From positions 1 through 64,000 of the forward strand of contig NZ_WVHP01000021.1 in the NCBI RefSeq assembly GCF_009834765.1: a stretch of DNA of 64,000 bases, given 5' to 3'. The notes beneath the pieces were generated by a model, which saw only the letters and a program-made list of their open reading frames with translations, was not told the DNA's origin and did no database searches. A program made the position numbers and the translations under genes. The DNA comes from Saccharibacter sp. EH611 (GTDB lineage Bacteria > Pseudomonadota > Alphaproteobacteria > Acetobacterales > Acetobacteraceae). Positions within the stretch are counted from its first letter, which is position 1. Each line of letters opens with the position of its first letter. Shown one piece after another: positions 1-64,000 of the stretch.

Positions 1-1449
1 CGACAACACCTATACGGGTGATACGAACATCAATCACGGGACGTTACAGCTTGGTGATGGTGGCACGACCGGCTCGATTGCGAGCAAGAACATCAACAAT
101 AACGGGACATTGTCGGTTAACCGTAGTGATGATGTGAAGCTTGATCAGCATATTTCTGGCACGGGCGGTCTGAACCAGGATGGTAGCGGCAAGACGACGC
201 TGACCAACGACAACACCTATACGGGTGATACGAACATCAATCACGGGACGTTACAGCTTGGTGATGGTGGCACGACCGGCTCGATTGCGAGCAAGAACAT
301 CAACAATAACGGGACATTGTCGGTTAACCGTAGTGATGATGTGAAGCTTGATCAGCATATTTCTGGCACGGGCGGTCTGAACCAGGATGGCACCGGCAAG
401 ACGACGCTGACCAACGATAACACCTATACGGGTGATACGAACATCAATCACGGGACGTTACAGCTTGGTGATGGTGGCACGACCGGCTCGATTGCGAGCA
501 AGAACATCAACAATAACGGGACATTGTCGGTTAACCGTAGTGATGATGTGAAGCTTGATCAGCATATTTCTGGCACGGGCGGTCTGAACCAGGATGGCAC
601 CGGCAAGACGACGCTGACCAACGATAACACCTATACGGGTGATACGAACATCAATCACGGGACGTTACAGCTTGGTGATGGTGGCACGACCGGTTCCATT
701 AAGAGCAAGAACATCAACAATAACGGAACGCTGACAGTTAACCGTAGCGATGATGTGAAGCTTGATCAGCATATTTCTGGCACGGGCGGTCTGAACCAGG
801 ATGGTAGCGGCAAGACGACGCTAACCAACGACAACACCTATACGGGTGATACGAACATCAATCACGGGACGTTACAGCTTGGTGATGGTGGTACGACCGG
901 CTCGATTGCGAGCAAGAACATCAACAATAACGGGACATTGTCGGTTAACCGTAGTGATGATGTGAAGCTTGATCAGCATATTTCTGGCACGGGCGGTCTG
1001 AACCAGGATGGTAGCGGCAAGACGACGCTGACCAACGACAACACCTATACGGGTGATACGAACATCAATCACGGGACGTTACAGCTTGGTGATGGTGGCA
1101 CGACCGGCTCGATTGCGAGCAAGAACATCAACAATAACGGGACATTGTCGGTTAACCGTAGTGATGATGTGAAGCTTGATCAGCATATTTCTGGCACGGG
1201 CGGTCTGAACCAGGATGGCACCGGCAAGACGACGCTAACCAACGACAACACCTATACGGGTGATACGAACATCAATCACGGGACGTTACAGCTTGGTGAT
1301 GGTGGTACGACCGGTTCCATTAAGAGCAAGAACATCAACAATAACGGGACATTGTCGGTTAACCGTAGTGATGATGTGAAGCTTGATCAGCATATCTCTG
1401 GCACGGGCGGTCTGAACCAGGATGGCACCGGCAAGACGACGCTGACCAA
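1..1449 (+). repeat. Seven tandem 207-bp coding repeats
   Basis: Copies begin at 1, 208, 415, 622, 829, 1036 and 1243, each 207 bp (69 codons). They differ at only a few positions. A diverged copy starts at 1450. Because 207 is a multiple of three, gain or loss of units keeps the reading frame. The array probably continues left of the window. Confidence 0.97.
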
Positions 1450-4400
1450 CGATAACAGCTATGCGGGCCCAACCAATGTGAATGCGGGAACCTTGCAGGT
1501 TGATGGGAATCAGAGTGGATCGCATGGTCTGACTTCCGTTGCTTCTGGTGCAACGCTGGCAGGAAATGGCACGATTGGTGGTGATGTTGCTGTGCATAAT
1601 GGTGGCACCCTCTCTCCCGGAGGGAGCTTAGATAGCGCAGGGAAGATGACGATTAATGGCGGGCTTTCGTTTGATCCAAATGCTCGGCAAGATTGGAATA
1701 TGGGCCAGGCCAGTAAGGAAGGCGGTCAATATAACGACTTCGTGAATGTTAAGGGTAACTTGCAGCTCGGTGGGACGATTAATATTTCCACAGCACGCGG
1801 CGGGCCAGACGTTCAAGACAACTCTCTAGGGGGCGGTGTTTATCGCATGTATTCCTACGGGGGTAAGCTTTCCGGTCAGGATAATCTGAACGGAGTAATG
1901 TCTAATGGTGTTCTTGATCCTCATTTAGGAATTCAGACATCAATTGATAAACAAGTGAACCTGATTTCCTCTCATGGTGGTGAGCTGAGCTTCTGGGATG
2001 GCAGCGATGTCGCACAGCATGGTGCTAATAACCGTGACGGGAATAGTTCCGTTGATGGCGGCGATGGTGTCTGGACGGCGATCAATGGGAGCGGGGATTA
2101 TAACTGGACGAACGCTAATGGATCGCGCAATGCACCGTGGGCATCAGGATCTATGGCCATTTTCCAAGGGAAAGCTGGTCATGTTACGGTAAAAGATCAG
2201 AATGTCAGAGGCCAAAATGCCCCTGTAATGCTCAGTGGTATGCAGTTTGCGAACCTTGATAATAAAAGTTACCTGATTTCAGGGGATGCGCTTCATGCGG
2301 CAACCGCAAACACGATTATTCGTGTTGGTGATGGCACGTCTGAAGGAACCGGTATCACAGCAGAAGTTGCTTCTGTTATTGATGATGGATCCGTTGCTGG
2401 TGGGACAGCATTAACAAAAACGGATTCCGGCACGTTAATCCTATCAGGTGATAACCAGTATCATGGCGATACCCGTATCAATGGTGGGACGTTACAGCTT
2501 GGTAATGGCGGCACAACAGGGTCGGTTGCCAGCAAGAACATCCTTGATAATGGTGATCTTGTGATTAACCACAGTAATGATGTGGCCTTAGCCCAGAAGA
2601 TTTCTGGCACGGGGATGTTCCATCAGATTGGTACGGGCAAAACGACGCTGCTCAATGACAACAGTTATACGGGCGATACAACGATTGATCATGGGACGTT
2701 ACAGCTCGGTAATGGTGGCACGACTGGGTCGATTGCGGGTCAGGCCATTGTTAACAACGGCGCTCTTGCGGTTAATCACAGCAATGACCTGACGTTAGGC
2801 CAGAGGATTTCTGGCTCTGGTGACTTCCATCAGGTTGGCACGGGCACAACGACGCTCACCAATGACAATACGTATCAAGGCGATACGACGATTGACCATG
2901 GCACGTTACAACTGGGGAATGGTGGCACGACCGGGTCGATTGCTAGCAAGAATATTCTCAATAATAGTGCTCTTGCGGTTAATCACAGCAATGACCTGAC
3001 GTTAGGCCAGAGGATTTCTGGTACAGGGTCGTTCCATCAGGTTGGCACAGGCAAAACAGTGTTGACCAATGACAATAGCTATACGGGCGATACAACGATT
3101 GATCACGGCACGCTGCAATTAGGCAATGGCGGGAAGACAGGATCGTTCGCTAGCAAGAAGATCGTCAATAATGGTGTGTTTGCAGTCAATCGTAGCAATG
3201 ACGTCGCGCTCAATCAGTTGATCTCTGGCACAGGGGCGTTCCATCAGGTTGGCACTGGTCAGACGACCTTAACCAATGACAATACGTATCAAGGCGATAC
3301 GACCATTGAGCATGGTGCTCTTCAGTTGGGCGACGGCGGTAGCACAGGGTCAATTGCCGGGCAACATATCGTCAATAATGGCACGCTTGCGGTTAATCAC
3401 AGCAATGATGTGACGGTAGGTCAGCAGGTTTCTGGCTCAGGTGACTTCCATCAGGCAGGTACTGGCAAAACAACTCTGACGAACGACAATAGCTATCAAG
3501 GAACGACCTTTGTTGATCAAGGGGCCTTGCAGTTTGGTGATGGCGGCACAACGGGTTCTGTCCAGTCAGGTGCGATTGTCAATAATGGTGTTCTTGCGGT
3601 TAATCGTAGCAATGATGCTGTCTTTGGCCAGAATATCTCAGGCACGGGTGCCTTCAGTCAGGATGGCACGGGCACGACGGTCTTAACCAACGATAACCAT
3701 TATCAGGGCGATACCACGATCAATCATGGCACGCTCCAGCTTGGTAATGGTGGGGAAACAGGATCTATTGCGAGCCAGAATATCGTCAATAACGGCACGC
3801 TTGCGGTCAATCATAGCAATGATGTGACGTTGGGGCAGCAGATTTCTGGCACGGGTGCTTTCCATCAAGATGGAACGGGCCGCACCATTCTGACCAACGA
3901 CAACACCTATACGGGTGATACCACGATTAATCATGGCACGCTCCAGCTTGGTAATGGTGGAGAAGCGGGCTCTGTTGCGAGTAAGAACATTATCAACAAT
4001 GGGGTGTTGTCTGTTAACCGCAGTGATGACGTGACATTAGGCCAGCAGATTTCTGGCTCTGGTGCCTTTCATCAAGATGGCCCGGGTATGACGATGATGG
4101 TGGCCGACAATACGTATAAAGGAGATACGACAGTTAATGGTGGGGTGTTGCAGCTCGGTGATGGAGGGACGACCGGAGCGGTTGAAAGTAAGAAAATCGT
4201 TAATAATGGTCAGCTGATTATTAATCATAGCGATAATGTGCAGTTTGACCATGTGATTTCAGGAAGTGGGGACTTTATTCAAGCAGGGTCGGGTCGGACG
4301 ATCCTGAAGGCGGATAATACTTACACGGGGGATACGATCGTCGAACCGGGATCATCATTAGAGATTGGGAATGGCGCGACGAATGGGTCTATCAGTGCGA

Positions 4401-6532
4401 GTAACTTAATTAATGACGGAACGCTCTATATCAATCGCAGTGATAGCGTGTTGATGGCTCAAACGATCTCAGGATCGGGAAATATCATTGCGAATGGTCA
4501 GGGCCACATGACCATGATGACGGAGAATAACACTTATACCGGTGACTTCCACTTGATGAGTGGGACGATTGTTGGGTCTCCACGTAGTTTTGGCACAGGT
4601 GCGGTTATTGATGATGCTATGCTCATTATGAACAAACCGGGTGTCATGAAAGATGAGCTACGTGGAACGGGGACTTTTGTTGCTGGAGGTGATGGTGTTC
4701 TGCATCTTCCAAGCAATCGTGATGATTCCCACTTTACCGGTCAGGTCTTGGTTCAGAAAGGCACAATGAAAGTTGATGGTAACTTCCAAAATGCCAAAAT
4801 GGATGTCACACAAGGGGCAACTCTTTCCGGAGGAGGTTCTGTCGGGCAGACCCACGTTGGCCAAGGGGGGACTTTGGCAGCAACGGTGGTGGATAAAAAG
4901 GACGATGTTCAGCTCGCGCAGCAGGCGGCACCATCTTTGATGCTGAGAAGTCTTTTTGTTGAGGAAGATGCAGCCCCTGTCGCACCTGTTGTGCAGAGTG
5001 CTCCGCAGGAAGAAAGTAGCCCTGTAGGGGTTCTGTCGGTGCATGGTGATCTAGGGATGGATCATGATTCTCATCTTGTGGCCCAAGGAACGACGACGGC
5101 AACAGGCCAAACGATGGAGGTCAATGGACGGTCATATCAACAATTGCAAAGCAGTCTGATCAAGGTAATTGGCACGGCGGCACTCAAGGGGGGGACAGTT
5201 GATTTCAATGTTCCTGAAGGAACGAAGATCTCAGCGCGTCAGGGCTATACTCTGCTGACAGCTAGCAAGGGCGTCACGGGACATTATGATGGGCTCAATA
5301 CGAACCTTTTGGGCACGTCTGCCTTCTTGTCGCCGCAGCTCGCTTATGCTGCTGATGATGTGGACGTGATCATGAAAAACAATGGCACGAGCTTTGCGAG
5401 CATCGCACAAACAGCACAACAGGCGATGATCGGCAATGCCTTGCAGCATATGCCAGAAAACAGCCAGCTTGTGCAGGAAATGGAGGCTCTCAATGCGGCT
5501 GATGCCCGCCATGCGATGAAGTCTTTATCCGGTGAGGTTCATGCTTCTGCACGGACGGCCTTGATCCAAGACAGCTATTATGCGCGTCAGGCTGTTCTTG
5601 ACCGCCTTGATAGTGCTGATTGCGATGGCAGCCCAACGAGTGGTGGCATGGGTGTGGCTGACCTGAAGACGGGTCGCAAAGTGAATGCTTGCTTGTCGAA
5701 CCGTCCAGTTCTTTGGGGCCAGTCTTATGGAAGTCTGGGTAATAATGGTGGTAATGGCGGAGCAAGCGCTATGCACCATTCCACCACAGGTTTCGTGATG
5801 GGGGCTGATGCACCAGTATTTGCAACGTGGCGTGTTGGTGGTTTGGTCAGCTATGGGCGTTCAATGTTCAACCTGAAAGGGGATTCGAATTCCTCTGGCC
5901 ATAGCAATAACATTACGATTGGTGGTTATGCGGGTAATCATTGGGGCAACCTCCATCTCCGTCTAGGCGCAGCTTATACGTGGAACATTATGAATACCCG
6001 TCGTTCTGTCGCGGTTGGGGCTTATAATGGTCGTATGACGAGCGGCTATCTCGGGGGAACAGCGCAAGCTTTTGCTGAGCTTGGTTATAAATTCCACATG
6101 CGTCATGCGGTGATTGAGCCTTTCGCCAATGTGGCCTACGTTAATCTCCATATGAATGGTTATCATGAGCACGGGGGTGATGCGGCATTGCGTGGTCATG
6201 GGATGGATACAGGCGTCACATTCTCTACCTTCGGTATGCGTGCTTCAACCTCCTTTATGGTGGGGAAAACAGTGATTACGCCACAGGCCATGTTTGCTTA
6301 TCGTCATAGCTTTGGTCTGAGGACACCATCGGCACGTGCGATGTTTGCAGGAGCGAGTGCTGGCTCTATCGAGACGGTTGGTGCGCCATTGTCGAGTAAT
6401 TCCGCTGTGTTGAAACTGGGGATGACGGCGAAATTAACGAACCGTATTGACGTGGGTGTGTCTTACATCGGTCAGTATGGAACACACTCCGTGGATAGTG
6501 GGGCAGAAGGACATGTGCGTTTGGCCTTCTAA
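2..6532 (+). CDS. Autotransporter adhesin with tandem passenger repeats (5' end outside window)
   Basis: The frame is open to the left edge, so the N-terminus and signal peptide are not visible; 2176 residues remain. The passenger begins with seven near-identical 69-residue units (bases 1-1449). A unique segment follows (about 1450-2430). A second block of about eleven diverged copies of the same unit runs to about 4530. The units carry motifs such as NTYTGDT, GTLQLGDGG and ISGTG, typical of the PATR/autotransporter-associated beta-strand repeat, which builds a beta-helix. The last ~290 residues look like an outer-membrane autotransporter beta-barrel (alternating aromatic and glycine-rich strands) and end in phenylalanine, as these barrels do. 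The expected role is a surface adhesin exported through its own barrel (type V secretion). Ligand and cleavage are unknown. A strong hairpin follows the stop codon. Confidence 0.88.
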   Translation, partial: DNTYTGDTNINHGTLQLGDGGTTGSIASKNINNNGTLSVNRSDDVKLDQHISGTGGLNQDGSGKTTLTNDNTYTGDTNINHGTLQLGDGGTTGSIASKNINNNGTLSVNRSDDVKLDQHISGTGGLNQDGTGKTTLTNDNTYTGDTNINHGTLQLGDGGTTGSIASKNINNNGTLSVNRSDDVKLDQHISGTGGLNQDGTGKTTLTNDNTYTGDTNINHGTLQLGDGGTTGSIKSKNINNNGTLTVNRSDDVKLDQHISGTGGLNQDGSGKTTLTNDNTYTGDTNINHGTLQLGDGGTTGSIASKNINNNGTLSVNRSDDVKLDQHISGTGGLNQDGSGKTTLTNDNTYTGDTNINHGTLQLGDGGTTGSIASKNINNNGTLSVNRSDDVKLDQHISGTGGLNQDGTGKTTLTNDNTYTGDTNINHGTLQLGDGGTTGSIKSKNINNNGTLSVNRSDDVKLDQHISGTGGLNQDGTGKTTLTNDNSYAGPTNVNAGTLQVDGNQSGSHGLTSVASGATLAGNGTIGGDVAVHNGGTLSPGGSLDSAGKMTINGGLSFDPNARQDWNMGQASKEGGQYNDFVNVKGNLQLGGTINISTARGGPDVQDNSLGGGVYRMYSYGGKLSGQDNLNGVMSNGVLDPHLGIQTSIDKQVNLISSHGGELSFWDGSDVAQHGANNRDGNSSVDGGDGVWTAINGSGDYNWTNANGSRNAPWASGSMAIFQGKAGHVTVKDQNVRGQNAPVMLSGMQFANLDNKSYLISGDALHAATANTIIRVGDGTSEGTGITAEVASVIDDGSVAGGTALTKTDSGTLILSGDNQYHGDTRINGGTLQLGNGGTTGSVASKNILDNGDLVINHSNDVALAQKISGTGMFHQIGTGKTTLLNDNSYTGDTTIDHGTLQLGNGGTTGSIAGQAIVNNGALAVNHSNDLTLGQRISGSGDFHQVGTGTTTLTNDNTYQGDTTIDHGTLQLGNGGTTGSIASKNILNNSALAVNHSNDLTLGQRISGTGSFHQVGTGKTVLTNDNSYTGDTTIDHGTLQLGNGGKTGSFASKKIVNNGVFAVNRSNDVALNQLISGTGAFHQVGTGQTTLTNDNTYQGDTTIEHGALQLGDGGSTGSIAGQHIVNNGTLAVNHSNDVTVGQQVSGSGDFHQAGTGKTTLTNDNSYQGTTFVDQGALQFGDGGTTGSVQSGAIVNNGVLAVNRSNDAVFGQNISGTGAFSQDGTGTTVLTNDNHYQGDTTINHGTLQLGNGGETGSIASQNIVNNGTLAVNHSNDVTLGQQISGTGAFHQDGTGRTILTNDNTYTGDTTINHGTLQLGNGGEAGSVASKNIINNGVLSVNRSDDVTLGQQISGSGAFHQDGPGMTMMVADNTYKGDTTVNGGVLQLGDGGTTGAVESKKIVNNGQLIINHSDNVQFDHVISGSGDFIQAGSGRTILKADNTYTGDTIVEPGSSLEIGNGATNGSISASNLINDGTLYINRSDSVLMAQTISGSGNIIANGQGHMTMMTENNTYTGDFHLMSGTIVGSPRSFGTGAVIDDAMLIMNKPGVMKDELRGTGTFVAGGDGVLHLPSNRDDSHFTGQVLVQKGTMKVDGNFQNAKMDVTQGATLSGGGSVGQTHVGQGGTLAATVVDKKDDVQLAQQAAPSLMLRSLFVEEDAAPVAPVVQSAPQEESSPVGVLSVHGDLGMDHDSHLVAQGTTTATGQTMEVNGRSYQQLQSSLIKVIGTAALKGGTVDFNVPEGTKISARQGYTLLTASKGVTGHYDGLNTNLLGTSAFLSPQLAYAADDVDVIMKNNGTSFASIAQTAQQAMIGNALQHMPENSQLVQEMEALNAADARHAMKSLSGEVHASARTALIQDSYYARQAVLDRLDSADCDGSPTSGGMGVADLKTGRKVNACLSNRPVLWGQSYGSLGNNGGNGGASAMHHSTTGFVMGADAPVFATWRVGGLVSYGRSMFNLKGDSNSSGHSNNITIGGYAGNHWGNLHLRLGAAYTWNIMNTRRSVAVGAYNGRMTSGYLGGTAQAFAELGYKFHMRHAVIEPFANVAYVNLHMNGYHEHGGDAALRGHGMDTGVTFSTFGMRASTSFMVGKTVITPQAMFAYRHSFGLRTPSARAMFAGASAGSIETVGAPLSSNSAVLKLGMTAKLTNRIDVGVSYIGQYGTHSVDSGAEGHVRLAF
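2440..4530 (+). repeat. Degenerate block of about eleven copies of the same ~69-residue unit
   Basis: In translation, the D-N-x-Y-x-G-D / GTLQLG / NNG / VNHSNDV / ISGTG pattern recurs about every 68-69 residues. There are many substitutions between copies, in contrast to the near-identical array upstream. This suggests an older, diversified block of the same passenger repeat. Confidence 0.85.
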
Positions 6533-6565
6533 GGCGCTCCGCTAGGCGGGATAGATCGTACAAAA

Positions 6566-6600
6566 TAATGGCGTTCCATAGATATGATGGAACGCCATTA
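6566..6600. terminator. Strong hairpin between convergent genes
   Basis: A perfect 14-bp stem (6566-6579 with 6587-6600) has a 7-base loop. It lies between the adhesin stop and the end of the oppositely oriented lipoprotein operon. There is no long T tract on either side, but position and symmetry fit a bidirectional terminator. Confidence 0.75.
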
Positions 6601-6625
6601 CTATATCAAACGGTATGAAAGAGCC

Positions 6626-7324
6626 TCACTTGTGAGGCTGGGTGCTTTTATCAAGCTGGCCGCGTGCTGCTGTGTAAGCAGGAGAGCGAGGGCCCGGTAG
6701 AATGCCGTTTATGGAAGAAGGAGACAAAAGATATTCAGAGGCTTCTCCTGCAACCTCATGGGCATAGTCGAGTTGGGAATTCATGATCTGCCCAACTGCG
6801 GCTGTTATAAGAGAACCCAGAGGGCTTGAGCTGCTATTATCATTTGTGTTGTGGCGACTAATGGCGGAACCTTCCCAAATGGACAGACCATTGCGGAGGT
6901 CAATAAGGCGCGCTTTGATGCTTACGGTCGTGACGCTATTAAAAACCTGATAGGAATTCCCGTAGCGTTCCACCGTCAGATAAAGCCCCGTATCTGCTCC
7001 GAAGATTTCATGCAGTTTAGTCGGTGGAATGTTTTGAGCATCTTCCGATGTCATAACGCCACTGCTGCGGAATGTTTCATTCGTGAGGGCGACAGGCAAC
7101 ACGTAATATCCCGCTTCACCCAATGGGTGCGTGACTTGGGAGAGAACACTGTTAGATGCTTGAATATCCACGCTATGATTGATGGGCGGTAAGACCAATA
7201 TGGAGGCCGGATTGCTCGCGCGAAAGGCTGTATAATCATAGGGTACGCTTTTATGAGCGCAGCCGGATAACAGTACGGTCATACTGACAGCAGAAAGAAG
7301 CGTTTTAAAAGACGTGATACGCAT
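6626..7324 (-). CDS. DUF799/GNA1162-family lipoprotein
   Basis: The protein has 232 residues with a type II signal peptide; the lipobox LLSGC places the lipidated Cys at residue 22. The body (IxVLPPxN motif near residue 45, then FGADTGLYLTVERYG) matches my recollection of the DUF799 family, which includes the Neisseria antigen GNA1162, a periplasm-facing outer-membrane lipoprotein. It is the last gene of a three-gene minus-strand operon, starting 6 bases after the DUF4810 gene ends. In other Proteobacteria this trio (CsgG-like, DUF4810, DUF799) also occurs as a unit. A joint envelope role is inferred; the molecular function is unknown. Confidence 0.8.
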   Translation of the reverse strand: MRITSFKTLLSAVSMTVLLSGCAHKSVPYDYTAFRASNPASILVLPPINHSVDIQASNSVLSQVTHPLGEAGYYVLPVALTNETFRSSGVMTSEDAQNIPPTKLHEIFGADTGLYLTVERYGNSYQVFNSVTTVSIKARLIDLRNGLSIWEGSAISRHNTNDNSSSSPLGSLITAAVGQIMNSQLDYAHEVAGEASEYLLSPSSINGILPGPRSPAYTAARGQLDKSTQPHK

Positions 7325-7330
7325 GAGATG

Positions 7331-7762
7331 TTAGCTCCGGGCTGCCGTGTTGGAAGAAGATGATGGTGCAGGAGCTGTCGGAGCAGGGGCGGCGTTTTCG
7401 CCGGTCATTGTATGGAGCAGCCTGTCCATATAAGGCGTGCTTTCGGGGAAGAGTGATTTTTCTTTCTCAAAAGCATCGCGGGCTTGGTTAGCTCTACCAA
7501 CTTGAGCGTAAAGATAGCCCAATTCAGCGTAGTAACCCGGTGCTGGAATACGATTTTTGCTTTGTGCTTGTGCGATCCCGCGTTCAAGTACAGCGATGCC
7601 TGCTGCAGGGTCTGCCTTTTGGCTTAGTGTGTTGTACACTTGATCCTGATAGCCTTTCCAATAGTAAAGCGGTGGCCGGTGGGAAGAGCAGGCGCTTAAA
7701 GCAGGGGCGAGTAGAAGTGTGACTGTGGCGAGCCCTGTCCGCCATGGGGAGAGAGGAAACAT
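7331..7762 (-). CDS. DUF4810-family lipoprotein
   Basis: The protein has 143 residues with a lipoprotein signal peptide (hydrophobic stretch at 10-22, lipidated Cys near residue 25 in ALSAC). The YYWKGYQDQVYN motif after the Cys and the helical TPR-like middle (AELGYLYAQVGRANQARDAFEKE) are typical of DUF4810. The C-terminus is a low-complexity Pro/Ala/Ser tail. It lies between the CsgG-like gene (15-base gap upstream) and the DUF799 gene (6-base gap), so the three are probably co-transcribed and may form one outer-membrane complex. Confidence 0.8.
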   Translation of the reverse strand: MFPLSPWRTGLATVTLLLAPALSACSSHRPPLYYWKGYQDQVYNTLSQKADPAAGIAVLERGIAQAQSKNRIPAPGYYAELGYLYAQVGRANQARDAFEKEKSLFPESTPYMDRLLHTMTGENAAPAPTAPAPSSSSNTAARS

Positions 7763-7777
7763 CTATGGGAGATACCT

Positions 7778-8452
7778 TTATTTAGAAGGGAAAGGCCATG
7801 CGCCATGGTCAAGAGCTTCAACCAAACGGTTGACGGCCTCACGGATGGCAAGATCAAGCACTTTGTCGTTCAAGGTAGAATCATAGCTCGAAGAGCCACC
7901 GAATCCGACAATTTCACGGTTGGAAAGCTGGTAATCGCCTGCTCCCTGAACCGTGTACACTACCTCAGAGGTATCAACATTGACGATATTGAGGGCAACT
8001 TTAGCGTAAGCGATCTGCTTACGTCCTTGTCCCAACATACCAAATAACGCTTGGTCGCCTGTTTCTTTACGACCGAATTCTGTCACGTCACCTGTTACGA
8101 GGAAGCGAGCGCCTTTGATATGGAGTTGCGTGCCGGAGAAGTGCCCTTCTTGGGCCATAGCATCAAGATTGCTGCGATCCATCAAATTGAAATGATTAGA
8201 TTCTTGTAAATGGCTTGCGAGGATCGTTTTCGCTTGATTCCCGAGATAGTCCGTTCCGCTAGAGAATAATCCATTCATGTAATGAGAACGGTTTTGGAAT
8301 TGTCCAATGGCAATAGCTGGGCGAGGGCCTTGATAGGGTTGGTTAGTGGACGTGACATGCTCCACCGGAAGTGTGTGCGATGATTCTGTTGCACAACCAG
8401 CTGTTAATGCCATAGAGGCGAGTAAAATATAGCCAAAAGAGGAGGTCTTCAT
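7778..8452 (-). CDS. CsgG-family outer-membrane lipoprotein
   Basis: The protein has 224 residues with the lipobox TAGC and lipidated Cys at residue 20. It has CsgG-family features: IAIGQFQNRS near residue 50, a LMDRSNLDAMAQE segment near residue 90, LVTGDVTEFG, and a final region with NDKVLDLAIREAVNRLVE. CsgG of the curli system forms a secretion pore. This protein is shorter, and no csgA, csgB, csgE or csgF is nearby, so curli export is unlikely. It is the first gene of the operon with DUF4810 and DUF799; a GGAAG stands about 10 bases before the ATG. Confidence 0.82.
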   Translation of the reverse strand: MKTSSFGYILLASMALTAGCATESSHTLPVEHVTSTNQPYQGPRPAIAIGQFQNRSHYMNGLFSSGTDYLGNQAKTILASHLQESNHFNLMDRSNLDAMAQEGHFSGTQLHIKGARFLVTGDVTEFGRKETGDQALFGMLGQGRKQIAYAKVALNIVNVDTSEVVYTVQGAGDYQLSNREIVGFGGSSSYDSTLNDKVLDLAIREAVNRLVEALDHGAWPFPSK

Positions 8453-8781
8453 TGCATTTATTCTTCCATTGTGAGCTATCTATTTGAGTATATAAATTTT
8501 TCTTGCGATGAGGAAATGAAATGTTTATTAATTATTAAGTGTGCTATAAATACCACATACTGAACGCTTGTAATCGGCAATAATAGGTAAGAGAATAAGA
8601 GATCGTGAGTGGGGAAAGGTCTGGGAAACAGGTTGATCTTTCATTTTTGATTAAGAAGTAAAAATAGGGTATATTGTCTCAATCGCCACTATTCTAGTGT
8701 TAAGTTGATTCTACTCAAACGCTATTGTTATCTGGCGATTTATAAAGAATGGGGGATGGCACCCCTCGTAGGAGAGCAGTT
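8453..8781. promoter_or_regulatory. 329-bp AT-rich divergent intergenic region
   Basis: It separates the lipoprotein operon (minus) from the response regulator (plus) and must hold both promoters. I see no gene. It contains an 8-bp perfect inverted repeat, AATCGCCA at 8681-8688 and TGGCGATT at 8733-8740, separated by 44 bases, just upstream of the regulator. This could be an operator. No confident -35/-10 pair could be assigned by eye. Confidence 0.4.
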
Positions 8782-9588
8782 ATGCGGCTGATATGTATTG
8801 GTGACAGTCAGAAAAATGCTGATGGCCGACCATGCTCAACTTTGTCAGAGGCGATTTCTAAGGGGCATATTTCCCTCCGTATTACAGGGAAGGAAGGGGT
8901 ATTGAGTGCGTTGCGGCATTTCCCTTCCGATATTGCGGTCATCCAGCAAATTCAACCGAACCCGATGTTGGTTCAGATGATCCGTAATAATCGTTTTAGT
9001 ATCCCCATTCTTATTATTACACGCGAGAGCACGGCTGAAAGTGTCGCTGCTGTGTTGGCTGCAGGAGCGGATGATTGTGTCCCGATAACGATGGATCCTG
9101 TGGAGCTGTTGGCGCGTCTGCGTGCTATCGTGCGTCGTGTTTCTGGCGTTGGGGTAACGAGCCAAACGATTACGATCGGTCGTCTTATGTTGCGGGAAGA
9201 CACGCGAGAGGTGCTGGTTGATGATGATATGGTGCCGTTAACACATAATGAATATGACATTATGTCTTTGATGGTACGCAGACGTGGCAATCTTCTTAAT
9301 AAATCGGCCATTCTAGCTGCGCTTTATGCAGATCGAGAAAAACCAGCGAGTAAAACGGTGGATGTCATGGTATGTCGTATCCGCCAAAAGCTTAGAAAAA
9401 GAGGAATACAAACTCCTTTTAAAACGAGTTGGGGGATGGGGTATCGCTTGAATGAGGAGGCCTTTTTGCCGTTTGGGGCCCGTCATGAGGATGATATGGA
9501 GTTTGCACCTTCTTCTGCACGGGAATCGAGCATGCCAATTACAGCAGGCGGGAATATCACAGCGGGTTTACCTGACCAGCACCAATAG
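8782..9588 (+). CDS. OmpR-type winged-helix regulator with degenerate receiver
   Basis: The protein has 268 residues from the ATG at 8782, chosen because AGGAGAG stands 5 bases upstream; an ATG at 8749 has a poorer site. Residues 1-115 resemble a receiver fold, but the phospho-acceptor aspartate position is Gln55 (DIAVIQ) and the conserved lysine near residue 104 is replaced by Ile. Residues ~125-225 form a Trans_reg_C winged helix with typical LTHNEYDIMSLM, KTVDVMVCRIRQKL and WGMGYRL motifs. The protein probably binds DNA without phosphorylation. Its position immediately before fliL suggests a flagellar regulator, comparable in location and type to FtcR of Brucella, but orthology is not established. 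Confidence 0.78.
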   Translation: MRLICIGDSQKNADGRPCSTLSEAISKGHISLRITGKEGVLSALRHFPSDIAVIQQIQPNPMLVQMIRNNRFSIPILIITRESTAESVAAVLAAGADDCVPITMDPVELLARLRAIVRRVSGVGVTSQTITIGRLMLREDTREVLVDDDMVPLTHNEYDIMSLMVRRRGNLLNKSAILAALYADREKPASKTVDVMVCRIRQKLRKRGIQTPFKTSWGMGYRLNEEAFLPFGARHEDDMEFAPSSARESSMPITAGGNITAGLPDQHQ

Positions 9589-9786
9589 TTCGTTGTTTTA
9601 AAAAGCCTCACGAGCGATACTAATTGCGCTGACAGGTGCATCAAAAATAGCCAAAGCACCTTCTGATGTGGCATGAAAGGAGAAAGACGTCTGAAATGGA
9701 GACGCTATTCCCCATTGAGAAGGGGTGGCCAAGACAGTAAAAGCGGCTGAGATAGTCGCACTGTGATGACCTGGAGCTGCATATAG

Positions 9787-10320
9787 ATGAGTGAAACGCC
9801 TTCCAATCCTTCTGCTGAAGGAGCAGAAAACGAACAGTCTGCTCGTGAGGGAAAGGGGAAATCTAAAAAGACCCTTTTTGCGATTATCGGTGCTGTCGTT
9901 CTTTTGGCAGCTGGTGGCTTCTTTGCATGGGAGAAGAATTTTCTTCCATTTCTGCCTGCTGCTAAACCTCAAGCAGCTCATAATGGAAAGGGGCAGAGCG
10001 CGGGTGGTTTTCTTGATCGGTCGTTACAGCTAGGTATTCCTGCGGCGACGGCTAATCTCGACACTGGCAATGGGCGGACTGTTTACGTCAAGATGACAGC
10101 ACGTGTCGAAATTGAGGGCGCAAAAGATGCCACCTCTCTGCAAGGGCGCGTGCCTGAGATCCAGGACATTTTCCAAACCTATCTTCATGAGACACGGCCA
10201 GAAGACCTTCACGGGAGCGGCTTTTATCGGTTGAGGGAAGCGCTTTTGCGGCGGCTTCGTGCTGATCTTGCTCCACTCAAAGTGAGCAATATTTATATCA
10301 CCGAATTATTGACCCAATAA
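9787..10320 (+). CDS. fliL: Flagellar basal-body protein FliL
   Basis: The protein has 177 residues: a charged cytoplasmic N-terminus, one membrane segment at about 31-49 (FAIIGAVVLLAAGGFFAW), a linker, and a periplasmic FliL domain with the typical C-terminal pattern (VPEIQDIFQTYL, EALLRRLRADL). FliL surrounds the stator and supports torque. A GGAG lies about 10 bases before the ATG. fliM follows after 19 bases, as in many alphaproteobacteria. Confidence 0.9.
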   Translation: MSETPSNPSAEGAENEQSAREGKGKSKKTLFAIIGAVVLLAAGGFFAWEKNFLPFLPAAKPQAAHNGKGQSAGGFLDRSLQLGIPAATANLDTGNGRTVYVKMTARVEIEGAKDATSLQGRVPEIQDIFQTYLHETRPEDLHGSGFYRLREALLRRLRADLAPLKVSNIYITELLTQ

Positions 10321-10339
10321 CACTGGATCACGTGACATT

Positions 10340-11539
10340 ATGGCCGACGAAGAAGAGCAGAACATCTCAGAAGGGGCTTCCACAGATGAGGCTTCTAAGG
10401 CTGAGGAGCAGCCATCTGATGAGGGTAATGAGGGCGCTACACAGGAAGAAACTACCGAAGAGCCCTCTGAGGGAACTGGAGCTGCTCAAGGGGAAGACGA
10501 CAGCCAAGAGACGCTTGATCAATCCGCTATTGATGCCATGCTGGGCGATACTTTCGCCGGCTCGTCAGTGCGTGAAGAAAGCGGAATTGAACGTGTCATC
10601 AAGACGGGTTTTGTTGCGTACGAACGCATGCCGATGCTCGAGAATGTGTTCGATCGGTTTGTGCGTTTTTTGTCGTCAAAGTTACTTGGTTTTACCAATG
10701 ATACGGTAGACATCACGCTTGAAAGTATGCGTTCCCTTCGTTTTGGGGACTATATGCAAGAAGTGCCTTCTTCGTCAGTTTTCAACGTCTTCAAGGCGGA
10801 GCAATGGAAGAATTATGGCCTCCTGATTTTCGATGCATCTTTGTCCTATTCTATTGTTGATATTCTGATGGGTGGGCAGAGAGGATCAAGGCTAAAAATT
10901 ATCGAAAACCGTCCTCCGACAGCTCTTGAACGTGCTTTGATCGAAAAACTGGCGACGATTAGTCTGACAGAGCTTTCTGAAGCTTTTGTGCCCGTGGGTG
11001 ATATTAATCTTCATTTTGAGCGTTTGGAGATCAGCTCAAGCTTTGCGACGATTGTCCGTCCTTCAAACGCTGCGGTAACAGCGCGCTTCCATGTGGATAT
11101 GGGGGATCGCAGCGGCAATATGGATCTTATCCTCCCTTATGCAACGCTGGAACCTGTGCGCGAAAAATTATCCCAACAGTTTATGGGGGAAAATTTCGGG
11201 AGTGACTCAGCCTGGGAAGATTATCTCATTTCTGAGATCATGGAGACCAGCATCACGATGTCGACGGTGTTTGAAGAAACGTTTCTGCCCTTATCGCAGA
11301 TATTGGATCTTAAGAAAGGCTCTGTCCTGCATCTCCCACACAAAAGGGGCGCGCCTTACCAAGTACAGATGGAATGTGATGGCACTCCTATGTTTGTCGG
11401 CACGTTGGGGAAGGCGCATAATATGCAAGTGGTACGTATTGATCAGCGTCTTATCCCGCCAGAAGATGAGATTCATACGGCGGCTGACCTTGGGATTTTC
11501 CAAGATTCTACGCATAAAAGTGCTGACCAGCAACAATAG
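10340..11539 (+). CDS. fliM: Flagellar motor switch protein FliM
   Basis: The protein has 399 residues. The middle CheC-like domain (~75-270, including ERMPMLENVFDRF and SIVDILMGGQRG) and the C-terminal SpoA domain (~310-385) are typical. The first ~55 residues are an acidic Glu/Asp/Ser-rich extension. A sequence LDQSAIDAML at about 59-68 corresponds to the CheY-binding motif (usually LSQxEIDALL) displaced inward by the extension. FliM is a C-ring component that receives CheY-P and sets rotation direction. It lies directly after fliL. Confidence 0.95.
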   Translation: MADEEEQNISEGASTDEASKAEEQPSDEGNEGATQEETTEEPSEGTGAAQGEDDSQETLDQSAIDAMLGDTFAGSSVREESGIERVIKTGFVAYERMPMLENVFDRFVRFLSSKLLGFTNDTVDITLESMRSLRFGDYMQEVPSSSVFNVFKAEQWKNYGLLIFDASLSYSIVDILMGGQRGSRLKIIENRPPTALERALIEKLATISLTELSEAFVPVGDINLHFERLEISSSFATIVRPSNAAVTARFHVDMGDRSGNMDLILPYATLEPVREKLSQQFMGENFGSDSAWEDYLISEIMETSITMSTVFEETFLPLSQILDLKKGSVLHLPHKRGAPYQVQMECDGTPMFVGTLGKAHNMQVVRIDQRLIPPEDEIHTAADLGIFQDSTHKSADQQQ

Positions 11540-11599
11540 GCCATAGTGTAGGGAGGGCGTTATCGTGGCTCTTCCTAAAAGATAATCACGCAGGACGTC

Positions 11600-12301
11600 A
11601 TGCTTTTAGAAAATAGCCAGACCATCATTGAGGTGATTTTAACCCTCGTCATTGTGGCGGGGATTATCAGCTCGCGGCGAATCGTGAAGCGTCTTGGCGT
11701 GATTCGTGAAACCTACGCTGCGCTTAATGAGATGGTGGCCAGTCTTGATACCTCAACAGAGCATGTCGGGCGTTTGTTTGATGCCATGAAGCTGGAGGCC
11801 AGCAAGGGAGGGAAGCGGCTCAACACCCTTGTTGAGCATGCGCGTAATGCGGGGGAAGATTTAACGGATCTTCAGAAAATGGTGAGCGAGGTTTCTGCTC
11901 AGCTAGAGCAGGATGTCACCAAAGCAGATAAGCGGCAGGCGGCTCTTGAGGAAGCGATTCGTAGGGCGCAAAGAGCGGCAGATTTACTCGAAAAACGCCT
12001 TGATTCCTACCATGATATTCCTTCAGCGGAGACGCTCAAAGCTCAGTATGAGCAGAAGATGAAAGAGGTGGAAGAAACGATGAAAAAGGCATTTATGCCA
12101 ATGTCCCCTCATGTTGGAGGTGATTCGCTGACTGTATCGTTCCATCCTGAAATTTTTGACCCTAAACACGATACATCGCCCTCTCCAAAAGAGGAGCCAT
12201 CTGTCTATTCCTCCAACTTTGAGGATCATTTTGAACGTCCTATGCCGCATTCCATGCGCTCTCCGCGACCTTATATGAAGGCCGTGGATGAGAAAAAATA
12301 A
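11600..12301 (+). CDS. Membrane-anchored coiled-coil protein, DUF6468-type (PflI-like?)
   Basis: The protein has 233 residues: one N-terminal membrane segment (~8-26), then a long predicted coiled coil (~35-165) rich in Glu, Lys and Ala, and a Pro/Ser-rich C-terminal tail. This layout and its place directly after fliM match the DUF6468 family of alphaproteobacterial flagellar operons. That family, as I recall, includes the Caulobacter flagellar positioning protein PflI. The first part of the assignment is from architecture and context; the function is inferred. An ATG follows a 60-base gap after fliM. Confidence 0.6.
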   Translation: MLLENSQTIIEVILTLVIVAGIISSRRIVKRLGVIRETYAALNEMVASLDTSTEHVGRLFDAMKLEASKGGKRLNTLVEHARNAGEDLTDLQKMVSEVSAQLEQDVTKADKRQAALEEAIRRAQRAADLLEKRLDSYHDIPSAETLKAQYEQKMKEVEETMKKAFMPMSPHVGGDSLTVSFHPEIFDPKHDTSPSPKEEPSVYSSNFEDHFERPMPHSMRSPRPYMKAVDEKK

Positions 12302-12470
12302 GAGAAAAATGAAATTAAACGAGTATAATTCTTTGTTTTATAAGGATTTTTATCATCGTTCTGAAGAATTTCATCTCTCTGTTAATCTTCTTGTAGCCAT
12401 TTGATGTTTTATTCTCTCATGTCATCCAAACGGCTTGGCGATGGGCCAGGCGATCTCGGAGAATAGATCA

Positions 12471-13451
12471 ATGTCACTATCGATTAATACAAACGTCAAC
12501 TCAATGATCGCTCTGGAAAACCTGAGCAGCACGCAGAGCCAGCTGTCCCAGACCCAGAATGCGATTTCTACCGGTAAGAAGGTTTCTACCGCTTCTGACA
12601 ACCCAGCTTCTTACGGCATTGCTTCTCAGATCAACAACGACATTTCCGGTCAGAACACCGTGAATGACGGTCTGAGCTATGCTTCACGCATTAACACGAC
12701 AGCAAGCTCTGCTCTTTCCAGCATTGGCTCTGTTCTGGATAACCTGCGTGGTTCCGTGACCAGCTTGGGTCAGCACGTTGGTGACCCTGCTTCTCTGGCA
12801 CGTCTCAATGACACTATCACGGGTCAGATTAACCAGATCAACACGATTGCTCGTAACTCCACACTTCAGGGTGTGAATCTGCTGACCGCTGGTACGGGCG
12901 ATGGTCTAGGTATTACCACAAACAACCTGAGCTTCGTGACGGGTCTGCGTGGTGAAACACAGACGACTTCTGGTTTTGCAAGCACTTTCCAGGCTGAAAC
13001 TGGTGCGACTGGTCAGGCTGGATCTTTGAGCGATCTTCTTGGTCTGTCTACAGGTACAGTAACGGGTGGTGATGCGACAGGGAACGTCTTTGTGACGGGT
13101 TCTGGTAGCGCCATCGCACTTGCGACAGCAGGCTCACAGGTTTCCGCTTCTGGCATCAATCAAGGCACGAAGACGCTCGCTAGCTTGATTGACATCGTGA
13201 GCAAGGCGAAGTCTGCAGTCTTGAATGTTTCTGGTAAGCTGGGTGCAAATCAGCAGACCATCGACACGATGAGCTCCTTTGGTCAGGTCACATCTGACTC
13301 TCTGACAGCTGCTGGCGGTGCGCTGACAGATGCTGACATGGCTTCTGAGAGTGCAAAACAGACATCTCTGCAGACGAAGCAGTCCTTGGGCATTAAGTCT
13401 CTGTCCATTTCCAACAGCCAGTCTCAGAACATTCTGCAGCTCTTCCAATAA
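12471..13451 (+). CDS. fliC: Flagellin
   Basis: The protein has 326 residues. The ATG at 12471 is chosen because the protein then begins MSLSINTNVNSM, as flagellins do, and GGAGA lies 8 bases upstream. The N-terminal D0/D1 helices (~1-140: SSTQSQLSQTQNAISTGKKV, ASYGIASQI) and C-terminal helices (~265-326, ending SQNILQLFQ) flank a short Ser/Thr/Gly-rich central domain. The surface is a plausible glycosylation target, given the glycosyltransferase immediately downstream. Only one flagellin is present here. A strong terminator follows. Confidence 0.95.
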   Translation: MSLSINTNVNSMIALENLSSTQSQLSQTQNAISTGKKVSTASDNPASYGIASQINNDISGQNTVNDGLSYASRINTTASSALSSIGSVLDNLRGSVTSLGQHVGDPASLARLNDTITGQINQINTIARNSTLQGVNLLTAGTGDGLGITTNNLSFVTGLRGETQTTSGFASTFQAETGATGQAGSLSDLLGLSTGTVTGGDATGNVFVTGSGSAIALATAGSQVSASGINQGTKTLASLIDIVSKAKSAVLNVSGKLGANQQTIDTMSSFGQVTSDSLTAAGGALTDADMASESAKQTSLQTKQSLGIKSLSISNSQSQNILQLFQ

Positions 13452-13490
13452 GAGTGATTTTTCTCAGCTTTGGCTGAGTGAGAGTGGAGG

Positions 13491-13524
13491 AAACGCCACC
13501 ACAGAAATGTGGTGGCGTTTTTTT
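13491..13524 (+). terminator. Rho-independent terminator after flagellin
   Basis: A perfect 13-bp stem (13491-13503 with 13508-13520) has a GAAA loop and runs into a T tract ending at 13524. It ends the highly expressed flagellin transcript and isolates it from the glycosyltransferase. Confidence 0.95.
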
Positions 13525-13595
13525 ATGAATTTATGACATCATGATAACGCTTAAAGTAGCGTGATGTGTAACGTATATGTGAGGGAGTAATAAGC

Positions 13596-15020
13596 GTGTC
13601 GGATGATGAGAAGACGCCACTATTTCATAAGTTGGAAGCAGCGATTGGGCATCATCGCAATGGACGCACTCATCAGGCAATGGCTTTGTATAAAGAGGTC
13701 ATAACGCTCGATTCACGCAATGTCATTGCTCTTAATAATTACGGCGCCCTACTTCTAAAAGAAAATGACTTAAATGGTGCTCTGACTGTTCTGCGGCAGG
13801 CTGTTGAGATTGATCCTCAAGCCTATGATGCATGGAGTAATCTTGGGGATGCCTGCCAGCTTTTGCAGGATTATCTTGCAGCGATTAATTGTTATCAAAA
13901 AGCGCTAACAATCAAACCAACTCATGCGCCTGCTTTGGGAAACTTGGCATCAGCCCTGAAACCAATCGGAGAGTTCACGCTAGCGGAGCGTTTCCATAAG
14001 GCGGCTTTAGAGGTGGACCCGACGCATGTGGAAACACATACGAATTATGCGCTCTTCCTCCTTGCGACAGGCCGCTACAAGGAAGGATTTCGTGAATATG
14101 AATGGCATTGGAGAGAATGCGCAAAACGTGTGGGGAGAGCGGCTATCCAATGGGATGGCACGCCTCTTAATGGCAGGACGTTGCTTGTGTATTTCGTTGG
14201 AGGATTTGGTGATGCTGTGCAGTTTAGCCGTTTTTTGCCGCAACTTGAGAAACAGAATGGGCAAATTATCGTTGCGACACGCAAGCCCTTATTAGCGCTT
14301 TTGCGTTATTCATTCCCGACGATAACATTTGTGGACGATGCAGAAACACTTCCTCTTCATGATGTCCAGACGCCGATTATGAGCCTTGCGCATTTTACGG
14401 GCGTAACGCTGGAAACGCTTCCGTTTTCAGAAGGCTTTTTGAAAGTGCAGCCTGAGAAAATGGCCGAGTGGAGAGAGCGTTTACAGCATGATCAAGGGTC
14501 GACAGCCGCTTCAGCACCATTGCGTGTTGGTTTAGTGTGGGCGGGAGCGCCTCATAAACATATAAAATTTATTGAGTTTGCGAATAGACGGCGTTCTCTT
14601 GACCTGAAGACGTTGGCTCCGTTAGCAGAAGCAGTACCAGAGGCGATTTTTTACAGTTTACAAATTGGTGACAAGAAAGAGCAGGCCGCGCATCCGCCAG
14701 CCCCTATGACGTTGATTGATTATACAGACCATATTCATGATTTCTCAGATACAGCTGCATTAATCACTCAGCTGGATGTCGTGGTAGCTGTGGATACTTC
14801 CACAGCACACGTAGCGGCCGGACTTGGCAAGCCTGTTATGATGCTGTCACGTTTTGATCAATGCTGGCGTTGGCTGGCAAAGCGTTCTGATTCACCATGG
14901 TATGATAGCTTGACGATCTATCAGCAAAAGCGCCCGCTTGATTGGTCTGAAGCGTTTGAAGATGCCAAGCGTGACCTAAGAGCCATGCAGGACGCAAAAG
15001 AAAAAGCACACGGTGTCTGA
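13596..15020 (+). CDS. TPR-containing glycosyltransferase, probable flagellin glycosylation
   Basis: The protein has 474 residues and a GTG start with GAGGGAG 8 bases upstream. Residues ~10-165 hold about four tetratricopeptide repeats (e.g. AWSNLGDACQLLQDYLAAINCYQKAL). The remainder is a GT-B-like C-terminal domain related to GT9/GT41-type TPR transferases, with GLVWAG near residue 312 and a donor-site motif AVDTSTAHVAAGLGKPV near 397. Placement right behind the flagellin gene suggests transfer of sugars to flagellin Ser/Thr, but donor and acceptor cannot be read from sequence. A paralogue with the same architecture lies at 32.2 kb. Confidence 0.8.
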   Translation: MSDDEKTPLFHKLEAAIGHHRNGRTHQAMALYKEVITLDSRNVIALNNYGALLLKENDLNGALTVLRQAVEIDPQAYDAWSNLGDACQLLQDYLAAINCYQKALTIKPTHAPALGNLASALKPIGEFTLAERFHKAALEVDPTHVETHTNYALFLLATGRYKEGFREYEWHWRECAKRVGRAAIQWDGTPLNGRTLLVYFVGGFGDAVQFSRFLPQLEKQNGQIIVATRKPLLALLRYSFPTITFVDDAETLPLHDVQTPIMSLAHFTGVTLETLPFSEGFLKVQPEKMAEWRERLQHDQGSTAASAPLRVGLVWAGAPHKHIKFIEFANRRRSLDLKTLAPLAEAVPEAIFYSLQIGDKKEQAAHPPAPMTLIDYTDHIHDFSDTAALITQLDVVVAVDTSTAHVAAGLGKPVMMLSRFDQCWRWLAKRSDSPWYDSLTIYQQKRPLDWSEAFEDAKRDLRAMQDAKEKAHGV

Positions 15021-15037
15021 GAAGAGCATGTTTGAGA

Positions 15038-15067
15038 AAGGGGGCCGTCTTGTTGATAGGCCCCCTT
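15038..15067. terminator. Hairpin between convergent glycosyltransferase and flgL
   Basis: A perfect 9-bp GC-rich stem (15038-15046 with 15059-15067) has a 12-base loop. No clear T tract follows. The position between converging genes supports terminator use. Confidence 0.55.
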
Positions 15068-15165
15068 CGGTAGTAGTTGCAAAGCCCGGCTATATTTTAT
15101 CGAACCATAGCACTCATCATGTCCCTCCCTAAGGGTGGGAGGATAAGGCCTTGCCTCTTCAAAAA

Positions 15166-16254
15166 TCACATATAATCAGCGAGAGTCATGCCCTTCGTTT
15201 TTGCGATGAGTGAGTAGGAGGCTTTAAGGCGGGTGCTCAGGTCGGAGGCCTGCGTCGCCACAACGGCCATGTCAGCATCTACATTTGTTGACAGTTGCGT
15301 CTGTAGCGATGTTTGGACAGACGTGAAGGTCTTTTGCTGACTTTTAATGTTGTTTTGTTCCACACCAATAGAGGTGTTCATGTCGATCAAGCGATTAGAG
15401 CTATCGGTAAAAGAAGCTTGGAGTTTTTTAGCCAGCTCCGTGAACCCCGGTGTCGTAGAGCTCATTCCCTGCATAGAAGAGACGATCATCATATCACGCA
15501 TCATATCGCGGATTGGAGACCCAGTGGAGGTATCAGATGCCTGACCACCTTCCGTCGCAACAACGCCATTGGAGGAGGTTGAGGCACTCGTTGGCCCTGT
15601 CACGACTTGTCGGCGCATTGTTGTGGCCTTCTCAGCAGATGTCGAGATTGATGGCGAGAAGACTGACATGGAGGAGGAGTTATCTGCTGCTGCCGCTGTG
15701 GCCTGTTTAAAAATATCATCAACATTGTTGCCAGAGAGGCCGGAGACAATCTTAGAAATGGACTTCGCTAACGGTGAATCTGACAGTTGATTGGGGGAGG
15801 GGACAGTTGGTTCATTTTCTGCTGTACCGGAGAAGATGTAGCCCATTCCGTCAGATGTATTGAGGATGTTCCCGATTGTGCTTAGGGAAGAGCGTGCATT
15901 TGAAATAGTAGCATCAAGCGGCTGTGCTTTAGAGCCTAAGGTCGATTCTATCCCAAGCATTTGAGAGGAGAAGCTTTGGGCAATATTGGTCACTTGCTCA
16001 ATGGCCTTTGAGCTGATCGAAAGACGGTTCTGCACAGAACTCATATTTGTTTGGTAGTCCGCAAGCTGTGCGATTTTGGGGCTAAGAGCAAGGGTTGCCC
16101 CCCGGTTATCACCCAAGCCCGCGATGCTGCTCGAGATTGTCCCTTGGGTGGCTTGCCAAGAGTTAAGCTGCTGTTGGTCGCGGATTTGCTGAATCCCATC
16201 AGAAAGGATTTGGCTCATTCCACTTGCGCCATACTGGCCAACTGAGAGACTCAT
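15166..16254 (-). CDS. flgL: Hook-filament junction protein FlgL
   Basis: The protein has 362 residues with a flagellin-like N-terminal domain (~1-140, including LADYQTNMSSVQNRLSIS) and a C-terminal helical domain ending LKASYSLIAKTKGMTLADYM. The variable middle is rich in Ser and Thr. FlgL forms the second junction ring between hook and filament. It follows flgK on the same strand after 23 bases, the usual flgK-flgL pairing. Confidence 0.88.
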   Translation of the reverse strand: MSLSVGQYGASGMSQILSDGIQQIRDQQQLNSWQATQGTISSSIAGLGDNRGATLALSPKIAQLADYQTNMSSVQNRLSISSKAIEQVTNIAQSFSSQMLGIESTLGSKAQPLDATISNARSSLSTIGNILNTSDGMGYIFSGTAENEPTVPSPNQLSDSPLAKSISKIVSGLSGNNVDDIFKQATAAAADNSSSMSVFSPSISTSAEKATTMRRQVVTGPTSASTSSNGVVATEGGQASDTSTGSPIRDMMRDMMIVSSMQGMSSTTPGFTELAKKLQASFTDSSNRLIDMNTSIGVEQNNIKSQQKTFTSVQTSLQTQLSTNVDADMAVVATQASDLSTRLKASYSLIAKTKGMTLADYM

Positions 16255-16277
16255 AACAATGACCTTCCGCTATTACC

Positions 16278-17831
16278 TTATTGCACCGCGTTGATGAGTG
16301 CGGAGAACATGGACTGAACCGCCGAAATGACCTTCGCATTGGCACTATAGGCATTTTGGAGGGTGATGACATTGGCCATCTGGTTATCAACATTCACGCC
16401 AGACACGTTAGAAACTTGCGTTGACAGCGTTGTCTTTACAGAAGACGCGGTGGAAAGGTTGGACGATGTGTTGCTGATTGTGAGCGCTTGATTAGATGTC
16501 AGCGAAGACGCAAGCTGGCTGAGCCCTTGCTCCCCAGAATATCCTGTCGAGAACTCTCCAGTTGGGCCCAGAGAATCAGTCGGGGCTGCTAACTTTCCCG
16601 TTACTGCGCTAGAGGTCGTGCCTAACGCCTGACTAAGCGCATTGGTGACAGCGGTTGTATCAGCTGTGTCACCATTTTTGTTTGTGGTCAGCAAGGACGG
16701 CTTGTCCACATACTGTTGATTAACGGCAAGAGAGGACGACAGGCCAACTGTGCCCTGAGGGGCCGTCTTCGTCGGGTCAGATGACAGCGGCTGGGACGTT
16801 CCGTTACTAAAGAGTGGCAAACCCGCAGCATTAAACCGGTTGACCATCGTGTAGGAGAAGGAATCCAGCTGTGCCTGCATGCCCGGATAGGTGTTATCAC
16901 GCAGGGTAAGGTTAGCCCCTAATGTCCCCCCTGTGAGGTGGTTTGTGACATCACGACCATTGATTGAAATAGCTGGAATTCCGCCATTTGTATCGCCCTG
17001 CTTATAGTACATTCCAGGGGATAAGGTGGCGTTTGATGTTGTGAGTGGCCAGCCGGAAGAGGGCAGAGATTGACTGCTATCTGACTGATTGATTTGGTCA
17101 GGGCGCGTAGGGATCTGCATACCGTCTTGTGTGTTAACGATCATATCCCCGTTGGGTTGCTCGGTGAAAGAAACGCCAAGCTTGCTGGAAAGGCGGCTCA
17201 TGGACTCGAAGCGTTTATTCTCGAGGTCTGACGTGTCTTTCCCAGTGCCTTGCATGAGCATAATCTGCTTAGAGATCTGTCCAATCGTTGTGACGTCGGA
17301 GTTAATTCCAGCGACCGTGCTCACAATCCCGTCTTGGGCCCCTTGGCGTTGCGACTGATAGACTGAGGACAGCGTGCCAATATTGCTTACCAATGTCTGA
17401 GCATTGCCGATAACCGTTGAGTGAGCCGCACTGCTGCGAGGGGTATTGGTTAATGCTGTCAGGCTGCTTGTCACGCTCTGGAGGGTATTGGTGAGCGTGC
17501 CAATCGTGTTTGTGGCACCGGATGAAGATGAGGTCGTCCCCTGTACAGCAGAAAGGCTGGAGAGGGAGTTGTTCATCGTCGTCAGTCCAGAAACATTAGC
17601 GTTCTGACGATATAAAGCCGCCTGAAGCGGGGGAGAGATGTGGAGTGTATTATTGCCAGTGGTGACACCTGTGCCTTTGCCGGAAATAACCGCGGAGGTG
17701 GAGACGGCATTTTCTGACACGTAGCCTTCTGTGGAAGCGTTTGTGACATTTTTTGAGGTGGTCGCAAGCCCGGCTTCAACATTCTGAAGACCGCTAGACG
17801 CGATATTAAGGGACAGACCAAGGCTCATCAT
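16278..17831 (-). CDS. flgK: Hook-filament junction protein FlgK
   Basis: The protein has 517 residues. The N-terminus carries the rod/hook-type motif (LNIASSGLQNVEAGLATTSKNVTNAST). FlgK-specific sequence follows through the middle, and the C-terminal helix holds VDNQMANVITLQNAYSANAKVISAVQSMF. FlgK is the first hook-associated junction protein. It is transcribed with flgL. Its length is toward the short end of the family. The upstream 150 bases separate it from flgF, so it may have its own promoter. Confidence 0.93.
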   Translation of the reverse strand: MMSLGLSLNIASSGLQNVEAGLATTSKNVTNASTEGYVSENAVSTSAVISGKGTGVTTGNNTLHISPPLQAALYRQNANVSGLTTMNNSLSSLSAVQGTTSSSSGATNTIGTLTNTLQSVTSSLTALTNTPRSSAAHSTVIGNAQTLVSNIGTLSSVYQSQRQGAQDGIVSTVAGINSDVTTIGQISKQIMLMQGTGKDTSDLENKRFESMSRLSSKLGVSFTEQPNGDMIVNTQDGMQIPTRPDQINQSDSSQSLPSSGWPLTTSNATLSPGMYYKQGDTNGGIPAISINGRDVTNHLTGGTLGANLTLRDNTYPGMQAQLDSFSYTMVNRFNAAGLPLFSNGTSQPLSSDPTKTAPQGTVGLSSSLAVNQQYVDKPSLLTTNKNGDTADTTAVTNALSQALGTTSSAVTGKLAAPTDSLGPTGEFSTGYSGEQGLSQLASSLTSNQALTISNTSSNLSTASSVKTTLSTQVSNVSGVNVDNQMANVITLQNAYSANAKVISAVQSMFSALINAVQ

Positions 17832-17984
17832 TTTTCTCCACGGGCAAACTCACGCATTTAAGGCCAGCTCGCGTTAGACAGGCTCTTTGAGAAGAGTAAA
17901 TAGCGCAAAAAGGTTACAAAGAGATTGCGCGGGGTGGTTTTTTGTTCTTCTAACAATGAACAAGGTCATCATTCAGTAAAGGAT

Positions 17985-18737
17985 TTAGGAGGATGGTTCA
18001 GTGGTGATCTTATCAATGGCATTTTGCAGACGGGTGGATTCGGTCTGGATGAGCTGAAAGTTCAGGTCATATTCACGCTGAGTGCGCATAAGATCCGTTG
18101 TTTCTTGAATAGCATTGACGTTACTGGACTCCAGCATGCCCTGACGTATCTCGACATTATCCACTGGGCGGAGGCGCGTCGTTGGGCGGAAAAGATGGTT
18201 GCCTTCAGCATGAAGTGTATTGAGGTTTTCAACTGTTGAGATGCCAATCTTAGCAATGGCTTGCTGCCGTTGTGTAGAGATTGTCCCATCAGCGGCAATG
18301 GAAAGCGGATAGACATCGTCGTTGGGATCAAGAGTGATGGGACGGTTTTGGTCATCCAGCAACGCATTGCCTGAGAGATCAACAATCGTTCCATCAGAGG
18401 TTCGGCTAAATTGTCCGTTCCTCGTTAGTTTGACGCCGTCTTTGGTTCTAATATTGAAGAAGCCTTCACCATTGATCCCGATATCCAAAGGATTGCCTGT
18501 TTGGCGAAGGGCTCCTTGGGATGTGTCACGGTAGGTTGCTTTGTCTTGGTTATAATCCAGCGTTTTTTCCGAACCGAGCCCATGAGCATTGCGTTGCTTG
18601 GATAGATAGTCGGAAAAAAGAACGCGCGAGCTTTTGAACCCATCTGTGTTGCTATTGGCTAAGTTGTTAGCCGTTACCTCAAGTGAGCGCGTAAGCGCAT
18701 CGACGCGTGAGAGCGCTAAGAAATTCGTGCTGTCCAC
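17985..18737 (-). CDS. flgF: Proximal rod protein FlgF
   Basis: The protein has 250 residues. It has the N-terminal rod motif (LEVTANNLANSNTDGFKSSRV), the FlgF/FlgG central signature (GNPLDIGINGEGFFNI), and a C-terminal helix with VNAIQETTDLMRTQREYDLNFQLIQ. FlgF rather than FlgG is chosen on length and because a better FlgG lies divergently 345 bases away. The split of flgF and flgG onto opposite strands is unusual, as they are commonly adjacent and co-directional. Confidence 0.85.
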   Translation of the reverse strand: MDSTNFLALSRVDALTRSLEVTANNLANSNTDGFKSSRVLFSDYLSKQRNAHGLGSEKTLDYNQDKATYRDTSQGALRQTGNPLDIGINGEGFFNIRTKDGVKLTRNGQFSRTSDGTIVDLSGNALLDDQNRPITLDPNDDVYPLSIAADGTISTQRQQAIAKIGISTVENLNTLHAEGNHLFRPTTRLRPVDNVEIRQGMLESSNVNAIQETTDLMRTQREYDLNFQLIQTESTRLQNAIDKITTEPSS

Positions 18738-19082
18738 GATCCCTCCGTTGAGGACATAGGATGAATAAGAATGAAGACGAAAACGTTCGCTCTAGAATAA
18801 CTGAAGAAAAAATCTTTTGATATAAAAAATATATGGAGAGGGGAGCATTCTCCATAAAAATCTGGAGTAAGAGGTGTCCCCAGTGTGACCATAAAATAGA
18901 GCGGCCTGCACTGTTTCCTGATGTGATAAGAAATATCTTGCATAATGCTGTTCTAGTCCGTATCTCTCACGAAAGTATAAATCACCTTAATAAAGCGTGC
19001 CAGCGGGCAAAGCCTTCTCACTGTATCAATACGATAGGGTGGCCTGTTGGTTGATGTTCCAAACTGAAGGAATTCCACGTCC
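18738..19082. promoter_or_regulatory. 345-bp divergent region between flgF and flgG
   Basis: No gene is seen. It must hold the promoters for flgF (minus) and flgG-flgA-flgH (plus). There is a small inverted repeat near 18833-18855 (ATGGAGA/TCTCCAT) and GATAGGGT at 19033-19040. A TGGC-N7-TTGA sequence at 19040-19054 only partly resembles a sigma-54 site. Confidence 0.4.
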
Positions 19083-19871
19083 ATGCTGCGATCCCTCGAT
19101 ATCGCTTCCACAGGTATGCAAGCCCAGTCGACAAATGTTGACACGATTTCGCACAATATCGCGAATATGACGACGACAGGGTATAAAAGGCGTCGTGCTG
19201 AATTCCAGGACTTGATGTATCAAGATTTGCGGCGTGTTGGTACGATGAGTTCCGATACAGGCTATCGTGTGCCAGCTGGGGCGCAGGTTGGATTGGGTGT
19301 TCGCACAGCAGCGATCTATCGCATTAATGAGCAGGGGTCATTGCGCCAGACAGGAAATGCGCTGGATCTAGCGGTCGAAGGGCGGGGGTATTTCCGTATT
19401 CTTCTGCCATCAGGGCAATATGCCTATACGCGCGATGGGACTTTTTCTCTGTCCCAAGATGGGACGATCGTCACGGCGGATGGGTATCCCGTAACGCCGA
19501 ACATTTCGGTTCCCAATAATGCGGAAAATATTACAGTCGATCAGACTGGACAGGTGCAATACACGCTGTCCGGTCAGGCGAATGCGCAGGTTGCGGGCCA
19601 GCTACAGCTGACAAACTTCCAGAACGAAAACGGGTTGGCCGCCATGGGGCAAAACTTGTTCACTGAAACAACGTCGTCTGGTGATCCGATTAACGGAAAT
19701 CCAACGAGTACGGGGTTTGGTGATATTCGCCAAGGTTTTGTAGAGGAATCGGCTGTGAATGCTGTCAATGAGATTACGAATCTGATTACAGCGCAGCGAG
19801 CTTATGAGATGAACAGTAAGGCCATTACCGCGTCAGATGAAATGCTACAGACACTGACGAACTTGAAGTAA
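19083..19871 (+). CDS. flgG: Distal rod protein FlgG
   Basis: The protein has 262 residues, the usual FlgG length. The start MLRSLDIASTGMQAQSTNVD, the central LDLAVEGRGYFRI and the end AVNEITNLITAQRAYEMNSKAITASDEMLQ are diagnostic. FlgG builds the distal rod inside the P and L rings. It is the first gene of a flgG-flgA-flgH run, with flgA starting 17 bases downstream. Confidence 0.96.
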   Translation: MLRSLDIASTGMQAQSTNVDTISHNIANMTTTGYKRRRAEFQDLMYQDLRRVGTMSSDTGYRVPAGAQVGLGVRTAAIYRINEQGSLRQTGNALDLAVEGRGYFRILLPSGQYAYTRDGTFSLSQDGTIVTADGYPVTPNISVPNNAENITVDQTGQVQYTLSGQANAQVAGQLQLTNFQNENGLAAMGQNLFTETTSSGDPINGNPTSTGFGDIRQGFVEESAVNAVNEITNLITAQRAYEMNSKAITASDEMLQTLTNLK

Positions 19872-19887
19872 AGAGATAAGAGAGTTG

Positions 19888-20922
19888 ATGCCTTACCGAG
19901 GGGTTACATACGCTTTTATAGCGTTCGGCATGTGGGTGTTGTCCTGCTTTTGTGCAGATATTGCACAGGCTGCTACTGTGCGCCCTTCGGTAAAAATATC
20001 GGGTGATGTGGTTTCTTTGTCAGACCTTTTTGATGGGCTTGAGCCAGGGCAAGATCGTGTTCTAGGGCCAGCGCCAGCACCCGGTAAGACCATTCAGATC
20101 GGAGGCTATCAGCTCATCGCGATTGCTGACCAATATGGCGTTGAGTGGGAAGATCAGTCGTCCTCCGTCAATGTTCTCGTGACACGGGCAGGGCGCGTGC
20201 TAGGGCGTGATTATTTTGCCCATTTGGTGAAGCGCAGTATTGCCCTCAATGAGAATGCGGGTGGATTTGTGGTGAACATTTCCAACTTCCACTCTGTCAC
20301 GGTTGCGTTTGATGACAAAGACCCCGTAACGCTTTCAGAAATTAGTTGGGATAAGCGTTCTGGTCGTTTTACGACGACCGCCTATCTTTCTCACCCGACG
20401 GGAGATCCGTTGGTTGATTCTTTTCCTGTGCGTGGAACCATTCGAATAACGCAATCGGTCGTTGTGTATAATGATTCTCTGCCAGCGGGTCATATTATGC
20501 AAGATAGTGATATGCACCTAGACCCGTCTTATTCAGGGGAACTCCCGGCGTCTCCACAAGCTTTGCCGGATCCGAATACGATTGTAGGGATGGCCCTTTC
20601 TCATGCAGTCGCGGCTGGCCAAGCTGTGAAAACAATGGATTTACGTCGTGCCATTTTGGTGCATCAAGGTGACCCCGTCTTAATTACGTACACAGTGCCG
20701 GGCATCCGTTTAACCGCTACGGGGCGTGCTTTAGAAGAAGGGGGAAGTGGGCAATATGTCCATGCGCTGAATCTTGGAAGTCGGATGGTGGTTTCTGGTA
20801 AAGTGAATGCGGCTGGAGAGGTTAATGTGGATGCAACGTCAACAGCGTTGCCTGCAAACTCGCCAGAAGTGAAGCGTTTTGGTATGGCAATTATGACGAC
20901 CAATGGCGGCAGAAGAGAATGA
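19888..20922 (+). CDS. flgA: P-ring assembly chaperone FlgA
   Basis: The protein has 344 residues with an N-terminal signal peptide ending near the Ala-rich CADIAQAAT. The C-terminal SAF domain (~190-340; LPAGHIMQDSDMHL, AVAAGQAVKTMDL, GDPVLITYTVPGIRLTATGRALE) is typical of FlgA, a periplasmic chaperone for FlgI. ATG 19888 is chosen over the preceding TTG. It overlaps flgH by 4 bases (ATGA), so the two are translationally coupled. It is longer than enterobacterial FlgA, as is usual in alphaproteobacteria. Confidence 0.9.
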   Translation: MPYRGVTYAFIAFGMWVLSCFCADIAQAATVRPSVKISGDVVSLSDLFDGLEPGQDRVLGPAPAPGKTIQIGGYQLIAIADQYGVEWEDQSSSVNVLVTRAGRVLGRDYFAHLVKRSIALNENAGGFVVNISNFHSVTVAFDDKDPVTLSEISWDKRSGRFTTTAYLSHPTGDPLVDSFPVRGTIRITQSVVVYNDSLPAGHIMQDSDMHLDPSYSGELPASPQALPDPNTIVGMALSHAVAAGQAVKTMDLRRAILVHQGDPVLITYTVPGIRLTATGRALEEGGSGQYVHALNLGSRMVVSGKVNAAGEVNVDATSTALPANSPEVKRFGMAIMTTNGGRRE

Positions 20923-21659
20923 ACGTATCTTTCAAAGCGGTGCGATGGATGTCGCTCTTTACGCTGGTCAGTGTAGGGGGGTGCATGGGGGCTGGTTCAT
21001 TGAGTGAGATGGGCCATCCACCCCGTATGACTAAAACGGCAGACCCAACGCTTGCGCCAGACTATCGCCCTATTACAATGCCAATGCCGCCTCTTCAGGC
21101 TCCACCGACAGAAGCAGGCAGCTTGTGGCGTCCGGGGAGCCGAGCCTTCTTTAAAGACCAACGCGCCGCTCAGGCTGGAGACCTTCTCACTGTGAAGGTA
21201 GAAGTGGCTGACAACGCGAATGTGACGAACAACCTAACAGCCTCTGGAAGCGGGTCTGAAGATTTTGGCGTGCCGAGCTTTTTTGGCTTCAAAGGCAAGT
21301 TTATGTCGCATATCACCCAAGCCGATGCGCTCAACACGAGCAGCTCTAATGCTGTGAATGGCGCTGGGACGATCCGTCGTGTTGACACAGTCACCATGAC
21401 GCTTGCTGGTGTGATTACGCAGGTTCTGCCAAACGGTAATTTTGTGATCGTTGCGCGGCAAGAGGTGCGTGTGAATGGCGAACTACGGCAGCTTGTTCTG
21501 AGCGGTGTTGTCCGGCCACAGGATATTTCTGAGGATAATGTTGTCACGCATGATCGCATTGCAGAAGCACGTATTTCCTATGGCGGTCGTGGCCAATTAA
21601 TGCAGCGCCAGCAACCACGTTTGGGGCAGCAGATAATGGATAATGTGTTGCCATTCTGA
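20919..21659 (+). CDS. flgH: Flagellar L-ring lipoprotein FlgH
   Basis: The protein has 246 residues with a lipoprotein signal (SVGGC, lipidated Cys at residue 22). It has FlgH motifs: LWRPGSRAFFKDQRAAQAGDLLTVKV, IKG-like GTIRRVDTVTMTLAGVITQVLPNGNFVI, and a C-terminal GRGQLMQRQQPRLGQQIMDNVLPF. It forms the outer-membrane L ring. The start overlaps the flgA stop. Confidence 0.95.
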   Translation: MNVSFKAVRWMSLFTLVSVGGCMGAGSLSEMGHPPRMTKTADPTLAPDYRPITMPMPPLQAPPTEAGSLWRPGSRAFFKDQRAAQAGDLLTVKVEVADNANVTNNLTASGSGSEDFGVPSFFGFKGKFMSHITQADALNTSSSNAVNGAGTIRRVDTVTMTLAGVITQVLPNGNFVIVARQEVRVNGELRQLVLSGVVRPQDISEDNVVTHDRIAEARISYGGRGQLMQRQQPRLGQQIMDNVLPF

Positions 21660-21779
21660 TGACGGATGGTGGTGCAAGAGGTCGATTCTGTTTTACAATG
21701 GTTTTTAAGCGTTCATCGTGGCATTGAGCGAGGGTATCCATTTAGGATATATGCCTGTGAAGAGTGTTAAATAGTGGCC

Positions 21780-21810
21780 AGGCCGTTGGGTGTTGTGTGC
21801 GCGGCCTTTT
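21780..21810 (+). terminator. Weak hairpin after flgH
   Basis: AGGCCG (21780-21785) can pair with CGGCCT (21802-21807), followed by TTTT. The stem is only 6 bp with a 16-base loop, so it may be an attenuator or nothing. Confidence 0.3.
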
Positions 21811-21828
21811 GAAGGATTGGAAGCTTTG

Positions 21829-22446
21829 ATGAGTGACGATAAAAATGCCGAAGGGTTTATTCCACAGGGTCTGGTTGCTGGCGATTTACATGGGACAGCC
21901 GCTGGTTCTCTAACGATTGCCGGTGTTGTTGAACGCTCTGATATTAAAACCGAGCAGCTCGTCGTGGCGGAAACAGGACGCATGACGGATGGTGTGGCTG
22001 AGGCTGAGACCATTATCATTGAAGGTCAGGCTTCTCAGATGACCTTCCGGGCTGGTCGTCTGTCTGCAGGTGCAAGCGCGCGCATTTCAGACTGCATGAT
22101 TGAAATGAGCAATCCGACAGGTTGTGCGATTGACGAAAATGCGCATTTTGAAGGTGATGTGAAGATCGCTGTTGTGCGGTCTCAGGGTGCTTCTCGTTCT
22201 ACTCCTAGTGCCAGTGCTCCTTCTGAGAAGAAAGAGCGTGAGGAGCAGGATTCTTCATCCTCTTCTAAGTCATTCTCTTCAGGTGGCTCTTCTGAGCATG
22301 AAAAAACATCTCACGATAATGGCTCTTCGGGCAGCACGCATGGCTCTGGTGGAACGTCCTATGGCAGTGCGTCCCATGAGGCGAGTGCTAAGGGAGGGTA
22401 TGACATTGATGATGCAGCCGAGGTTGAGATCCCGTTAGGTGACTAA
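21829..22446 (+). CDS. Bactofilin-like protein with low-complexity tail
   Basis: The protein has 205 residues; ATG 21829 lies a few bases after GGAAG. Residues ~10-110 show the short repetitive beta pattern of bactofilins (polymer-forming cytoskeletal proteins): GLVAGDLHGTAAGSLTIAGVV, then V-I-I-E-G, then a final FEGDVKIAV. This match is weaker than in classical bactofilins. The last ~90 residues are Ser/Gly/His/Glu-rich and probably disordered. Bactofilins form membrane-bound polymers; in Bacillus, BacE and BacF are needed for flagellar assembly. The gene sits between flgH and a MotE-like gene upstream of fliF, suggesting a role in flagellar placement or assembly. Confidence 0.55.
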   Translation: MSDDKNAEGFIPQGLVAGDLHGTAAGSLTIAGVVERSDIKTEQLVVAETGRMTDGVAEAETIIIEGQASQMTFRAGRLSAGASARISDCMIEMSNPTGCAIDENAHFEGDVKIAVVRSQGASRSTPSASAPSEKKEREEQDSSSSSKSFSSGGSSEHEKTSHDNGSSGSTHGSGGTSYGSASHEASAKGGYDIDDAAEVEIPLGD

Positions 22447-22510
22447 GGCCTCTTTTGAGGGTTGTGCTCATTGATGATCTAGCAAAGCAAGCGCAAGAGG
22501 TGAGAGTAGC

Positions 22511-23212
22511 GTGATAACAAACAAGGCCTTCATAAGGCATTACTGCCGCATGAATCGCCGGTTGGGCGTCATGATGACCTGTATGATAGGCGCTACTCTC
22601 TGCTTTGGTCACCATGCTTGGGCTGACTCTGGGCAAGAGGCTGATAGAGCGAAGGCCGAGCTTGCGTCTCCTGTAAAGCCCGCGTCGGAGGTTCCGAAGC
22701 CTGATGGGCAGCAAACGCATCAAGATGATGGTGACGCTGGGTCTTTTCAGGATATAGAAGACCAGAAGCGAATTTTGGATGCAGCCCGGAAGGCACTCGC
22801 ACTTCATGCACGGACTGTGCATGAGTCGATGTCACTCTCGTCAAATGATCTGGATAATAAACAGCTTTTAGACCGAAATGCGACGCAGCGTTTAGTGGGC
22901 ATTTACGAGAATATGCGTCCACGTGATGCGGCGGCGGTTTTTAACGTGATGGATCCTCACGTTCTTGTGGCGATTTCCGCTGCGATGAATACGCGTAAGC
23001 TTTCAGCGATTATGGCACAGATGTCACGTGATCGTGTTAATATGGTTTCGCAGTATTTGGTGGGAGTGCGTCGTTTCCACCAGAAGGGTGCAGGTGTTGT
23101 GGAGGAAAATGGGCCCGGAGGAGTGCTGATCACTCTCCCGCCGGGGGCTTCTTATAGCGCGCAGCAGAAGTCTTCGTCTGGAAGCACCCCTTTCCTGCCG
23201 TCGCGGCAATAG
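22511..23212 (+). CDS. MotE-like periplasmic flagellar protein (first paralogue)
   Basis: The protein has 233 residues from a GTG start with a GAGGTGAG upstream; an internal ATG at 22550 lacks a good site. An N-terminal hydrophobic segment ends at an ADS cleavage-like site. Next are a charged linker and helices, then a conserved block at ~135-185 (YENMRPRDAAAVFNVMDPHVLVAISAAM, RKLSAIMAQMSRDRVNMVSQYL). This block is characteristic of the MotE/COG3334 family and relates to MgtE/FliG N-terminal folds. MotE of Sinorhizobium is a chaperone for the periplasmic motor protein MotC. A second copy is at 58.4 kb. The next gene starts 2 bases after the stop. Confidence 0.7.
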   Translation: MITNKAFIRHYCRMNRRLGVMMTCMIGATLCFGHHAWADSGQEADRAKAELASPVKPASEVPKPDGQQTHQDDGDAGSFQDIEDQKRILDAARKALALHARTVHESMSLSSNDLDNKQLLDRNATQRLVGIYENMRPRDAAAVFNVMDPHVLVAISAAMNTRKLSAIMAQMSRDRVNMVSQYLVGVRRFHQKGAGVVEENGPGGVLITLPPGASYSAQQKSSSGSTPFLPSRQ

Positions 23213-23213
23213 G

Positions 23214-23588
23214 ATGAGCAATATGAGGCAATCTGTGATGGTGTTGCGCATGGTAAGGCTTGGGGCTGTATTGATTGGGGGAGGGATGCTGCTATCCGCA
23301 TGTGCTCCCGATTATATTGCGCGGAAGCTATCGGGGCGTGAATGCAGTGCTGGCTATTTGGCGGAGGGTGATGATTGGTGCGCTCCTGTCGAAAGGACGA
23401 CACCGCCACAGCCTTATTGTACCAAAAGCTGGAATGGCGTGGATTGCTGGGCGCGACCAGATTTAACACCGAATATGGCTGCAGAGACGTACGAGGGCCC
23501 AAGAGGACTAACGCAGGATCAAAATGCGAATAGATTGGATGCCCCTAGAGGCAAGGTTCCCCCAACAAGCCAATATCTACCACCTTGA
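23214..23588 (+). CDS. Small cysteine-containing lipoprotein upstream of fliF
   Basis: The protein has 124 residues with a lipoprotein signal peptide (MLLSAC, lipidated Cys at residue 30). The mature part has four more cysteines (about 44, 56, 69 and 78), enough for two disulfides, and a Pro-rich end. It is probably co-transcribed with the MotE-like gene (starts one base after that stop codon). I do not recognise the family. The location suggests an envelope protein connected with the basal body, but no function can be claimed. Confidence 0.7.
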   Translation: MSNMRQSVMVLRMVRLGAVLIGGGMLLSACAPDYIARKLSGRECSAGYLAEGDDWCAPVERTTPPQPYCTKSWNGVDCWARPDLTPNMAAETYEGPRGLTQDQNANRLDAPRGKVPPTSQYLPP

Positions 23589-23804
23589 GGCTTTAAGAAA
23601 GTATGGTTTTAGTATAAACCCATCCGCCGCACTGGCGTTTGTTTAATGAGAAGTGACTTTTTTTCTCACCATCACTGTTTCTATGTTATGAGGAACTGAA
23701 CATAAGTCGCTGTGTTGTGTGAGTGAGTGCCATCGCAACGGTCGAACGATGCGATTATTGGTGGCGTTTCTGTAATTGAGATTGAGTGGATAGACAGCCT
23801 CTGT

Positions 23805-25427
23805 ATGCAGAAGATTTTAGCAGGCCTTAAAGGTCTTGGACGCACAAGACTTATTGCATTGGGCGTGGTTGCTGCGCTTCTTCTGGGTGCTCTTGGCGTA
23901 CTGGTCTTTCGTGGTGGATTTGAGCAGAAGGCGCTGCTTTATGGTGACCTAGAGCTTAATGAAGCGGCTCAGATGGTCGATGACCTTAATAAAGCGCATA
24001 TTTCGACCAGCATGGGCCCTGATGGTCGTAGTATCTACGTGCCTAAAGATACTGTGGCAAATGCCCGCTTGTTGCTTGCTAAATCGGGTTTGCCGAGTGG
24101 TGGGGCTGTTGGGTATGAGCTGTTTGACAAAAGTGGGACACTCACGAGCACGCAATTTGAGCAAGGGATCGATGAAACGCGTGCGATGGAAGGAGAGCTA
24201 GAGCGCTCTATCCGTCTCGTTCATGGGGTGCGTAATGTTCGTGTGCATCTGGTTCTGCCTCATCGTGACCTGTTTTCTACACAAACGAATCCGTCTCAGG
24301 CGAGTGTGATCTTAGATGTCGGGCGTGTTGGGATTGTGTCTCCCGATGCGATTATGGCGATTCAGAACTTAGTGGCTGCCGCTGTTCCAGGGCTGCAACC
24401 ACGGAGCATTTCTATCGTTGATACGCGTGGTGATGTGCTTGCTAAGCCGAGTGACCCGGATAGTTTGGCTGAGCAAGAATCATCGCTTGAAAAACAGCGG
24501 CATTCAGAAGAGCAGCGCCTATCGCAAGCTGTAGAAGATCTCTTATCGTCTACTTTGGGAATGGGGCATGTACGCGCGCGTGCCGCTGTGACGATGAATA
24601 GCGATGTTGTCCGTGAAACAGAGGAATCGTACGATCCTAATCAGCAAGTGTTGCGGTCACAGACGTCCAATACTGACAAGAGCGTCAATACGGAATCCGG
24701 TCAGAACTCTAGCACATCGAATAACTTGCCCAATGCTAATGCAGGGCAAAACAATAAAAGCGGCTCTAGTGATGATCGTGTCGAAGAGACGAATAATTAC
24801 GAGATTGGTAAAAGAACGCGTATTGTCAACCAAACCCGCCCGCGTGTGTCACGTATTAGCCTAGCGGTGATGGTGGATGGCACATCGACGATGGGTAAAG
24901 ACGGGAAGCCTGTGTGGCGGCCGCTGGATGATGACCAAATCAAGCGCTTAACGGGTCTTGTGCAGACTGTTGTTGGGTATGACAAAGAGCGTGGAGATGC
25001 GGTCAATATCGTGTCAATGCCCTTTAAGCTTGGTTCTGGGGCTGATTTTCCGCAGGATTCTACGTCGTTCTTTAGTAAAGATATGGCCATTTATGTGGCG
25101 AAGTGGGTTATCCCGATCCTGCTGATCGTTGGGGCGGCCTTTATGCTGCTGCGTCCAATTTTGCGGCGTGGCAAAGAAGGGAACGAAGGGGAAAGCTCTT
25201 CTTCTGCAGGGGATATGGCTGCACGTGCCGGGGCTGCTGTGGCATCCATGACTGGGGTTGGTGGGCCTGAGAAAGTCTCTGTTGATGGCGTTGAGGGTGA
25301 GATGCGCCGTGAGGCACTCAACAAAGTCGCCCAGAAGGTTGAAGAAAATCCCGAAGAAACAATCATGATTGTGAGGAACTGGCTTGCACAACCGGATCCG
25401 ACCTCTAAGAAAATGTCTGCGAGTTAA
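23805..25427 (+). CDS. fliF: Flagellar MS-ring protein FliF
   Basis: The protein has 540 residues from the ATG at 23805, where the family-like N-terminus begins. An upstream GTG at 23727 would add 26 unlikely residues. It has a first membrane segment (~16-36), a YscJ/FliF ring domain with LYGDLELNEAAQMVDDL and FEQGIDETRAMEGELERSI, and a periplasmic low-complexity loop (~285-335). A second membrane segment (~425-450, VAKWVIPILLIVGAAFML) leads to a cytoplasmic FliG-binding tail (RREALNKVAQKVEENPEETIMIVRNWL). It is the housing of the export gate and the base of the rotor. fliG follows after 14 bases. Confidence 0.95.
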   Translation: MQKILAGLKGLGRTRLIALGVVAALLLGALGVLVFRGGFEQKALLYGDLELNEAAQMVDDLNKAHISTSMGPDGRSIYVPKDTVANARLLLAKSGLPSGGAVGYELFDKSGTLTSTQFEQGIDETRAMEGELERSIRLVHGVRNVRVHLVLPHRDLFSTQTNPSQASVILDVGRVGIVSPDAIMAIQNLVAAAVPGLQPRSISIVDTRGDVLAKPSDPDSLAEQESSLEKQRHSEEQRLSQAVEDLLSSTLGMGHVRARAAVTMNSDVVRETEESYDPNQQVLRSQTSNTDKSVNTESGQNSSTSNNLPNANAGQNNKSGSSDDRVEETNNYEIGKRTRIVNQTRPRVSRISLAVMVDGTSTMGKDGKPVWRPLDDDQIKRLTGLVQTVVGYDKERGDAVNIVSMPFKLGSGADFPQDSTSFFSKDMAIYVAKWVIPILLIVGAAFMLLRPILRRGKEGNEGESSSSAGDMAARAGAAVASMTGVGGPEKVSVDGVEGEMRREALNKVAQKVEENPEETIMIVRNWLAQPDPTSKKMSAS

Positions 25428-25441
25428 GAAGGGAGGAGATG

Positions 25442-26539
25442 ATGGCTGAAAATATTGAAGGAGCCGTGCCTCCGTCTGATCCAGTCCCGGTACCTCCAGC
25501 TGTTGCTGCGGAGGAGGTTAAGGCGGCAGATTCGTTAACGGGGAAGCAAAAAGCCGCTATTTTAATGCTGGCGATTGGTCAGGAACGCTCATCGGCTATT
25601 TTGAAAGCGCTTCAGGAAGATGAAGTGCGTGATATTTCGATGGCGATGTCTTCTTTGGGTATGGTGAAGGCCGAAACGGTTGAAGCCGTATGCCATGAGT
25701 TCTCACGCAGCTCTAATGTGTCTGATGGTCTGGTAGGAGGACTTGAGACAACCGAAGAATATCTACGGCGCGCTCTGCCAGCTGAGGAAGTAGAGAAGAT
25801 CATGGAGGACATCCGTGGTCCTTCAGGGCGCAATGTGTGGACGAAAATGGGCAATATGCCCGAAACGGCTTTGGCGAATTATCTCCGTGGAGAGCAGCCG
25901 CAGACAGTGGCCGTTATTCTCAGCTATATTGCCCCATCCCATGTGGCACGTGTTTTAACGCTTTTCCCTGAAGATTTCGCGACGGATATTATTGTCCGTA
26001 TGCTGCATATGACACCTGTTAGTCGTGATGTCCTAGAAAGTCTGGAAACGACATTGAGGCGAGAGCTCATTAGCGCTTTTGGGCGCTCGACAAAGCGGGA
26101 CAGCTACGCTTTTGTGGCGGAAGTGTATAATAACTTTGACCGCAAAACAGAGGCAAGCCTTACAGAGCGTCTCGGTGAGCGTAGCGTTGATGATATGGAG
26201 AAGGTGAACAAGCTGAAATTCACCTTTGATGATATCAAGCGCCTCACACCGGATGATATGATGACGGTTGTGGCGGCCATTAATCGTGACGGTGAAGCGA
26301 AGTCCAAGATGCCGTTGGCGCTTAAAGGGGCTAACCCGAATATTCGGAAGCTCTTTTTTGACTGCATGTCTAAGCGCTCGTCTGGTATCCTTGCTGATGA
26401 AATTTCGGGCTTGGGAGCTGTGCGTATGCGTGATGCCGAAGCGGCCCAGATGTCTCTCATTTCCTTTATTAAAGACTTGGCAAATGATGGAGAAATTGAC
26501 CTATCGCCGAGCTCTGGTGATGATGAAATTATTGAATAA
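25442..26539 (+). CDS. fliG: Flagellar motor switch protein FliG
   Basis: The protein has 365 residues. The second of two adjacent ATGs is chosen because GGGAGG then sits about 5 bases upstream. The N-terminal FliF-binding domain begins after a Pro/Ala-rich leader (LTGKQKAAILMLAIGQERSSAILKAL). The middle domain contains EQPQTVAVILSYIAP, and the C-terminal torque domain has FTFDDIKRLTPDDMM and KRSSGILADEISGLGAVRMRDAEAAQ. It is the rotor part that meets the MotA stator. It belongs to the fliF-fliG-fliH-fliN-fliO-fliP run. Confidence 0.96.
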   Translation: MAENIEGAVPPSDPVPVPPAVAAEEVKAADSLTGKQKAAILMLAIGQERSSAILKALQEDEVRDISMAMSSLGMVKAETVEAVCHEFSRSSNVSDGLVGGLETTEEYLRRALPAEEVEKIMEDIRGPSGRNVWTKMGNMPETALANYLRGEQPQTVAVILSYIAPSHVARVLTLFPEDFATDIIVRMLHMTPVSRDVLESLETTLRRELISAFGRSTKRDSYAFVAEVYNNFDRKTEASLTERLGERSVDDMEKVNKLKFTFDDIKRLTPDDMMTVVAAINRDGEAKSKMPLALKGANPNIRKLFFDCMSKRSSGILADEISGLGAVRMRDAEAAQMSLISFIKDLANDGEIDLSPSSGDDEIIE

Positions 26540-26581
26540 AGCGTGTGCTCTGCATGCGCTTCGATTAGGATATGATGGGGC

Positions 26582-27250
26582 ATGACATCATTTGCAGACC
26601 GTCTTGAAGACTTCGGCTCACAGCTTACTCAGGAAGAAAATGCTTCTGCTGAAGAGGAGCAGATTGATGCCCCTGAGGAAGAGCCTGAGATTGATCATTC
26701 TGTACGCTTGCAGCCGGAGGAGATTGAGGCGCTAAAAGCGGAGGCTTACAGGGCAGGTCAACAAGCGGGCGAAGAAAAAGCTCAAGCTGAATTTTCGGAA
26801 AAGATGGCCCAATCAGTCGCTCAAATATTGACGGTTGTGCAAGAAGAAGGAGAACATCGTTCAGAGCTTTTGCACCACATGGCGGATTATTTCACGGAAG
26901 CTCTTTATGCTGTTGTTAAAGAGCTCGTTTCCGGTGACTTGAAGCGTGATGTCATACGGCGTGATATGGTGAAGGATATCGAGGCTTTTGCACGGGAATG
27001 TGAGGGCGATGTCACACTTGCTTGTTCTAAAGAAGATGCCGCCTCCCTTAAAACAGTCTTGAAAGATGTGCGGGGGGTGTCTATGGCGATTAATCCAGAG
27101 TTACCAACGGGGCGGGCGACGCTTTCCGCAAAAGATGCACAGATCATGGTGGATAAAAATGACTGGGTGAATGCTGTACGTGACAGAATTCTCTCATCTG
27201 TCAGGACGATTATCCAAACGAGCCAACAAAACTCACGTACGAGGACTTAA
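26582..27250 (+). CDS. fliH: Flagellar export ATPase regulator FliH (divergent)
   Basis: The protein has 222 residues. The N-terminus is acidic; ~45-75 contains AEAYRAGQQAGEEKAQAEF, the Ala/Gly-spaced helix usual in FliH. The C-terminal domain (~95-215) has FliH-like helices (ALYAVVKELVSGDLKRDVI, DKNDWVNAVRDRILSSV). FliH holds the FliI ATPase and links it to FliN at the C ring. Similarity is low, but the position between fliG and fliN supports the call. fliI lies 13 kb away. Confidence 0.75.
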   Translation: MTSFADRLEDFGSQLTQEENASAEEEQIDAPEEEPEIDHSVRLQPEEIEALKAEAYRAGQQAGEEKAQAEFSEKMAQSVAQILTVVQEEGEHRSELLHHMADYFTEALYAVVKELVSGDLKRDVIRRDMVKDIEAFARECEGDVTLACSKEDAASLKTVLKDVRGVSMAINPELPTGRATLSAKDAQIMVDKNDWVNAVRDRILSSVRTIIQTSQQNSRTRT

Positions 27251-27253
27251 AGA

Positions 27254-27616
27254 ATGCCAGAGACAGAAAAGCCGTCAGGCGTTGACCTTTCGGATTTTAC
27301 GTCAGAAGCGGAAGATACCGCTGCTCAAAAGCCTGCTTCTCCTGTAACGGATGGACAAACCAAAGAGGTTGATCGGGAAGCGATTTTTGACGTTCCCGTT
27401 AAGATTACGGCCGTTGTGGGTGACGTGAAGATGCCTGTGCGTGATTTGGTACGTTTAGGGCGTGGTGCTGTCGTATCGTTGAATAAGAAGCTCGGGTCAG
27501 CCATTGATATTTACGCGAATGATCGTTTAATCGCACGTGGTGAAATCACGATTATTGAAGATGAAAATATTGCCGTTACGATGACGGAAATTATGGCCTC
27601 TTCTGCGAATCCTTGA
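27254..27616 (+). CDS. fliN: Flagellar motor switch protein FliN
   Basis: The protein has 120 residues: a disordered acidic N-terminus of ~45 residues, then a SpoA domain with the signature FDVPVKITAVVGDVKMPVRDLVRLGRGAVVSLNKKLGSAIDIYANDRLIARGEITI in sequence (conserved positions L, G, V, L, G, ARGE). FliN forms the lower C ring and docks FliH. The stop overlaps the start of the next gene by one base, so translation is coupled. Confidence 0.95.
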   Translation: MPETEKPSGVDLSDFTSEAEDTAAQKPASPVTDGQTKEVDREAIFDVPVKITAVVGDVKMPVRDLVRLGRGAVVSLNKKLGSAIDIYANDRLIARGEITIIEDENIAVTMTEIMASSANP

Positions 27617-28044
27617 TGGTCAGTCCGGCGGGAGAGATGGCAACAGATGGACAAGAGGGCTCACTAGGCTTTTTAAAAGCCGTGATGGGACTGCATATGA
27701 ACGCATTGGCTGCCTTAGTATTGGTGGTTTGTTTGCTTGTCATATGTCTGGTGGTTGCTGAGCGTCTTAAAAGAGCAATGCCACGATGGCTTCAGAAAAA
27801 GCCCGAAACACCTCGCTCTCTCGCTGTTTTGGATGTTGTGGCGCTTGACCCAAAACGTCGTCTCACATCCGTGGTTGTGCACGCACCAAGTGGGAAGAAG
27901 GCTTTAGCTGTTATACTGACAGGTGGGCCATCAGATGTATGTATTGGATGGTTAGACCATGAAGACGAACACGCGCCTTCATGTGAACAAGGTGATGACG
28001 ATGGGCCAGAGCACGTGCCGGAGAAGGATAGTTCACATGCTTAA
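27616..28044 (+). CDS. fliO: Flagellar biosynthesis protein FliO (probable)
   Basis: The protein has 142 residues. A single membrane segment at ~35-57 (ALAALVLVVCLLVICLVV) is followed by a basic stretch and a small beta domain (LAVLDVVALDPKRRLTSVV), which matches FliO, the assembly chaperone of FliP. The acidic tail is unusual. FliO is poorly conserved; the call rests on topology and on its place between fliN and fliP. ATG 27616 overlaps the fliN stop (TGATG), and its 3' end overlaps fliP by 8 bases. Confidence 0.7.
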   Translation: MVSPAGEMATDGQEGSLGFLKAVMGLHMNALAALVLVVCLLVICLVVAERLKRAMPRWLQKKPETPRSLAVLDVVALDPKRRLTSVVVHAPSGKKALAVILTGGPSDVCIGWLDHEDEHAPSCEQGDDDGPEHVPEKDSSHA

Positions 28045-28828
28045 CATGGTGCGCCCCGTGCGGACGCGGTCTATCCTATGGGGTGGGGCTTTGCTCGCTG
28101 TGGCTGTGTTGGCGTGCTGTATAGCGGTGGATCCAGCAATGGCTCAATCCGTCACGTTTGATATGGGCAAAGGCGGTGGCATTGGGGAGGCTGGCACGAC
28201 CAGTCGCCTCGTGCAGATGGTGGCCTTAATTACGCTGCTGTCGCTTGCCCCGAGCCTGATGGTCATGGTGACGGCTTTTACGCGTATTATCATCTCATTT
28301 TCTCTGTTGCGCAGCGCGATTGGAGCGCAAGGCACGCCGCCTAATACGGTGTTGATTGCCCTTTCACTCATTCTGACTTTTTTCGTGATGCAGCCAACGT
28401 TGGAGCAATCATGGGACAAGGGGATTGTGCCGTTGATGGATGGGCAGGTGGAGGAGCTTGCAGGGTTGCAAGCGTCTGCTGAACCTTTCCGTACCTTTAT
28501 GCTTAAAAATGTGCGGCCGAATGATTTGGGAACGTTTTATCATTTGGCGAATGTGAAGCCCGTGGCCACACCGTCAGAAACGCCGTGGCGTGTGTTGGTT
28601 CCTGCCTTTATGGTGGGGGAGTTAAGCCGTGGTTTTGAGATCGGCTTTCTCGTGTATCTTCCTTTCCTTGTGATCGACTTGGTCACCGCAAGTGTGTTGA
28701 TGAGCTTGGGAATGATGATGTTGCCACCAGCAACTATTTCTCTGCCTTTTAAGCTTATTTTCTTCGTGTTGGTTGATGGGTTCCAGATGATGTCTGGTGG
28801 GCTAGTACGAAGTTTTGGCGGGGGGTAG
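28037..28828 (+). CDS. fliP: Flagellar export gate protein FliP
   Basis: The protein has 263 residues from the ATG at 28037 (GGAGAAGGA about 9 bases upstream). It has a cleavable signal peptide (~12-36, ending AMAQS), then four membrane segments with the FliP signatures VMVTAFTRIIISFSLLRSAIG and GFEIGFLVYLPFLVIDLVTASVLMSLGMMMLPP. FliP pentamers with FliQ and FliR form the export gate. fliQ and fliR are in a separate minus-strand run at 53 kb. It is convergent with the flhF-like gene. Confidence 0.96.
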   Translation: MLNMVRPVRTRSILWGGALLAVAVLACCIAVDPAMAQSVTFDMGKGGGIGEAGTTSRLVQMVALITLLSLAPSLMVMVTAFTRIIISFSLLRSAIGAQGTPPNTVLIALSLILTFFVMQPTLEQSWDKGIVPLMDGQVEELAGLQASAEPFRTFMLKNVRPNDLGTFYHLANVKPVATPSETPWRVLVPAFMVGELSRGFEIGFLVYLPFLVIDLVTASVLMSLGMMMLPPATISLPFKLIFFVLVDGFQMMSGGLVRSFGGG

Positions 28829-28852
28829 CTGCTGCTCTCCCTGTCTCACCGT

Positions 28853-29680
28853 TTAGGTGGGCAGAATAAGAAGCCTTTTGGCCAAAATTTGCGGTGTGAG
28901 ATGGGTAAAGCCCGCCGTGATACTGGACGAAAAACTTCCATAAGTGAGGGTAAGGCCACAGGCGGCAGCCGTTACGATGCCGCCAATACGTCCCGATTGT
29001 TCAAGACGGCTGGCAATGAGGGTGCGCGCTCCTTTTTTGTAGAAAGCGTCAGCAATATCGGCTGTTTCTTCTGGATCCATACCAGCTGGAATGACGAGAG
29101 AAAGGGTGGCGCCTGTGCGTTCCACAATTTCTTGCATCTCTGCCATGCCACTGCGGGAATAGATACAAACTCCCGGTAGATCCACTAAGGTCATACGATC
29201 TTGACGGTCAAGGCCGGTTGGGACGATCCCATGATACGCTTTGACAAGCTCGACATCATACCCTGTTAGAACCGAGGCGAGTTTGGCGTAGCTTCCCGGG
29301 TTGTGGTCGCATGCGAGGACGAGCGGTTTCTTGAGGCGCCCCTCTGATTTTTGGGCTTTAAGAGCGTAACGAGCGGCGAGTTTGGCTAAGGTAAGGCTCT
29401 TGCCAGACCCAGGCGCCCCACCAAGAGCGATGATGCGACCGGGCGTCATAGGAAGGCGCTCAAAAGCGATGGCTTTGCAAAGCCCTTCTTCTAGAGTGCC
29501 GCCCGACATCGCTGCAACAAGGGGACGTGGGATTGAATGCCACAGAAGGATATCTTCCACACTCAAACTGGGGAGAGGCAGAGATGCACCGGGCGATGAG
29601 GGCATGGTCGTATCCTGTTGCATTAGCGTCTGACGGTGCGTGGTAACGGTGTGGTTTAACCGTCTCGCTCTGTCAATCAT
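28853..29680 (-). CDS. flhF: Divergent FlhF-like SRP-type GTPase
   Basis: The protein has 275 residues, much shorter than usual FlhF (over 350). It retains a P-loop (GGAPGSGKSLTLAK, ~87-100) and an SRP-GTPase-like core, and lies directly after flhA as flhF usually does. The G3 motif is DLPGV (167-171) instead of DTAGR, and the G4 motif is SRLE (224-227) instead of TKLD. FlhF places and numbers flagella with FlhG. The altered motifs suggest weak or altered GTP hydrolysis or base selection. Other P-loop ATPases of flagellar clusters are an alternative. The start could be at a later ATG. Confidence 0.68.
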   Translation of the reverse strand: MIDRARRLNHTVTTHRQTLMQQDTTMPSSPGASLPLPSLSVEDILLWHSIPRPLVAAMSGGTLEEGLCKAIAFERLPMTPGRIIALGGAPGSGKSLTLAKLAARYALKAQKSEGRLKKPLVLACDHNPGSYAKLASVLTGYDVELVKAYHGIVPTGLDRQDRMTLVDLPGVCIYSRSGMAEMQEIVERTGATLSLVIPAGMDPEETADIADAFYKKGARTLIASRLEQSGRIGGIVTAAACGLTLTYGSFSSSITAGFTHLTPQILAKRLLILPT

Positions 29681-29773
29681 AACGTATCGTCCGCTCTCAA
29701 GAGAAGATGGGCGTTTAAGAAAGAAGGGAGGAGAACATCATAAGGAGGTATGACGTTAAGAACGCGAGGGATG

Positions 29774-31981
29774 TTACGTCACTGTAGCAACGGTTCGAAT
29801 ACGCGTGCGGGGGTAAATTTCTGCTTGTGCCATCACGGCCATAGACGGACGAATACGGTCAATGATCATCCTCACAGAATCACGCGTGCCTGATGTGGTG
29901 ACAATAACTGGAGTTTCACCAATATTCGCCGTTTGATCGAAGGCACGACGGAGAGATTTTACAAACTCATCCAGCATATTAGGTGGCATAGCAAGCGTTT
30001 GATCGTCCCCTTGGCCAACAATATTATTGAGCAGCTTGGTTTCCCATTCTGGCGAGAGTGTAATCATGGAAATACACCCTGACGGCCCGACATAATTACT
30101 GCAAATTTGCCGAGAAAGACGGACGCGCACATGGGCGGTCAGAGCCTTGATTCCCTTGGAAATTAGGGCACTTCCTTCCTGAATGCTCTCCAGAATGGTG
30201 GGGAGATCGCGAATGGAAATCCGCTCTTGTAGCAAAGATTGCAACACGCGCTGTATGGTGCTGAGTGATGCCTGCGAGGGGATCAGGTCGCTCACAAGGC
30301 GTTGTTGATCGTTCGGGAGATCATCCAAAAGTTGCTGCGTGGCGGCGTAGGTGAGGAGTTCACCGAGATTTTGATTAATAGATTCCGTTAAATGAGTGAT
30401 GATGACCGTGGTGGGATCAACCACCGTATAGCCTTCATTCGTTGCTTGAATTTTTAACGTCGGTTCCGTCCAAATAGCGGGCAGACCAAAGGAAGGTTCC
30501 GTGGTGACTTCGCCCGGAAGCGCGTTATGAGGGTCGATCCCCGATGGGCAAATAGCGAGAAGACGGTTAGGGCGCACTTCGCCGGAAGCAATTTCAATTT
30601 CCTTGAGTTTGATAACATATTTGTCTGTTGGAAGCTGAATATTGTCCTGAATACGCACTGATGGTGTGATGAAGCCCATTTCAGAAGCCATTTTGCGCCG
30701 AAGTGCTCGGATTTGCTCTGTAATTTGCGCATGTTCCCCACTGGCAAGGGGTAATAACCCGTAACCGATTTCCAGACGGAGAAGATCAACATGCAGCAAG
30801 TCGGAAATGGGCTGAGCTGAAGGAGCAGGCTCAATTTGCGTTGCATCTTCTGCAGTTTCGTCTTGCAGAGGTTGCTTGTAACGCCACCAAGCGCCTCCTC
30901 CAGCAACGGCTGCAATGAGCAAAAACGGGAAAGCGGGCAGACCCGGCATAAAGGCAAAGCCTGCAGAAAGAATAGATGAAATGGCTAGTGGTTTGGCGCT
31001 CCCGCCAAGCTGGCGAAACAAGGTAACGTCCGCTGATCCATCTGTGCCGCCCTTCGTGACGACGATACCAGCCGCTAAGGACACCAAAAGAGCCGGAATT
31101 TGGGAAACGAGCCCATCACCAATCGTAAGGGTGGTAAAGGTTTGCGCCGCTTCAGAAATCGGCATGTCATGGCGTAACACGCCAATCGTTAGCCCCCCAA
31201 GGATATTGATGACGGTGATGATAATGCCTGCAATGGCATCATTACGCACAAACTTAGCTGCACCATCCATGGAGCCGTAGAAAGAGCTTTCTGCTTCAAG
31301 CTCCTTACGTTTGGCACGGGCCATTTTCTCGTTCATGGCACCGGAGGCGATGTCAGCATCAATAGCCATCTGCTTCCCGGGCATGGAATCCAAGAAGAAG
31401 CGTGCCGATACTTCTGCAATACGGCCTGACCCTTTGGTGATCACCATAAAATTGACGACCATCAAAATGGAGAAAACAATACCTCCAATGACGATGTCAT
31501 TGCCCATAAGGAAGCCACCAAAGGAGGCAACGACATGCCCTGCTGCATAGGCGCCTTCATTCCCATGACTGAGGATAAGTCGTGTTGTGGCGACCTCCAG
31601 AGACAACCTGAACATGGTCGTCAGAAGTAGCAGGGTAGGGAATGAGGTGAAGTCGAGTGGTGTTTCTAAGAAAAGAGCCACCATCAAAATGAGAACAGAT
31701 GATGTGATAGACAGAGAGAGTCCAATGTCCAAAACAAATGTTGGAAGTGGGACAATCAGAATGGAAATAAGGAGGATAACGCCAAGAGCGAGGAGGATAT
31801 CCGTCCCCGGCAAGGTTGACCGTACAGCAGTAAGCCCTTTCCCGCCCGGCTGGAAAAAAGCTTTGGGGTTAGAAAAAACATGTACGGCTTGATTAAGGCG
31901 TGCCCTGATAGTGGCAACGAGAGAAGCACCAGCTCCGGCCGAAGAGGTTTTTTGGTCTGTCGGTCTGCTGGATGTCGCCAA
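29774..31981 (-). CDS. flhA: Flagellar export gate protein FlhA
   Basis: The protein has 735 residues, slightly longer than average owing to a ~50-residue N-terminal extension. It has about eight membrane segments in the first half and the FHIPEP family signature (FRLSLEVATTRLILSHG near residue 125, ASFGGFLMGNDIVIG). The cytoplasmic C-terminal domain (~400-735) has typical TVVDPTTVIITHLTE and LPTILESIQEG segments. It forms the ring of nine that receives export substrates and chaperones. It is divergent from the TPR-glycosyltransferase and precedes the flhF-like gene. Confidence 0.97.
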   Translation of the reverse strand: MATSSRPTDQKTSSAGAGASLVATIRARLNQAVHVFSNPKAFFQPGGKGLTAVRSTLPGTDILLALGVILLISILIVPLPTFVLDIGLSLSITSSVLILMVALFLETPLDFTSFPTLLLLTTMFRLSLEVATTRLILSHGNEGAYAAGHVVASFGGFLMGNDIVIGGIVFSILMVVNFMVITKGSGRIAEVSARFFLDSMPGKQMAIDADIASGAMNEKMARAKRKELEAESSFYGSMDGAAKFVRNDAIAGIIITVINILGGLTIGVLRHDMPISEAAQTFTTLTIGDGLVSQIPALLVSLAAGIVVTKGGTDGSADVTLFRQLGGSAKPLAISSILSAGFAFMPGLPAFPFLLIAAVAGGGAWWRYKQPLQDETAEDATQIEPAPSAQPISDLLHVDLLRLEIGYGLLPLASGEHAQITEQIRALRRKMASEMGFITPSVRIQDNIQLPTDKYVIKLKEIEIASGEVRPNRLLAICPSGIDPHNALPGEVTTEPSFGLPAIWTEPTLKIQATNEGYTVVDPTTVIITHLTESINQNLGELLTYAATQQLLDDLPNDQQRLVSDLIPSQASLSTIQRVLQSLLQERISIRDLPTILESIQEGSALISKGIKALTAHVRVRLSRQICSNYVGPSGCISMITLSPEWETKLLNNIVGQGDDQTLAMPPNMLDEFVKSLRRAFDQTANIGETPVIVTTSGTRDSVRMIIDRIRPSMAVMAQAEIYPRTRIRTVATVT

Positions 31982-32195
31982 GAGAGTCCCCTCAATAAAG
32001 CTATGATACGCGTATTGAGCGCGTTTAGCCTAGATTATCTGTTATCTGTGATAGGTTTTTTAAAATACGCATGGGAGAGAGGGCAATCAAGCGTTAAAAC
32101 CCACAGCATGTCTTCTTTAGAGCTCTGAGTTGAAACATCTTGAGGAGCTGTGGCAGAAATATCAGACAAGTGTGCTTGTTCATTGATCAGAAGGG

Positions 32196-33803
32196 GTGTG
32201 TCGGTTGGACATTGATGTATTGAAAAAGGCTCTGTGGAATGATCTCACCCCAGAAAATCTGACAGAAGCGGGTAACTTTTTATACTCTCATGACAGAGAG
32301 GCGGATGCACTGGATATTATCCGGCAGGTGAGCTGCGAAACGACGGATGTTATTCTGTTGTTGGCTGCCTATGGCGTTTTGGTGCAACATACCGCTCATC
32401 ATCATCTCATGATGACGATCTTGCGTAAGGCGCTTCTCGTTCTGCCAGAGGTCAATGACGAGCATTTAACGTCCGTTCGTTACGATATTATGCTACATTT
32501 GGCAGACCAGCTCATGGCGCTGGGTCATTATGATGAAAGCATGGGTCTTTATGCGGACGTTTTGAAAGCCTCACCTAAGCAAAATCGCCTTGCTGTTGGG
32601 GAGCATCTCTCTGCCTGCTTACTAGAGGCTGGTCGCACCGAAGAGGCCAAGACGGTTTTAGAGAGCTGGTTGGCGGAGGGCCCTGTGTCTGTCCCGCTTT
32701 ATAATAACATGGGGTGTGCTCTTGAGCGGCTTAATCGCTCGGAAGAAGCGATCGCTTATTACCGTAAGGGTGTTGATCTTGCGCCATCGCATGAGCTCAT
32801 CTCGTTTGGTTTTGGGATTTGTTTGCTGAAAGCTGGCCATTTTGAGGAAGGATTCCAACGTTACGCGCTCCGTAGCCCGTTTGTGATCAATCCTTCTTGT
32901 TGGTATGTGAAAGACCTCTACCGTTTGGCCCCGGATGTGGCGTTGGAAGGGAAGCACATCCTCTTTTATCAAGAGCAAGGCTTAGGTGATACGATCCAGT
33001 TCATTCGCTTCCTCCCACAGATCTTAGCGCGAGGTGCGCGCGTTACGCTTGCGGTTCCTCTTCAGCTGCTAAGGTTGCTCAGGCAGAGCTTCCCCGAGGT
33101 GGACGTTCGATTAAGTAATGAGGTAGAGGCAGAACCGCAAACACAGAGCCAGTATCATTATGGCTGCCCGATTGCTGATCTCCCCTATATCTGTGGGATG
33201 AAGGCGGAAGCGGATATTCCTCCCTTCGCACCGTATATGACCGTGCCAGAGCAGGACGCAGCCCTTTTTGCGCGACATGTGTCGGAGCGTTTGGAAAAAG
33301 AGGGCAGACCGACAAATGGGAAGCGGCGTTTAAGAGTGGGGCTTGTGTGGGCTGGAGGAAAGCGTTTCCTCGCACGTGATGTCGCGTCTGATCGTCGTCG
33401 TTCAACGAACCTTCAGGAGATGATGGGCGCTCTGGCCCCTGCGGAGGTAGACTTCTTTTCTCTGCAATATGGGGACCCTCGACAAGAGCTTACGGAGGGA
33501 ACGCCGCAGCCTGTGTATGACCTGATGGATCAAGTTACTGATATGGCTGATTGTGCGGCATTGATGAAAACACTTGATCTCGTGATTTCGGTTGATACAG
33601 CGCCATTACATCTCGCTGGTGCGTTAGGTATCCCGGTATGGTTGGCTAATCGGTGGGATTCCTGCTGGCGCTGGGGCGATGAGGGGACACAGTCTGCATG
33701 GTATCCGACCCTACGTATCTTTCGGGCTCATGAAAGTTCTTTTGTGCCGGTTCTTAATGAGATTGGTGAGGCACTACGGTCTCTCGTTGCGTCTTCGTCC
33801 TGA
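32196..33803 (+). CDS. TPR-containing glycosyltransferase (second paralogue)
   Basis: The protein has 535 residues. Start uncertain: GTG 32196, or TTG 32205, which has AAGGGG 8 bases upstream. The N-terminal half (~30-230) consists of TPR-like helices (e.g. LYNNMGCALERLNRSEEAIAYYRKG). The C-terminal half is the same GT-B-like transferase domain as in the gene after flagellin: GLVWAGGKRF near 380, LVISVDTAPLHLAGALGIPVWLANRWDSCWRW near 465-495. It probably modifies a flagellar protein or a surface glycan. It lies between flhA (divergent) and the lytic transglycosylase (convergent). Confidence 0.78.
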   Translation: MCRLDIDVLKKALWNDLTPENLTEAGNFLYSHDREADALDIIRQVSCETTDVILLLAAYGVLVQHTAHHHLMMTILRKALLVLPEVNDEHLTSVRYDIMLHLADQLMALGHYDESMGLYADVLKASPKQNRLAVGEHLSACLLEAGRTEEAKTVLESWLAEGPVSVPLYNNMGCALERLNRSEEAIAYYRKGVDLAPSHELISFGFGICLLKAGHFEEGFQRYALRSPFVINPSCWYVKDLYRLAPDVALEGKHILFYQEQGLGDTIQFIRFLPQILARGARVTLAVPLQLLRLLRQSFPEVDVRLSNEVEAEPQTQSQYHYGCPIADLPYICGMKAEADIPPFAPYMTVPEQDAALFARHVSERLEKEGRPTNGKRRLRVGLVWAGGKRFLARDVASDRRRSTNLQEMMGALAPAEVDFFSLQYGDPRQELTEGTPQPVYDLMDQVTDMADCAALMKTLDLVISVDTAPLHLAGALGIPVWLANRWDSCWRWGDEGTQSAWYPTLRIFRAHESSFVPVLNEIGEALRSLVASSS

Positions 33804-33814
33804 TCTGGGTGTGA

Positions 33815-33847
33815 GGCGGGCTTGTGTGTGACGATGAAAAGCCCGCC
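33815..33847. terminator. Hairpin between convergent glycosyltransferase and transglycosylase genes
   Basis: A 9-bp stem GGCGGGCTT (33815-33823) pairs with AAGCCCGCC (33839-33847) around a 15-base loop. It sits between two converging stops. The T tract is weak. Confidence 0.6.
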
Positions 33848-33858
33848 CATCTCATGAT

Positions 33859-34755
33859 TTAGTAGGAAGAAGGATAAGGCATTGTATTAACGATTCGCAC
33901 GGGGTTCCTGCGATATGAGGCCAGATTACGACTTTGTTGAGAGCCCGCCATGCGCGGATGGCTCGGGGGTTCTGAAAAATGTTGGAACCCCTTGAACGGA
34001 TGAAAATCACGCTGTGGCCTATCAGGCGTTGATGAAGGAGCCGCCGGCGTTCTGACCTCTTGAAGGGGCGCTAAAGGATGTGTGGATGGCGCCTTGTTCC
34101 GGAAAAAAGACGTGGCATGGAGTGGGATCGTCTTGAGCGGCGTTAAAGGACGCCCGTCTTGAGGAACGGCCCATTCAGCGAGAACATGGTCAAGATAAGG
34201 AGCGCCAATTGAAGGGGTTTGGGAGTGATAGGCTGCTGCGGCACGAGGCCAACTTCCCGTTTTGTCGTGCATTTGCTTGAGGAAACGTCCCGCATAAAGG
34301 GCGTTCGTATAGGGGTCAAACGCGGCGTCAAGGGATGAAAACGCGTTTGGGTGGTGCATGATATTGACTTGGAGGCACCCTACATCAATGGATTGAATCC
34401 CGTCTTGCTGAAACTTTTTGACGGCTTCAACCGCTTCTTGAAGGGAATGATACTGATAGCCGACGCCACCAGCATTGACGCTCCACGGCCAAGCGAGGAG
34501 GCGCCCGTCAGCTTGGGGGCGGCCTGTCTCAACACGGCTGATAGCGGAGAGAAATCCATCAGGGAGTTGCAAGGCACGTTCGACTTGAGCTGTCGCGGCC
34601 ATGCAGGGCGCTGATGCTGTTGCGTAGGCGTGCACACCCGAGAGGAGCCCCACGCATAGAAAAGCGCAGGCACCAACAAGGCGCGACATTGTACGTGCCA
34701 AAGCGGAAACCAAAAGCTGACTGTGCATAGGGGTTTCTATACGCTTTTTCCTCAT
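33859..34755 (-). CDS. Secreted lytic transglycosylase (SLT domain)
   Basis: The protein has 298 residues. A signal peptide (~24-47) is followed by an SLT domain: FLSAISRVETGRP with the catalytic Glu at residue 76, SIDVGCLQVNIMHH, FDPYTNALYAGRFL and AAAYHS. The C-terminal ~100 residues are Pro/Ser/Arg-rich and probably disordered. It would cleave peptidoglycan to let the rod through. It is divergent from flgI-flgJ, and the FlgJ here lacks its own hydrolase domain, so this is probably the rod-associated muramidase (compare SltF of Rhodobacter). An internal ATG at 34728 is another possible start. Confidence 0.87.
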   Translation of the reverse strand: MRKKRIETPMHSQLLVSALARTMSRLVGACAFLCVGLLSGVHAYATASAPCMAATAQVERALQLPDGFLSAISRVETGRPQADGRLLAWPWSVNAGGVGYQYHSLQEAVEAVKKFQQDGIQSIDVGCLQVNIMHHPNAFSSLDAAFDPYTNALYAGRFLKQMHDKTGSWPRAAAAYHSQTPSIGAPYLDHVLAEWAVPQDGRPLTPLKTIPLHATSFFRNKAPSTHPLAPLQEVRTPAAPSSTPDRPQRDFHPFKGFQHFSEPPSHPRMAGSQQSRNLASYRRNPVRIVNTMPYPSSY

Positions 34756-34965
34756 GGTCTGACAATAATTTTCAAACGTCTTTCGTATCGCGATTGTGTT
34801 GTTATTCGTATTACTCTGTTTTCTTTAATAAGAATATTTTTTGGATGAAAGAGCGCTAGCAAAGCAAAAAGCATGACCGAGGAAGCTGATCCATTTGCAT
34901 GAAAAAGATGTTTTTTTATGTTTTTTTTGCTAAAGCACAGGGCGGCGGACAGGAGAAGGCATTTT

Positions 34966-36138
34966 ATGCAGGTTGCACAACACCAAGATCAGACTCTTTA
35001 CAAGACAAAGAAGCACGCAGGCCGAGGGCTTAGCGTGATTTTTGTATTGGTTGGGTTTGTGTTGAGTGTGATGACATGGCCTTTCCCTGCGCATGCAGAA
35101 ACGGTGCGTATTAAAGATATTGTCGATTATGAAGGGATTCGTGACAACCAATTGGTCGGATATGGTCTCGTTGCAGGGTTGAACGGGACAGGAGACCGCT
35201 TGACGAATACCTTATTCACCCGAGAAACGTTGATTGGTATGCTTAATCGTCTTGGTGTGAATATTCGTGACAAGGCTGTTCAGCTTCAAACACATAATAC
35301 AGCGGCGGTGATGGTCACGGCAACGTTGCCGCCTTTTGCTCATGGTGGGAATCGGATTGACGTAACGGTTTCTGCGGTTGGTGATGCACAAAGCTTAACA
35401 GGTGGGACGCTGATCGTAACACCGTTGCAAGCGGCAGATGGTGAAGTGTACGCGGTGGCGCAGGGGTCTCTCGTAACAAATGCATTTTCCGCACGTGGCC
35501 CCGCTGCGGAGGCCGTGCGTAACGTGCCAACGAGCGGCCATATTGCTAACGGCGCTGTTGTGGAACGAGAAGTGCCAGTCGTATTGGGAGCGGGTGGCAT
35601 TATTCATCTCGCTCTTAAAAATCCGAACTTTACGACAGCGAACCGTATTGCAGATGTGATCAATCGTCGCCTTGGTCGTAGAACGGCGACAGTGGAAGAC
35701 CCACGCACGGTGACAGTGCGTTTGGCAGGGCGTAATGCGGCGCAGGCTTTGTATGAAATTGGGGATCTCAGAGTGGTTCCCGATAACATGGCCAAAGTCA
35801 TTGTGGATGAAGCGGCGGGAACGATCGTGATGGGTGATAATGTGCGGATCACGACGGTGGCTGTTGCCCAAGGGAATTTGACCATCCAGATTGCTTCAAC
35901 CCCTCAAGTTGTGCAGCCGAACCCGTTGGCGGGTGGGCAAACAGCTGTGGTGCAGCAAACGCAGGTGAATGTTGATACGGACAATAAAAATAAGATAGCC
36001 ATTCTGCCAGAAGGCCCTTCTTTATCGAGCCTTGTTACGGGGATGAATGCTCTGGGCGTTGGGCCTCGTGATATGATTAGTATCCTCCAAGCTATTAAGG
36101 CGGACGGGGCGCTCCAGGCGGAGCTTGAAGTGCGCTAA
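34966..36138 (+). CDS. flgI: Flagellar P-ring protein FlgI
   Basis: The protein has 390 residues from ATG 34966, chosen for AGGAGAAGG 6 bases upstream rather than the in-frame ATG at 34918. A signal peptide ends at AHAE; the mature start ETVRIKDIVDYEGIRDNQLVGYGLVAGLNGTGD is diagnostic. The C-terminus includes ARDMISILQAIKADGALQAELEVR-like sequence. It forms the P ring in the peptidoglycan with help from FlgA. flgJ follows after about 90 bases. Confidence 0.97.
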   Translation: MQVAQHQDQTLYKTKKHAGRGLSVIFVLVGFVLSVMTWPFPAHAETVRIKDIVDYEGIRDNQLVGYGLVAGLNGTGDRLTNTLFTRETLIGMLNRLGVNIRDKAVQLQTHNTAAVMVTATLPPFAHGGNRIDVTVSAVGDAQSLTGGTLIVTPLQAADGEVYAVAQGSLVTNAFSARGPAAEAVRNVPTSGHIANGAVVEREVPVVLGAGGIIHLALKNPNFTTANRIADVINRRLGRRTATVEDPRTVTVRLAGRNAAQALYEIGDLRVVPDNMAKVIVDEAAGTIVMGDNVRITTVAVAQGNLTIQIASTPQVVQPNPLAGGQTAVVQQTQVNVDTDNKNKIAILPEGPSLSSLVTGMNALGVGPRDMISILQAIKADGALQAELEVR

Positions 36139-36230
36139 AGGCACGTGCGCTTAAGAGATAAAGCGTGACAGGTGCGGATGCTGAGTGGTAATGTGATGCG
36201 CAGATTATCTCGACAAGATAGGGTAGTGTT

Positions 36231-36563
36231 TTGGTTTCGTTTCCACATCTGACGGCTCCCTTAGCGGCTCAGCATCAAATGCGTGCGACGACGCCTTCTG
36301 CCTCCCAAGTGGATAAAAAGATCCAGCAAGGAGCAGAGGGTTTTGAGGCCGTGGCGTTGGGGGAAATGATGCAACCGATGTTTGAAACGGTTGATACCTC
36401 TGGCAAACCTTTTGGGGGAGGGTCAGCCGAAAAGCAATTCCGCTCTTTGCAAGTGCTTGAGCTTGGGAAGCAGATCGCTCGGAATGGCGGTGTGGGGATT
36501 GCCCACCAAGTCTATCAGACCATGCAGAAGATGCAGAGCCATTCTGGTAACGGCTCACGATAG
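36231..36563 (+). CDS. flgJ: Rod-binding protein FlgJ (single domain)
   Basis: The protein has 110 residues and a TTG start. The rod-binding domain is present (FEAVALGEMMQPMFETVDTS, GGGSAEKQFRSLQVLELGKQIARNGGVGIAHQVYQTM). The C-terminal muramidase domain of enterobacterial FlgJ is absent, as in other alphaproteobacteria. It acts as the rod cap or scaffold. It lies between flgI and the flgN-like gene, and the separate transglycosylase is about 1.5 kb upstream on the other strand. Confidence 0.88.
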   Translation: MVSFPHLTAPLAAQHQMRATTPSASQVDKKIQQGAEGFEAVALGEMMQPMFETVDTSGKPFGGGSAEKQFRSLQVLELGKQIARNGGVGIAHQVYQTMQKMQSHSGNGSR

Positions 36564-36572
36564 GATTAAGCG

Positions 36573-37085
36573 ATGAAAATGCCTCGCTTAGGAGATGTGG
36601 TTAAGCGTGCAACGCAGCATTTTGCAGCAGAGCATCAGGAGGCCACGTCTCAAACGTCTGTTGTTGCGGATGGGGGAGGAGAAGAGCTCTCCCGTGACGC
36701 TCTTGTAGAGGCTTTTTCGCAGGCCATTGCGTTTATGGAGCGTGAAAATGCCCTTCTATCGGATGATGCTATGGCTGAAGCTATGGCATTATTGCCTGAG
36801 AAAACAGCCTCAATAAATCGGCTTGGTCAGCTTATTGAGACTGTGAAAGAAAAAGGGCAGCTTCCTGAAGGAGCTGCGGAGCCGTTGCGGGAATTGCAAC
36901 AGCATTTCGATGATGTCGCGGAGCGTAACCAAGCTTTGTTGCGTCATGCTTTAGAAACGCAAAATATCGTTATGCGCATTTTGGTTGAAAGTGCTCTTGA
37001 AGAGAGCCAGCACGGCTATGGCCAGACTGGGCAGGCGGGCCAAGATTCATCTCGGTCAAGTTTTTCTCTCGACAATAAAGTGTAA
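36573..37085 (+). CDS. FlgN-like flagellar export chaperone (tentative)
   Basis: The protein has 170 residues, almost entirely helical. A central heptad-rich region (~45-145: AFMERENALLSDDAMAEAMALLPEKTASINRLGQLIE) resembles FlgN-type chaperones of FlgK and FlgL in layout. It has a Gly/Ser/Gln-rich tail. It starts 9 bases after flgJ and is probably co-transcribed with flgI-flgJ. The assignment is from architecture and position, not strong motifs. Confidence 0.5.
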   Translation: MKMPRLGDVVKRATQHFAAEHQEATSQTSVVADGGGEELSRDALVEAFSQAIAFMERENALLSDDAMAEAMALLPEKTASINRLGQLIETVKEKGQLPEGAAEPLRELQQHFDDVAERNQALLRHALETQNIVMRILVESALEESQHGYGQTGQAGQDSSRSSFSLDNKV

Positions 37086-37147
37086 AGCCACGTTGCACCG
37101 GAGAGGGGCAGGGAGGCCTTACACCGTTAAAAAAGGCGCTTCGTTAT

Positions 37148-37612
37148 TTACCACGAAGCTCCAGTAACGTGTTTGGGCTGGTTAGCACCGGGATCAGCGC
37201 TGGGGGCCCAAGCTGTCCAGTCCCATGAGGCGGTATTTTGCCGGTTTTCAGTCGCCATCTCAATGGGGGAGAGAATGGTGCGCATGAAACGACGGTTGAG
37301 CTTCGGTGTATGGATGAGCCTCTGATACGAGCTTTCATTGCCCATATAGACGCAGGTGCAGCTAATAGGATCGGCAAAGAGGTAAATCTTTCCCCCATCA
37401 GGGATAGGCCGAAAGGTAAGTCGTGAAGGGGGGAGTTGGTTAAGCATCGTATAGCGTGCCGTTGTATCGGCTGCATGGGCGATGAACCCCGCGCGAGCGA
37501 GCTCTTGCCCATTGTCAAAATAGGTCTCTGCAGGAGATGTGCAGCTCGCGAGTGTGGCAGCGCCTAGGCTACCGATAGCTGCCCAAAAAGACCGGACGCG
37601 TGGAGCGTTCAT
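37148..37612 (-). CDS. Hypothetical lipoprotein
   Basis: The protein has 154 residues with a lipoprotein signal (TLASC, lipidated Cys near residue 24). The mature part contains YLFADPISCTCVYMGNE with a Cys-x-Cys pair. I do not recognise the family. Its ATG overlaps the stop of the upstream GT25 gene by 4 bases, so the two are coupled. It is convergent with the flgN-like gene. Confidence 0.72.
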   Translation of the reverse strand: MNAPRVRSFWAAIGSLGAATLASCTSPAETYFDNGQELARAGFIAHAADTTARYTMLNQLPPSRLTFRPIPDGGKIYLFADPISCTCVYMGNESSYQRLIHTPKLNRRFMRTILSPIEMATENRQNTASWDWTAWAPSADPGANQPKHVTGASW

Positions 37613-38349
37613 GAAGACGCTCCAGAGGCTAGGTTGAGGCTACGTGCTTGGACGTTATCTGTCAGTACGAGAGGTGGCATGCAGGTATAGGCTTTAAGGT
37701 CAGCATAATGTTGGTTCATGAGATGATCCACGCTGCTTGCCTGGAGGACTTTGCCCCCCATGCTCGGATAGGTCACGAGCGGTGAGGTAAAAGGCAGGCA
37801 CCGTTTAATCAGCTCTACGGCTCCTTTGGGAGAGACTGAGTAGCCACAAATGCCAAAGGTTTGGCGAAGGCGGAAGGGCAGGGTGGCCACGTCCATATGA
37901 CGGAATGTCTCAATAGCGCGGCGTACTTTTTCTTCTGAAAAACGCGCAACGCAATCTGTAATGCCGGGCAAAAGGTCGTAATGTAGGATGGTGTCGGAGT
38001 TATTGCCCCATAAAATGATGTCCCAATCATCTGGAAGGGAGCGGATAACGCGATCGCTTTCTTCCTCAAAATTATGGCAGAGGAAGGCATCATCTTCAAA
38101 AATATGAGAGGGATTACCGTATTTAGCCGTAGCGCCCCATAGTGAAACATGGGTCATGCCTGAACCAATAGCGCCTTTGGTGAACTGGCAATGATGATCC
38201 ACAAAACCTTGCTCGGCAGCTTGGGTGAGGTCTAACGTTGACCCATCAATGCCAGGAGCATGCAGAATGTCGGGTACATGCGCATTCACCCGGCGGAAGC
38301 GTTCGAGACGTTCTGGTGTACGCGCTAGGCTAATCACATATTTCTGCAT
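37609..38349 (-). CDS. Glycosyltransferase family 25 protein
   Basis: The protein has 246 residues from the ATG at 38349, preferred because MQKYVISLARTPERLERFRR is the family start and GGGA lies 6 bases upstream. It has the GT25 pattern: an early ISLxRxxxRxxxF, a GAIGSGMTHVSLWG segment near residue 65, an acidic EDDA near 85, and WDIILWG near 110. GT25 enzymes act in LPS/LOS and sometimes protein glycosylation. It is co-transcribed with a small lipoprotein and is an unrelated insert between flagellar operons, or a part of a flagellar glycan pathway. Confidence 0.83.
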   Translation of the reverse strand: MQKYVISLARTPERLERFRRVNAHVPDILHAPGIDGSTLDLTQAAEQGFVDHHCQFTKGAIGSGMTHVSLWGATAKYGNPSHIFEDDAFLCHNFEEESDRVIRSLPDDWDIILWGNNSDTILHYDLLPGITDCVARFSEEKVRRAIETFRHMDVATLPFRLRQTFGICGYSVSPKGAVELIKRCLPFTSPLVTYPSMGGKVLQASSVDHLMNQHYADLKAYTCMPPLVLTDNVQARSLNLASGASS

Positions 38350-38542
38350 TGGCATTCCCGCACTGACTTTTGCAAGCAACGTTGCAATGTTTTTGTTACT
38401 ACTTGTAGTGTACTATGTGTCTCTAGCGATGTTCAATGGCTAAGGTTATTCTTCCCATGATGTGTGTCGATGTGGGAGTGCTTTAAACGGTGGCCATGCA
38501 TCATGATAGTCGGCATGTGTCGTTACGTATTGGAGCAATGAT

Positions 38543-39388
38543 ATGAGTCTCAGTGGTCTTTCTCCCGTTGGTCAGTTTATCTATGCTCAGAAAAACGAGC
38601 TTTCGTCGGCGCAAACCTATTTCAAAGAGAATAGAACGCTCCAGCGTAACGTTGATACGTTCCAGAAAAACGCACCCAACATCACAACGACCAAACAGCT
38701 TATGGGAGACTATGCGTCTAACCAGGTTGTACTTGGGGCGTATAATCTGAGCTCTATGGCAAACCAGACGGCATTGGAGCGTGATCTTTTGTCTCAAGAC
38801 CCGGCAGATAAGACCTCTGTTGCGGGGAAGTCTGGTAATGCGAGCTGGCTTTCTTTTGCTGATGCGTTTTCTACGCTTGGCAAAGGAAAGGGTACAGCGG
38901 ATGCAACGCCTTTTACAAATGAGTCGATCGATTTGACGACGAAAGCTTATCAGCTTCAGCAATATGAAACGAGTGATTCTCTGCAGAAGAATGGCGTGGG
39001 AGATGCGCTGTATTTCTCGCGCAAGATGCAGGGTGGGAAGATCAAAACTGTCGACCAGCTGATGTCTGATAAAACCTTACTGAAAGTGGCTGAGGTTGTC
39101 AGCGGTTACGAGCCAGACCAATTCGGTGCGCTCGACTTCTCTCAGCAGAAGCGTATCATCACGAACAAGGTTGACCTCTCCAAGCTACAGACGCCGGATC
39201 AGATCAATCGCTATGCGCAGCGGTATTTGGCGCAACTTCAGATCCATCCTGAATATAATAAACCGGACAAGCCTGCGACGATGATGGATCTGTTTGGTGG
39301 CAGCGGGGATGGTGATAGCGTGCTTTCGCTCTTTGGTGATACGTCCGGTAACAGTGATTATGGCTCTCAGCTCGCCAGTCTTTTTTAA
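38543..39388 (+). CDS. DUF1217 flagellar-cluster protein
   Basis: The protein has 281 residues: helical, no signal peptide, with the typical DUF1217 features (ALYFSRKM, FGALDFSQQKRIITNKVDLSKLQTPDQINRYAQRYLAQ). The family is found in flagellar gene clusters of alphaproteobacteria; a role in hook or filament assembly is suspected, but I know of none that is established. It lies between a divergent GT25 gene and fliI. Confidence 0.8.
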   Translation: MSLSGLSPVGQFIYAQKNELSSAQTYFKENRTLQRNVDTFQKNAPNITTTKQLMGDYASNQVVLGAYNLSSMANQTALERDLLSQDPADKTSVAGKSGNASWLSFADAFSTLGKGKGTADATPFTNESIDLTTKAYQLQQYETSDSLQKNGVGDALYFSRKMQGGKIKTVDQLMSDKTLLKVAEVVSGYEPDQFGALDFSQQKRIITNKVDLSKLQTPDQINRYAQRYLAQLQIHPEYNKPDKPATMMDLFGGSGDGDSVLSLFGDTSGNSDYGSQLASLF

Positions 39389-39406
39389 ACGAGGTCTCCC
39401 GTCGAG

Positions 39407-39449
39407 CCGTTAAAGAATGGTATGGGCCCAAGCACGGGCCTTTTAACGG
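39407..39449 (+). terminator. Nested hairpin between DUF1217 gene and fliI
   Basis: The outer arms CCGTTAAA (39407-39414) and TTTAACGG (39442-39449) pair, enclosing GGCCC (39425-39429) with GGGCC (39436-39440). A TTTT follows the inner stem. It may terminate the DUF1217 transcript or fold in the fliI leader, 24 bases before the fliI start. Confidence 0.5.
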
Positions 39450-39473
39450 ATCGATTGTAAAGGAAGAGTTCAG

Positions 39474-40979
39474 GTGCAGACTCCCCCCACGTTCCCTTCT
39501 CCTTCGCTGGAAGAGGTTAAGCACGCTGTGCAGGCAGCACGGGAGGAGGCGGCCGCCTATAATGGTCGTGCCCAAGAGGCGTGGCGCTCCATGTCTTCTG
39601 TGATAGCGCCGTCCCGTGAGAGCGTACCTATTGGTGTGTTAGAAGGGGAAGTGTTGGATATTTCCGGGCTTTCTGCTTCTGTCAGCGGGATGCGGGACTT
39701 CACCGGTATTGGGGATCGCGTCGTCATTAAGGCCCTTGATGGTCGCGATATTATGGCCGAGGTCGTTGCCTTTAAGCAGCATTGCGCGATTGTGATGCCC
39801 TATGGGTCGATGGAAGGGATCGGTGCGGGCTGCAAGGTATCGTTCTCACTTTATGACCGCCAACAACGCCAGAAGTTATCCGGCGGTGTGTTGCAGGTTA
39901 ATGAGTCTTGGGTGGGGCGGGTTATAGACCCGACAGGCCGCCCGATAGACGGGAAAGGAGCACTTTTGCCGGGTGGAGAGGTGCAAAAGCTGCATGCATC
40001 GCCACCAGAAGCGGCGACAAGGGCGCGCCTTGGCCCACGGATTGACCTTGGCGTTAAAGCAATGAATCTCTTCACAACATGCCGTGAGGGGCAACGATTA
40101 GGGCTTTTTGCGGGGTCTGGTGTCGGGAAGTCCACCCTCTTGGGCATGTTGGTACGTAGTACCGAATGCGATGTAGCGGTGATCTCACTGGTCGGGGAAC
40201 GTGGCCGCGAGGTGCGTGAGTTCATCGAGGATGATCTGGGCCCTGATGGTATGGCGAAGTCTGTCGTGGTGGTGGCAACGTCGGACACATCAGCATTGAT
40301 GCGGCGTGAGGCGGCGTATTCGGCCTTGGCTGCTGCGGAGCGTTTTCGTGACCAAGGCAAGTCTGTATTGCTTCTGATGGATAGCGTGACGCGTTTTTGC
40401 CAAGCGTTGCGCGAGATTGGCCTCTCCGCTGGGGAGCCACCCGCAACGCGTGGGTATCCCCCTAGCGTTTTTTCAACATTACCACGCTTGCTGGAGCGTG
40501 CGGGGCCGGGGCCTTTGCAAAAAAATGGCCAATCTGGGCAAATTACGGCTGTGTTCTCCGTTCTTGTGGAGGGGGATGACCAAAATGAGCCCGTGGCCGA
40601 TGCGGTGCGTGGCATTTTAGATGGTCATATCGTGATGGCGCGTGATATTGCGGAAGCCGGACGCTATCCTGCGATTGACGTGCTCAAATCTTTATCGCGT
40701 TCTGTGCCGGGATGTTTATCTCCTGATGAGAATGCGCTTGTCCAAAAGGCGCGGCGTATTTTGGCGGCATGGGGTGATGTCAAAGATCTGGTGCGTTTAG
40801 GGGCGTATAAGCAGGGAGCAGACCCCAGTGCTGATGAGGCCGTTCAGATTGGGCCTGCGATTGAGCAGCTTATCACCCAGCGCAAAGGGGAAATGATGGG
40901 TTTGGAAGACTGCTTTCAGGCGTTAAAGCATGTGCTGGAAACTGGCGAGAGTGGCGAGGTTGTGCCGCAGGCTTCATAA
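39474..40979 (+). CDS. fliI: Flagellar export ATPase FliI
   Basis: The protein has 501 residues and a GTG start after AAGGAAGAG. The N-terminal ~45 residues are an extension. Walker A is GSGVGKST (~214-221), Walker B is VLLLMDSVTR near 300, and the F1/FliI signature PAxRGYPPSVFS is present (PATRGYPPSVFSTLPRLLERAG). It powers substrate unfolding for type III export together with FliH and FliJ. fliJ follows after 16 bases. Confidence 0.97.
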   Translation: MQTPPTFPSPSLEEVKHAVQAAREEAAAYNGRAQEAWRSMSSVIAPSRESVPIGVLEGEVLDISGLSASVSGMRDFTGIGDRVVIKALDGRDIMAEVVAFKQHCAIVMPYGSMEGIGAGCKVSFSLYDRQQRQKLSGGVLQVNESWVGRVIDPTGRPIDGKGALLPGGEVQKLHASPPEAATRARLGPRIDLGVKAMNLFTTCREGQRLGLFAGSGVGKSTLLGMLVRSTECDVAVISLVGERGREVREFIEDDLGPDGMAKSVVVVATSDTSALMRREAAYSALAAAERFRDQGKSVLLLMDSVTRFCQALREIGLSAGEPPATRGYPPSVFSTLPRLLERAGPGPLQKNGQSGQITAVFSVLVEGDDQNEPVADAVRGILDGHIVMARDIAEAGRYPAIDVLKSLSRSVPGCLSPDENALVQKARRILAAWGDVKDLVRLGAYKQGADPSADEAVQIGPAIEQLITQRKGEMMGLEDCFQALKHVLETGESGEVVPQAS

Positions 40980-40995
40980 TCGAGGAGAATAGACC

Positions 40996-41463
40996 GTGAG
41001 TGCTGCACGTTTGAAGGCCCTTCATTCACTCGAAAAGCTGCAAGACTTAGAAGCCGATGAAGCGAGAGCCCATCTTGCGCGTTGTGTGCAGGATGAGGAG
41101 CTTATTGAAGCGGCTATTGAACGGATTGAAAAAGATATTGTGTCTAATAAGCTTTTTGCTTTTGAAGGAGAAAGCGATGAAAATCGAAAACTGGACTTAC
41201 AACGCTCTTATAGAGAGTGGCTCCCGCTAGCGCGTCGGCAGATTGAAGAGAAAAACAACGCCCTACAAGAAGCGCATCGTCATACAGAAATGGCGCGTGA
41301 AGCGATGGTGAAAACCAATACCGCGCTTGAGGCGACAGGAAAATTGATCAAAGAGATCAATGCAGAACTCGACATGGAACGCCAACGCAAAGAACAAGCG
41401 GATATTGATGATATTGCGCGTACAACCTTCATTCGACGGCATTTGGAGCAGACGTTTTTTTGA
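40996..41463 (+). CDS. fliJ: Flagellar export protein FliJ (probable)
   Basis: The protein has 155 residues: GTG start, GAGGAG upstream. It is a nearly continuous two-helix coiled coil rich in Glu, Arg and Lys (LHSLEKLQDLEADEARAHLARCVQDEEL), the layout of FliJ, the central stalk of the FliI ATPase. Sequence identity in this family is low; position directly after fliI supports it. Confidence 0.8.
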   Translation: MSAARLKALHSLEKLQDLEADEARAHLARCVQDEELIEAAIERIEKDIVSNKLFAFEGESDENRKLDLQRSYREWLPLARRQIEEKNNALQEAHRHTEMAREAMVKTNTALEATGKLIKEINAELDMERQRKEQADIDDIARTTFIRRHLEQTFF

Positions 41464-41643
41464 TTTTTTCCCTCGCTACGCCTAAAGGTATTTAATAGAG
41501 CGAGCAGAGATAATATCTTAAGGTTTCGATGTGAGCTCTTGAGAAAGCGCTCTATGACCGGTATCGATAGCGTGATGCCTGTCAAGCGGATGGTTGCGCG
41601 GTCTTACCATCAATTTTTACAACAGCTTTAGCCAAGGAACGTC

Positions 41644-42417
41644 ATGGAACAGACAGTCAATACGCCTCCGGGCAAGATACTCCTTGCTACTCCATGCTTT
41701 GGCGGTATGGTCACGACGGAGTATATGCTTTCCGTTATTGGATATGCGTCAGGTGGGCAAAGTATTCCCATGACGATTATGCATATTGGCGATGATGCGA
41801 TGATCACGCGTGCACGGAATACATTGCTCGCGAATTTTTTCTTTAAATCAGATTGCACGCATATTCTTTTTGTTGATGCTGATATCGGTTTTCATGCGGA
41901 TGCCCCAACTCGGCTCTTTGAATCAGGTAAGGACGTAGTCGGGGGGCTTTACCCGTTGCGTGACCGTTTTTGGGACGCCAAAACTAAAGAGAACATCCTT
42001 GCTGGGGAACGTCAGCAAACAGCGTCTTTGCGCTATGTGGGTGAAACAGCCCAGATGCACACGAGCCTAGAAAAGGGCCCGCTTGTAGAAAGTAACTATG
42101 CGGGAACCGGCTTTCTTATGGTGAGCCGGAAGGCTGTGGAACGCATGATCAAAGCGTATCCGGAAACGGAGTATAAGCGTATTGATGCGCCCAATGATGG
42201 CAGTGGTATTCGGAGTTTTGCCCTGTTTGATGGGAGTATCGACCCTGAAACAGGCACGTATTTAAGCGAGGACTACACGTTCTGTAAGCGTTGGCGCGAT
42301 ATAGGGGGTGAGGTCTGGCTGGATACCTCGCTCGAGTTGACCCATGCGGGGCGTGCGTCCTTTACGGGGATGCCTTCGGTTCGTCTTGGCATTGCTCATA
42401 ACCGCCTGAAGACTTAA
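41644..42417 (+). CDS. GT-A-type glycosyltransferase-like protein
   Basis: The protein has 257 residues. A Rossmann-like start (KILLATPCFGGMVTTEYM), a DxD metal-binding motif in LFVDADIGF (Asp 78 and 80), and later SEDYTFCKRW and ELTHAG resemble GT2-like or Anp1-like glycosyltransferases. It contains no membrane segment. It lies between fliJ and motB with its own 180-base upstream gap. A role in modifying flagellin or surface glycans is inferred from the other glycan genes nearby. Confidence 0.68.
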   Translation: MEQTVNTPPGKILLATPCFGGMVTTEYMLSVIGYASGGQSIPMTIMHIGDDAMITRARNTLLANFFFKSDCTHILFVDADIGFHADAPTRLFESGKDVVGGLYPLRDRFWDAKTKENILAGERQQTASLRYVGETAQMHTSLEKGPLVESNYAGTGFLMVSRKAVERMIKAYPETEYKRIDAPNDGSGIRSFALFDGSIDPETGTYLSEDYTFCKRWRDIGGEVWLDTSLELTHAGRASFTGMPSVRLGIAHNRLKT

Positions 42418-42468
42418 TGGCCCTCGGGGCGCTGTGCCAGAGACTGTTGATGGAACGATACCGCAAAT

Positions 42469-43596
42469 ATGGCTGATAAAAACAACTCCCCAATCATTAT
42501 CAAGCGGGAAGAAGGGGGTGGTCATGGGCATCATGGTGGTGCATGGAAGGTCGCTTATGCGGACTTCATGACGGCGATGATGGCGTTCTTTTTGCTGATG
42601 TGGCTTCTGAACGTGACGACTGATGAACAACGGCGCGGGATTGCGCTGTTCTTTAATCCTATGGCTGATAAGTCCGGTACAGCCAGTTTTGCGCAGTCGA
42701 TTCAGAAAACCTCTCCGGTATCGTCGCCATCCTCTACCGTGAAAGATTCCGACCATGAGCCGAATGATGAGCAAGGTAAGGAAGAGAGTAAGGCAGAGGG
42801 GAAAGAAGAGACTAAGGCGACGGAGCATGAACAACATGGTGTAGAGAACTCAACCTCTATGGGGATGAGTATTTTGCCGTCAACAACGAACAGCTTTTCT
42901 CAAGGAATTAAAGCTGATGTTCCACCACAGCCCCCCGCAGTGATCCCTTTAGGCGGCCCACAAAGTGGAGCATCGCAGAAAGAGGGACAAGTGGGGCAGG
43001 GAAATGCAGACCGTGTTGAGCAAACGGCTGATGAAAACCGTAAGCTGCAAGAGATGGTTCAACAGTTGCAAGAAGAGGTTAAGAAAAACGATTCTCTTAC
43101 TGACCATCAAAATAATCTATCGTTTAAGGTGGGGTCGGACGAAATCCGTATTGAGATGCAGGATACTGAACATCAGTCTATGTTTAATACGGGAGCCATC
43201 GCGCCTAATAAAGCCGGCGTAGCGATGCTGACAGAGATTGCGAAATGGCTTTCTACATTGCCTGAAAATATCTCTATTATTGGCAAAACGGATGGAGTTC
43301 CCTATCATACGCGTAAATCTGCCAGCAATGGAGCCTTATCAAACTGGACATTATCAGCTATGCGCGCTGATAAAGCTCGGGAAGTGCTCGTGCGAGCAGG
43401 CTACCCAGACCGTAAGATTGAAAGTGTTACGGGGCAAGCCGATAGGAATTTAACGGTACCATCACAGCCTGAAGCGGCGGAAAACCGCAGGATTGTTTTG
43501 GTTATTCATCGGCGTTATCCGCTGCCGGCCTCCTTTGCGTCAGCGTCTCCACAGCCGAGTGGTGATGGAGCGACACAGGATGCTGCGCATAAATGA
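42469..43596 (+). CDS. motB: Flagellar stator protein MotB
   Basis: The protein has 375 residues. A single membrane segment (~28-47, AWKVAYADFMTAMMAFFLLMWLL) carries the proton-binding Asp at residue 32. A long Gln/Glu/Ser/Pro-rich linker follows, then the OmpA-like peptidoglycan-binding domain (~215-345; IIGKTDGVPY, LSAMRADKAREVLVRAG, NRRIVLVIHR). It anchors the stator and conducts protons with MotA. motB precedes motA here, the reverse of the enteric order. Confidence 0.95.
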   Translation: MADKNNSPIIIKREEGGGHGHHGGAWKVAYADFMTAMMAFFLLMWLLNVTTDEQRRGIALFFNPMADKSGTASFAQSIQKTSPVSSPSSTVKDSDHEPNDEQGKEESKAEGKEETKATEHEQHGVENSTSMGMSILPSTTNSFSQGIKADVPPQPPAVIPLGGPQSGASQKEGQVGQGNADRVEQTADENRKLQEMVQQLQEEVKKNDSLTDHQNNLSFKVGSDEIRIEMQDTEHQSMFNTGAIAPNKAGVAMLTEIAKWLSTLPENISIIGKTDGVPYHTRKSASNGALSNWTLSAMRADKAREVLVRAGYPDRKIESVTGQADRNLTVPSQPEAAENRRIVLVIHRRYPLPASFASASPQPSGDGATQDAAHK

Positions 43597-43672
43597 TTGA
43601 CGGTGCATAACGCGGTTGTGCACTAATGAGAGTGAGCGCTTGAGCGCGTGCTTTGAAAGGGATGGTATCGAG

Positions 43673-44536
43673 ATGCTGTTTATCGGTGGCCTTGTGTTTG
43701 CGCTTTTGTGTGTTTTTGGCTCCTTTGCAGCATCAGGGGGGGCCTTGGCTCCCTTGTTTGCGTCTATGCCGTTTGAGCTGTTAACCATTCTTGGGTCGGC
43801 TATTGGCGTTTTTATCATGTCCAATAGTATCGCAGCGCTAAAGGAGCTTCCTAAGAATCTCAAGCTTGTTCTAAAAGGGACACGCTACAGTAAACAAAAT
43901 TATCTTGATCTTCTTGCTTTATTATATCGTCTTTTACGGCAGGCTAATACCAAAGGGATGGTCTCGCTCGAGAATGACTTTGAAACCCCTATGGAAAGTA
44001 CTATCTTCGCAGAAACCCCAGCGATTCAAAATGATGCACATACGCGTGATCTGATTTGTGACTATTTACGTCTTATCAGCATGAATTTGGATGAAGGTTA
44101 TCAACTTGATGAGGTGATGACCCGTGAGTTGAAGAAGCGTTTGCATGAAGAGCTTCATATGGCTGAAAGCTTGCAAAGTCTTTCCGATGCGCTTCCTGCT
44201 CTGGGGATTGTTGCGGCCGTGTTGGGGGTGATCAAGACTATGGCTGCCATAAGCAAGCCACCTGCTGTGTTGGGTGAGATGATTGGTGGCGCCCTTGTGG
44301 GAACTTTCTTGGGTGTGTTGCTTGCCTATGGTGTGGTGGCCCCGCTTTCAGCAAAGATGAAAACAGTGGTCACAACGGATAGCAAGTATTATGATATTAT
44401 CCGAACAGTGTTGGTGGCTTTTGTGCAGGGGCAGCCACCGCAGGTCTGTGTTGAGCTAGGCCGTAAGGAAATCCCAGAAGAATTTATGCCTGGCTTTTCT
44501 GAGGTGGATTCAATGGTTGCAGATCTTACGCGCTAA
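43673..44536 (+). CDS. motA: Flagellar stator protein MotA
   Basis: The protein has 287 residues from ATG 43673, which gives the family N-terminus (MLFIGGLVFALLCVFGSFAASGG). Four membrane segments (~2-22, ~32-50, ~170-192, ~203-225) flank a cytoplasmic loop with the charged torque-generating helices (LLYRLLRQANTKGMVSLENDFETP). PALGIVAAVLGVIKTM and GALVGTFLGVLLAYGVVAPLS are MotA signatures. It lies 76 bases after motB. Confidence 0.94.
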   Translation: MLFIGGLVFALLCVFGSFAASGGALAPLFASMPFELLTILGSAIGVFIMSNSIAALKELPKNLKLVLKGTRYSKQNYLDLLALLYRLLRQANTKGMVSLENDFETPMESTIFAETPAIQNDAHTRDLICDYLRLISMNLDEGYQLDEVMTRELKKRLHEELHMAESLQSLSDALPALGIVAAVLGVIKTMAAISKPPAVLGEMIGGALVGTFLGVLLAYGVVAPLSAKMKTVVTTDSKYYDIIRTVLVAFVQGQPPQVCVELGRKEIPEEFMPGFSEVDSMVADLTR

Positions 44537-44555
44537 GACTTCAGAGGGGGTGGTC

Positions 44556-44603
44556 ATGGAACGTCAGTATGATGGTTATGCCAAGAAAGACTTGGTGCAA
44601 TGA
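44556..44603 (+). CDS. 15-residue leader ORF coupled to fliK
   Basis: An ATG at 44556 stands 5 bases after a GAGGGGG ribosome site. It encodes 15 codons (MERQYDGYAKKDLVQ) and ends in TGA at 44601-44603, overlapping the fliK ATG (44600) by 4 bases as ATGA. fliK itself has no clear ribosome site of its own, so fliK translation may depend on reading this ORF. Expression is not proven. Confidence 0.45.
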   Translation: MERQYDGYAKKDLVQ

Positions 44604-46501
44604 TCTCGATCTCCCTTCTTAAGGTGGTCGATCGTCGTGAGGGGACGCCTGTGGCTGAGGGACGAGGTGGACAAGATCTCTCCTCTGCGACTGTGACCCC
44701 ATCGACGGCATCGACCTTTTCGGCGCTCTTAGATGAGTATAAGCGCCAAGCTCGAGAGGGGGCTGACTGTGTTAATGCGTCGCAGCAGCGCGAGACGTTC
44801 CCAAAACCTAAAGTTGCCTCTTCGTCGCAAGACTCGCAGCAGGATCAAGCTCAAGACGCAGATCAGTCAGATGACATGTCTGCAAGCGTGAAGGACGCTT
44901 CTGCTACTCAGCAAGAAGCACAGGATAAGGATACAACAGAGACACAAAATACGTCCACGAAAGAAGAAAAAGCCTCTTCCACATCGGACAAAGACGCTAC
45001 GGCTAGAAAAGCTGGAGACAGCGACGGTGTGCAGAGTGACCAAGCATGGGTGCTTTTATCCTCTATGCTCAATCAGCCTGAGATGGTGCAGATGCTGCAA
45101 GCACATTCGTCTCAAGATGGAGAGGCCGGGTTGTCGGCAGAGACGTCACTGCAGGCGGGCGGCAAGGTGGAGCTTCCCGATGCGATGAAAAAAGCACCTC
45201 AGCAATCTGTGGAGGGAGATAAAGCCCTTGCATCTATGGTGAAAATAGCATCGTCGCCAGAAGAGCAAAAAGGCACGGGGGCGTCTTCGGTTTCTGCCGC
45301 GACGATGACGGTAGGTTCTCAGTCAGTTTCAGAAGCTGCGCAGGCACAATCACCTCATGATGCTCTGCCTACAGTGACGCCGTCGCCTCCTGTGATGCAA
45401 GCTGGTAATACTTCTTCTGTTGCTCTGCCTGAGAATGTGCAGATCTCTGATATTTCGGTGACACGGGGGCCCTCTTCTGCTTCGTCAGAACGTTCGGATG
45501 CAGCACATCATCAAGAAGTGAGTGTGGATGGGGCGTCATATCTTAATGTGAAGTCAGAAGCGCTCTACACAACGCCATCTACTCAAGCTTCTGCTACGGT
45601 GGAACAAAATCTTGCCAAATCGTCGGGCACAACGCGCCAGAGCAGTGAGAATGAGGCTGGGGAGAACGGTGATCAGGAAGGACTAGGGCTTGCAACGATT
45701 GATACAGCACGCTCAAATCCTGTTAATGCGTTACAAAATGCGCCATCTCAGGGGGCTTTGTCTGATGATGGAGGGCATGGAGAGGGCAATAATCAGGACT
45801 CTCTTTTAGCATCTGGTGAGCTTGAGCATGACGGACAGGCTAAGGCGGATGAGGCCTCCTCTTCAGGAATATCGACAACCTTCCAAACGATGATAAATGC
45901 AGGAGATGTTCATCATAGCGGGGACGTGACGGCCAAAAAGGCTGATACGGCGGGTTTAGCAACCCGTACTGACGAAGGAGATACGGGAACTGATACGCAT
46001 TCATCAATCGCTGCTTTAGCACAGAAGCAGGTGTCTCATTCGTCGTCTAAGCTTGAGATGACGGTAAAAACAGCAGATGCAGCATCTGTCCGGGTACAGG
46101 TGACGCGCTTGCCAGATGGTGTGGCGGAGGTCGCGCTTCAAGGAGCGGATGACGCGACGACGAAAGCGTTGACCAAAAGCCATCACGACCTTCTTGAGCA
46201 GCTTAATGCTGCGGGAATTCACTCAACTTCTGTGAAAATTGAGGTGCTCCCAGCTGAATTAGGTGGTATGAACGGTGATCAAGCTCAAGATCATTTGGGA
46301 CAGGATCCTTCCTTTGGTGGCCAGTTTGGCCAAGGGGGAGGAGCTTCACAAGAAGAGCAACGCCAGAATTATGACGGTGTTCGTTCTGTTTTATCATCCA
46401 GAGATGAGGATGTTGGGCCTGTTTCGGGGGCTGAAAACATCGTGTCTCATCGTAGAACGTTACCTGCTGCGTCGAGCGGTAGTTTGAATATTTCGGTCTG
46501 A
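44600..46501 (+). CDS. fliK: Hook-length control protein FliK
   Basis: The protein has 633 residues. The first ~470 are Ser/Gln/Ala/Asp-rich, low complexity and probably disordered, as in the FliK ruler domain. The C-terminal Flg_hook domain (~485-560; LEMTVKTADAASVRVQVTRLPDGVAEVAL, HDLLEQLNAAGIHSTSVKIEVLP) is recognised. FliK measures hook length and switches export specificity through FlhB. It precedes flgD and flaF. The ATG overlaps a short leader ORF. Confidence 0.87.
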   Translation: MISISLLKVVDRREGTPVAEGRGGQDLSSATVTPSTASTFSALLDEYKRQAREGADCVNASQQRETFPKPKVASSSQDSQQDQAQDADQSDDMSASVKDASATQQEAQDKDTTETQNTSTKEEKASSTSDKDATARKAGDSDGVQSDQAWVLLSSMLNQPEMVQMLQAHSSQDGEAGLSAETSLQAGGKVELPDAMKKAPQQSVEGDKALASMVKIASSPEEQKGTGASSVSAATMTVGSQSVSEAAQAQSPHDALPTVTPSPPVMQAGNTSSVALPENVQISDISVTRGPSSASSERSDAAHHQEVSVDGASYLNVKSEALYTTPSTQASATVEQNLAKSSGTTRQSSENEAGENGDQEGLGLATIDTARSNPVNALQNAPSQGALSDDGGHGEGNNQDSLLASGELEHDGQAKADEASSSGISTTFQTMINAGDVHHSGDVTAKKADTAGLATRTDEGDTGTDTHSSIAALAQKQVSHSSSKLEMTVKTADAASVRVQVTRLPDGVAEVALQGADDATTKALTKSHHDLLEQLNAAGIHSTSVKIEVLPAELGGMNGDQAQDHLGQDPSFGGQFGQGGGASQEEQRQNYDGVRSVLSSRDEDVGPVSGAENIVSHRRTLPAASSGSLNISV

Positions 46502-46519
46502 CCTGAAGAGGAAGTATCC

Positions 46520-47260
46520 ATGCCAGTGTCCGTTTCATCAGCTATAAGTTCGCTGAAGCAAGCGACGGATTATGCCGCAAGCTCAGGGGCTTCAACACTT
46601 TCAACAAGCAAGAGTAGCTCGACGTCGGCTTCCGGTGCGTCTAGTCAGGCATCGGGGGCTTTTGCCTCTATGGCAGGGAATGAGAATAATTTTCTCAAAC
46701 TGTTGACGACGCAGTTACAGCACCAAGACCCGACAAGTCCGATGAAGAATGATCAGCTCGCTTCGCAGCTTGCTCAGTTTTCTGCCGTAGAACAGCAGGT
46801 GCAAACGAATAAGAATCTGAGTGCGTTGATTTCTCTGAATGAAAGCTCTCAGCTTACTCAGAATCGTTCCATGGTAGGGCAGATGGCCTCAGCCCAGACT
46901 TCGACACTGCCGCTACAATCTGGTTCTGCATCTCTGTCTGTTGGGAATACATCACCCGGCCAAATTGTCGGAATTTCAGTCGCGAATGCTGCGGGGCAAG
47001 TGGTCAAGAGTGATGTGTTGGAGAGCTCTGGTGGGAATAATACATGGAGCTGGGACGGGAAGAGTAATAACGGCACTCAACTTTCTGATGGGCCTTATAG
47101 TGTTTCTGTCAAAACGGTTGATGGCAATGGAACGACGACGGATGTGCCGTTTTCTGTTAATGGCAAGATCACCGGGATCACCAAGGGTGATTCCGGCGTG
47201 AGCGTTCAGATGGGCGGGGCTGTTGTCCCAATGTCGAATGTACAGTCTATTTCTTCGTAA
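46520..47260 (+). CDS. flgD: Hook-cap protein FlgD
   Basis: The protein has 246 residues. The export and cap motif NNFLKLLTTQLQHQDPTSPMKNDQLASQLAQFSAVEQQ (~55-95) and a C-terminal beta domain of FlgD type (NNTWSWDGKSNNGTQLSDGPYSVSV near residue 175) are clear. The N-terminus is Ser-rich. It caps the growing hook while FlgE is added. It lies between fliK and flaF. Confidence 0.95.
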   Translation: MPVSVSSAISSLKQATDYAASSGASTLSTSKSSSTSASGASSQASGAFASMAGNENNFLKLLTTQLQHQDPTSPMKNDQLASQLAQFSAVEQQVQTNKNLSALISLNESSQLTQNRSMVGQMASAQTSTLPLQSGSASLSVGNTSPGQIVGISVANAAGQVVKSDVLESSGGNNTWSWDGKSNNGTQLSDGPYSVSVKTVDGNGTTTDVPFSVNGKITGITKGDSGVSVQMGGAVVPMSNVQSISS

Positions 47261-47299
47261 GAAGGCGTATAGAGCGTTGTGAAGGAGGGATCATAGACG

Positions 47300-47686
47300 A
47301 TGTATCAGAATGATGGGATGAGGGCGTACCGGAATACGGTGAGTGCGGCTTTGTCCGACCGAGAGGCCGATGCTATGTGCTTCCGTAAGCTCATTACGGA
47401 ATTAAAATTGGCAGAACATACGGATGATATCTTGGTACGCAACGAAGCTATTTCCAAGAATCAGCGTCTTTGGTCGCTTATTCAAAAAGCAAATGCTGTC
47501 GATTTGTCTGTTGTGGACAATGAGGATCGGCTTCTATTTTTACGGATGGCAGATGCAGCTCAGAAATACGGGATTAAAGCGCTTCTTTATCCTGAACGGC
47601 CGATTGGCCCTTTGATTGAGATTGCGCAGAATGTTTTAGATGGATTGACGCAGACGATAACCGACGAGGGAGCCGGAACTCCCTAA
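47300..47686 (+). CDS. flaF: Flagellin regulator and chaperone FlaF
   Basis: The protein has 128 residues with the FlaF pattern: an aromatic N-terminus (MRAYRN), EADAMCFRKLITELKLAE and the signature NEAISKNQRLWSLIQKA. FlaF with FlbT controls flagellin synthesis and secretion in alphaproteobacteria. No flbT is seen in this window, and the flagellin gene is 34 kb away. It is the last gene of a fliK-flgD-flaF group. Confidence 0.85.
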   Translation: MYQNDGMRAYRNTVSAALSDREADAMCFRKLITELKLAEHTDDILVRNEAISKNQRLWSLIQKANAVDLSVVDNEDRLLFLRMADAAQKYGIKALLYPERPIGPLIEIAQNVLDGLTQTITDEGAGTP

Positions 47687-47716
47687 CCGGTTGTTGTACT
47701 GTGTGATCGCTTGATA

Positions 47717-47754
47717 AAAGTCCGCTTCCTTTTTTGAAGGAGCGGGCTTTTTTT
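47717..47754. terminator. Bidirectional terminator between flaF and glf
   Basis: An about 10-bp stem (AGTCCGCTTC with GAGCGGGCT, including two G-T pairs) is flanked by AAAA on the left and a 7-T tract on the right. It can stop both the plus flaF transcript and the minus glf transcript, whose stop codon lies in it. Confidence 0.75.
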
Positions 47755-48913
47755 ATGCGCTGTGAGGATCTGTAAAAAAGGACGGGATCGGAGAAGAGTG
47801 TGCCAGTTTTTGGTCAATTACGGTGCACGCTGACAGCGCTTCTGCGATGGTGCGATCCATATCAAGATAACGATAGGTTCCTAGCCGTCCGAGAAAAGAT
47901 ACACCTTCTGTTGTTTCTGCTTGGTTCAGATAGCGTTCCAGGCGTGACATTTCTGTTGTCAGGCGGATAGGATAGTAAGGCGCGTCTTCTGGGGTAGCTA
48001 GGCGACTATATTCGCGGAAGCATGTCGTTTTCTTGAGGTGAGCTGCTTCCCATGGGGCGAAATGCTTATGCTCTGAAATACGCGTATAGGGCACGTCTTC
48101 ATCACAGTAATTCATGACGGCCGTTCCCTGGTAATCTCCATCTGCATCGAAACGCTCAAAATCTAATGTGCGGTAGCCAAGGCGGCCATGACAATACTTG
48201 AAATACCGATCAATCGGGCCGGTATAAAAGATATGATCATAAGATTCTGCAGCCGTGAGAGCCTCAAATGCTGTATTGAGGTGGAGATGAATATTCGGAT
48301 GATCAAGAATATTCTCAATAAGGGTCGTATATCCCTCTTCAGGAATTCCCTGGTAGGGATGATTGAAGTAATTATCATCATAGTTAAAACGAACAGGTAA
48401 GCGCTTGAGAATAGAGGCAGGCAACGACGTTGGGTCTACGCCCCATTGTTTGAGTGTATAGCCGCGGAAAAAGGCTTGGTAGAGTTCCGGGCCAATCATG
48501 GAAAGAGCTTGTTCCTCAAAGTTTTGAGGGTTTTTGATGGATGAATCAGATTTTTCTTTAAGAAATTCTTGGGCTTCATCAGGTCTTAATGTTTTCCCAA
48601 AGAACTGATTAATCGTGAAGAGGTTGATGGGCAGAGAATATACACGCCCACCAGAAATGGCTTTGACGCGGTTAATATAAGGCTGAAAAGTAGCGAATTT
48701 CTGCACATATTCCCATACATGTTGATGGGCTGTGTGAAAAATATGAGGCCCATAGTGATGAAGCATCACATGTGTATCGGGGTCGCGCGATGTATGGCAA
48801 TTCCCACCAATATGGGAGCGTTCTTCAGCAAGGGTGACGGTATGGCCTTGCTGTGCAAGATGCCGAGCAATGACGGCTCCACTAAAACCCGCGCCGACAA
48901 TACAAAATTTCAT
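47753..48913 (-). CDS. glf: UDP-galactopyranose mutase
   Basis: The protein has 386 residues from ATG 48913 (MKFCIVGAGFSGAVIA), preferred over a TTG 18 bases upstream. It has an N-terminal FAD-binding GxGxxG motif, HHYGPHIFHT near residue 58, and TLKQWGVDP near 163, characteristic of Glf. The enzyme converts UDP-galactopyranose to UDP-galactofuranose, used in surface glycans. It is an isolated gene in the flagellar cluster, with no galactofuranosyltransferase certain nearby. Confidence 0.94.
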   Translation of the reverse strand: MKFCIVGAGFSGAVIARHLAQQGHTVTLAEERSHIGGNCHTSRDPDTHVMLHHYGPHIFHTAHQHVWEYVQKFATFQPYINRVKAISGGRVYSLPINLFTINQFFGKTLRPDEAQEFLKEKSDSSIKNPQNFEEQALSMIGPELYQAFFRGYTLKQWGVDPTSLPASILKRLPVRFNYDDNYFNHPYQGIPEEGYTTLIENILDHPNIHLHLNTAFEALTAAESYDHIFYTGPIDRYFKYCHGRLGYRTLDFERFDADGDYQGTAVMNYCDEDVPYTRISEHKHFAPWEAAHLKKTTCFREYSRLATPEDAPYYPIRLTTEMSRLERYLNQAETTEGVSFLGRLGTYRYLDMDRTIAEALSACTVIDQKLAHSSPIPSFFTDPHSA

Positions 48914-48975
48914 AACGCCCCAAAGCTTCAATCATAAATGGAGAGAAGGCTATTCTCCTCTTTAAAGGAGGAAAC

Positions 48976-49416
48976 TTACTGCCCTGTGCAAACATTATCA
49001 ACACAGGAGCGGCTGGGAGGCGCTGATGGATAAGCCGCGCCCGGAGAGGATACGTAAGGAACGCCTCCACCATAATAGCCATTATTATAATAGGAATCGC
49101 CGTAATAATATGGTTGTGGCGGCGGTGGAGGTGGTTGTGGTGGAGGTGGTGCATAACCCGGGTTCGGGGCTTCCCCATATGGATTAGGCCCGTATGGCAT
49201 ACCATAATAAGGCCCTTGAGGGCCTGGCGCTGCCGGAGGAGGGGGAGGCGGTGGTGGCCCGATGGGCCCTCTATTGGGTGGAGGCGGAGGGAAATAAGGC
49301 CGCGTTCCATGGAAGGATACTTGGGCTTGCCCAACTGAAGGAAGAAGGCAGAAGCTAGCAAGCGAGACCAAGCGAACCAAACGATATGGAGACAAAAGAG
49401 CAGACACCATAAACAT
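48976..49416 (-). CDS. Secreted proline/tyrosine-rich small protein
   Basis: The protein has 146 residues with an N-terminal signal peptide (~12-32, cleavage after GQA). The mature protein is dominated by Pro runs and Gly/Tyr/Asn motifs and ends with two cysteines (SCVDNVCTGQ). It is probably disordered and exported. It lies between flgE and glf, all on the minus strand. I know of no family; the low complexity makes orthologue search difficult. Confidence 0.65.
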   Translation of the reverse strand: MFMVSALLSPYRLVRLVSLASFCLLPSVGQAQVSFHGTRPYFPPPPPNRGPIGPPPPPPPPAAPGPQGPYYGMPYGPNPYGEAPNPGYAPPPPQPPPPPPQPYYYGDSYYNNGYYGGGVPYVSSPGAAYPSAPPSRSCVDNVCTGQ

Positions 49417-49545
49417 TTACCTCGCTCGGTCGGTCGTTAGAAAGAGAAGATATTTATATAATTATACCAACAGGTAAGGAAATATCTCCCTTTTCATGTC
49501 ATGTGAGGTGTTCCTCAAATGGAAGACCTCACATTAACGAAAGTA

Positions 49546-51273
49546 TTACTGCTTCATCGCGATAGTTGATTGCAGCATTTGATCTGCTGTTGTGACGGTT
49601 TTTGTATTAGCCGTATAGGCTTCTTGAGCCACGATGAGTGCAGACAAATCACCGGTCAGATCTGTCGTGGATGACTCGGTATAGCCAACAGCAAGTGACC
49701 CGGTACCATTAGTACCAACGACACCTGTTTGTGGTGTTCCAGATTCAGACGTTGCGAGATAGGCCTGACCATCAACAGCACGTAGTCCGTTGAAGTTGTT
49801 AAAGTTCGTCAGAGAAACCTTACCGATAAGTTGCGAGTAACCGTTATCAAATTGCGCCATGATAGAGCCATCGCTTTGAATGCTTGGCCCAGTATAAGTT
49901 CCGCTTACCACACTATCATTTGTCAAAGCACTCGTATCGGCATTGAGAGTTGGGCTCGTCGTTAACGACCCACCACTCATATCTAACGTATAATTTTGAC
50001 CTTTGATGGAGGCAGTAATGGCTGTTTTTGCGGCTGAAGGATCACCGCCATCGACTGTTTTCATCGTGCCATCAGGATTAAAGACGACTGTATGAGTAGC
50101 CCCCTGAACGGAAGATGAAGAGGATGAATCATAAGGATTTACAGCCTGCACCGTCCATGTTGGTGGTGACGCTGAGCTTTGTGTCCATTTCGCAGCGACC
50201 TGCGTGCCGTTCACCTCCATCGGGGTTGTCATGTAGCTCTGATTACTACCCGTGGCCGTGCCGAGGAGTGTTTTGCCCATAGTCAATGTGGTGCCAGATG
50301 CGGTGAGAGGGGCAGCTTGGCTTGTGGTGGACGGTATAGCATTAGGAGCCACCATAGTCGTCCCTGTCTTCCCACCGATCGTACCCAGAAGAAAATTCAT
50401 GTGTTGTGAATCATTCTGGCCATATTTCGCGCTAATCGGGATGCTGACTGTGGAGCCCGGTGTGCTCGAGCCTACTTGTTGATTTGTAGATTTATCAACG
50501 ACAGACGCGAGGTTCCCAGAGTTATCAAATGTGACTTGATAGTCGTTTGGTGCGATTGTGCCTGTTCCATCAGCATCATAAACGGACATGTCCCAAACGA
50601 GTGGGTTTGTTGAGCTCTCCTGCCATTGTGTCGCAATCTTGTGAGGATTGGACGAGGAATCATATGTCGTCGTTGTTGGAGAGGTATAGCTTTGTGGAGT
50701 ATAGTTCGTGCTTTGTGCGGGAAGTTTCCCGATCTCCGCATTCATCTTTAATGTCGTTGTTGTTGTCGGCTTAAAGCCAATGTTGGCCACATTAACTTGT
50801 GAAAGTTGGTTGCTCAGAGCCCCCGTGCTGTCCACCATGTACCCGTTGAGGTAATAACCGGACGTATTAACGAGATAACCCTTCTTATCCTGATAAAAAT
50901 CGCCGTTTCGTGTGTAATATTGCTGTGCTTGGAAAGTGGTCGTGTTTGATGCTGATGAGCTTACCCCAGATGGTTTGGAAACCGTGAACATTCCGGCACC
51001 AGAGACGTGCATCGCCAAGCTATTCGTGCTTTTTGTAGCTGTTCCGGAGTTGTCAACATGCTGTACGGTAACGGCTTGGACGGTATTTGACTGCGCCTGA
51101 GAAGCAGAATTCAATCGCATGTTGCCAGAAACATAATCGGCAAAAGCTGTTGTGCTCGCTTTATAACCAACAGTTTGGCTGTTTGCGATATTGTTACTCA
51201 GGTTTGTAAAGGCGTCTGCTTGGGCGTTAATGCCACTGACAGCCGTGGTGAGTGCATTAAAAACACCAGCCAT
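49546..51273 (-). CDS. flgE: Flagellar hook protein FlgE
   Basis: The protein has 575 residues. The ATG at 51273 is preferred because MAGVFNALTTAVSGINAQADAFTNLSNNIANSQTVGYKAS is the family N-terminus; AGGGA stands about 10 bases upstream. The Ser/Thr-rich middle (~120-480) and the C-terminal helix with LSALIVAQEAYTANTKTVTTADQMLQ follow. It makes the extracellular hook. It has 206 bases upstream, so it probably has its own promoter. Confidence 0.95.
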   Translation of the reverse strand: MAGVFNALTTAVSGINAQADAFTNLSNNIANSQTVGYKASTTAFADYVSGNMRLNSASQAQSNTVQAVTVQHVDNSGTATKSTNSLAMHVSGAGMFTVSKPSGVSSSASNTTTFQAQQYYTRNGDFYQDKKGYLVNTSGYYLNGYMVDSTGALSNQLSQVNVANIGFKPTTTTTLKMNAEIGKLPAQSTNYTPQSYTSPTTTTYDSSSNPHKIATQWQESSTNPLVWDMSVYDADGTGTIAPNDYQVTFDNSGNLASVVDKSTNQQVGSSTPGSTVSIPISAKYGQNDSQHMNFLLGTIGGKTGTTMVAPNAIPSTTSQAAPLTASGTTLTMGKTLLGTATGSNQSYMTTPMEVNGTQVAAKWTQSSASPPTWTVQAVNPYDSSSSSSVQGATHTVVFNPDGTMKTVDGGDPSAAKTAITASIKGQNYTLDMSGGSLTTSPTLNADTSALTNDSVVSGTYTGPSIQSDGSIMAQFDNGYSQLIGKVSLTNFNNFNGLRAVDGQAYLATSESGTPQTGVVGTNGTGSLAVGYTESSTTDLTGDLSALIVAQEAYTANTKTVTTADQMLQSTIAMKQ

Positions 51274-51479
51274 ATGATTAAGAGTCCCTGCTGTTGAGGC
51301 GTGCCGCGTCAATCTCACGCTGTTTTAGTTATGTTACGCGAGCAAGAAAACGGGTGCAACGGAATAATTGAGAGGGGATACCGTGTAGTTGATGCTTTTC
51401 TCTGCCGGCGAGCCACTCTCACACGTTTCTCTAAGATAGAGTTTTTTAACCAACAGTGCAATGGATAAACACGTCCTTT

Positions 51480-52568
51480 CTAAGGCCCTCCAACACGTGC
51501 ACCGGGTGTCTTAAGTTTAACAACATAAGCAATAATAGCAGCGACTGGCTTCCAAAATTCTTCAGGGATCTCAGTATCTAAGGGCAGTGTGTGAAGAGCG
51601 CGGGCGAGAGGTGGGTTCGACACAACGGGGACTTTTGCACCACGGGCCGTATCGCGAATGCGGAAGGCGAGTTCATCGACGCCTTTGGCTACAATTTTTG
51701 GAGCTGAACCTGCATTTTGGTCGTAATAAATCGCTACGGCATAATGGGTTGGGTTGGTCACAACAACGGTGGATTCTTTAACAGAGCTCATCATGCGTCG
51801 TCTGGAGCGACTGGTACGAATCTGTCGAAGTTTCGCTTTGACTTGTGGATCACCATCTGTTTGCTTCGTTTCATCCTTGATGTCTTGGAAGCTCATTTTT
51901 AGTTTAGAAAAACGATGGTAACGCGACCATAGTTCGTCCATTACAGTAATAACACATTGAACAATAATAACGAGAAGTGTTGCGTAGAGAAACCAATTCT
52001 TGAGCTCTGACATAAGGTGAGGGGGAGCCCAACGTTCGCTTTGAGGGGCGATACGGAGCGTTTCACAGGCGACGATGTATAAAATAAGCCCAAAAACAGC
52101 GAATTTTGCGAGTGTTTTGAGCATTTCGATCAGGTTGTTGAGCCCAAAAACGCGTTTGATCCCTTTCATAGGAGAGAGGCGGCTAGGGTCGGGTTTGAGT
52201 GCTTGCGGACGGAAAAGAAAGCGCGTTTGTAGCACCCCGCAGGCAAGAACAGCACAAGCCCCTGTAATCATAATAGGAAGTGCAAGCTGAAGACCGCCTC
52301 TCGCGGCTTGTTGCATAACGGTGTAGAGGATAGCCGGGTCGCTTGATAAAAGACCAATATTGGTGAAAATGCCTTTCATCGTCGTCAGAAAGACAGAGGC
52401 AGATTTGACGATCGTGATCGAAAATACCAGAACAAATGTTCCCAAGGAAACTAGCAGAAGAAGTTCCTTAGATTGAGCGACATTTCCTTCTTCGCGTGCT
52501 TTTTCGAGCCTTTTTTCTGTCGGGTCTTGTGACTTTTCGCCACCACCGCCACCGCCTTCTTCAGCCAT
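51480..52568 (-). CDS. flhB: Flagellar export specificity switch protein FlhB
   Basis: The protein has 362 residues. A Gly/Glu-rich start precedes four membrane segments, and the cytoplasmic C-terminal domain carries the self-cleavage motif NPTH near residue 271. This is the substrate-specificity switch opposed by FliK. It ends the fliE-fliQ-fliR-flhB run; the flhB start is 19 bases after the fliR stop. Confidence 0.96.
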   Translation of the reverse strand: MAEEGGGGGGEKSQDPTEKRLEKAREEGNVAQSKELLLLVSLGTFVLVFSITIVKSASVFLTTMKGIFTNIGLLSSDPAILYTVMQQAARGGLQLALPIMITGACAVLACGVLQTRFLFRPQALKPDPSRLSPMKGIKRVFGLNNLIEMLKTLAKFAVFGLILYIVACETLRIAPQSERWAPPHLMSELKNWFLYATLLVIIVQCVITVMDELWSRYHRFSKLKMSFQDIKDETKQTDGDPQVKAKLRQIRTSRSRRRMMSSVKESTVVVTNPTHYAVAIYYDQNAGSAPKIVAKGVDELAFRIRDTARGAKVPVVSNPPLARALHTLPLDTEIPEEFWKPVAAIIAYVVKLKTPGARVGGP

Positions 52569-52587
52569 ATGCTCCTACTATTGTGCC

Positions 52588-53427
52588 TTATGGGTGAGGG
52601 GGAAAGCCGATGCCTGGGAGATTGGACAAAATCCCCTGAATACGTTCGGTCCATGTCCCGCTAATGACCTGAATAAGCATAGCTAGTAGAAGGATGCCAC
52701 CGATAATTTGGGCGGGGATAACCGTAGAATACACCTGAATAGACGGCATAAGGCGGTTAAGCACCCCTAACATTGCAGGCCATAAGGCCCCGATGAGAAT
52801 AAAAGGTGCGGCGAGCTGCATGGAAATTTGCATAGTTTCAGACGCCGTGCGTGCGATGCTGACGGTCATATCACCCATAAGAAGGCTCGTGATATGCCCA
52901 GCAGGGAAAAGGCTGTAAGAGCCCGATATGGCGTGTAAGGGGAGGGCGTAGAGCCCGGTAGTCATCAATATGACCGGAATGAGAGAGTTCGCCATATGGC
53001 TAATTGCTGTGCTGGACGCGCCTAATTGCGGGTCAGGCTGAATGATGCTGGTCATCCCGGTGAAGACGGAGATAATTTGGGCGGAAATAGTAAGTGATAG
53101 AGCGATGAGGCGCGCTAACGTGCCGATAAAGAAACCACAGAGAAGCTCCTCCCCCACGATAAGCAACGCCATAGCCGGCATACGGAGTGCTTCACCGGAA
53201 ACGGCGGTAAGGCGGTCTTGAATGACGGGAAGAAGGGCAATGGTAACGGCTAAGGCGATCCCTGCTCGGATCCGTGTGGGGATGGTGGTTTCCCCAAGAG
53301 CGGGAGCGGTAATGATAACTGCGCTGACACGGCATAAAATAATGACAAAGGTGCCTGCGAGAATGGCGATTGACCCATTGGGGGCCCCGATATTGGGAGA
53401 GCCAAAGAAGCCAGCCAGTCCATTCAC
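52588..53427 (-). CDS. fliR: Flagellar export gate protein FliR
   Basis: The protein has 279 residues with six or more hydrophobic segments. The family positions FVIILCRVSAVIITAPALGETTIPTRIRAGIALAVTI and the later LLCGFFIGTLARLIALSLTISAQIISVFTG are FliR-like. It forms the export gate with FliP and FliQ. fliQ precedes it with only 2 bases between. Confidence 0.93.
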   Translation of the reverse strand: MNGLAGFFGSPNIGAPNGSIAILAGTFVIILCRVSAVIITAPALGETTIPTRIRAGIALAVTIALLPVIQDRLTAVSGEALRMPAMALLIVGEELLCGFFIGTLARLIALSLTISAQIISVFTGMTSIIQPDPQLGASSTAISHMANSLIPVILMTTGLYALPLHAISGSYSLFPAGHITSLLMGDMTVSIARTASETMQISMQLAAPFILIGALWPAMLGVLNRLMPSIQVYSTVIPAQIIGGILLLAMLIQVISGTWTERIQGILSNLPGIGFPPHP

Positions 53428-53429
53428 CT

Positions 53430-53705
53430 TCAGGAGCCCCCAACCCGAATAATTTGGTCAAAGATCATTTGGGTATAGGCATGAATGGTGGAATACATAA
53501 AAGACGCCGTAAGCACTAAAACGGCCATTGTCGCGACGAACTTTGGAACGAACGACAAAGTCGCTTCGCTGACTTGGGTCATGGCTTGGAAGAGCGACAC
53601 AATAAGCCCAGCCAAAAGCGACGCTAAGAGGGAGGGAGCTCCCAACTTGACGGCGACCATCAGAGTTTGGCGAAGGATTTCTTGAACATCGACTGTGCCG
53701 TTCAT
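53430..53705 (-). CDS. fliQ: Flagellar export gate protein FliQ
   Basis: The protein has 91 residues, typical FliQ length, with two membrane segments (~18-38, ~55-75) and the FliQ motif SLLAGLIVSLFQAMTQVSEATLSFVPK. It is encoded between fliE and fliR on the minus strand. Confidence 0.95.
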   Translation of the reverse strand: MNGTVDVQEILRQTLMVAVKLGAPSLLASLLAGLIVSLFQAMTQVSEATLSFVPKFVATMAVLVLTASFMYSTIHAYTQMIFDQIIRVGGS

Positions 53706-53717
53706 GAAGAATATATC

Positions 53718-54086
53718 CTAAACGGACATTCTCATAACTTCTTGGTATGCACTGACAAAACGATCTCGTAATGTTGTAACGGTTTGTAGAGTCAGTTTTG
53801 CTTCTTCAACAGAGGCTGCGACGTCAGACATATTGCCTTTGCCAGAAAGTGCCTTAGCTGTTTGGACTTCAGCTGCTTTCCCTGTGTCAACAGCGCCCTG
53901 AAGAGCGTTGTTCAGTACAGCGCTAAAGCTCGTGACGGCATTGTTAGTCGCGCCATTTGTGGTGTTATCTTGATCCGATCCCAGAGCATTGGATGATGTC
54001 GATTGGGTCAGTTTTTGCGCGTTGCTATAAGCCGTGCTGGCATCGATATTTTGAGCAGAAGCGAGAGATGTTCCGCTGATCGACAT
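53718..54086 (-). CDS. fliE: MS ring-rod junction protein FliE
   Basis: The protein has 122 residues from ATG 54086, with GAGAGGA about 9 bases upstream. Its central helix and the C-terminal motif (EAKLTLQTVTTLRDRFVSAYQEVMRMSV) are diagnostic FliE. The N-terminus is Ser/Thr/Asn-rich. It joins the MS ring to the rod. It leads the fliE-fliQ-fliR-flhB run. Confidence 0.93.
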   Translation of the reverse strand: MSISGTSLASAQNIDASTAYSNAQKLTQSTSSNALGSDQDNTTNGATNNAVTSFSAVLNNALQGAVDTGKAAEVQTAKALSGKGNMSDVAASVEEAKLTLQTVTTLRDRFVSAYQEVMRMSV

Positions 54087-54331
54087 GGCCCAAAATCCTC
54101 TCAAGGTATGTCATGTGTGATGTATTAGAGAAGCTAGCGTGACAAGCCCTAAGGGCATAATCTCCAGTAAAGACCTATCCTATGTTAGCGTTGTTTTCCA
54201 TAGTAAAAAGGACAAATAAGGGCAGATTCCCATATTATTACTAAAAAACTCTTGGAGTACATGTAGCGATAGGGTATCTCGAAAGGGATCGAACGTCCGG
54301 TGTTCGGCTCTCATTAGCAAAGAGGATTGTC

Positions 54332-54577
54332 ATGTCAGAAGCTTCTGCTGCTTCTCAGCTCGCATCTGTGATGCGCTCAGCCACGTCGCATCAAGCCCGC
54401 TCTGTGCGTGAGGCTGTCCAGCCAGAGCGTATGGCTGATTCCCTTAAGCTTTCGGCAACAGGCGGTGGGAACGCGAAATCAACATCACCTTTTGATGCAA
54501 CGGGGCAGATCTCTCCTTCTGCGAAGAGTGATGATAAAGGGGCTTCATCGAACTCGATTCTTAACCTTCTGGCCTGA
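54332..54577 (+). CDS. Small hypothetical protein upstream of the TPR protein gene
   Basis: The protein has 81 residues with an AGAGGA ribosome site 5 bases before the ATG. It is Ser/Ala/Lys-rich with no signal peptide or membrane segment, ending NSILNLLA. It precedes a large TPR gene and is divergent from fliE. No family is recognised. The strong start signal and its position favour a real gene. Confidence 0.5.
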   Translation: MSEASAASQLASVMRSATSHQARSVREAVQPERMADSLKLSATGGGNAKSTSPFDATGQISPSAKSDDKGASSNSILNLLA

Positions 54578-54686
54578 TCCGTTTGCGCGATGTTTTTTGT
54601 AGGGGGTGCCTGAGCTCATAGGAGGTACCTCCTGTAAAAGGACGGACGTGCTTTGCTGCCGAACCAGACTTGGAGAAAACCGTTTA

Positions 54687-57365
54687 ATGCTGCTCACTCG
54701 TCACGAGGTTTTGACAGGCCCTATGGGCCACGCGCGCGGGTGGAGCAGGTATGGAGATACCCTTTCTTTTAAAAGGGTTCTTCTTTTGTCCTGTGTGGTT
54801 GGGCTTGTATGGGGTGGAGATAGCTACGCTGCGGCTTCACATCATCACCATGTGCACAGTCATAAAGGGCACCATCATCGCGCGGCTACGGCCTCTGCTC
54901 CTCACTCTCAGGATGGGCCAACGTCCTCAGGAGGACAGGAGGGTCAGGCCTCTTCTGATGGTGGAGACGTATTACTGAAGGGCGTTCCGGCAGGGTGGCG
55001 GGCGCATGTAATTGGCGCAGGGACTTCCCAAAAGAAAGCTGACGATCATCCGGCATCTAAGAGCGCTGCTGGTGTTAAAGATGGCCATTCAAAAGCAGCG
55101 TTATCGCCTGTTTTTACGAAAGAAGAAGTACAAAATGGGGTAAAGCCGGGTGATGCTTTAGAGCATTCAAGCACCGCTCGGAAAGTGCCTTCTTATCCTG
55201 CTTCAGTTAATCGTGTTTTGATACCAATTCCGACAGAGATGGGAATTGCAGCGTATCAAAGTGGTCGGAATTTCGTTCTGATTATTGATGGTGAAGAGCC
55301 GCTTGATACATCATCGCTGCGTGGCGATGGTATTTTTTCCAATCTGAGCGTCCAAACATTACCTAAAACGACGATGATCACCGTGCCGTTGCCTGATACG
55401 CGTCGGTTGTTTTTGTCGCAGCAAAGTAACGGCTGGGTGTTAGGAGACGTACCGCCGCCCGGTGGTGGATATGACACGCGTCAGGTCATTACTCCGCAAG
55501 AAACGCCGGCTGGGCTTTTATTCCCCATGAAGCGCCCGGGGCGTGTGTTGTCTTTAAAAGATCCGACATCAGGGGAAAGCCTCGTTGTGGGGACGGCAGC
55601 TTTTGATAATGGCGGTATTCTGTCGCTGCGGAAAGGGGATGGTTACGATGTGTGGCCGTCTCTTGAAGGGGTTGTTATTGCAGATCACGCCCCACCAAAG
55701 GTTGAACTGAAGCGCACACCGGTGGGGGACTTAATGACCATCAGCGGTGGGAAGCCGCCTGATTTGGATCAAGCCGTTTACGCCAGTGATGTCGATTTGA
55801 CATGGCTGGGGCTGAAGCATCTTTCGTATCAGCAAGCGAACGCACGCTATCGCAAAGCATTGATTGATGCGGCAGATGCTGAGCCTAAAGATCGTTTTGC
55901 AAAACGACTGGAGGCGGCGAAGGCGGCGTTTAATATTGGCTCCTTCCCAGAGGCGCGTTCAATTGCAAATGTTGCTCTGGAGGATGACCCTGAGGAGGCA
56001 TTCCGTCCTGATGTGCGTTTTTTCCTAGGGGCGACAGAGTTGCTTAACGGGAATCCGCAAGGGGCACAGCTTCTTGATGATGAGTGGCCTGAAAGCCAGC
56101 AGCGGGCAATCCAGGTTTGGAAAGGCCTTTATTACGCGGCTAAAGGTGGACACGATCAAGAGGCAGCGCATTATTTAGCCACGGACTTTCCACGACTTCT
56201 GAACTACCCAGAGACATTGCGAGATGTCGTGCTACCGCTCGCGACGGAGCATATTGCGCGCTATGGCACGCAGGAAGATATGCGTGCTCTCGACGCAATG
56301 CCGAAGGGGGCGCCGTACCGTCTTGCGCGTGCTTTCCGTGATATTCGTAGTGGGCGATCGAAAATCGGTGAGGAACTCTTAAAGGGGCTGGAAAGTGATC
56401 GTGACGCGACGATTGCTGAAAAAGCAATGGAAGAGAGAATTGCTCTTCAGTTAAGAGAAGGGCGTTTGAGCTCTATGGAAGCAGCGCGCCAATTTTCGTC
56501 TCTTCTACCAGACGCGCGTTTGTCTGGTCGTGATGGGTGGGTACGCATTTTGCAGGCGGACGCGTATATGCGGGTCAAGCGCTGGAATGATGCGTTGACA
56601 GCGATGGATCAAGCCAAAAAAGCGCCCATGCGGGAGGAACCTGAGCTGGCTCCGATGCTGCATCAAGCTTTAAAAGGTGTGGCGCAGGAAAGTCAGCAGG
56701 GAGCTTCACCTAAGACAGGGGGGGCACTTTTGCATGGAGCAGCCATGGTGCGCGCGCATCTGCCTGATCTGCCGCCGGGGCCTGAAAAGGCTGATGTGCT
56801 GGTGTTTTATGGGAAAATGCTTAATTCTCTTGGGTTGTATGACGAAGCATCGCAGGCTTTCTCGTCAGCTGTGCCTATGTTTGAAGACCCTACTCAGAAA
56901 GCAATGGCTGGAGAGGCCTTAGCAGATTCGTATTTAAAGCGCGGAATGCTGCCTGATGCATCGCGTGCGTTAGCTGAGACGGGGAATGCGGCCTTACCAA
57001 AGAATGAGGTCGCTAAACGCAACCGTCTCGTTGCGCGTATTGCTTTGTCTTCAGGGAAGCCAGAGGTTGCTTTTTATCTCTTAAATGGCGATAATAGCGC
57101 TGCAGCTTCAGATATGAAGGCTAAGATCTATGAGGGGCAGGAAAATTGGGCTGCAGCTATCATAGAAGTGCGAAAGATGGCAGAAAGCTTGATACCCGAT
57201 CAGGGGCCTCTTAGTATGGATCAGCAGCTTCTTGCACTGCGTTTGGCGTCCGATGCTTCGCGTGCTGGTGATGCTGAAACATTGCGCTGGGTTGTTCATA
57301 AAGTTGGTGATCGGTCTTTTGACGGTGATACGGGGCGGATGTTTAAGCTGCTCGTTTCGCCATGA
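54687..57365 (+). CDS. Large secreted TPR protein with His-rich segment
   Basis: The protein has 892 residues from ATG 54687, with GGAGAAAA upstream; a GTG at 54606 is less likely. A signal peptide (~27-48) is followed by a histidine-rich stretch (ASHHHHVHSHKGHHHR), then a low-complexity region. A beta-type middle domain (~170-340, IPIPTEMGIAAYQSGRNFVLIIDG) and a long all-helical TPR-like half (~370-880; repeated ALxxA segments) complete it. It is probably periplasmic. Comparable TPR proteins occur next to flgB in related flagellar clusters. Role unknown; assembly of the rod or a scaffold is possible. Confidence 0.7.
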   Translation: MLLTRHEVLTGPMGHARGWSRYGDTLSFKRVLLLSCVVGLVWGGDSYAAASHHHHVHSHKGHHHRAATASAPHSQDGPTSSGGQEGQASSDGGDVLLKGVPAGWRAHVIGAGTSQKKADDHPASKSAAGVKDGHSKAALSPVFTKEEVQNGVKPGDALEHSSTARKVPSYPASVNRVLIPIPTEMGIAAYQSGRNFVLIIDGEEPLDTSSLRGDGIFSNLSVQTLPKTTMITVPLPDTRRLFLSQQSNGWVLGDVPPPGGGYDTRQVITPQETPAGLLFPMKRPGRVLSLKDPTSGESLVVGTAAFDNGGILSLRKGDGYDVWPSLEGVVIADHAPPKVELKRTPVGDLMTISGGKPPDLDQAVYASDVDLTWLGLKHLSYQQANARYRKALIDAADAEPKDRFAKRLEAAKAAFNIGSFPEARSIANVALEDDPEEAFRPDVRFFLGATELLNGNPQGAQLLDDEWPESQQRAIQVWKGLYYAAKGGHDQEAAHYLATDFPRLLNYPETLRDVVLPLATEHIARYGTQEDMRALDAMPKGAPYRLARAFRDIRSGRSKIGEELLKGLESDRDATIAEKAMEERIALQLREGRLSSMEAARQFSSLLPDARLSGRDGWVRILQADAYMRVKRWNDALTAMDQAKKAPMREEPELAPMLHQALKGVAQESQQGASPKTGGALLHGAAMVRAHLPDLPPGPEKADVLVFYGKMLNSLGLYDEASQAFSSAVPMFEDPTQKAMAGEALADSYLKRGMLPDASRALAETGNAALPKNEVAKRNRLVARIALSSGKPEVAFYLLNGDNSAAASDMKAKIYEGQENWAAAIIEVRKMAESLIPDQGPLSMDQQLLALRLASDASRAGDAETLRWVVHKVGDRSFDGDTGRMFKLLVSP

Positions 57366-57411
57366 TAAAGCGTCATGTCCATGTCGTCTTTTCCGTAGTA
57401 GAGCAAAATTG

Positions 57412-57834
57412 ATGGCAGATATAACAGGTTTTTCCTCGCATGCTGTGGGTGGTGTTGACCTTCTGAACCTTGCTGAAAGGCGGATGGAGTGGTTGCAAAA
57501 CCGCGAGACCGTTTTGGCAGGGAATGTGGCGAATGCGAACACGCCTAAATATAGTCCTAAAGATGTGTCTCCGTTCCAAGGTGTGCTTAATTCTGCTCAA
57601 GCAGTCACATTGATGCGCACGCACCCGGGGCATATGACAGGGCCGGGGGGTGGAACATACGCACATAATACGGGGCATGTATCCTCTATTGATGGCAATC
57701 GTGTCGTGCTTGAGGACGAGCTTGCTAAAATTGCGGATACGAATGATCAGCATCGTTTCGCGACGACTGTTTATGGACGCTATATGGGGATGTATAGCAT
57801 GGCCCTTGGTGGTGGTTCGGGCTCATCGTCATAA
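57412..57834 (+). CDS. flgB: Flagellar basal-body rod protein FlgB
   Basis: The protein has 140 residues. The ATG at 57412 follows a weak ribosome site; the N-terminus has RMEWLQNRETVLAGNVANANTPKYSPKDVSPFQ, the rod signature. It is the proximal rod component. flgC follows after 17 bases. Confidence 0.93.
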   Translation: MADITGFSSHAVGGVDLLNLAERRMEWLQNRETVLAGNVANANTPKYSPKDVSPFQGVLNSAQAVTLMRTHPGHMTGPGGGTYAHNTGHVSSIDGNRVVLEDELAKIADTNDQHRFATTVYGRYMGMYSMALGGGSGSSS

Positions 57835-57851
57835 AGGCAGGAGTAAGAGAG

Positions 57852-58262
57852 ATGGACTTTTCTGATACGATAGGTGTCTCGGCTGCGGGAATGCGTGTGC
57901 AGTCCGACCGTCTGAGGGTCGCGGCTGAGAACTTGGCGAACGCGGAGACAACCGGTTCTTCCCCAGGGGCAGACCCTTACCGTCGTAAAACGATCACGTT
58001 TCGCGATGAGCTTGATCGTGCTAGCGGGGCATCCTCGGTAAGAGTGCGAGAGATTGGGCGTGATCAGTCTGATTTTCAGCTTAAATATGATCCTTCTCAT
58101 CCTGCTGCGAATGAGAAGGGCTATGTTAAAATGCCCAATGTGGATCCGTTAATGGAAATTATGGATTCACATGATGCCCAGCATTCTTATGAGGCAAACC
58201 TTAATACCATGCAGATTACGCGTTCAATGCTGACGCGGACGGTCAATTTGATGAAGGGTTGA
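57852..58262 (+). CDS. flgC: Flagellar basal-body rod protein FlgC
   Basis: The protein has 136 residues. The signatures are SAAGMRVQSDRLRVAAENLANAETTGSSPGADPYRRK, GYVKMPNVDPLMEIMDSHDAQHSYEANLNTMQITRSML. The ATG is preceded by AGGAGTAAGAG. It is usually paired with flgB and fliE; fliE here is on the other strand upstream. Confidence 0.96.
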   Translation: MDFSDTIGVSAAGMRVQSDRLRVAAENLANAETTGSSPGADPYRRKTITFRDELDRASGASSVRVREIGRDQSDFQLKYDPSHPAANEKGYVKMPNVDPLMEIMDSHDAQHSYEANLNTMQITRSMLTRTVNLMKG

Positions 58263-58366
58263 TCATCATACGATTTGTGTCGTGGGGAGTAAAACGCTAT
58301 CGCTCGGCGGAGTGTGCCATTTATGTAAGGACTCTTGAGCGTCCGATTTGGGGAATAGTTTAAAGC

Positions 58367-59152
58367 GTGAGCATCGCGAGTCTTTCTTTAAGTAAAATCA
58401 TGAATATTTCATCAGTTTTGATGACGGTTTTGCTCGCGTTGAATTTGCACTCGTTGGCAGCTCGGCTGAGTGATCATTCCACGGTAGCGTCTACCTCTGC
58501 TTTGATTGCGCAGAGCACACCTGCTGTGAGCCGAGGGCAGGCCCATATCGTTGAGGTGTCTCGGGAAACGAGAGCCGAGATTAATAAGATGCTTGGTTGG
58601 AAAGCCGTTAAGGGGCTTTCTGACGATGAAAATTCTAAAAAAGATGCTGAGAAAGACGATGCTCAGCAAGATACAGAACAAAATAATATGTCCCATGTGA
58701 TCGGAGAAGACACGACACCGAGTGATCCCCGTGTTTTGTCCGCGGAAAAAGAGCTGACGGCCGATCTGGCAGAACGTCAGGAGCAAGATAAGGCTAAGAT
58801 AAGTCAGGCAGACCAACAGAGAAAAGCTCTGGAGAAAGAACGCTCTGAGCTCGATCAACAAATTCAAGAATTGTCTCATAGTGCATCGGAACTTTCAGCT
58901 CATGAAGAGTCGAAGCGTAAAGCGGCTGAGTTTGAAATGGATCGTCTCGCACGTGTTTATGAGCAGATGCCTCCTCGTGATGCGGCGGCTGTTTTTGATA
59001 TCTTAGATATGCGTGTGATGGTGCCTGTTGCGCAGCGAATGATCCCACGTAAAGTCTCAGCTATTATCGGAGGGATGTCTCCTGATAGAGCAAATATTTT
59101 ATCACAATATTTGGCAGGTATGCGCAAATTAGCGCCAGAGCCACCTCATTAA
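58367..59152 (+). CDS. MotE-like periplasmic flagellar protein (second paralogue)
   Basis: The protein has 261 residues with a GTG start. An N-terminal hydrophobic segment (~12-30) precedes a charged coiled coil (~130-190). The conserved block LARVYEQMPPRDAAAVFDILDMRVMVPVAQRMIPRKVSAIIGGMSPDRANILSQYLAGMRKL follows at the C-terminus. The block is the same family as in the protein at 22.5 kb (MotE/COG3334). Two copies suggest two client proteins or specialised roles. It follows flgB-flgC. Confidence 0.72.
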   Translation: MSIASLSLSKIMNISSVLMTVLLALNLHSLAARLSDHSTVASTSALIAQSTPAVSRGQAHIVEVSRETRAEINKMLGWKAVKGLSDDENSKKDAEKDDAQQDTEQNNMSHVIGEDTTPSDPRVLSAEKELTADLAERQEQDKAKISQADQQRKALEKERSELDQQIQELSHSASELSAHEESKRKAAEFEMDRLARVYEQMPPRDAAAVFDILDMRVMVPVAQRMIPRKVSAIIGGMSPDRANILSQYLAGMRKLAPEPPH

Positions 59153-59409
59153 ATAGGACTGCTTTGCTCTTGTTTTTAAATAGGAGTAAAAGAAAGAAAG
59201 TTAGTATTCCATAAATAATACCTATTGAATTGTCTTCATATCATTTTAAAAAGATTCATATGCTGTTTTGAAGGGCATTTTTTGCATTATATTCCTTGGA
59301 CTCAAGGTATTTATTGATTATCCTTGTATCTAGTATCTATCAGCTCAGCTAGACGTTTCAGCGGGCGTGGTCTGCGGACGATATTCGATGAAGGGATTAT
59401 GGCATTACG

Positions 59410-60936
59410 ATGTTTAAATGGTTATATTTAAATGCGCCTTTCCGTGTGCAAATTAGAGCAGCCATGCTGATGGTTGAAGTCTATTTAGCCATTCAAATCA
59501 TTATTGAGGCAGCAGGCTTTTTCCTTCATGAATCTATTGTTCACATGTTTATCCTAAACATGGGGGCATTAATGTTTGGGGAAGTGCTTATTTTCCTCGT
59601 ATGGGTTGGTTTGACAAGGGTCATGACCCGGCCGATGGAAGAGCTTACGGCTATGGGCGAAGGGCTCAGTAAGGGCGAAACACCAGATGTTACCCCTTAT
59701 CTTAACCGCACCAATTGTGTTGGACGCATTGGTAAAGTGTTGACGTCGTTTGCTGTCAGTTTGGAAGAGCAAAAAGCGGCGGAGAAAGCTCATGCGGAAG
59801 CAACAGAGCATGCTCTACAGTCCAGTAAAGTTATCGAGGAACGTGAAGCCAATACGCAAGCTGTTATTAAAGAGCTGAACGGTGCACTTCAGAAAGTTGC
59901 GCAGGGTGACCTTTCTGTCCGCATTAATAGTGCGCTCTTTAATGGCGAGTTTGTGCCATTGCGCGAAGCGTTTAATCACTCAATAGCTGGATTAGGGTCT
60001 GCGCTTGCTGTGGTCGCGGAAAGCTCCAATATGATTGCCAACGGGGCGAGTGAAATTTCCACAGCGTCTGATGATTTAGCGAAGCGTACAGAACGCCAGG
60101 CTGCAAGCCTTGGTCAGGTGGCTGCCTCTATTAAGTCTATTACGTCTGGGTTTAATGAGACTGCCGTCAATTGCTCAGAGGCCAGTGGCGATACAAAAAA
60201 TACGTTAGAGAAGGTTAAAACAGCAACGGAGGGAATGGGGCAGACAACGGCAGCCATGAACTCCATTAAAACATCCTCGGATGATATTGTGCAGATTACA
60301 CGCTCCGTGAGCGATATTGCCTTTAAAACCAATGTATTGGCACTGAATGCAAGTGTTGAGGCAGCGCGTGCTGGGGAAGCTGGTCGTGGTTTTGCTGTTG
60401 TCGCGAAGGAAGTTCAGTCTTTGGCGGAGCAGTCAGCTAAAGCGGCTGAGATGATTCGTAGCGTTTTGGAAGTGGCGACGACCCATGTCCAAAGTGGTGT
60501 GGATTATGTGGCGAAAACCAGTGCATTGCTTCACGATGTTGAGGTGGGGACGGAGGCTCTTGCAGAGCGTGTGGAACGTGTCTCCTCAGCAACGGATGAC
60601 CAAGCGCGTAGCCTCAGTGAGGTGTCGGACTCTGTTGGTGTTATGGATGGTATGACCCAGCAAAATGCTGCAATGGTAGAAGAATCCACAGCGGCAAGTC
60701 ATAACTTGACGACACAAACGGTGAAACTGCGCCAAACGCTTTCAACCTTTAATATTGGCTCCGAGCAGCCACGTCAGCTTCAACGCTCTTATGCGCCAGA
60801 GCCACAAAGTGATTTCCGAAAGAACGGAACATTTCTTGACCACGTCTCTTCTCGTTCCTCTCATGATTCTGTTCAACAAGATGGTCGTTTTCTTCCGACA
60901 AAATCTTCTGATGAAGATGGATGGGATAACTTCTGA
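59410..60936 (+). CDS. Methyl-accepting chemotaxis protein without a large periplasmic domain
   Basis: The protein has 508 residues with two close membrane segments (~17-38 and ~50-72) and no large periplasmic ligand domain. HAMP-like regions follow (~72-125 and ~155-200), and the signalling tip is [45 protein letters not shown] (~295-340). The C-terminus ends GWDNF, which fits the CheR/CheB docking pentapeptide pattern x-W-x-x-F. It senses signals near or in the membrane or cytoplasm. It is the first gene of the chemotaxis operon; its stop overlaps the STAS gene by one base. Confidence 0.93.
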
Positions 60937-61223
60937 TGGCTGAGGAAACAGAGATACCCTCTAAGGCGATTAAGCTACCTGCGCGGTTGGACACCAATAT
61001 GGCTCCTGATGTGAGGAGCCTCTTGCTTGGTGCATCCGGTGACGGCGAGGCAGAGCTTAGGCTTGATGCGTCGGAGGTGGAGTATATTGGCGGGTTATGC
61101 TTGCAGCTTATTTTATCCAGTCATGCGCGTATCACGTCATGTTCTGAGAAGGCTTCTGAAGCTTTAGCCCTTTTTGGCGTGCGTTCTCAGCTTGTTGAGG
61201 GCTCTAATTCAGAGGAGGTCTAA
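60936..61223 (+). CDS. STAS-domain protein of chemotaxis operon
   Basis: The protein has 95 residues with a full STAS fold (LDTNMAPDVRSLLLGA, ELRLDASEVEYIGGLCLQLILSSH). The position of the phosphorylatable Ser in anti-sigma antagonists (DSSG) is GGLC here, so phospho-regulation is unlikely. It is common in alphaproteobacterial chemotaxis operons. It is coupled to the MCP gene and 5 bases from cheY. Confidence 0.8.
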   Translation: MAEETEIPSKAIKLPARLDTNMAPDVRSLLLGASGDGEAELRLDASEVEYIGGLCLQLILSSHARITSCSEKASEALALFGVRSQLVEGSNSEEV

Positions 61224-61228
61224 CCCTA

Positions 61229-61612
61229 ATGTCAGAGAAAAAAACGGTACGTGTTCTGACGGTTGACGATTCCAAAACGATGTTGGGTGTGCTGCGCAAA
61301 GCGCTGGTTGATGCTGGTTATGATGTTTTACAAGGTGGTGATGGGATTGAGGGGCTGGAAGTTTTGGAAACAGCCGATCCGTCACCCGATGTCATTATTA
61401 GTGATATTAATATGCCGCGTATGGATGGGTTCCAGTTTATTGAAGCCGTCCGTGCGACAGAGCGCTTCCGTCATCTTCCAATCATTTGCCTGACGACTGA
61501 AACAGATCAGGAGAAAAAGACTAAGGCGCGTTCTTTAGGGGCGACAGGATGGATCACAAAACCCTTTAATGCGGAGAAGCTCGTTTGGGCTATTCGCCGG
61601 GTCACGGCATAG
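61229..61612 (+). CDS. cheY: Chemotaxis response regulator CheY
   Basis: The protein has 127 residues: a single receiver domain with the acid pair Asp13-Asp14, phospho-acceptor Asp59 (VIISDINMP), Thr89/90 and Lys111 (WITKPF). It is phosphorylated by CheA and binds FliM. The gene order MCP-STAS-cheY-cheA-cheW is the usual operon core. Confidence 0.96.
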   Translation: MSEKKTVRVLTVDDSKTMLGVLRKALVDAGYDVLQGGDGIEGLEVLETADPSPDVIISDINMPRMDGFQFIEAVRATERFRHLPIICLTTETDQEKKTKARSLGATGWITKPFNAEKLVWAIRRVTA

Positions 61613-61627
61613 GGGGTAACGGGCGAT

Positions 61628-63859
61628 ATGAGCGACGAGATGGACGATATCCTCAAAATCTTTTTTGAGGAATGTGACGAGCTCCTGCCCGAGCTTGAGC
61701 GCGGGCTGGGTGAGCTTTCTGATGACGATGCCAGTAAGGAAACGATTAATGCGATTTTCCGGGTTGCGCATTCGATCAAAGGAGGGGCTGCGTCGTTTGG
61801 TCTGGAGCGTTTAGTCCGTTTTGCGCATACGTATGAAAGCGCCCTCGATTGCTTGCGTTCCGAGACGGTGGTGCCGAATGACGAGATTGTTCGTATCTTC
61901 TTTTCAGCAATGGACGTTTTAAGCGACCTTGTCGCTGAAGCGAAAGGTACGGGTGATACCGTCGATGATGAGCGCATTGACGATAATATTAAAAAGCTGA
62001 AGTCCATTATTGAGATGGGCAATGGGCCGGAGGAACCAGCTTCGTCGGAAACTTCTCCTGTGCCGGAGAACTTCGAGCCCGTTGCGTTTGATTTTGGCGG
62101 ATTTGATTTCGACGAGCCAGAGGAGAATGCTGAGGGTGGTGATTTCTCCGTTCAGTTTACACCGCATAGTGACCTCTATGTGCGTGGGGATGATGCGCGG
62201 AATCTGTTGCTTGGGCTAAAAGAGCTCGTTCCAGAGGAGCATCAGGATGGCTTCCATGTCGTGTGCGATCAGGAAAAGTTACCAGCATCATTGAACGAGC
62301 TTCCCGCTGAAGAAGCGCTCTTGTCGTGGACAGTCACGGTTCCGCAGGCCGATGGGCAGGTGACTGAAGAGCAGATTCGTGAAGTTTTCGATTGGGTTGA
62401 TGATGTGTGCGACCTAACGATTACGACGACAGGGGGGAATGGCCCCGATGGAGGGGGAGATGGCTCTCTTCCACCGTTGGAGGAAGAGCCTGCGTCTGAG
62501 GAAGAGCCGCCGCCGGCCCAACCTCAGAAGGAGACGGTTGCTCCAACGCCTGCGCCAAAGGTGGCGCCTAAGGAAGAGAAAAAAACCGCAAAGCATGTAA
62601 AAAAGGCTGAACAAAGCCCCTCTATCCGTGTCGATCTTAATCGAATTTCGATGCTGATGGATATGGTGGGTGAGATGGTTATCGGCCAAGCATCCTTGGA
62701 GTCCGTTTTGGAAAAAAGCGGTGCGTTAGACAATCAGGAGCTTTTAAAAAGCCTCTCCGTGATGCGTTCACTGACGCGCGATATTCAGGATGCTGTGATG
62801 GCCGTGCGGGCGCAGCCTGTTCGTAGTGTGTTTCAACGCATGCACAGGGTTGTGCGTGAGGCTAGCAACTTGGCGAAAAAAGATATTGCGCTGGTCTTGG
62901 AAGGAGAAGAGACGGAGATCGATCGTACCTTGATCGAGAATTTGACCGATCCTCTTACCCATATGCTGCGCAATGCAGTGGATCATGGCGTTGAAAGCCC
63001 TGAAAAACGGCGTGAAGCGGGGAAATCTGAGCAAGGCACGATATGGCTATCCGCGTATCATCGTTCTGGGCGTATTCTCATTGATATTAAAGATGATGGC
63101 GGTGGGATTAATCGGGAGCGGGTTTTTCAGATTGCGGTGCAAAAAGGCATCGTGGCTCCTGACGCTCAATTGACTGAAGATGAAGTAAATGAGCTGATTT
63201 TTGCACCGGGCTTTTCGACGGCGGAGAAAGTGTCAGACCTTTCAGGTCGTGGTGTTGGCATGGATGTGGTGAAACAGGCTATTCAAAATCTTGGAGGGCA
63301 CGTTTCCATTAAAAGTACGCCAGGGGAAGGAACACTCTTTAGCCTGAGCTTGCCGCTGACGTTGGCTGTGCTGGATGGGATGCTGATTGAATGTCGCGGT
63401 TCAACCATGGTGGTGCCGGTGACGTCCGTTGTGGAGCTGATGACCGTGAAGGTGCCGCAGGAGATTCATGTTATTCCAGATGGCACCCGTGTGATCTTGG
63501 TGAGGGGGCGTTGTATTCCCCTGATCTATCTTGCTGATGCGCTGACGCTACCGTGGATTGAGCAAAAAGAGAAATCAGCAGCCAAACGTACCGAGCAAGA
63601 GGATCAGCTCATTGTTTTGATCGTAGAAAACGAAGCGGGGGCACGTGCTGCTTTGGTTGTGGATGGTATCCGTGACCAAGCACAGGTAGTGATTAAAAGT
63701 ATTGAGAAGAATTATCGTCGGATTGAAGGGATTTCGGCAGCAACCATTTTGGGTGATGGAAGTGTTTCGCTGATTTTAGACATATCGACGTTGATTGCCG
63801 CAACGACAAAGCGTGTTGACACACGAGCGATGGAGCAGCTTGTCAGAAATGCTGCATAA
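61628..63859 (+). CDS. cheA: Chemotaxis histidine kinase CheA
   Basis: The protein has 743 residues. It has a P1 Hpt domain with His48 (RVAHSIKGGAASFGL), a P2-like region, and a Pro/Glu-rich linker (~275-335). Next is a dimerisation domain (~340-405), then the ATPase with N box (HMLRNAVDHGVESP, ~440), G1 (DIKDDGGGI, ~490) and G2 (GRGVGMDVV, ~540). A P5 CheW-like domain closes it. It phosphorylates CheY (and CheB). It lies 15 bases after cheY. Confidence 0.97.
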   Translation: MSDEMDDILKIFFEECDELLPELERGLGELSDDDASKETINAIFRVAHSIKGGAASFGLERLVRFAHTYESALDCLRSETVVPNDEIVRIFFSAMDVLSDLVAEAKGTGDTVDDERIDDNIKKLKSIIEMGNGPEEPASSETSPVPENFEPVAFDFGGFDFDEPEENAEGGDFSVQFTPHSDLYVRGDDARNLLLGLKELVPEEHQDGFHVVCDQEKLPASLNELPAEEALLSWTVTVPQADGQVTEEQIREVFDWVDDVCDLTITTTGGNGPDGGGDGSLPPLEEEPASEEEPPPAQPQKETVAPTPAPKVAPKEEKKTAKHVKKAEQSPSIRVDLNRISMLMDMVGEMVIGQASLESVLEKSGALDNQELLKSLSVMRSLTRDIQDAVMAVRAQPVRSVFQRMHRVVREASNLAKKDIALVLEGEETEIDRTLIENLTDPLTHMLRNAVDHGVESPEKRREAGKSEQGTIWLSAYHRSGRILIDIKDDGGGINRERVFQIAVQKGIVAPDAQLTEDEVNELIFAPGFSTAEKVSDLSGRGVGMDVVKQAIQNLGGHVSIKSTPGEGTLFSLSLPLTLAVLDGMLIECRGSTMVVPVTSVVELMTVKVPQEIHVIPDGTRVILVRGRCIPLIYLADALTLPWIEQKEKSAAKRTEQEDQLIVLIVENEAGARAALVVDGIRDQAQVVIKSIEKNYRRIEGISAATILGDGSVSLILDISTLIAATTKRVDTRAMEQLVRNAA

Positions 63860-63892
63860 TAGTGCGTGAAGGCAATAAGGAAGGATAAATTC

Positions 63893-64000
63893 GTGGACGA
63901 AAAGCAGCCAGTTCAGCCCGACACAGATGGCACTGCAGGTCATAAAGAACAGATGATTATCTTTGTGATAGGTGATCAGGAATATTGCATTCCTATTTTG
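63893..64000 (+). CDS. cheW: CheW coupling protein (3' end outside window)
   Basis: The first 36 codons are visible from a GTG with AAGGAAGG upstream. After a charged leader, the sequence MIIFVIGDQEYCIPIL matches the CheW beta-strand start. It follows cheA as expected. The rest is beyond the window. Confidence 0.8.
   Translation, partial: MDEKQPVQPDTDGTAGHKEQMIIFVIGDQEYCIPIL

Follow-up and report, generated by a model that had tools for sequence, protein, structure and literature searches.

What does a gene for a TPR glycosyltransferase do directly behind the flagellin gene of an acetic acid bacterium, and which protein and which sugar would its product use? The question is raised by a stretch of 64,000 nucleotides, hereafter the window, covering positions 1 to 64,000 of the forward strand of contig NZ_WVHP01000021.1 in the 2.28 Mb assembly of Saccharibacter sp. 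EH611 (genome G000). The window holds a large flagellar and chemotaxis cluster, and an Rfam scan of it returned nothing at gathering scores; a DNA search with a stretch of locus L138 gave no match either. The gene, GT1 (13596..15020, plus strand), opens with a GTG start in the window's list of open reading frames (ORF) and encodes a TPR-GT9-like glycosyltransferase of 474 residues, as identified from that list, Pfam and an AlphaFold2 model. An initial annotation had read its position as a sign of dedicated flagellin O-glycosylation. The reading that we favour, with a probability of about 0.55, is that GT1 is a cytoplasmic O-glycosyltransferase acting on flagellin and/or the hook-filament junction protein FlgL with a nucleotide-diphosphate donor. 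Searches of open-licence PubMed Central brought up no publication about flagellar glycosyltransferases of the TPR-GT9 kind, nor any about glycosylated flagellin in Acetobacteraceae, which agrees with the earlier remark that such a system is little studied in acetic acid bacteria.

The flagellin gene (12471..13451, plus strand) starts with ATG and encodes 326 residues carrying the Pfam domains Flagellin_N and Flagellin_C; with one Flagellin_N match in the whole assembly it is the sole copy, and its product is the probable acceptor. GT1 does lie behind it, as the initial annotation had it, across a gap of 144 bases, with the refinements that a terminator stands between the two genes and that flgL lies on the other side. 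The putative intrinsic terminator of the flagellin gene (13487..13524, plus strand) consists of a hairpin and a T run, with a folding energy of -27 kcal/mol and a z of -8.2; it is unlisted in a consensus scan that gave four terminator-like sites (3.8 expected) and eight promoter-like sites (4.5 expected, sd 2.3). Hairpins are also predicted in the flagellin-GT1 gap of the sister species G150 (z -6.3), of Aristophania vespae (G136, z -6.1) and of G061 (z -5.0). Given the terminator, flagellin and GT1 would not form one simple transcript, and GT1 is probably expressed from its own promoter or by read-through transcription. Upstream of the GT1 start, positions 13535-13595 contain an imperfect inverted repeat (ACATCA...TGATGT), similar in G150, which could be a regulator site. 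On the far side of GT1, and convergent with it, flgL (15166..16254, minus strand) encodes a flagellin homologue that is the second candidate acceptor. This gene was identified by NCBIfam, flgK adjacency and synteny: its product matches NF006489 and TIGR02550, both under the curated cut-off, and no Pfam family at E 0.001, and it adjoins flgK, as do plasmid orthologues annotated as 'flagellin'.

The TPR plus GT-B layout initially described is borne out by Pfam and by the structural model. Helices of residues 3-157 (13602..14066, plus strand), seen as helix pairs in the model, make up the TPR part, presumably the acceptor-binding arm; Pfam locates TPRs at residues about 20-163, and this part is the protein's strongest match. 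The GT-B catalytic part, delimited by the domain model and of GT9-type fold, spans residues about 194-474 (14175..15017, plus strand). Within it, the Pfam family Glyco_transf_9 (PF01075) matches residues 383-416 marginally, at 22.5 bits against a cut-off of 22; the A. vespae orthologue scores 23.5 bits, and the family is not reported by Pfam for the orthologue in G085 at E 0.001. The NCBIfam family hepto_Aah_TibC (TIGR04414; BAHT, TibC-like) is unmatched by GT1 at E 0.001 and matches only a second TPR-GT9-like protein of the window, GT2, weakly (E 0.065, 12.2 bits against 200). AlphaFold2 modelled full-length GT1 confidently (pLDDT 87.4) and its catalytic domain as a well-formed GT-B (pLDDT 85.2).

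The layout had been likened to that of OGT-type enzymes with a GT9-like catalytic part, and the two halves of this comparison fared differently. OGT and SPINDLY (GT41), which carry a TPR superhelix before the GT-B domain as GT1 does, rank first in a fold search with the full-length model, with the TPRs as the common part, so that the likeness to OGT resides mostly there. The GT9-like assignment, borderline in Pfam, is clear from the predicted fold of the catalytic domain: every one of the top eight entries is a GT9 or TibC heptosyltransferase (Z 15.9-18.9), followed by three chloroplast NDH-PSI chains (14.8-15.8), and the next entry has a Z of 11.3. Matches comprise the Veillonella GT9 enzyme 3tov (Z 18.9, rmsd 3.2, 255 residues), WaaF (1psw; Z 17.7, rmsd 3.5, 251 residues), the protein heptosyltransferase TibC (4rap; Z 17.0, rmsd 3.2, 246 residues) and WaaC (6dfe; Z 16.1, rmsd 3.8, 237 residues). 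OGT reaches only Z 9.3-9.8 with the same domain, and by this fold rank OGT-type catalysis is the less likely. The GT9 structures share the catalytic fold and the GD and DTxxxH motifs with GT1 at 9-14% identity; WaaC and WaaF differ from it in having a lipid acceptor and no TPR part.

A PDB sequence search with a profile of the Acetobacteraceae proteins returned WaaC as the sole match (E 0.03), and the profile alignment sets Asp400-His405 of GT1, the putative GT9 donor-site motif DTSTAH (14793..14810, plus strand), on WaaC VDTGLSHL. In the structural alignment residue 29 of the model pairs with WaaC residue 1, which, if the first strand is ungapped, places Asp206 (codon 14211..14213, plus strand), the proposed catalytic base, on WaaC Asp13. 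In WaaC, Asp13 and Asp261 are catalytic by mutagenesis, with 4688- and 2027-fold losses, according to an excerpt of PMC5713226. GT1 has counterparts of both residues, Asp206 and Asp400, the pairing of Asp13 being deduced from the range ends. Between G000 and G150 the dN/dS of GT1 is 0.073 at dS 0.48, and purifying selection acts on the gene. These observations bear on the idea that GT1 has no catalytic activity and serves flagellin as a TPR scaffold or chaperone. Secretion systems often employ TPR chaperones, T3SS-chaperone profiles match GT1 weakly and the TPR part dominates its profile matches, but the invariant Asp206, the intact DTxxxH, the low dN/dS over the gene and the well-formed GT-B model make such a role very improbable.

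The initial annotation missed the closest precedent for a flagellar TPR glycosyltransferase, as well as the cluster's further sugar genes. Caulobacter FlmG is a proven flagellin O-glycosyltransferase, both required and sufficient, whose TPR part binds flagellins, as stated in an excerpt of PMC7591256; our identification of the Caulobacter homologue as FlmG itself rests on place, layout and length. GT1 resembles it in joining an N-terminal TPR part to a C-terminal GT-B part, in lying in a flagellar or flagellin region of a host with FlaF (in the window the flagellin secretion chaperone gene flaF, 47300..47686, plus strand, PF07309 over cut-off) and in being homologous over its full length at about 25-27% identity. 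It differs in length, with 474 residues against 596, and FlmG-side proteins match nothing but TPRs in Pfam and lack the Asp and His of the GT9 motif DTxxxH. Best read, GT1 would work like FlmG from outside the FlmG clade.

This separation was examined with homologues taken from the loci gathered, which are a part of all TPR-GT matches; the FlmG-side sequences were collected around Caulobacter-type flagellin matches, of which the 80 best among 184 were used, and one of 109 distinct homologues was left out for exceeding 900 aa. A branch with 100/100 support in the catalytic-domain tree (midpoint root, some long branches) splits 47 Acetobacteraceae from 61 FlmG-side rows. Asp206 is invariant on both sides (47/47 and 61/61). 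Asp400 is found in 46 of the 47 Acetobacteraceae rows and His405 in all of them, with DTxxxH intact in 46, whereas both residues are missing, and the motif is intact in none, of the 61 FlmG-side rows; with one row per 70% identity cluster, Asp400 and His405 occur together in 40/41 against 0/30. Arg333 and Ser334 are likewise missing from all 61 FlmG-side rows and Arg425 is present in one of them, and position 332, a candidate site for the equivalent of WaaC K192, is basic in 59/61. Of 39 FlmG-side genomes, chosen so as to sample different parts of the tree, 38 have NeuB, against 0 of the 12 genomes tested in which a DTxxxH-type TPR-GT lies no more than 3 kb from flagellin or flgL (G000, G136, G061, G042, G085, G149, G009, G022, G025, G037, G048 and G079). 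Among all family genomes tested, a set that left out G099, G143, G117 and G150, NeuB is present in 2/25. Because of relatedness, the rows and genomes behind these motif and NeuB counts are not independent events. FlmG orthology of GT1 was rejected on clade, DTxxxH motif and NeuB absence. For all the shared architecture and full-length homology, there is hardly any chance that GT1 is an ordinary FlmG transferring pseudaminic acid, given that G000 has no NeuB match and that donor motif and clade are different.

The donor-site motif suggests that GT1-type enzymes take their sugar from a nucleotide diphosphate, and we infer that FlmG shed the diphosphate-donor part of the GT9 site on taking up a CMP-sugar. 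The donor of GT1 is perhaps ADP-heptose, the obvious candidate in view of the GT9 fold and the presence of an HldE-type gene. Such a gene was found in all ten genomes tested, over the cut-off in nine and at 344 bits against 345 in G000; only matches near or over the cut-off count, as all 14 control genomes matched, two of them over it. HldE is also present in the flagellin-less sister species G101 and therefore says nothing specific about the sugar. TibC, which shares the heptosyltransferase fold of GT1, glycosylates protein acceptors, the autotransporters, from ADP-heptose, and differs in being an iron-bound dodecamer, according to an excerpt of PMC4358343. Maf flagellin glycosyltransferases presumably do the same job as GT1 and belong to a different family; PF01973 (Maf) matched neither GT1 (E 0.001) nor any of 18 genomes, an absence weakly supported in that controls matched in four archaea only.

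Gene order across the family bears on the acceptor. Flagellin, GT1 and flgL follow one another in the window, in G150, in A. vespae (also of the Acetobacteraceae, so that acetic acid bacteria as hosts, as first suggested, are confirmed) and in G061; G042 has the order flgL-GT1, and in G085 and G149 the genes flgK-flgL-GT1-flgG lie on a single strand, with the flgL stop and the GT1 start overlapping as TGATG. The neighbour common to four genera is thus flgL, and two of the four have flagellin beside GT1 as well. A serious alternative, though one that we hold unlikely, is that GT1 modifies FlgL (or FlgK, or the hook) instead of flagellin, which would make GT1 a hook-filament junction glycosyltransferase. 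Apart from the adjacency of flgL in all seven genomes, the FlgL core is fairly rich in Ser/Thr (fractions of 0.23-0.40 in seven sequences, with no control set). FlgL is, however, a flagellin homologue, and the TPR arm might accommodate the two alike; GT1 has flagellin on its other side in four genomes; five further genera (G022, G025, G037, G048 and G079) have a separate TPR-GT clade at no more than 3 kb from flagellin; and FlmG itself binds flagellins. The relative in G009 is likewise within 3 kb of flagellin. We therefore keep both proteins as candidate acceptors in the favoured reading.

TPR-GT matches occur in 140 of 150 Acetobacteraceae genomes, so the wider family is common, with up to 18 per genome among the matches listed, most of them away from flagellins. 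Eleven of the 150 TPR-GT matches listed across the 150 genomes nevertheless lie within 5 kb of a listed flagellin, as counted by eye among the matches listed for each, against an expectation of 0.9-1.7 (P 3e-9 to 2e-6); flagellin proximity of TPR-GTs exceeds chance. Three species were compared within the genus. G000 and G150 have flagellin, GT1 and GT2, and G101, presumably non-motile, has no match to flagellin and no GT1, GT25 or GLF (two further sugar genes of the window, described below). The two TPR-GT matches of G101 group in the tree with other paralogues of the window genome (L003, L005), not with GT1 or GT2, so GT2 seems absent from G101 too. As GT1, GT2, GT25 and GLF belong to one cluster in G000, their joint absence may be a single event.

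The copies found elsewhere call for a different weighing. Near copies of GT1 in G060 (L038), in G132 (L042) and one of two in G042 (L037/L151) have no flagellar gene in the stretch around them when probed with the window proteins, and GT1 copies outside flagellar loci mean that the clade is not strictly flagellar. G117 (L046 2-691) has a 58% identical GT1 catalytic piece with DTxxxH at a contig edge, beside apparent housekeeping genes. This genome has no flagellin match, and the window's flagellar genes are unmatched in the 15 kb around the piece, which is either a copy without a flagellum or a leftover. These copies, G117, the A. pasteurianus and A. persici plasmid copies described below, the terminator and a Ser/Thr fraction of the flagellin core (0.297) that is not raised over the ends (0.272) count against the favoured reading. 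One could suppose instead that GT1 serves the envelope (LPS or exopolysaccharide) or glycosylates autotransporters, and sits in a flagellar cluster by chance. GT9 enzymes are classically LPS heptosyltransferases, genomes hold many paralogues, the GT1-type piece of G117 occurs without flagellin, and TibC, one of the nearest folds, acts on autotransporters. An autotransporter gene (110-6532, plus strand; 2140 aa with 17 PATR stretches and a beta-domain) in fact stands 7 kb upstream in the window, ahead of the flagellar cluster, with counterparts near the cluster in G150 and near a split GT1 copy of Acetobacter persici. We consider this improbable, somewhat more so than an acceptor confined to the hook-filament junction, since four genera, and plasmids that carry flagellin, show GT1 linked to flagellar genes, since it overlaps flgL in one genus and is missing from the flagellin-less G101, and since the window's autotransporter is unmatched in the other non-FlmG loci examined.

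Linkage to the flagellum extends to plasmids. The best five of 72,556 plasmid records are the same five for queries with GT1, flagellin, GT2 and g38 (a further putative sugar gene of the cluster), namely two of Aristophania vespae and one each of Komagataeibacter saccharivorans, Acetobacter pasteurianus and A. persici, and these three genera have no flagellin-matching plasmid record, out of five, that does not match the other three queries too. In the 53-kb A. vespae plasmid NZ_CP047653.1 (L176, L179), 26 of 55 annotated features bear flagellar names; GT1 lies behind flagellin, a GT2 orthologue (48%) lies between flhA and the SLT gene, with two family 2 glycosyltransferases coming after it, and fliJ and motB enclose a g38 orthologue (79%). 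With its large flagellar set and sugar genes this plasmid comes close to a portable flagellum, and flagellar clusters are found on plasmids in other acetic acid bacteria as well. The K. saccharivorans plasmid has a large flagellar set; on it GT1 lies behind chemotaxis genes and adjoins a GT25 gene with 63% identity to that of the window. The A. pasteurianus plasmid still has its GT2 orthologue (44%) between flhA and SLT, and its GT1 is some 230 kb away from flagellin, in the vicinity of thyX and a TnpB gene and about 8 kb from cheD. On the A. persici plasmid (L175 9073-10490) two ORFs make up the split GT1 homologue, one holding the TPR part and the other the GT9 part, and g38 is likewise in two pieces; an autotransporter gene with a beta-domain 47% identical to that of the window's autotransporter is found about 2.6 kb from this split GT1.

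Of the dedicated flagellin O-glycosylation first proposed, the flagellar setting stands, and 'dedicated', drawn from gene order alone, claims too much: in two other genera the orthologue lies by flgL, not flagellin, a conserved terminator splits GT1 off from flagellin, and the A. pasteurianus and K. saccharivorans plasmid copies are nearer chemotaxis genes. In the favoured reading, GT1 would be a soluble cytoplasmic enzyme whose TPR arm holds an export substrate, flagellin and/or FlgL, while the GT9-type domain passes a single sugar to Ser/Thr from a nucleotide-diphosphate donor. Transfer would precede the FlaF and type III export step and, unlike in Caulobacter FlmG, would use no CMP-nonulosonate. 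GT2 and g38 might modify other sites or extend the glycan, joined in some genera by GT25 together with UDP-galactopyranose mutase.

The analysis suggests that a TPR-plus-GT design serves flagella without a nonulosonate synthase and with the GT9 donor site intact, and it raises the testable question of what sets the donor in TPR-type protein glycosyltransferases, for which the contrast at positions 333, 334, 400, 405 and 425 is a prediction on donor choice. A bolder proposal, which we put forward as speculative and rather doubtful as a whole, is that a pair of TPR-GT9 enzymes in the cytoplasm of acetic acid bacteria O-heptosylates flagellin and FlgL, or glycosylates them from another NDP-sugar, as a nonulosonate-free system that moves together with the flagellum, on plasmids too, and that FlmG is the branch of this superfamily that lost the GT9 diphosphate-donor motif with CMP-pseudaminic acid. 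Should GT1 prove to put a common NDP-sugar on a flagellin, an enzyme this small would also lend itself to glycosylating proteins in the cytoplasm of laboratory E. coli.

The remaining sugar genes are scattered through the window's cluster. GT2 (32196..33803, plus strand) lies between flhA and an SLT-domain gene, the place that it also holds on the A. vespae and A. pasteurianus plasmids. Between fliJ and motB, g38 (41644..42417, plus strand) encodes 257 residues with no Pfam family over cut-off; its FVDADIGF, a DxD-like element, makes it look like a GT-A-type sugar transferase. At the same place it is 79% identical in A. vespae and 66% in K. saccharivorans, and its counterparts are 58-79% identical on flagellin-bearing Acetobacteraceae plasmids and about 42-44% on Rhizobium replicons. 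A family 25 glycosyltransferase gene (GT25; 37609..38379, minus strand; PF01755) would be an optional extender, and UDP-galactopyranose mutase (GLF; 47753..48931, minus strand; TIGR00031 over cut-off), which faces flaF inside the flagellar cluster, a possible sugar supply. Both seem optional, as A. vespae and G061 have GT1 and no GLF or GT25 match. The two genes are adjacent in G042, at 65-67% identity to those of the window, where the GT25 homologue (C1:461850-462593, L158) reads through one TGA and may be broken. In G149, GT25 is directly behind a flagellin, and two flagellin matches of equal length, both 44.969% identical to that of the window, flank GT25-type genes (L150 7621-13534).
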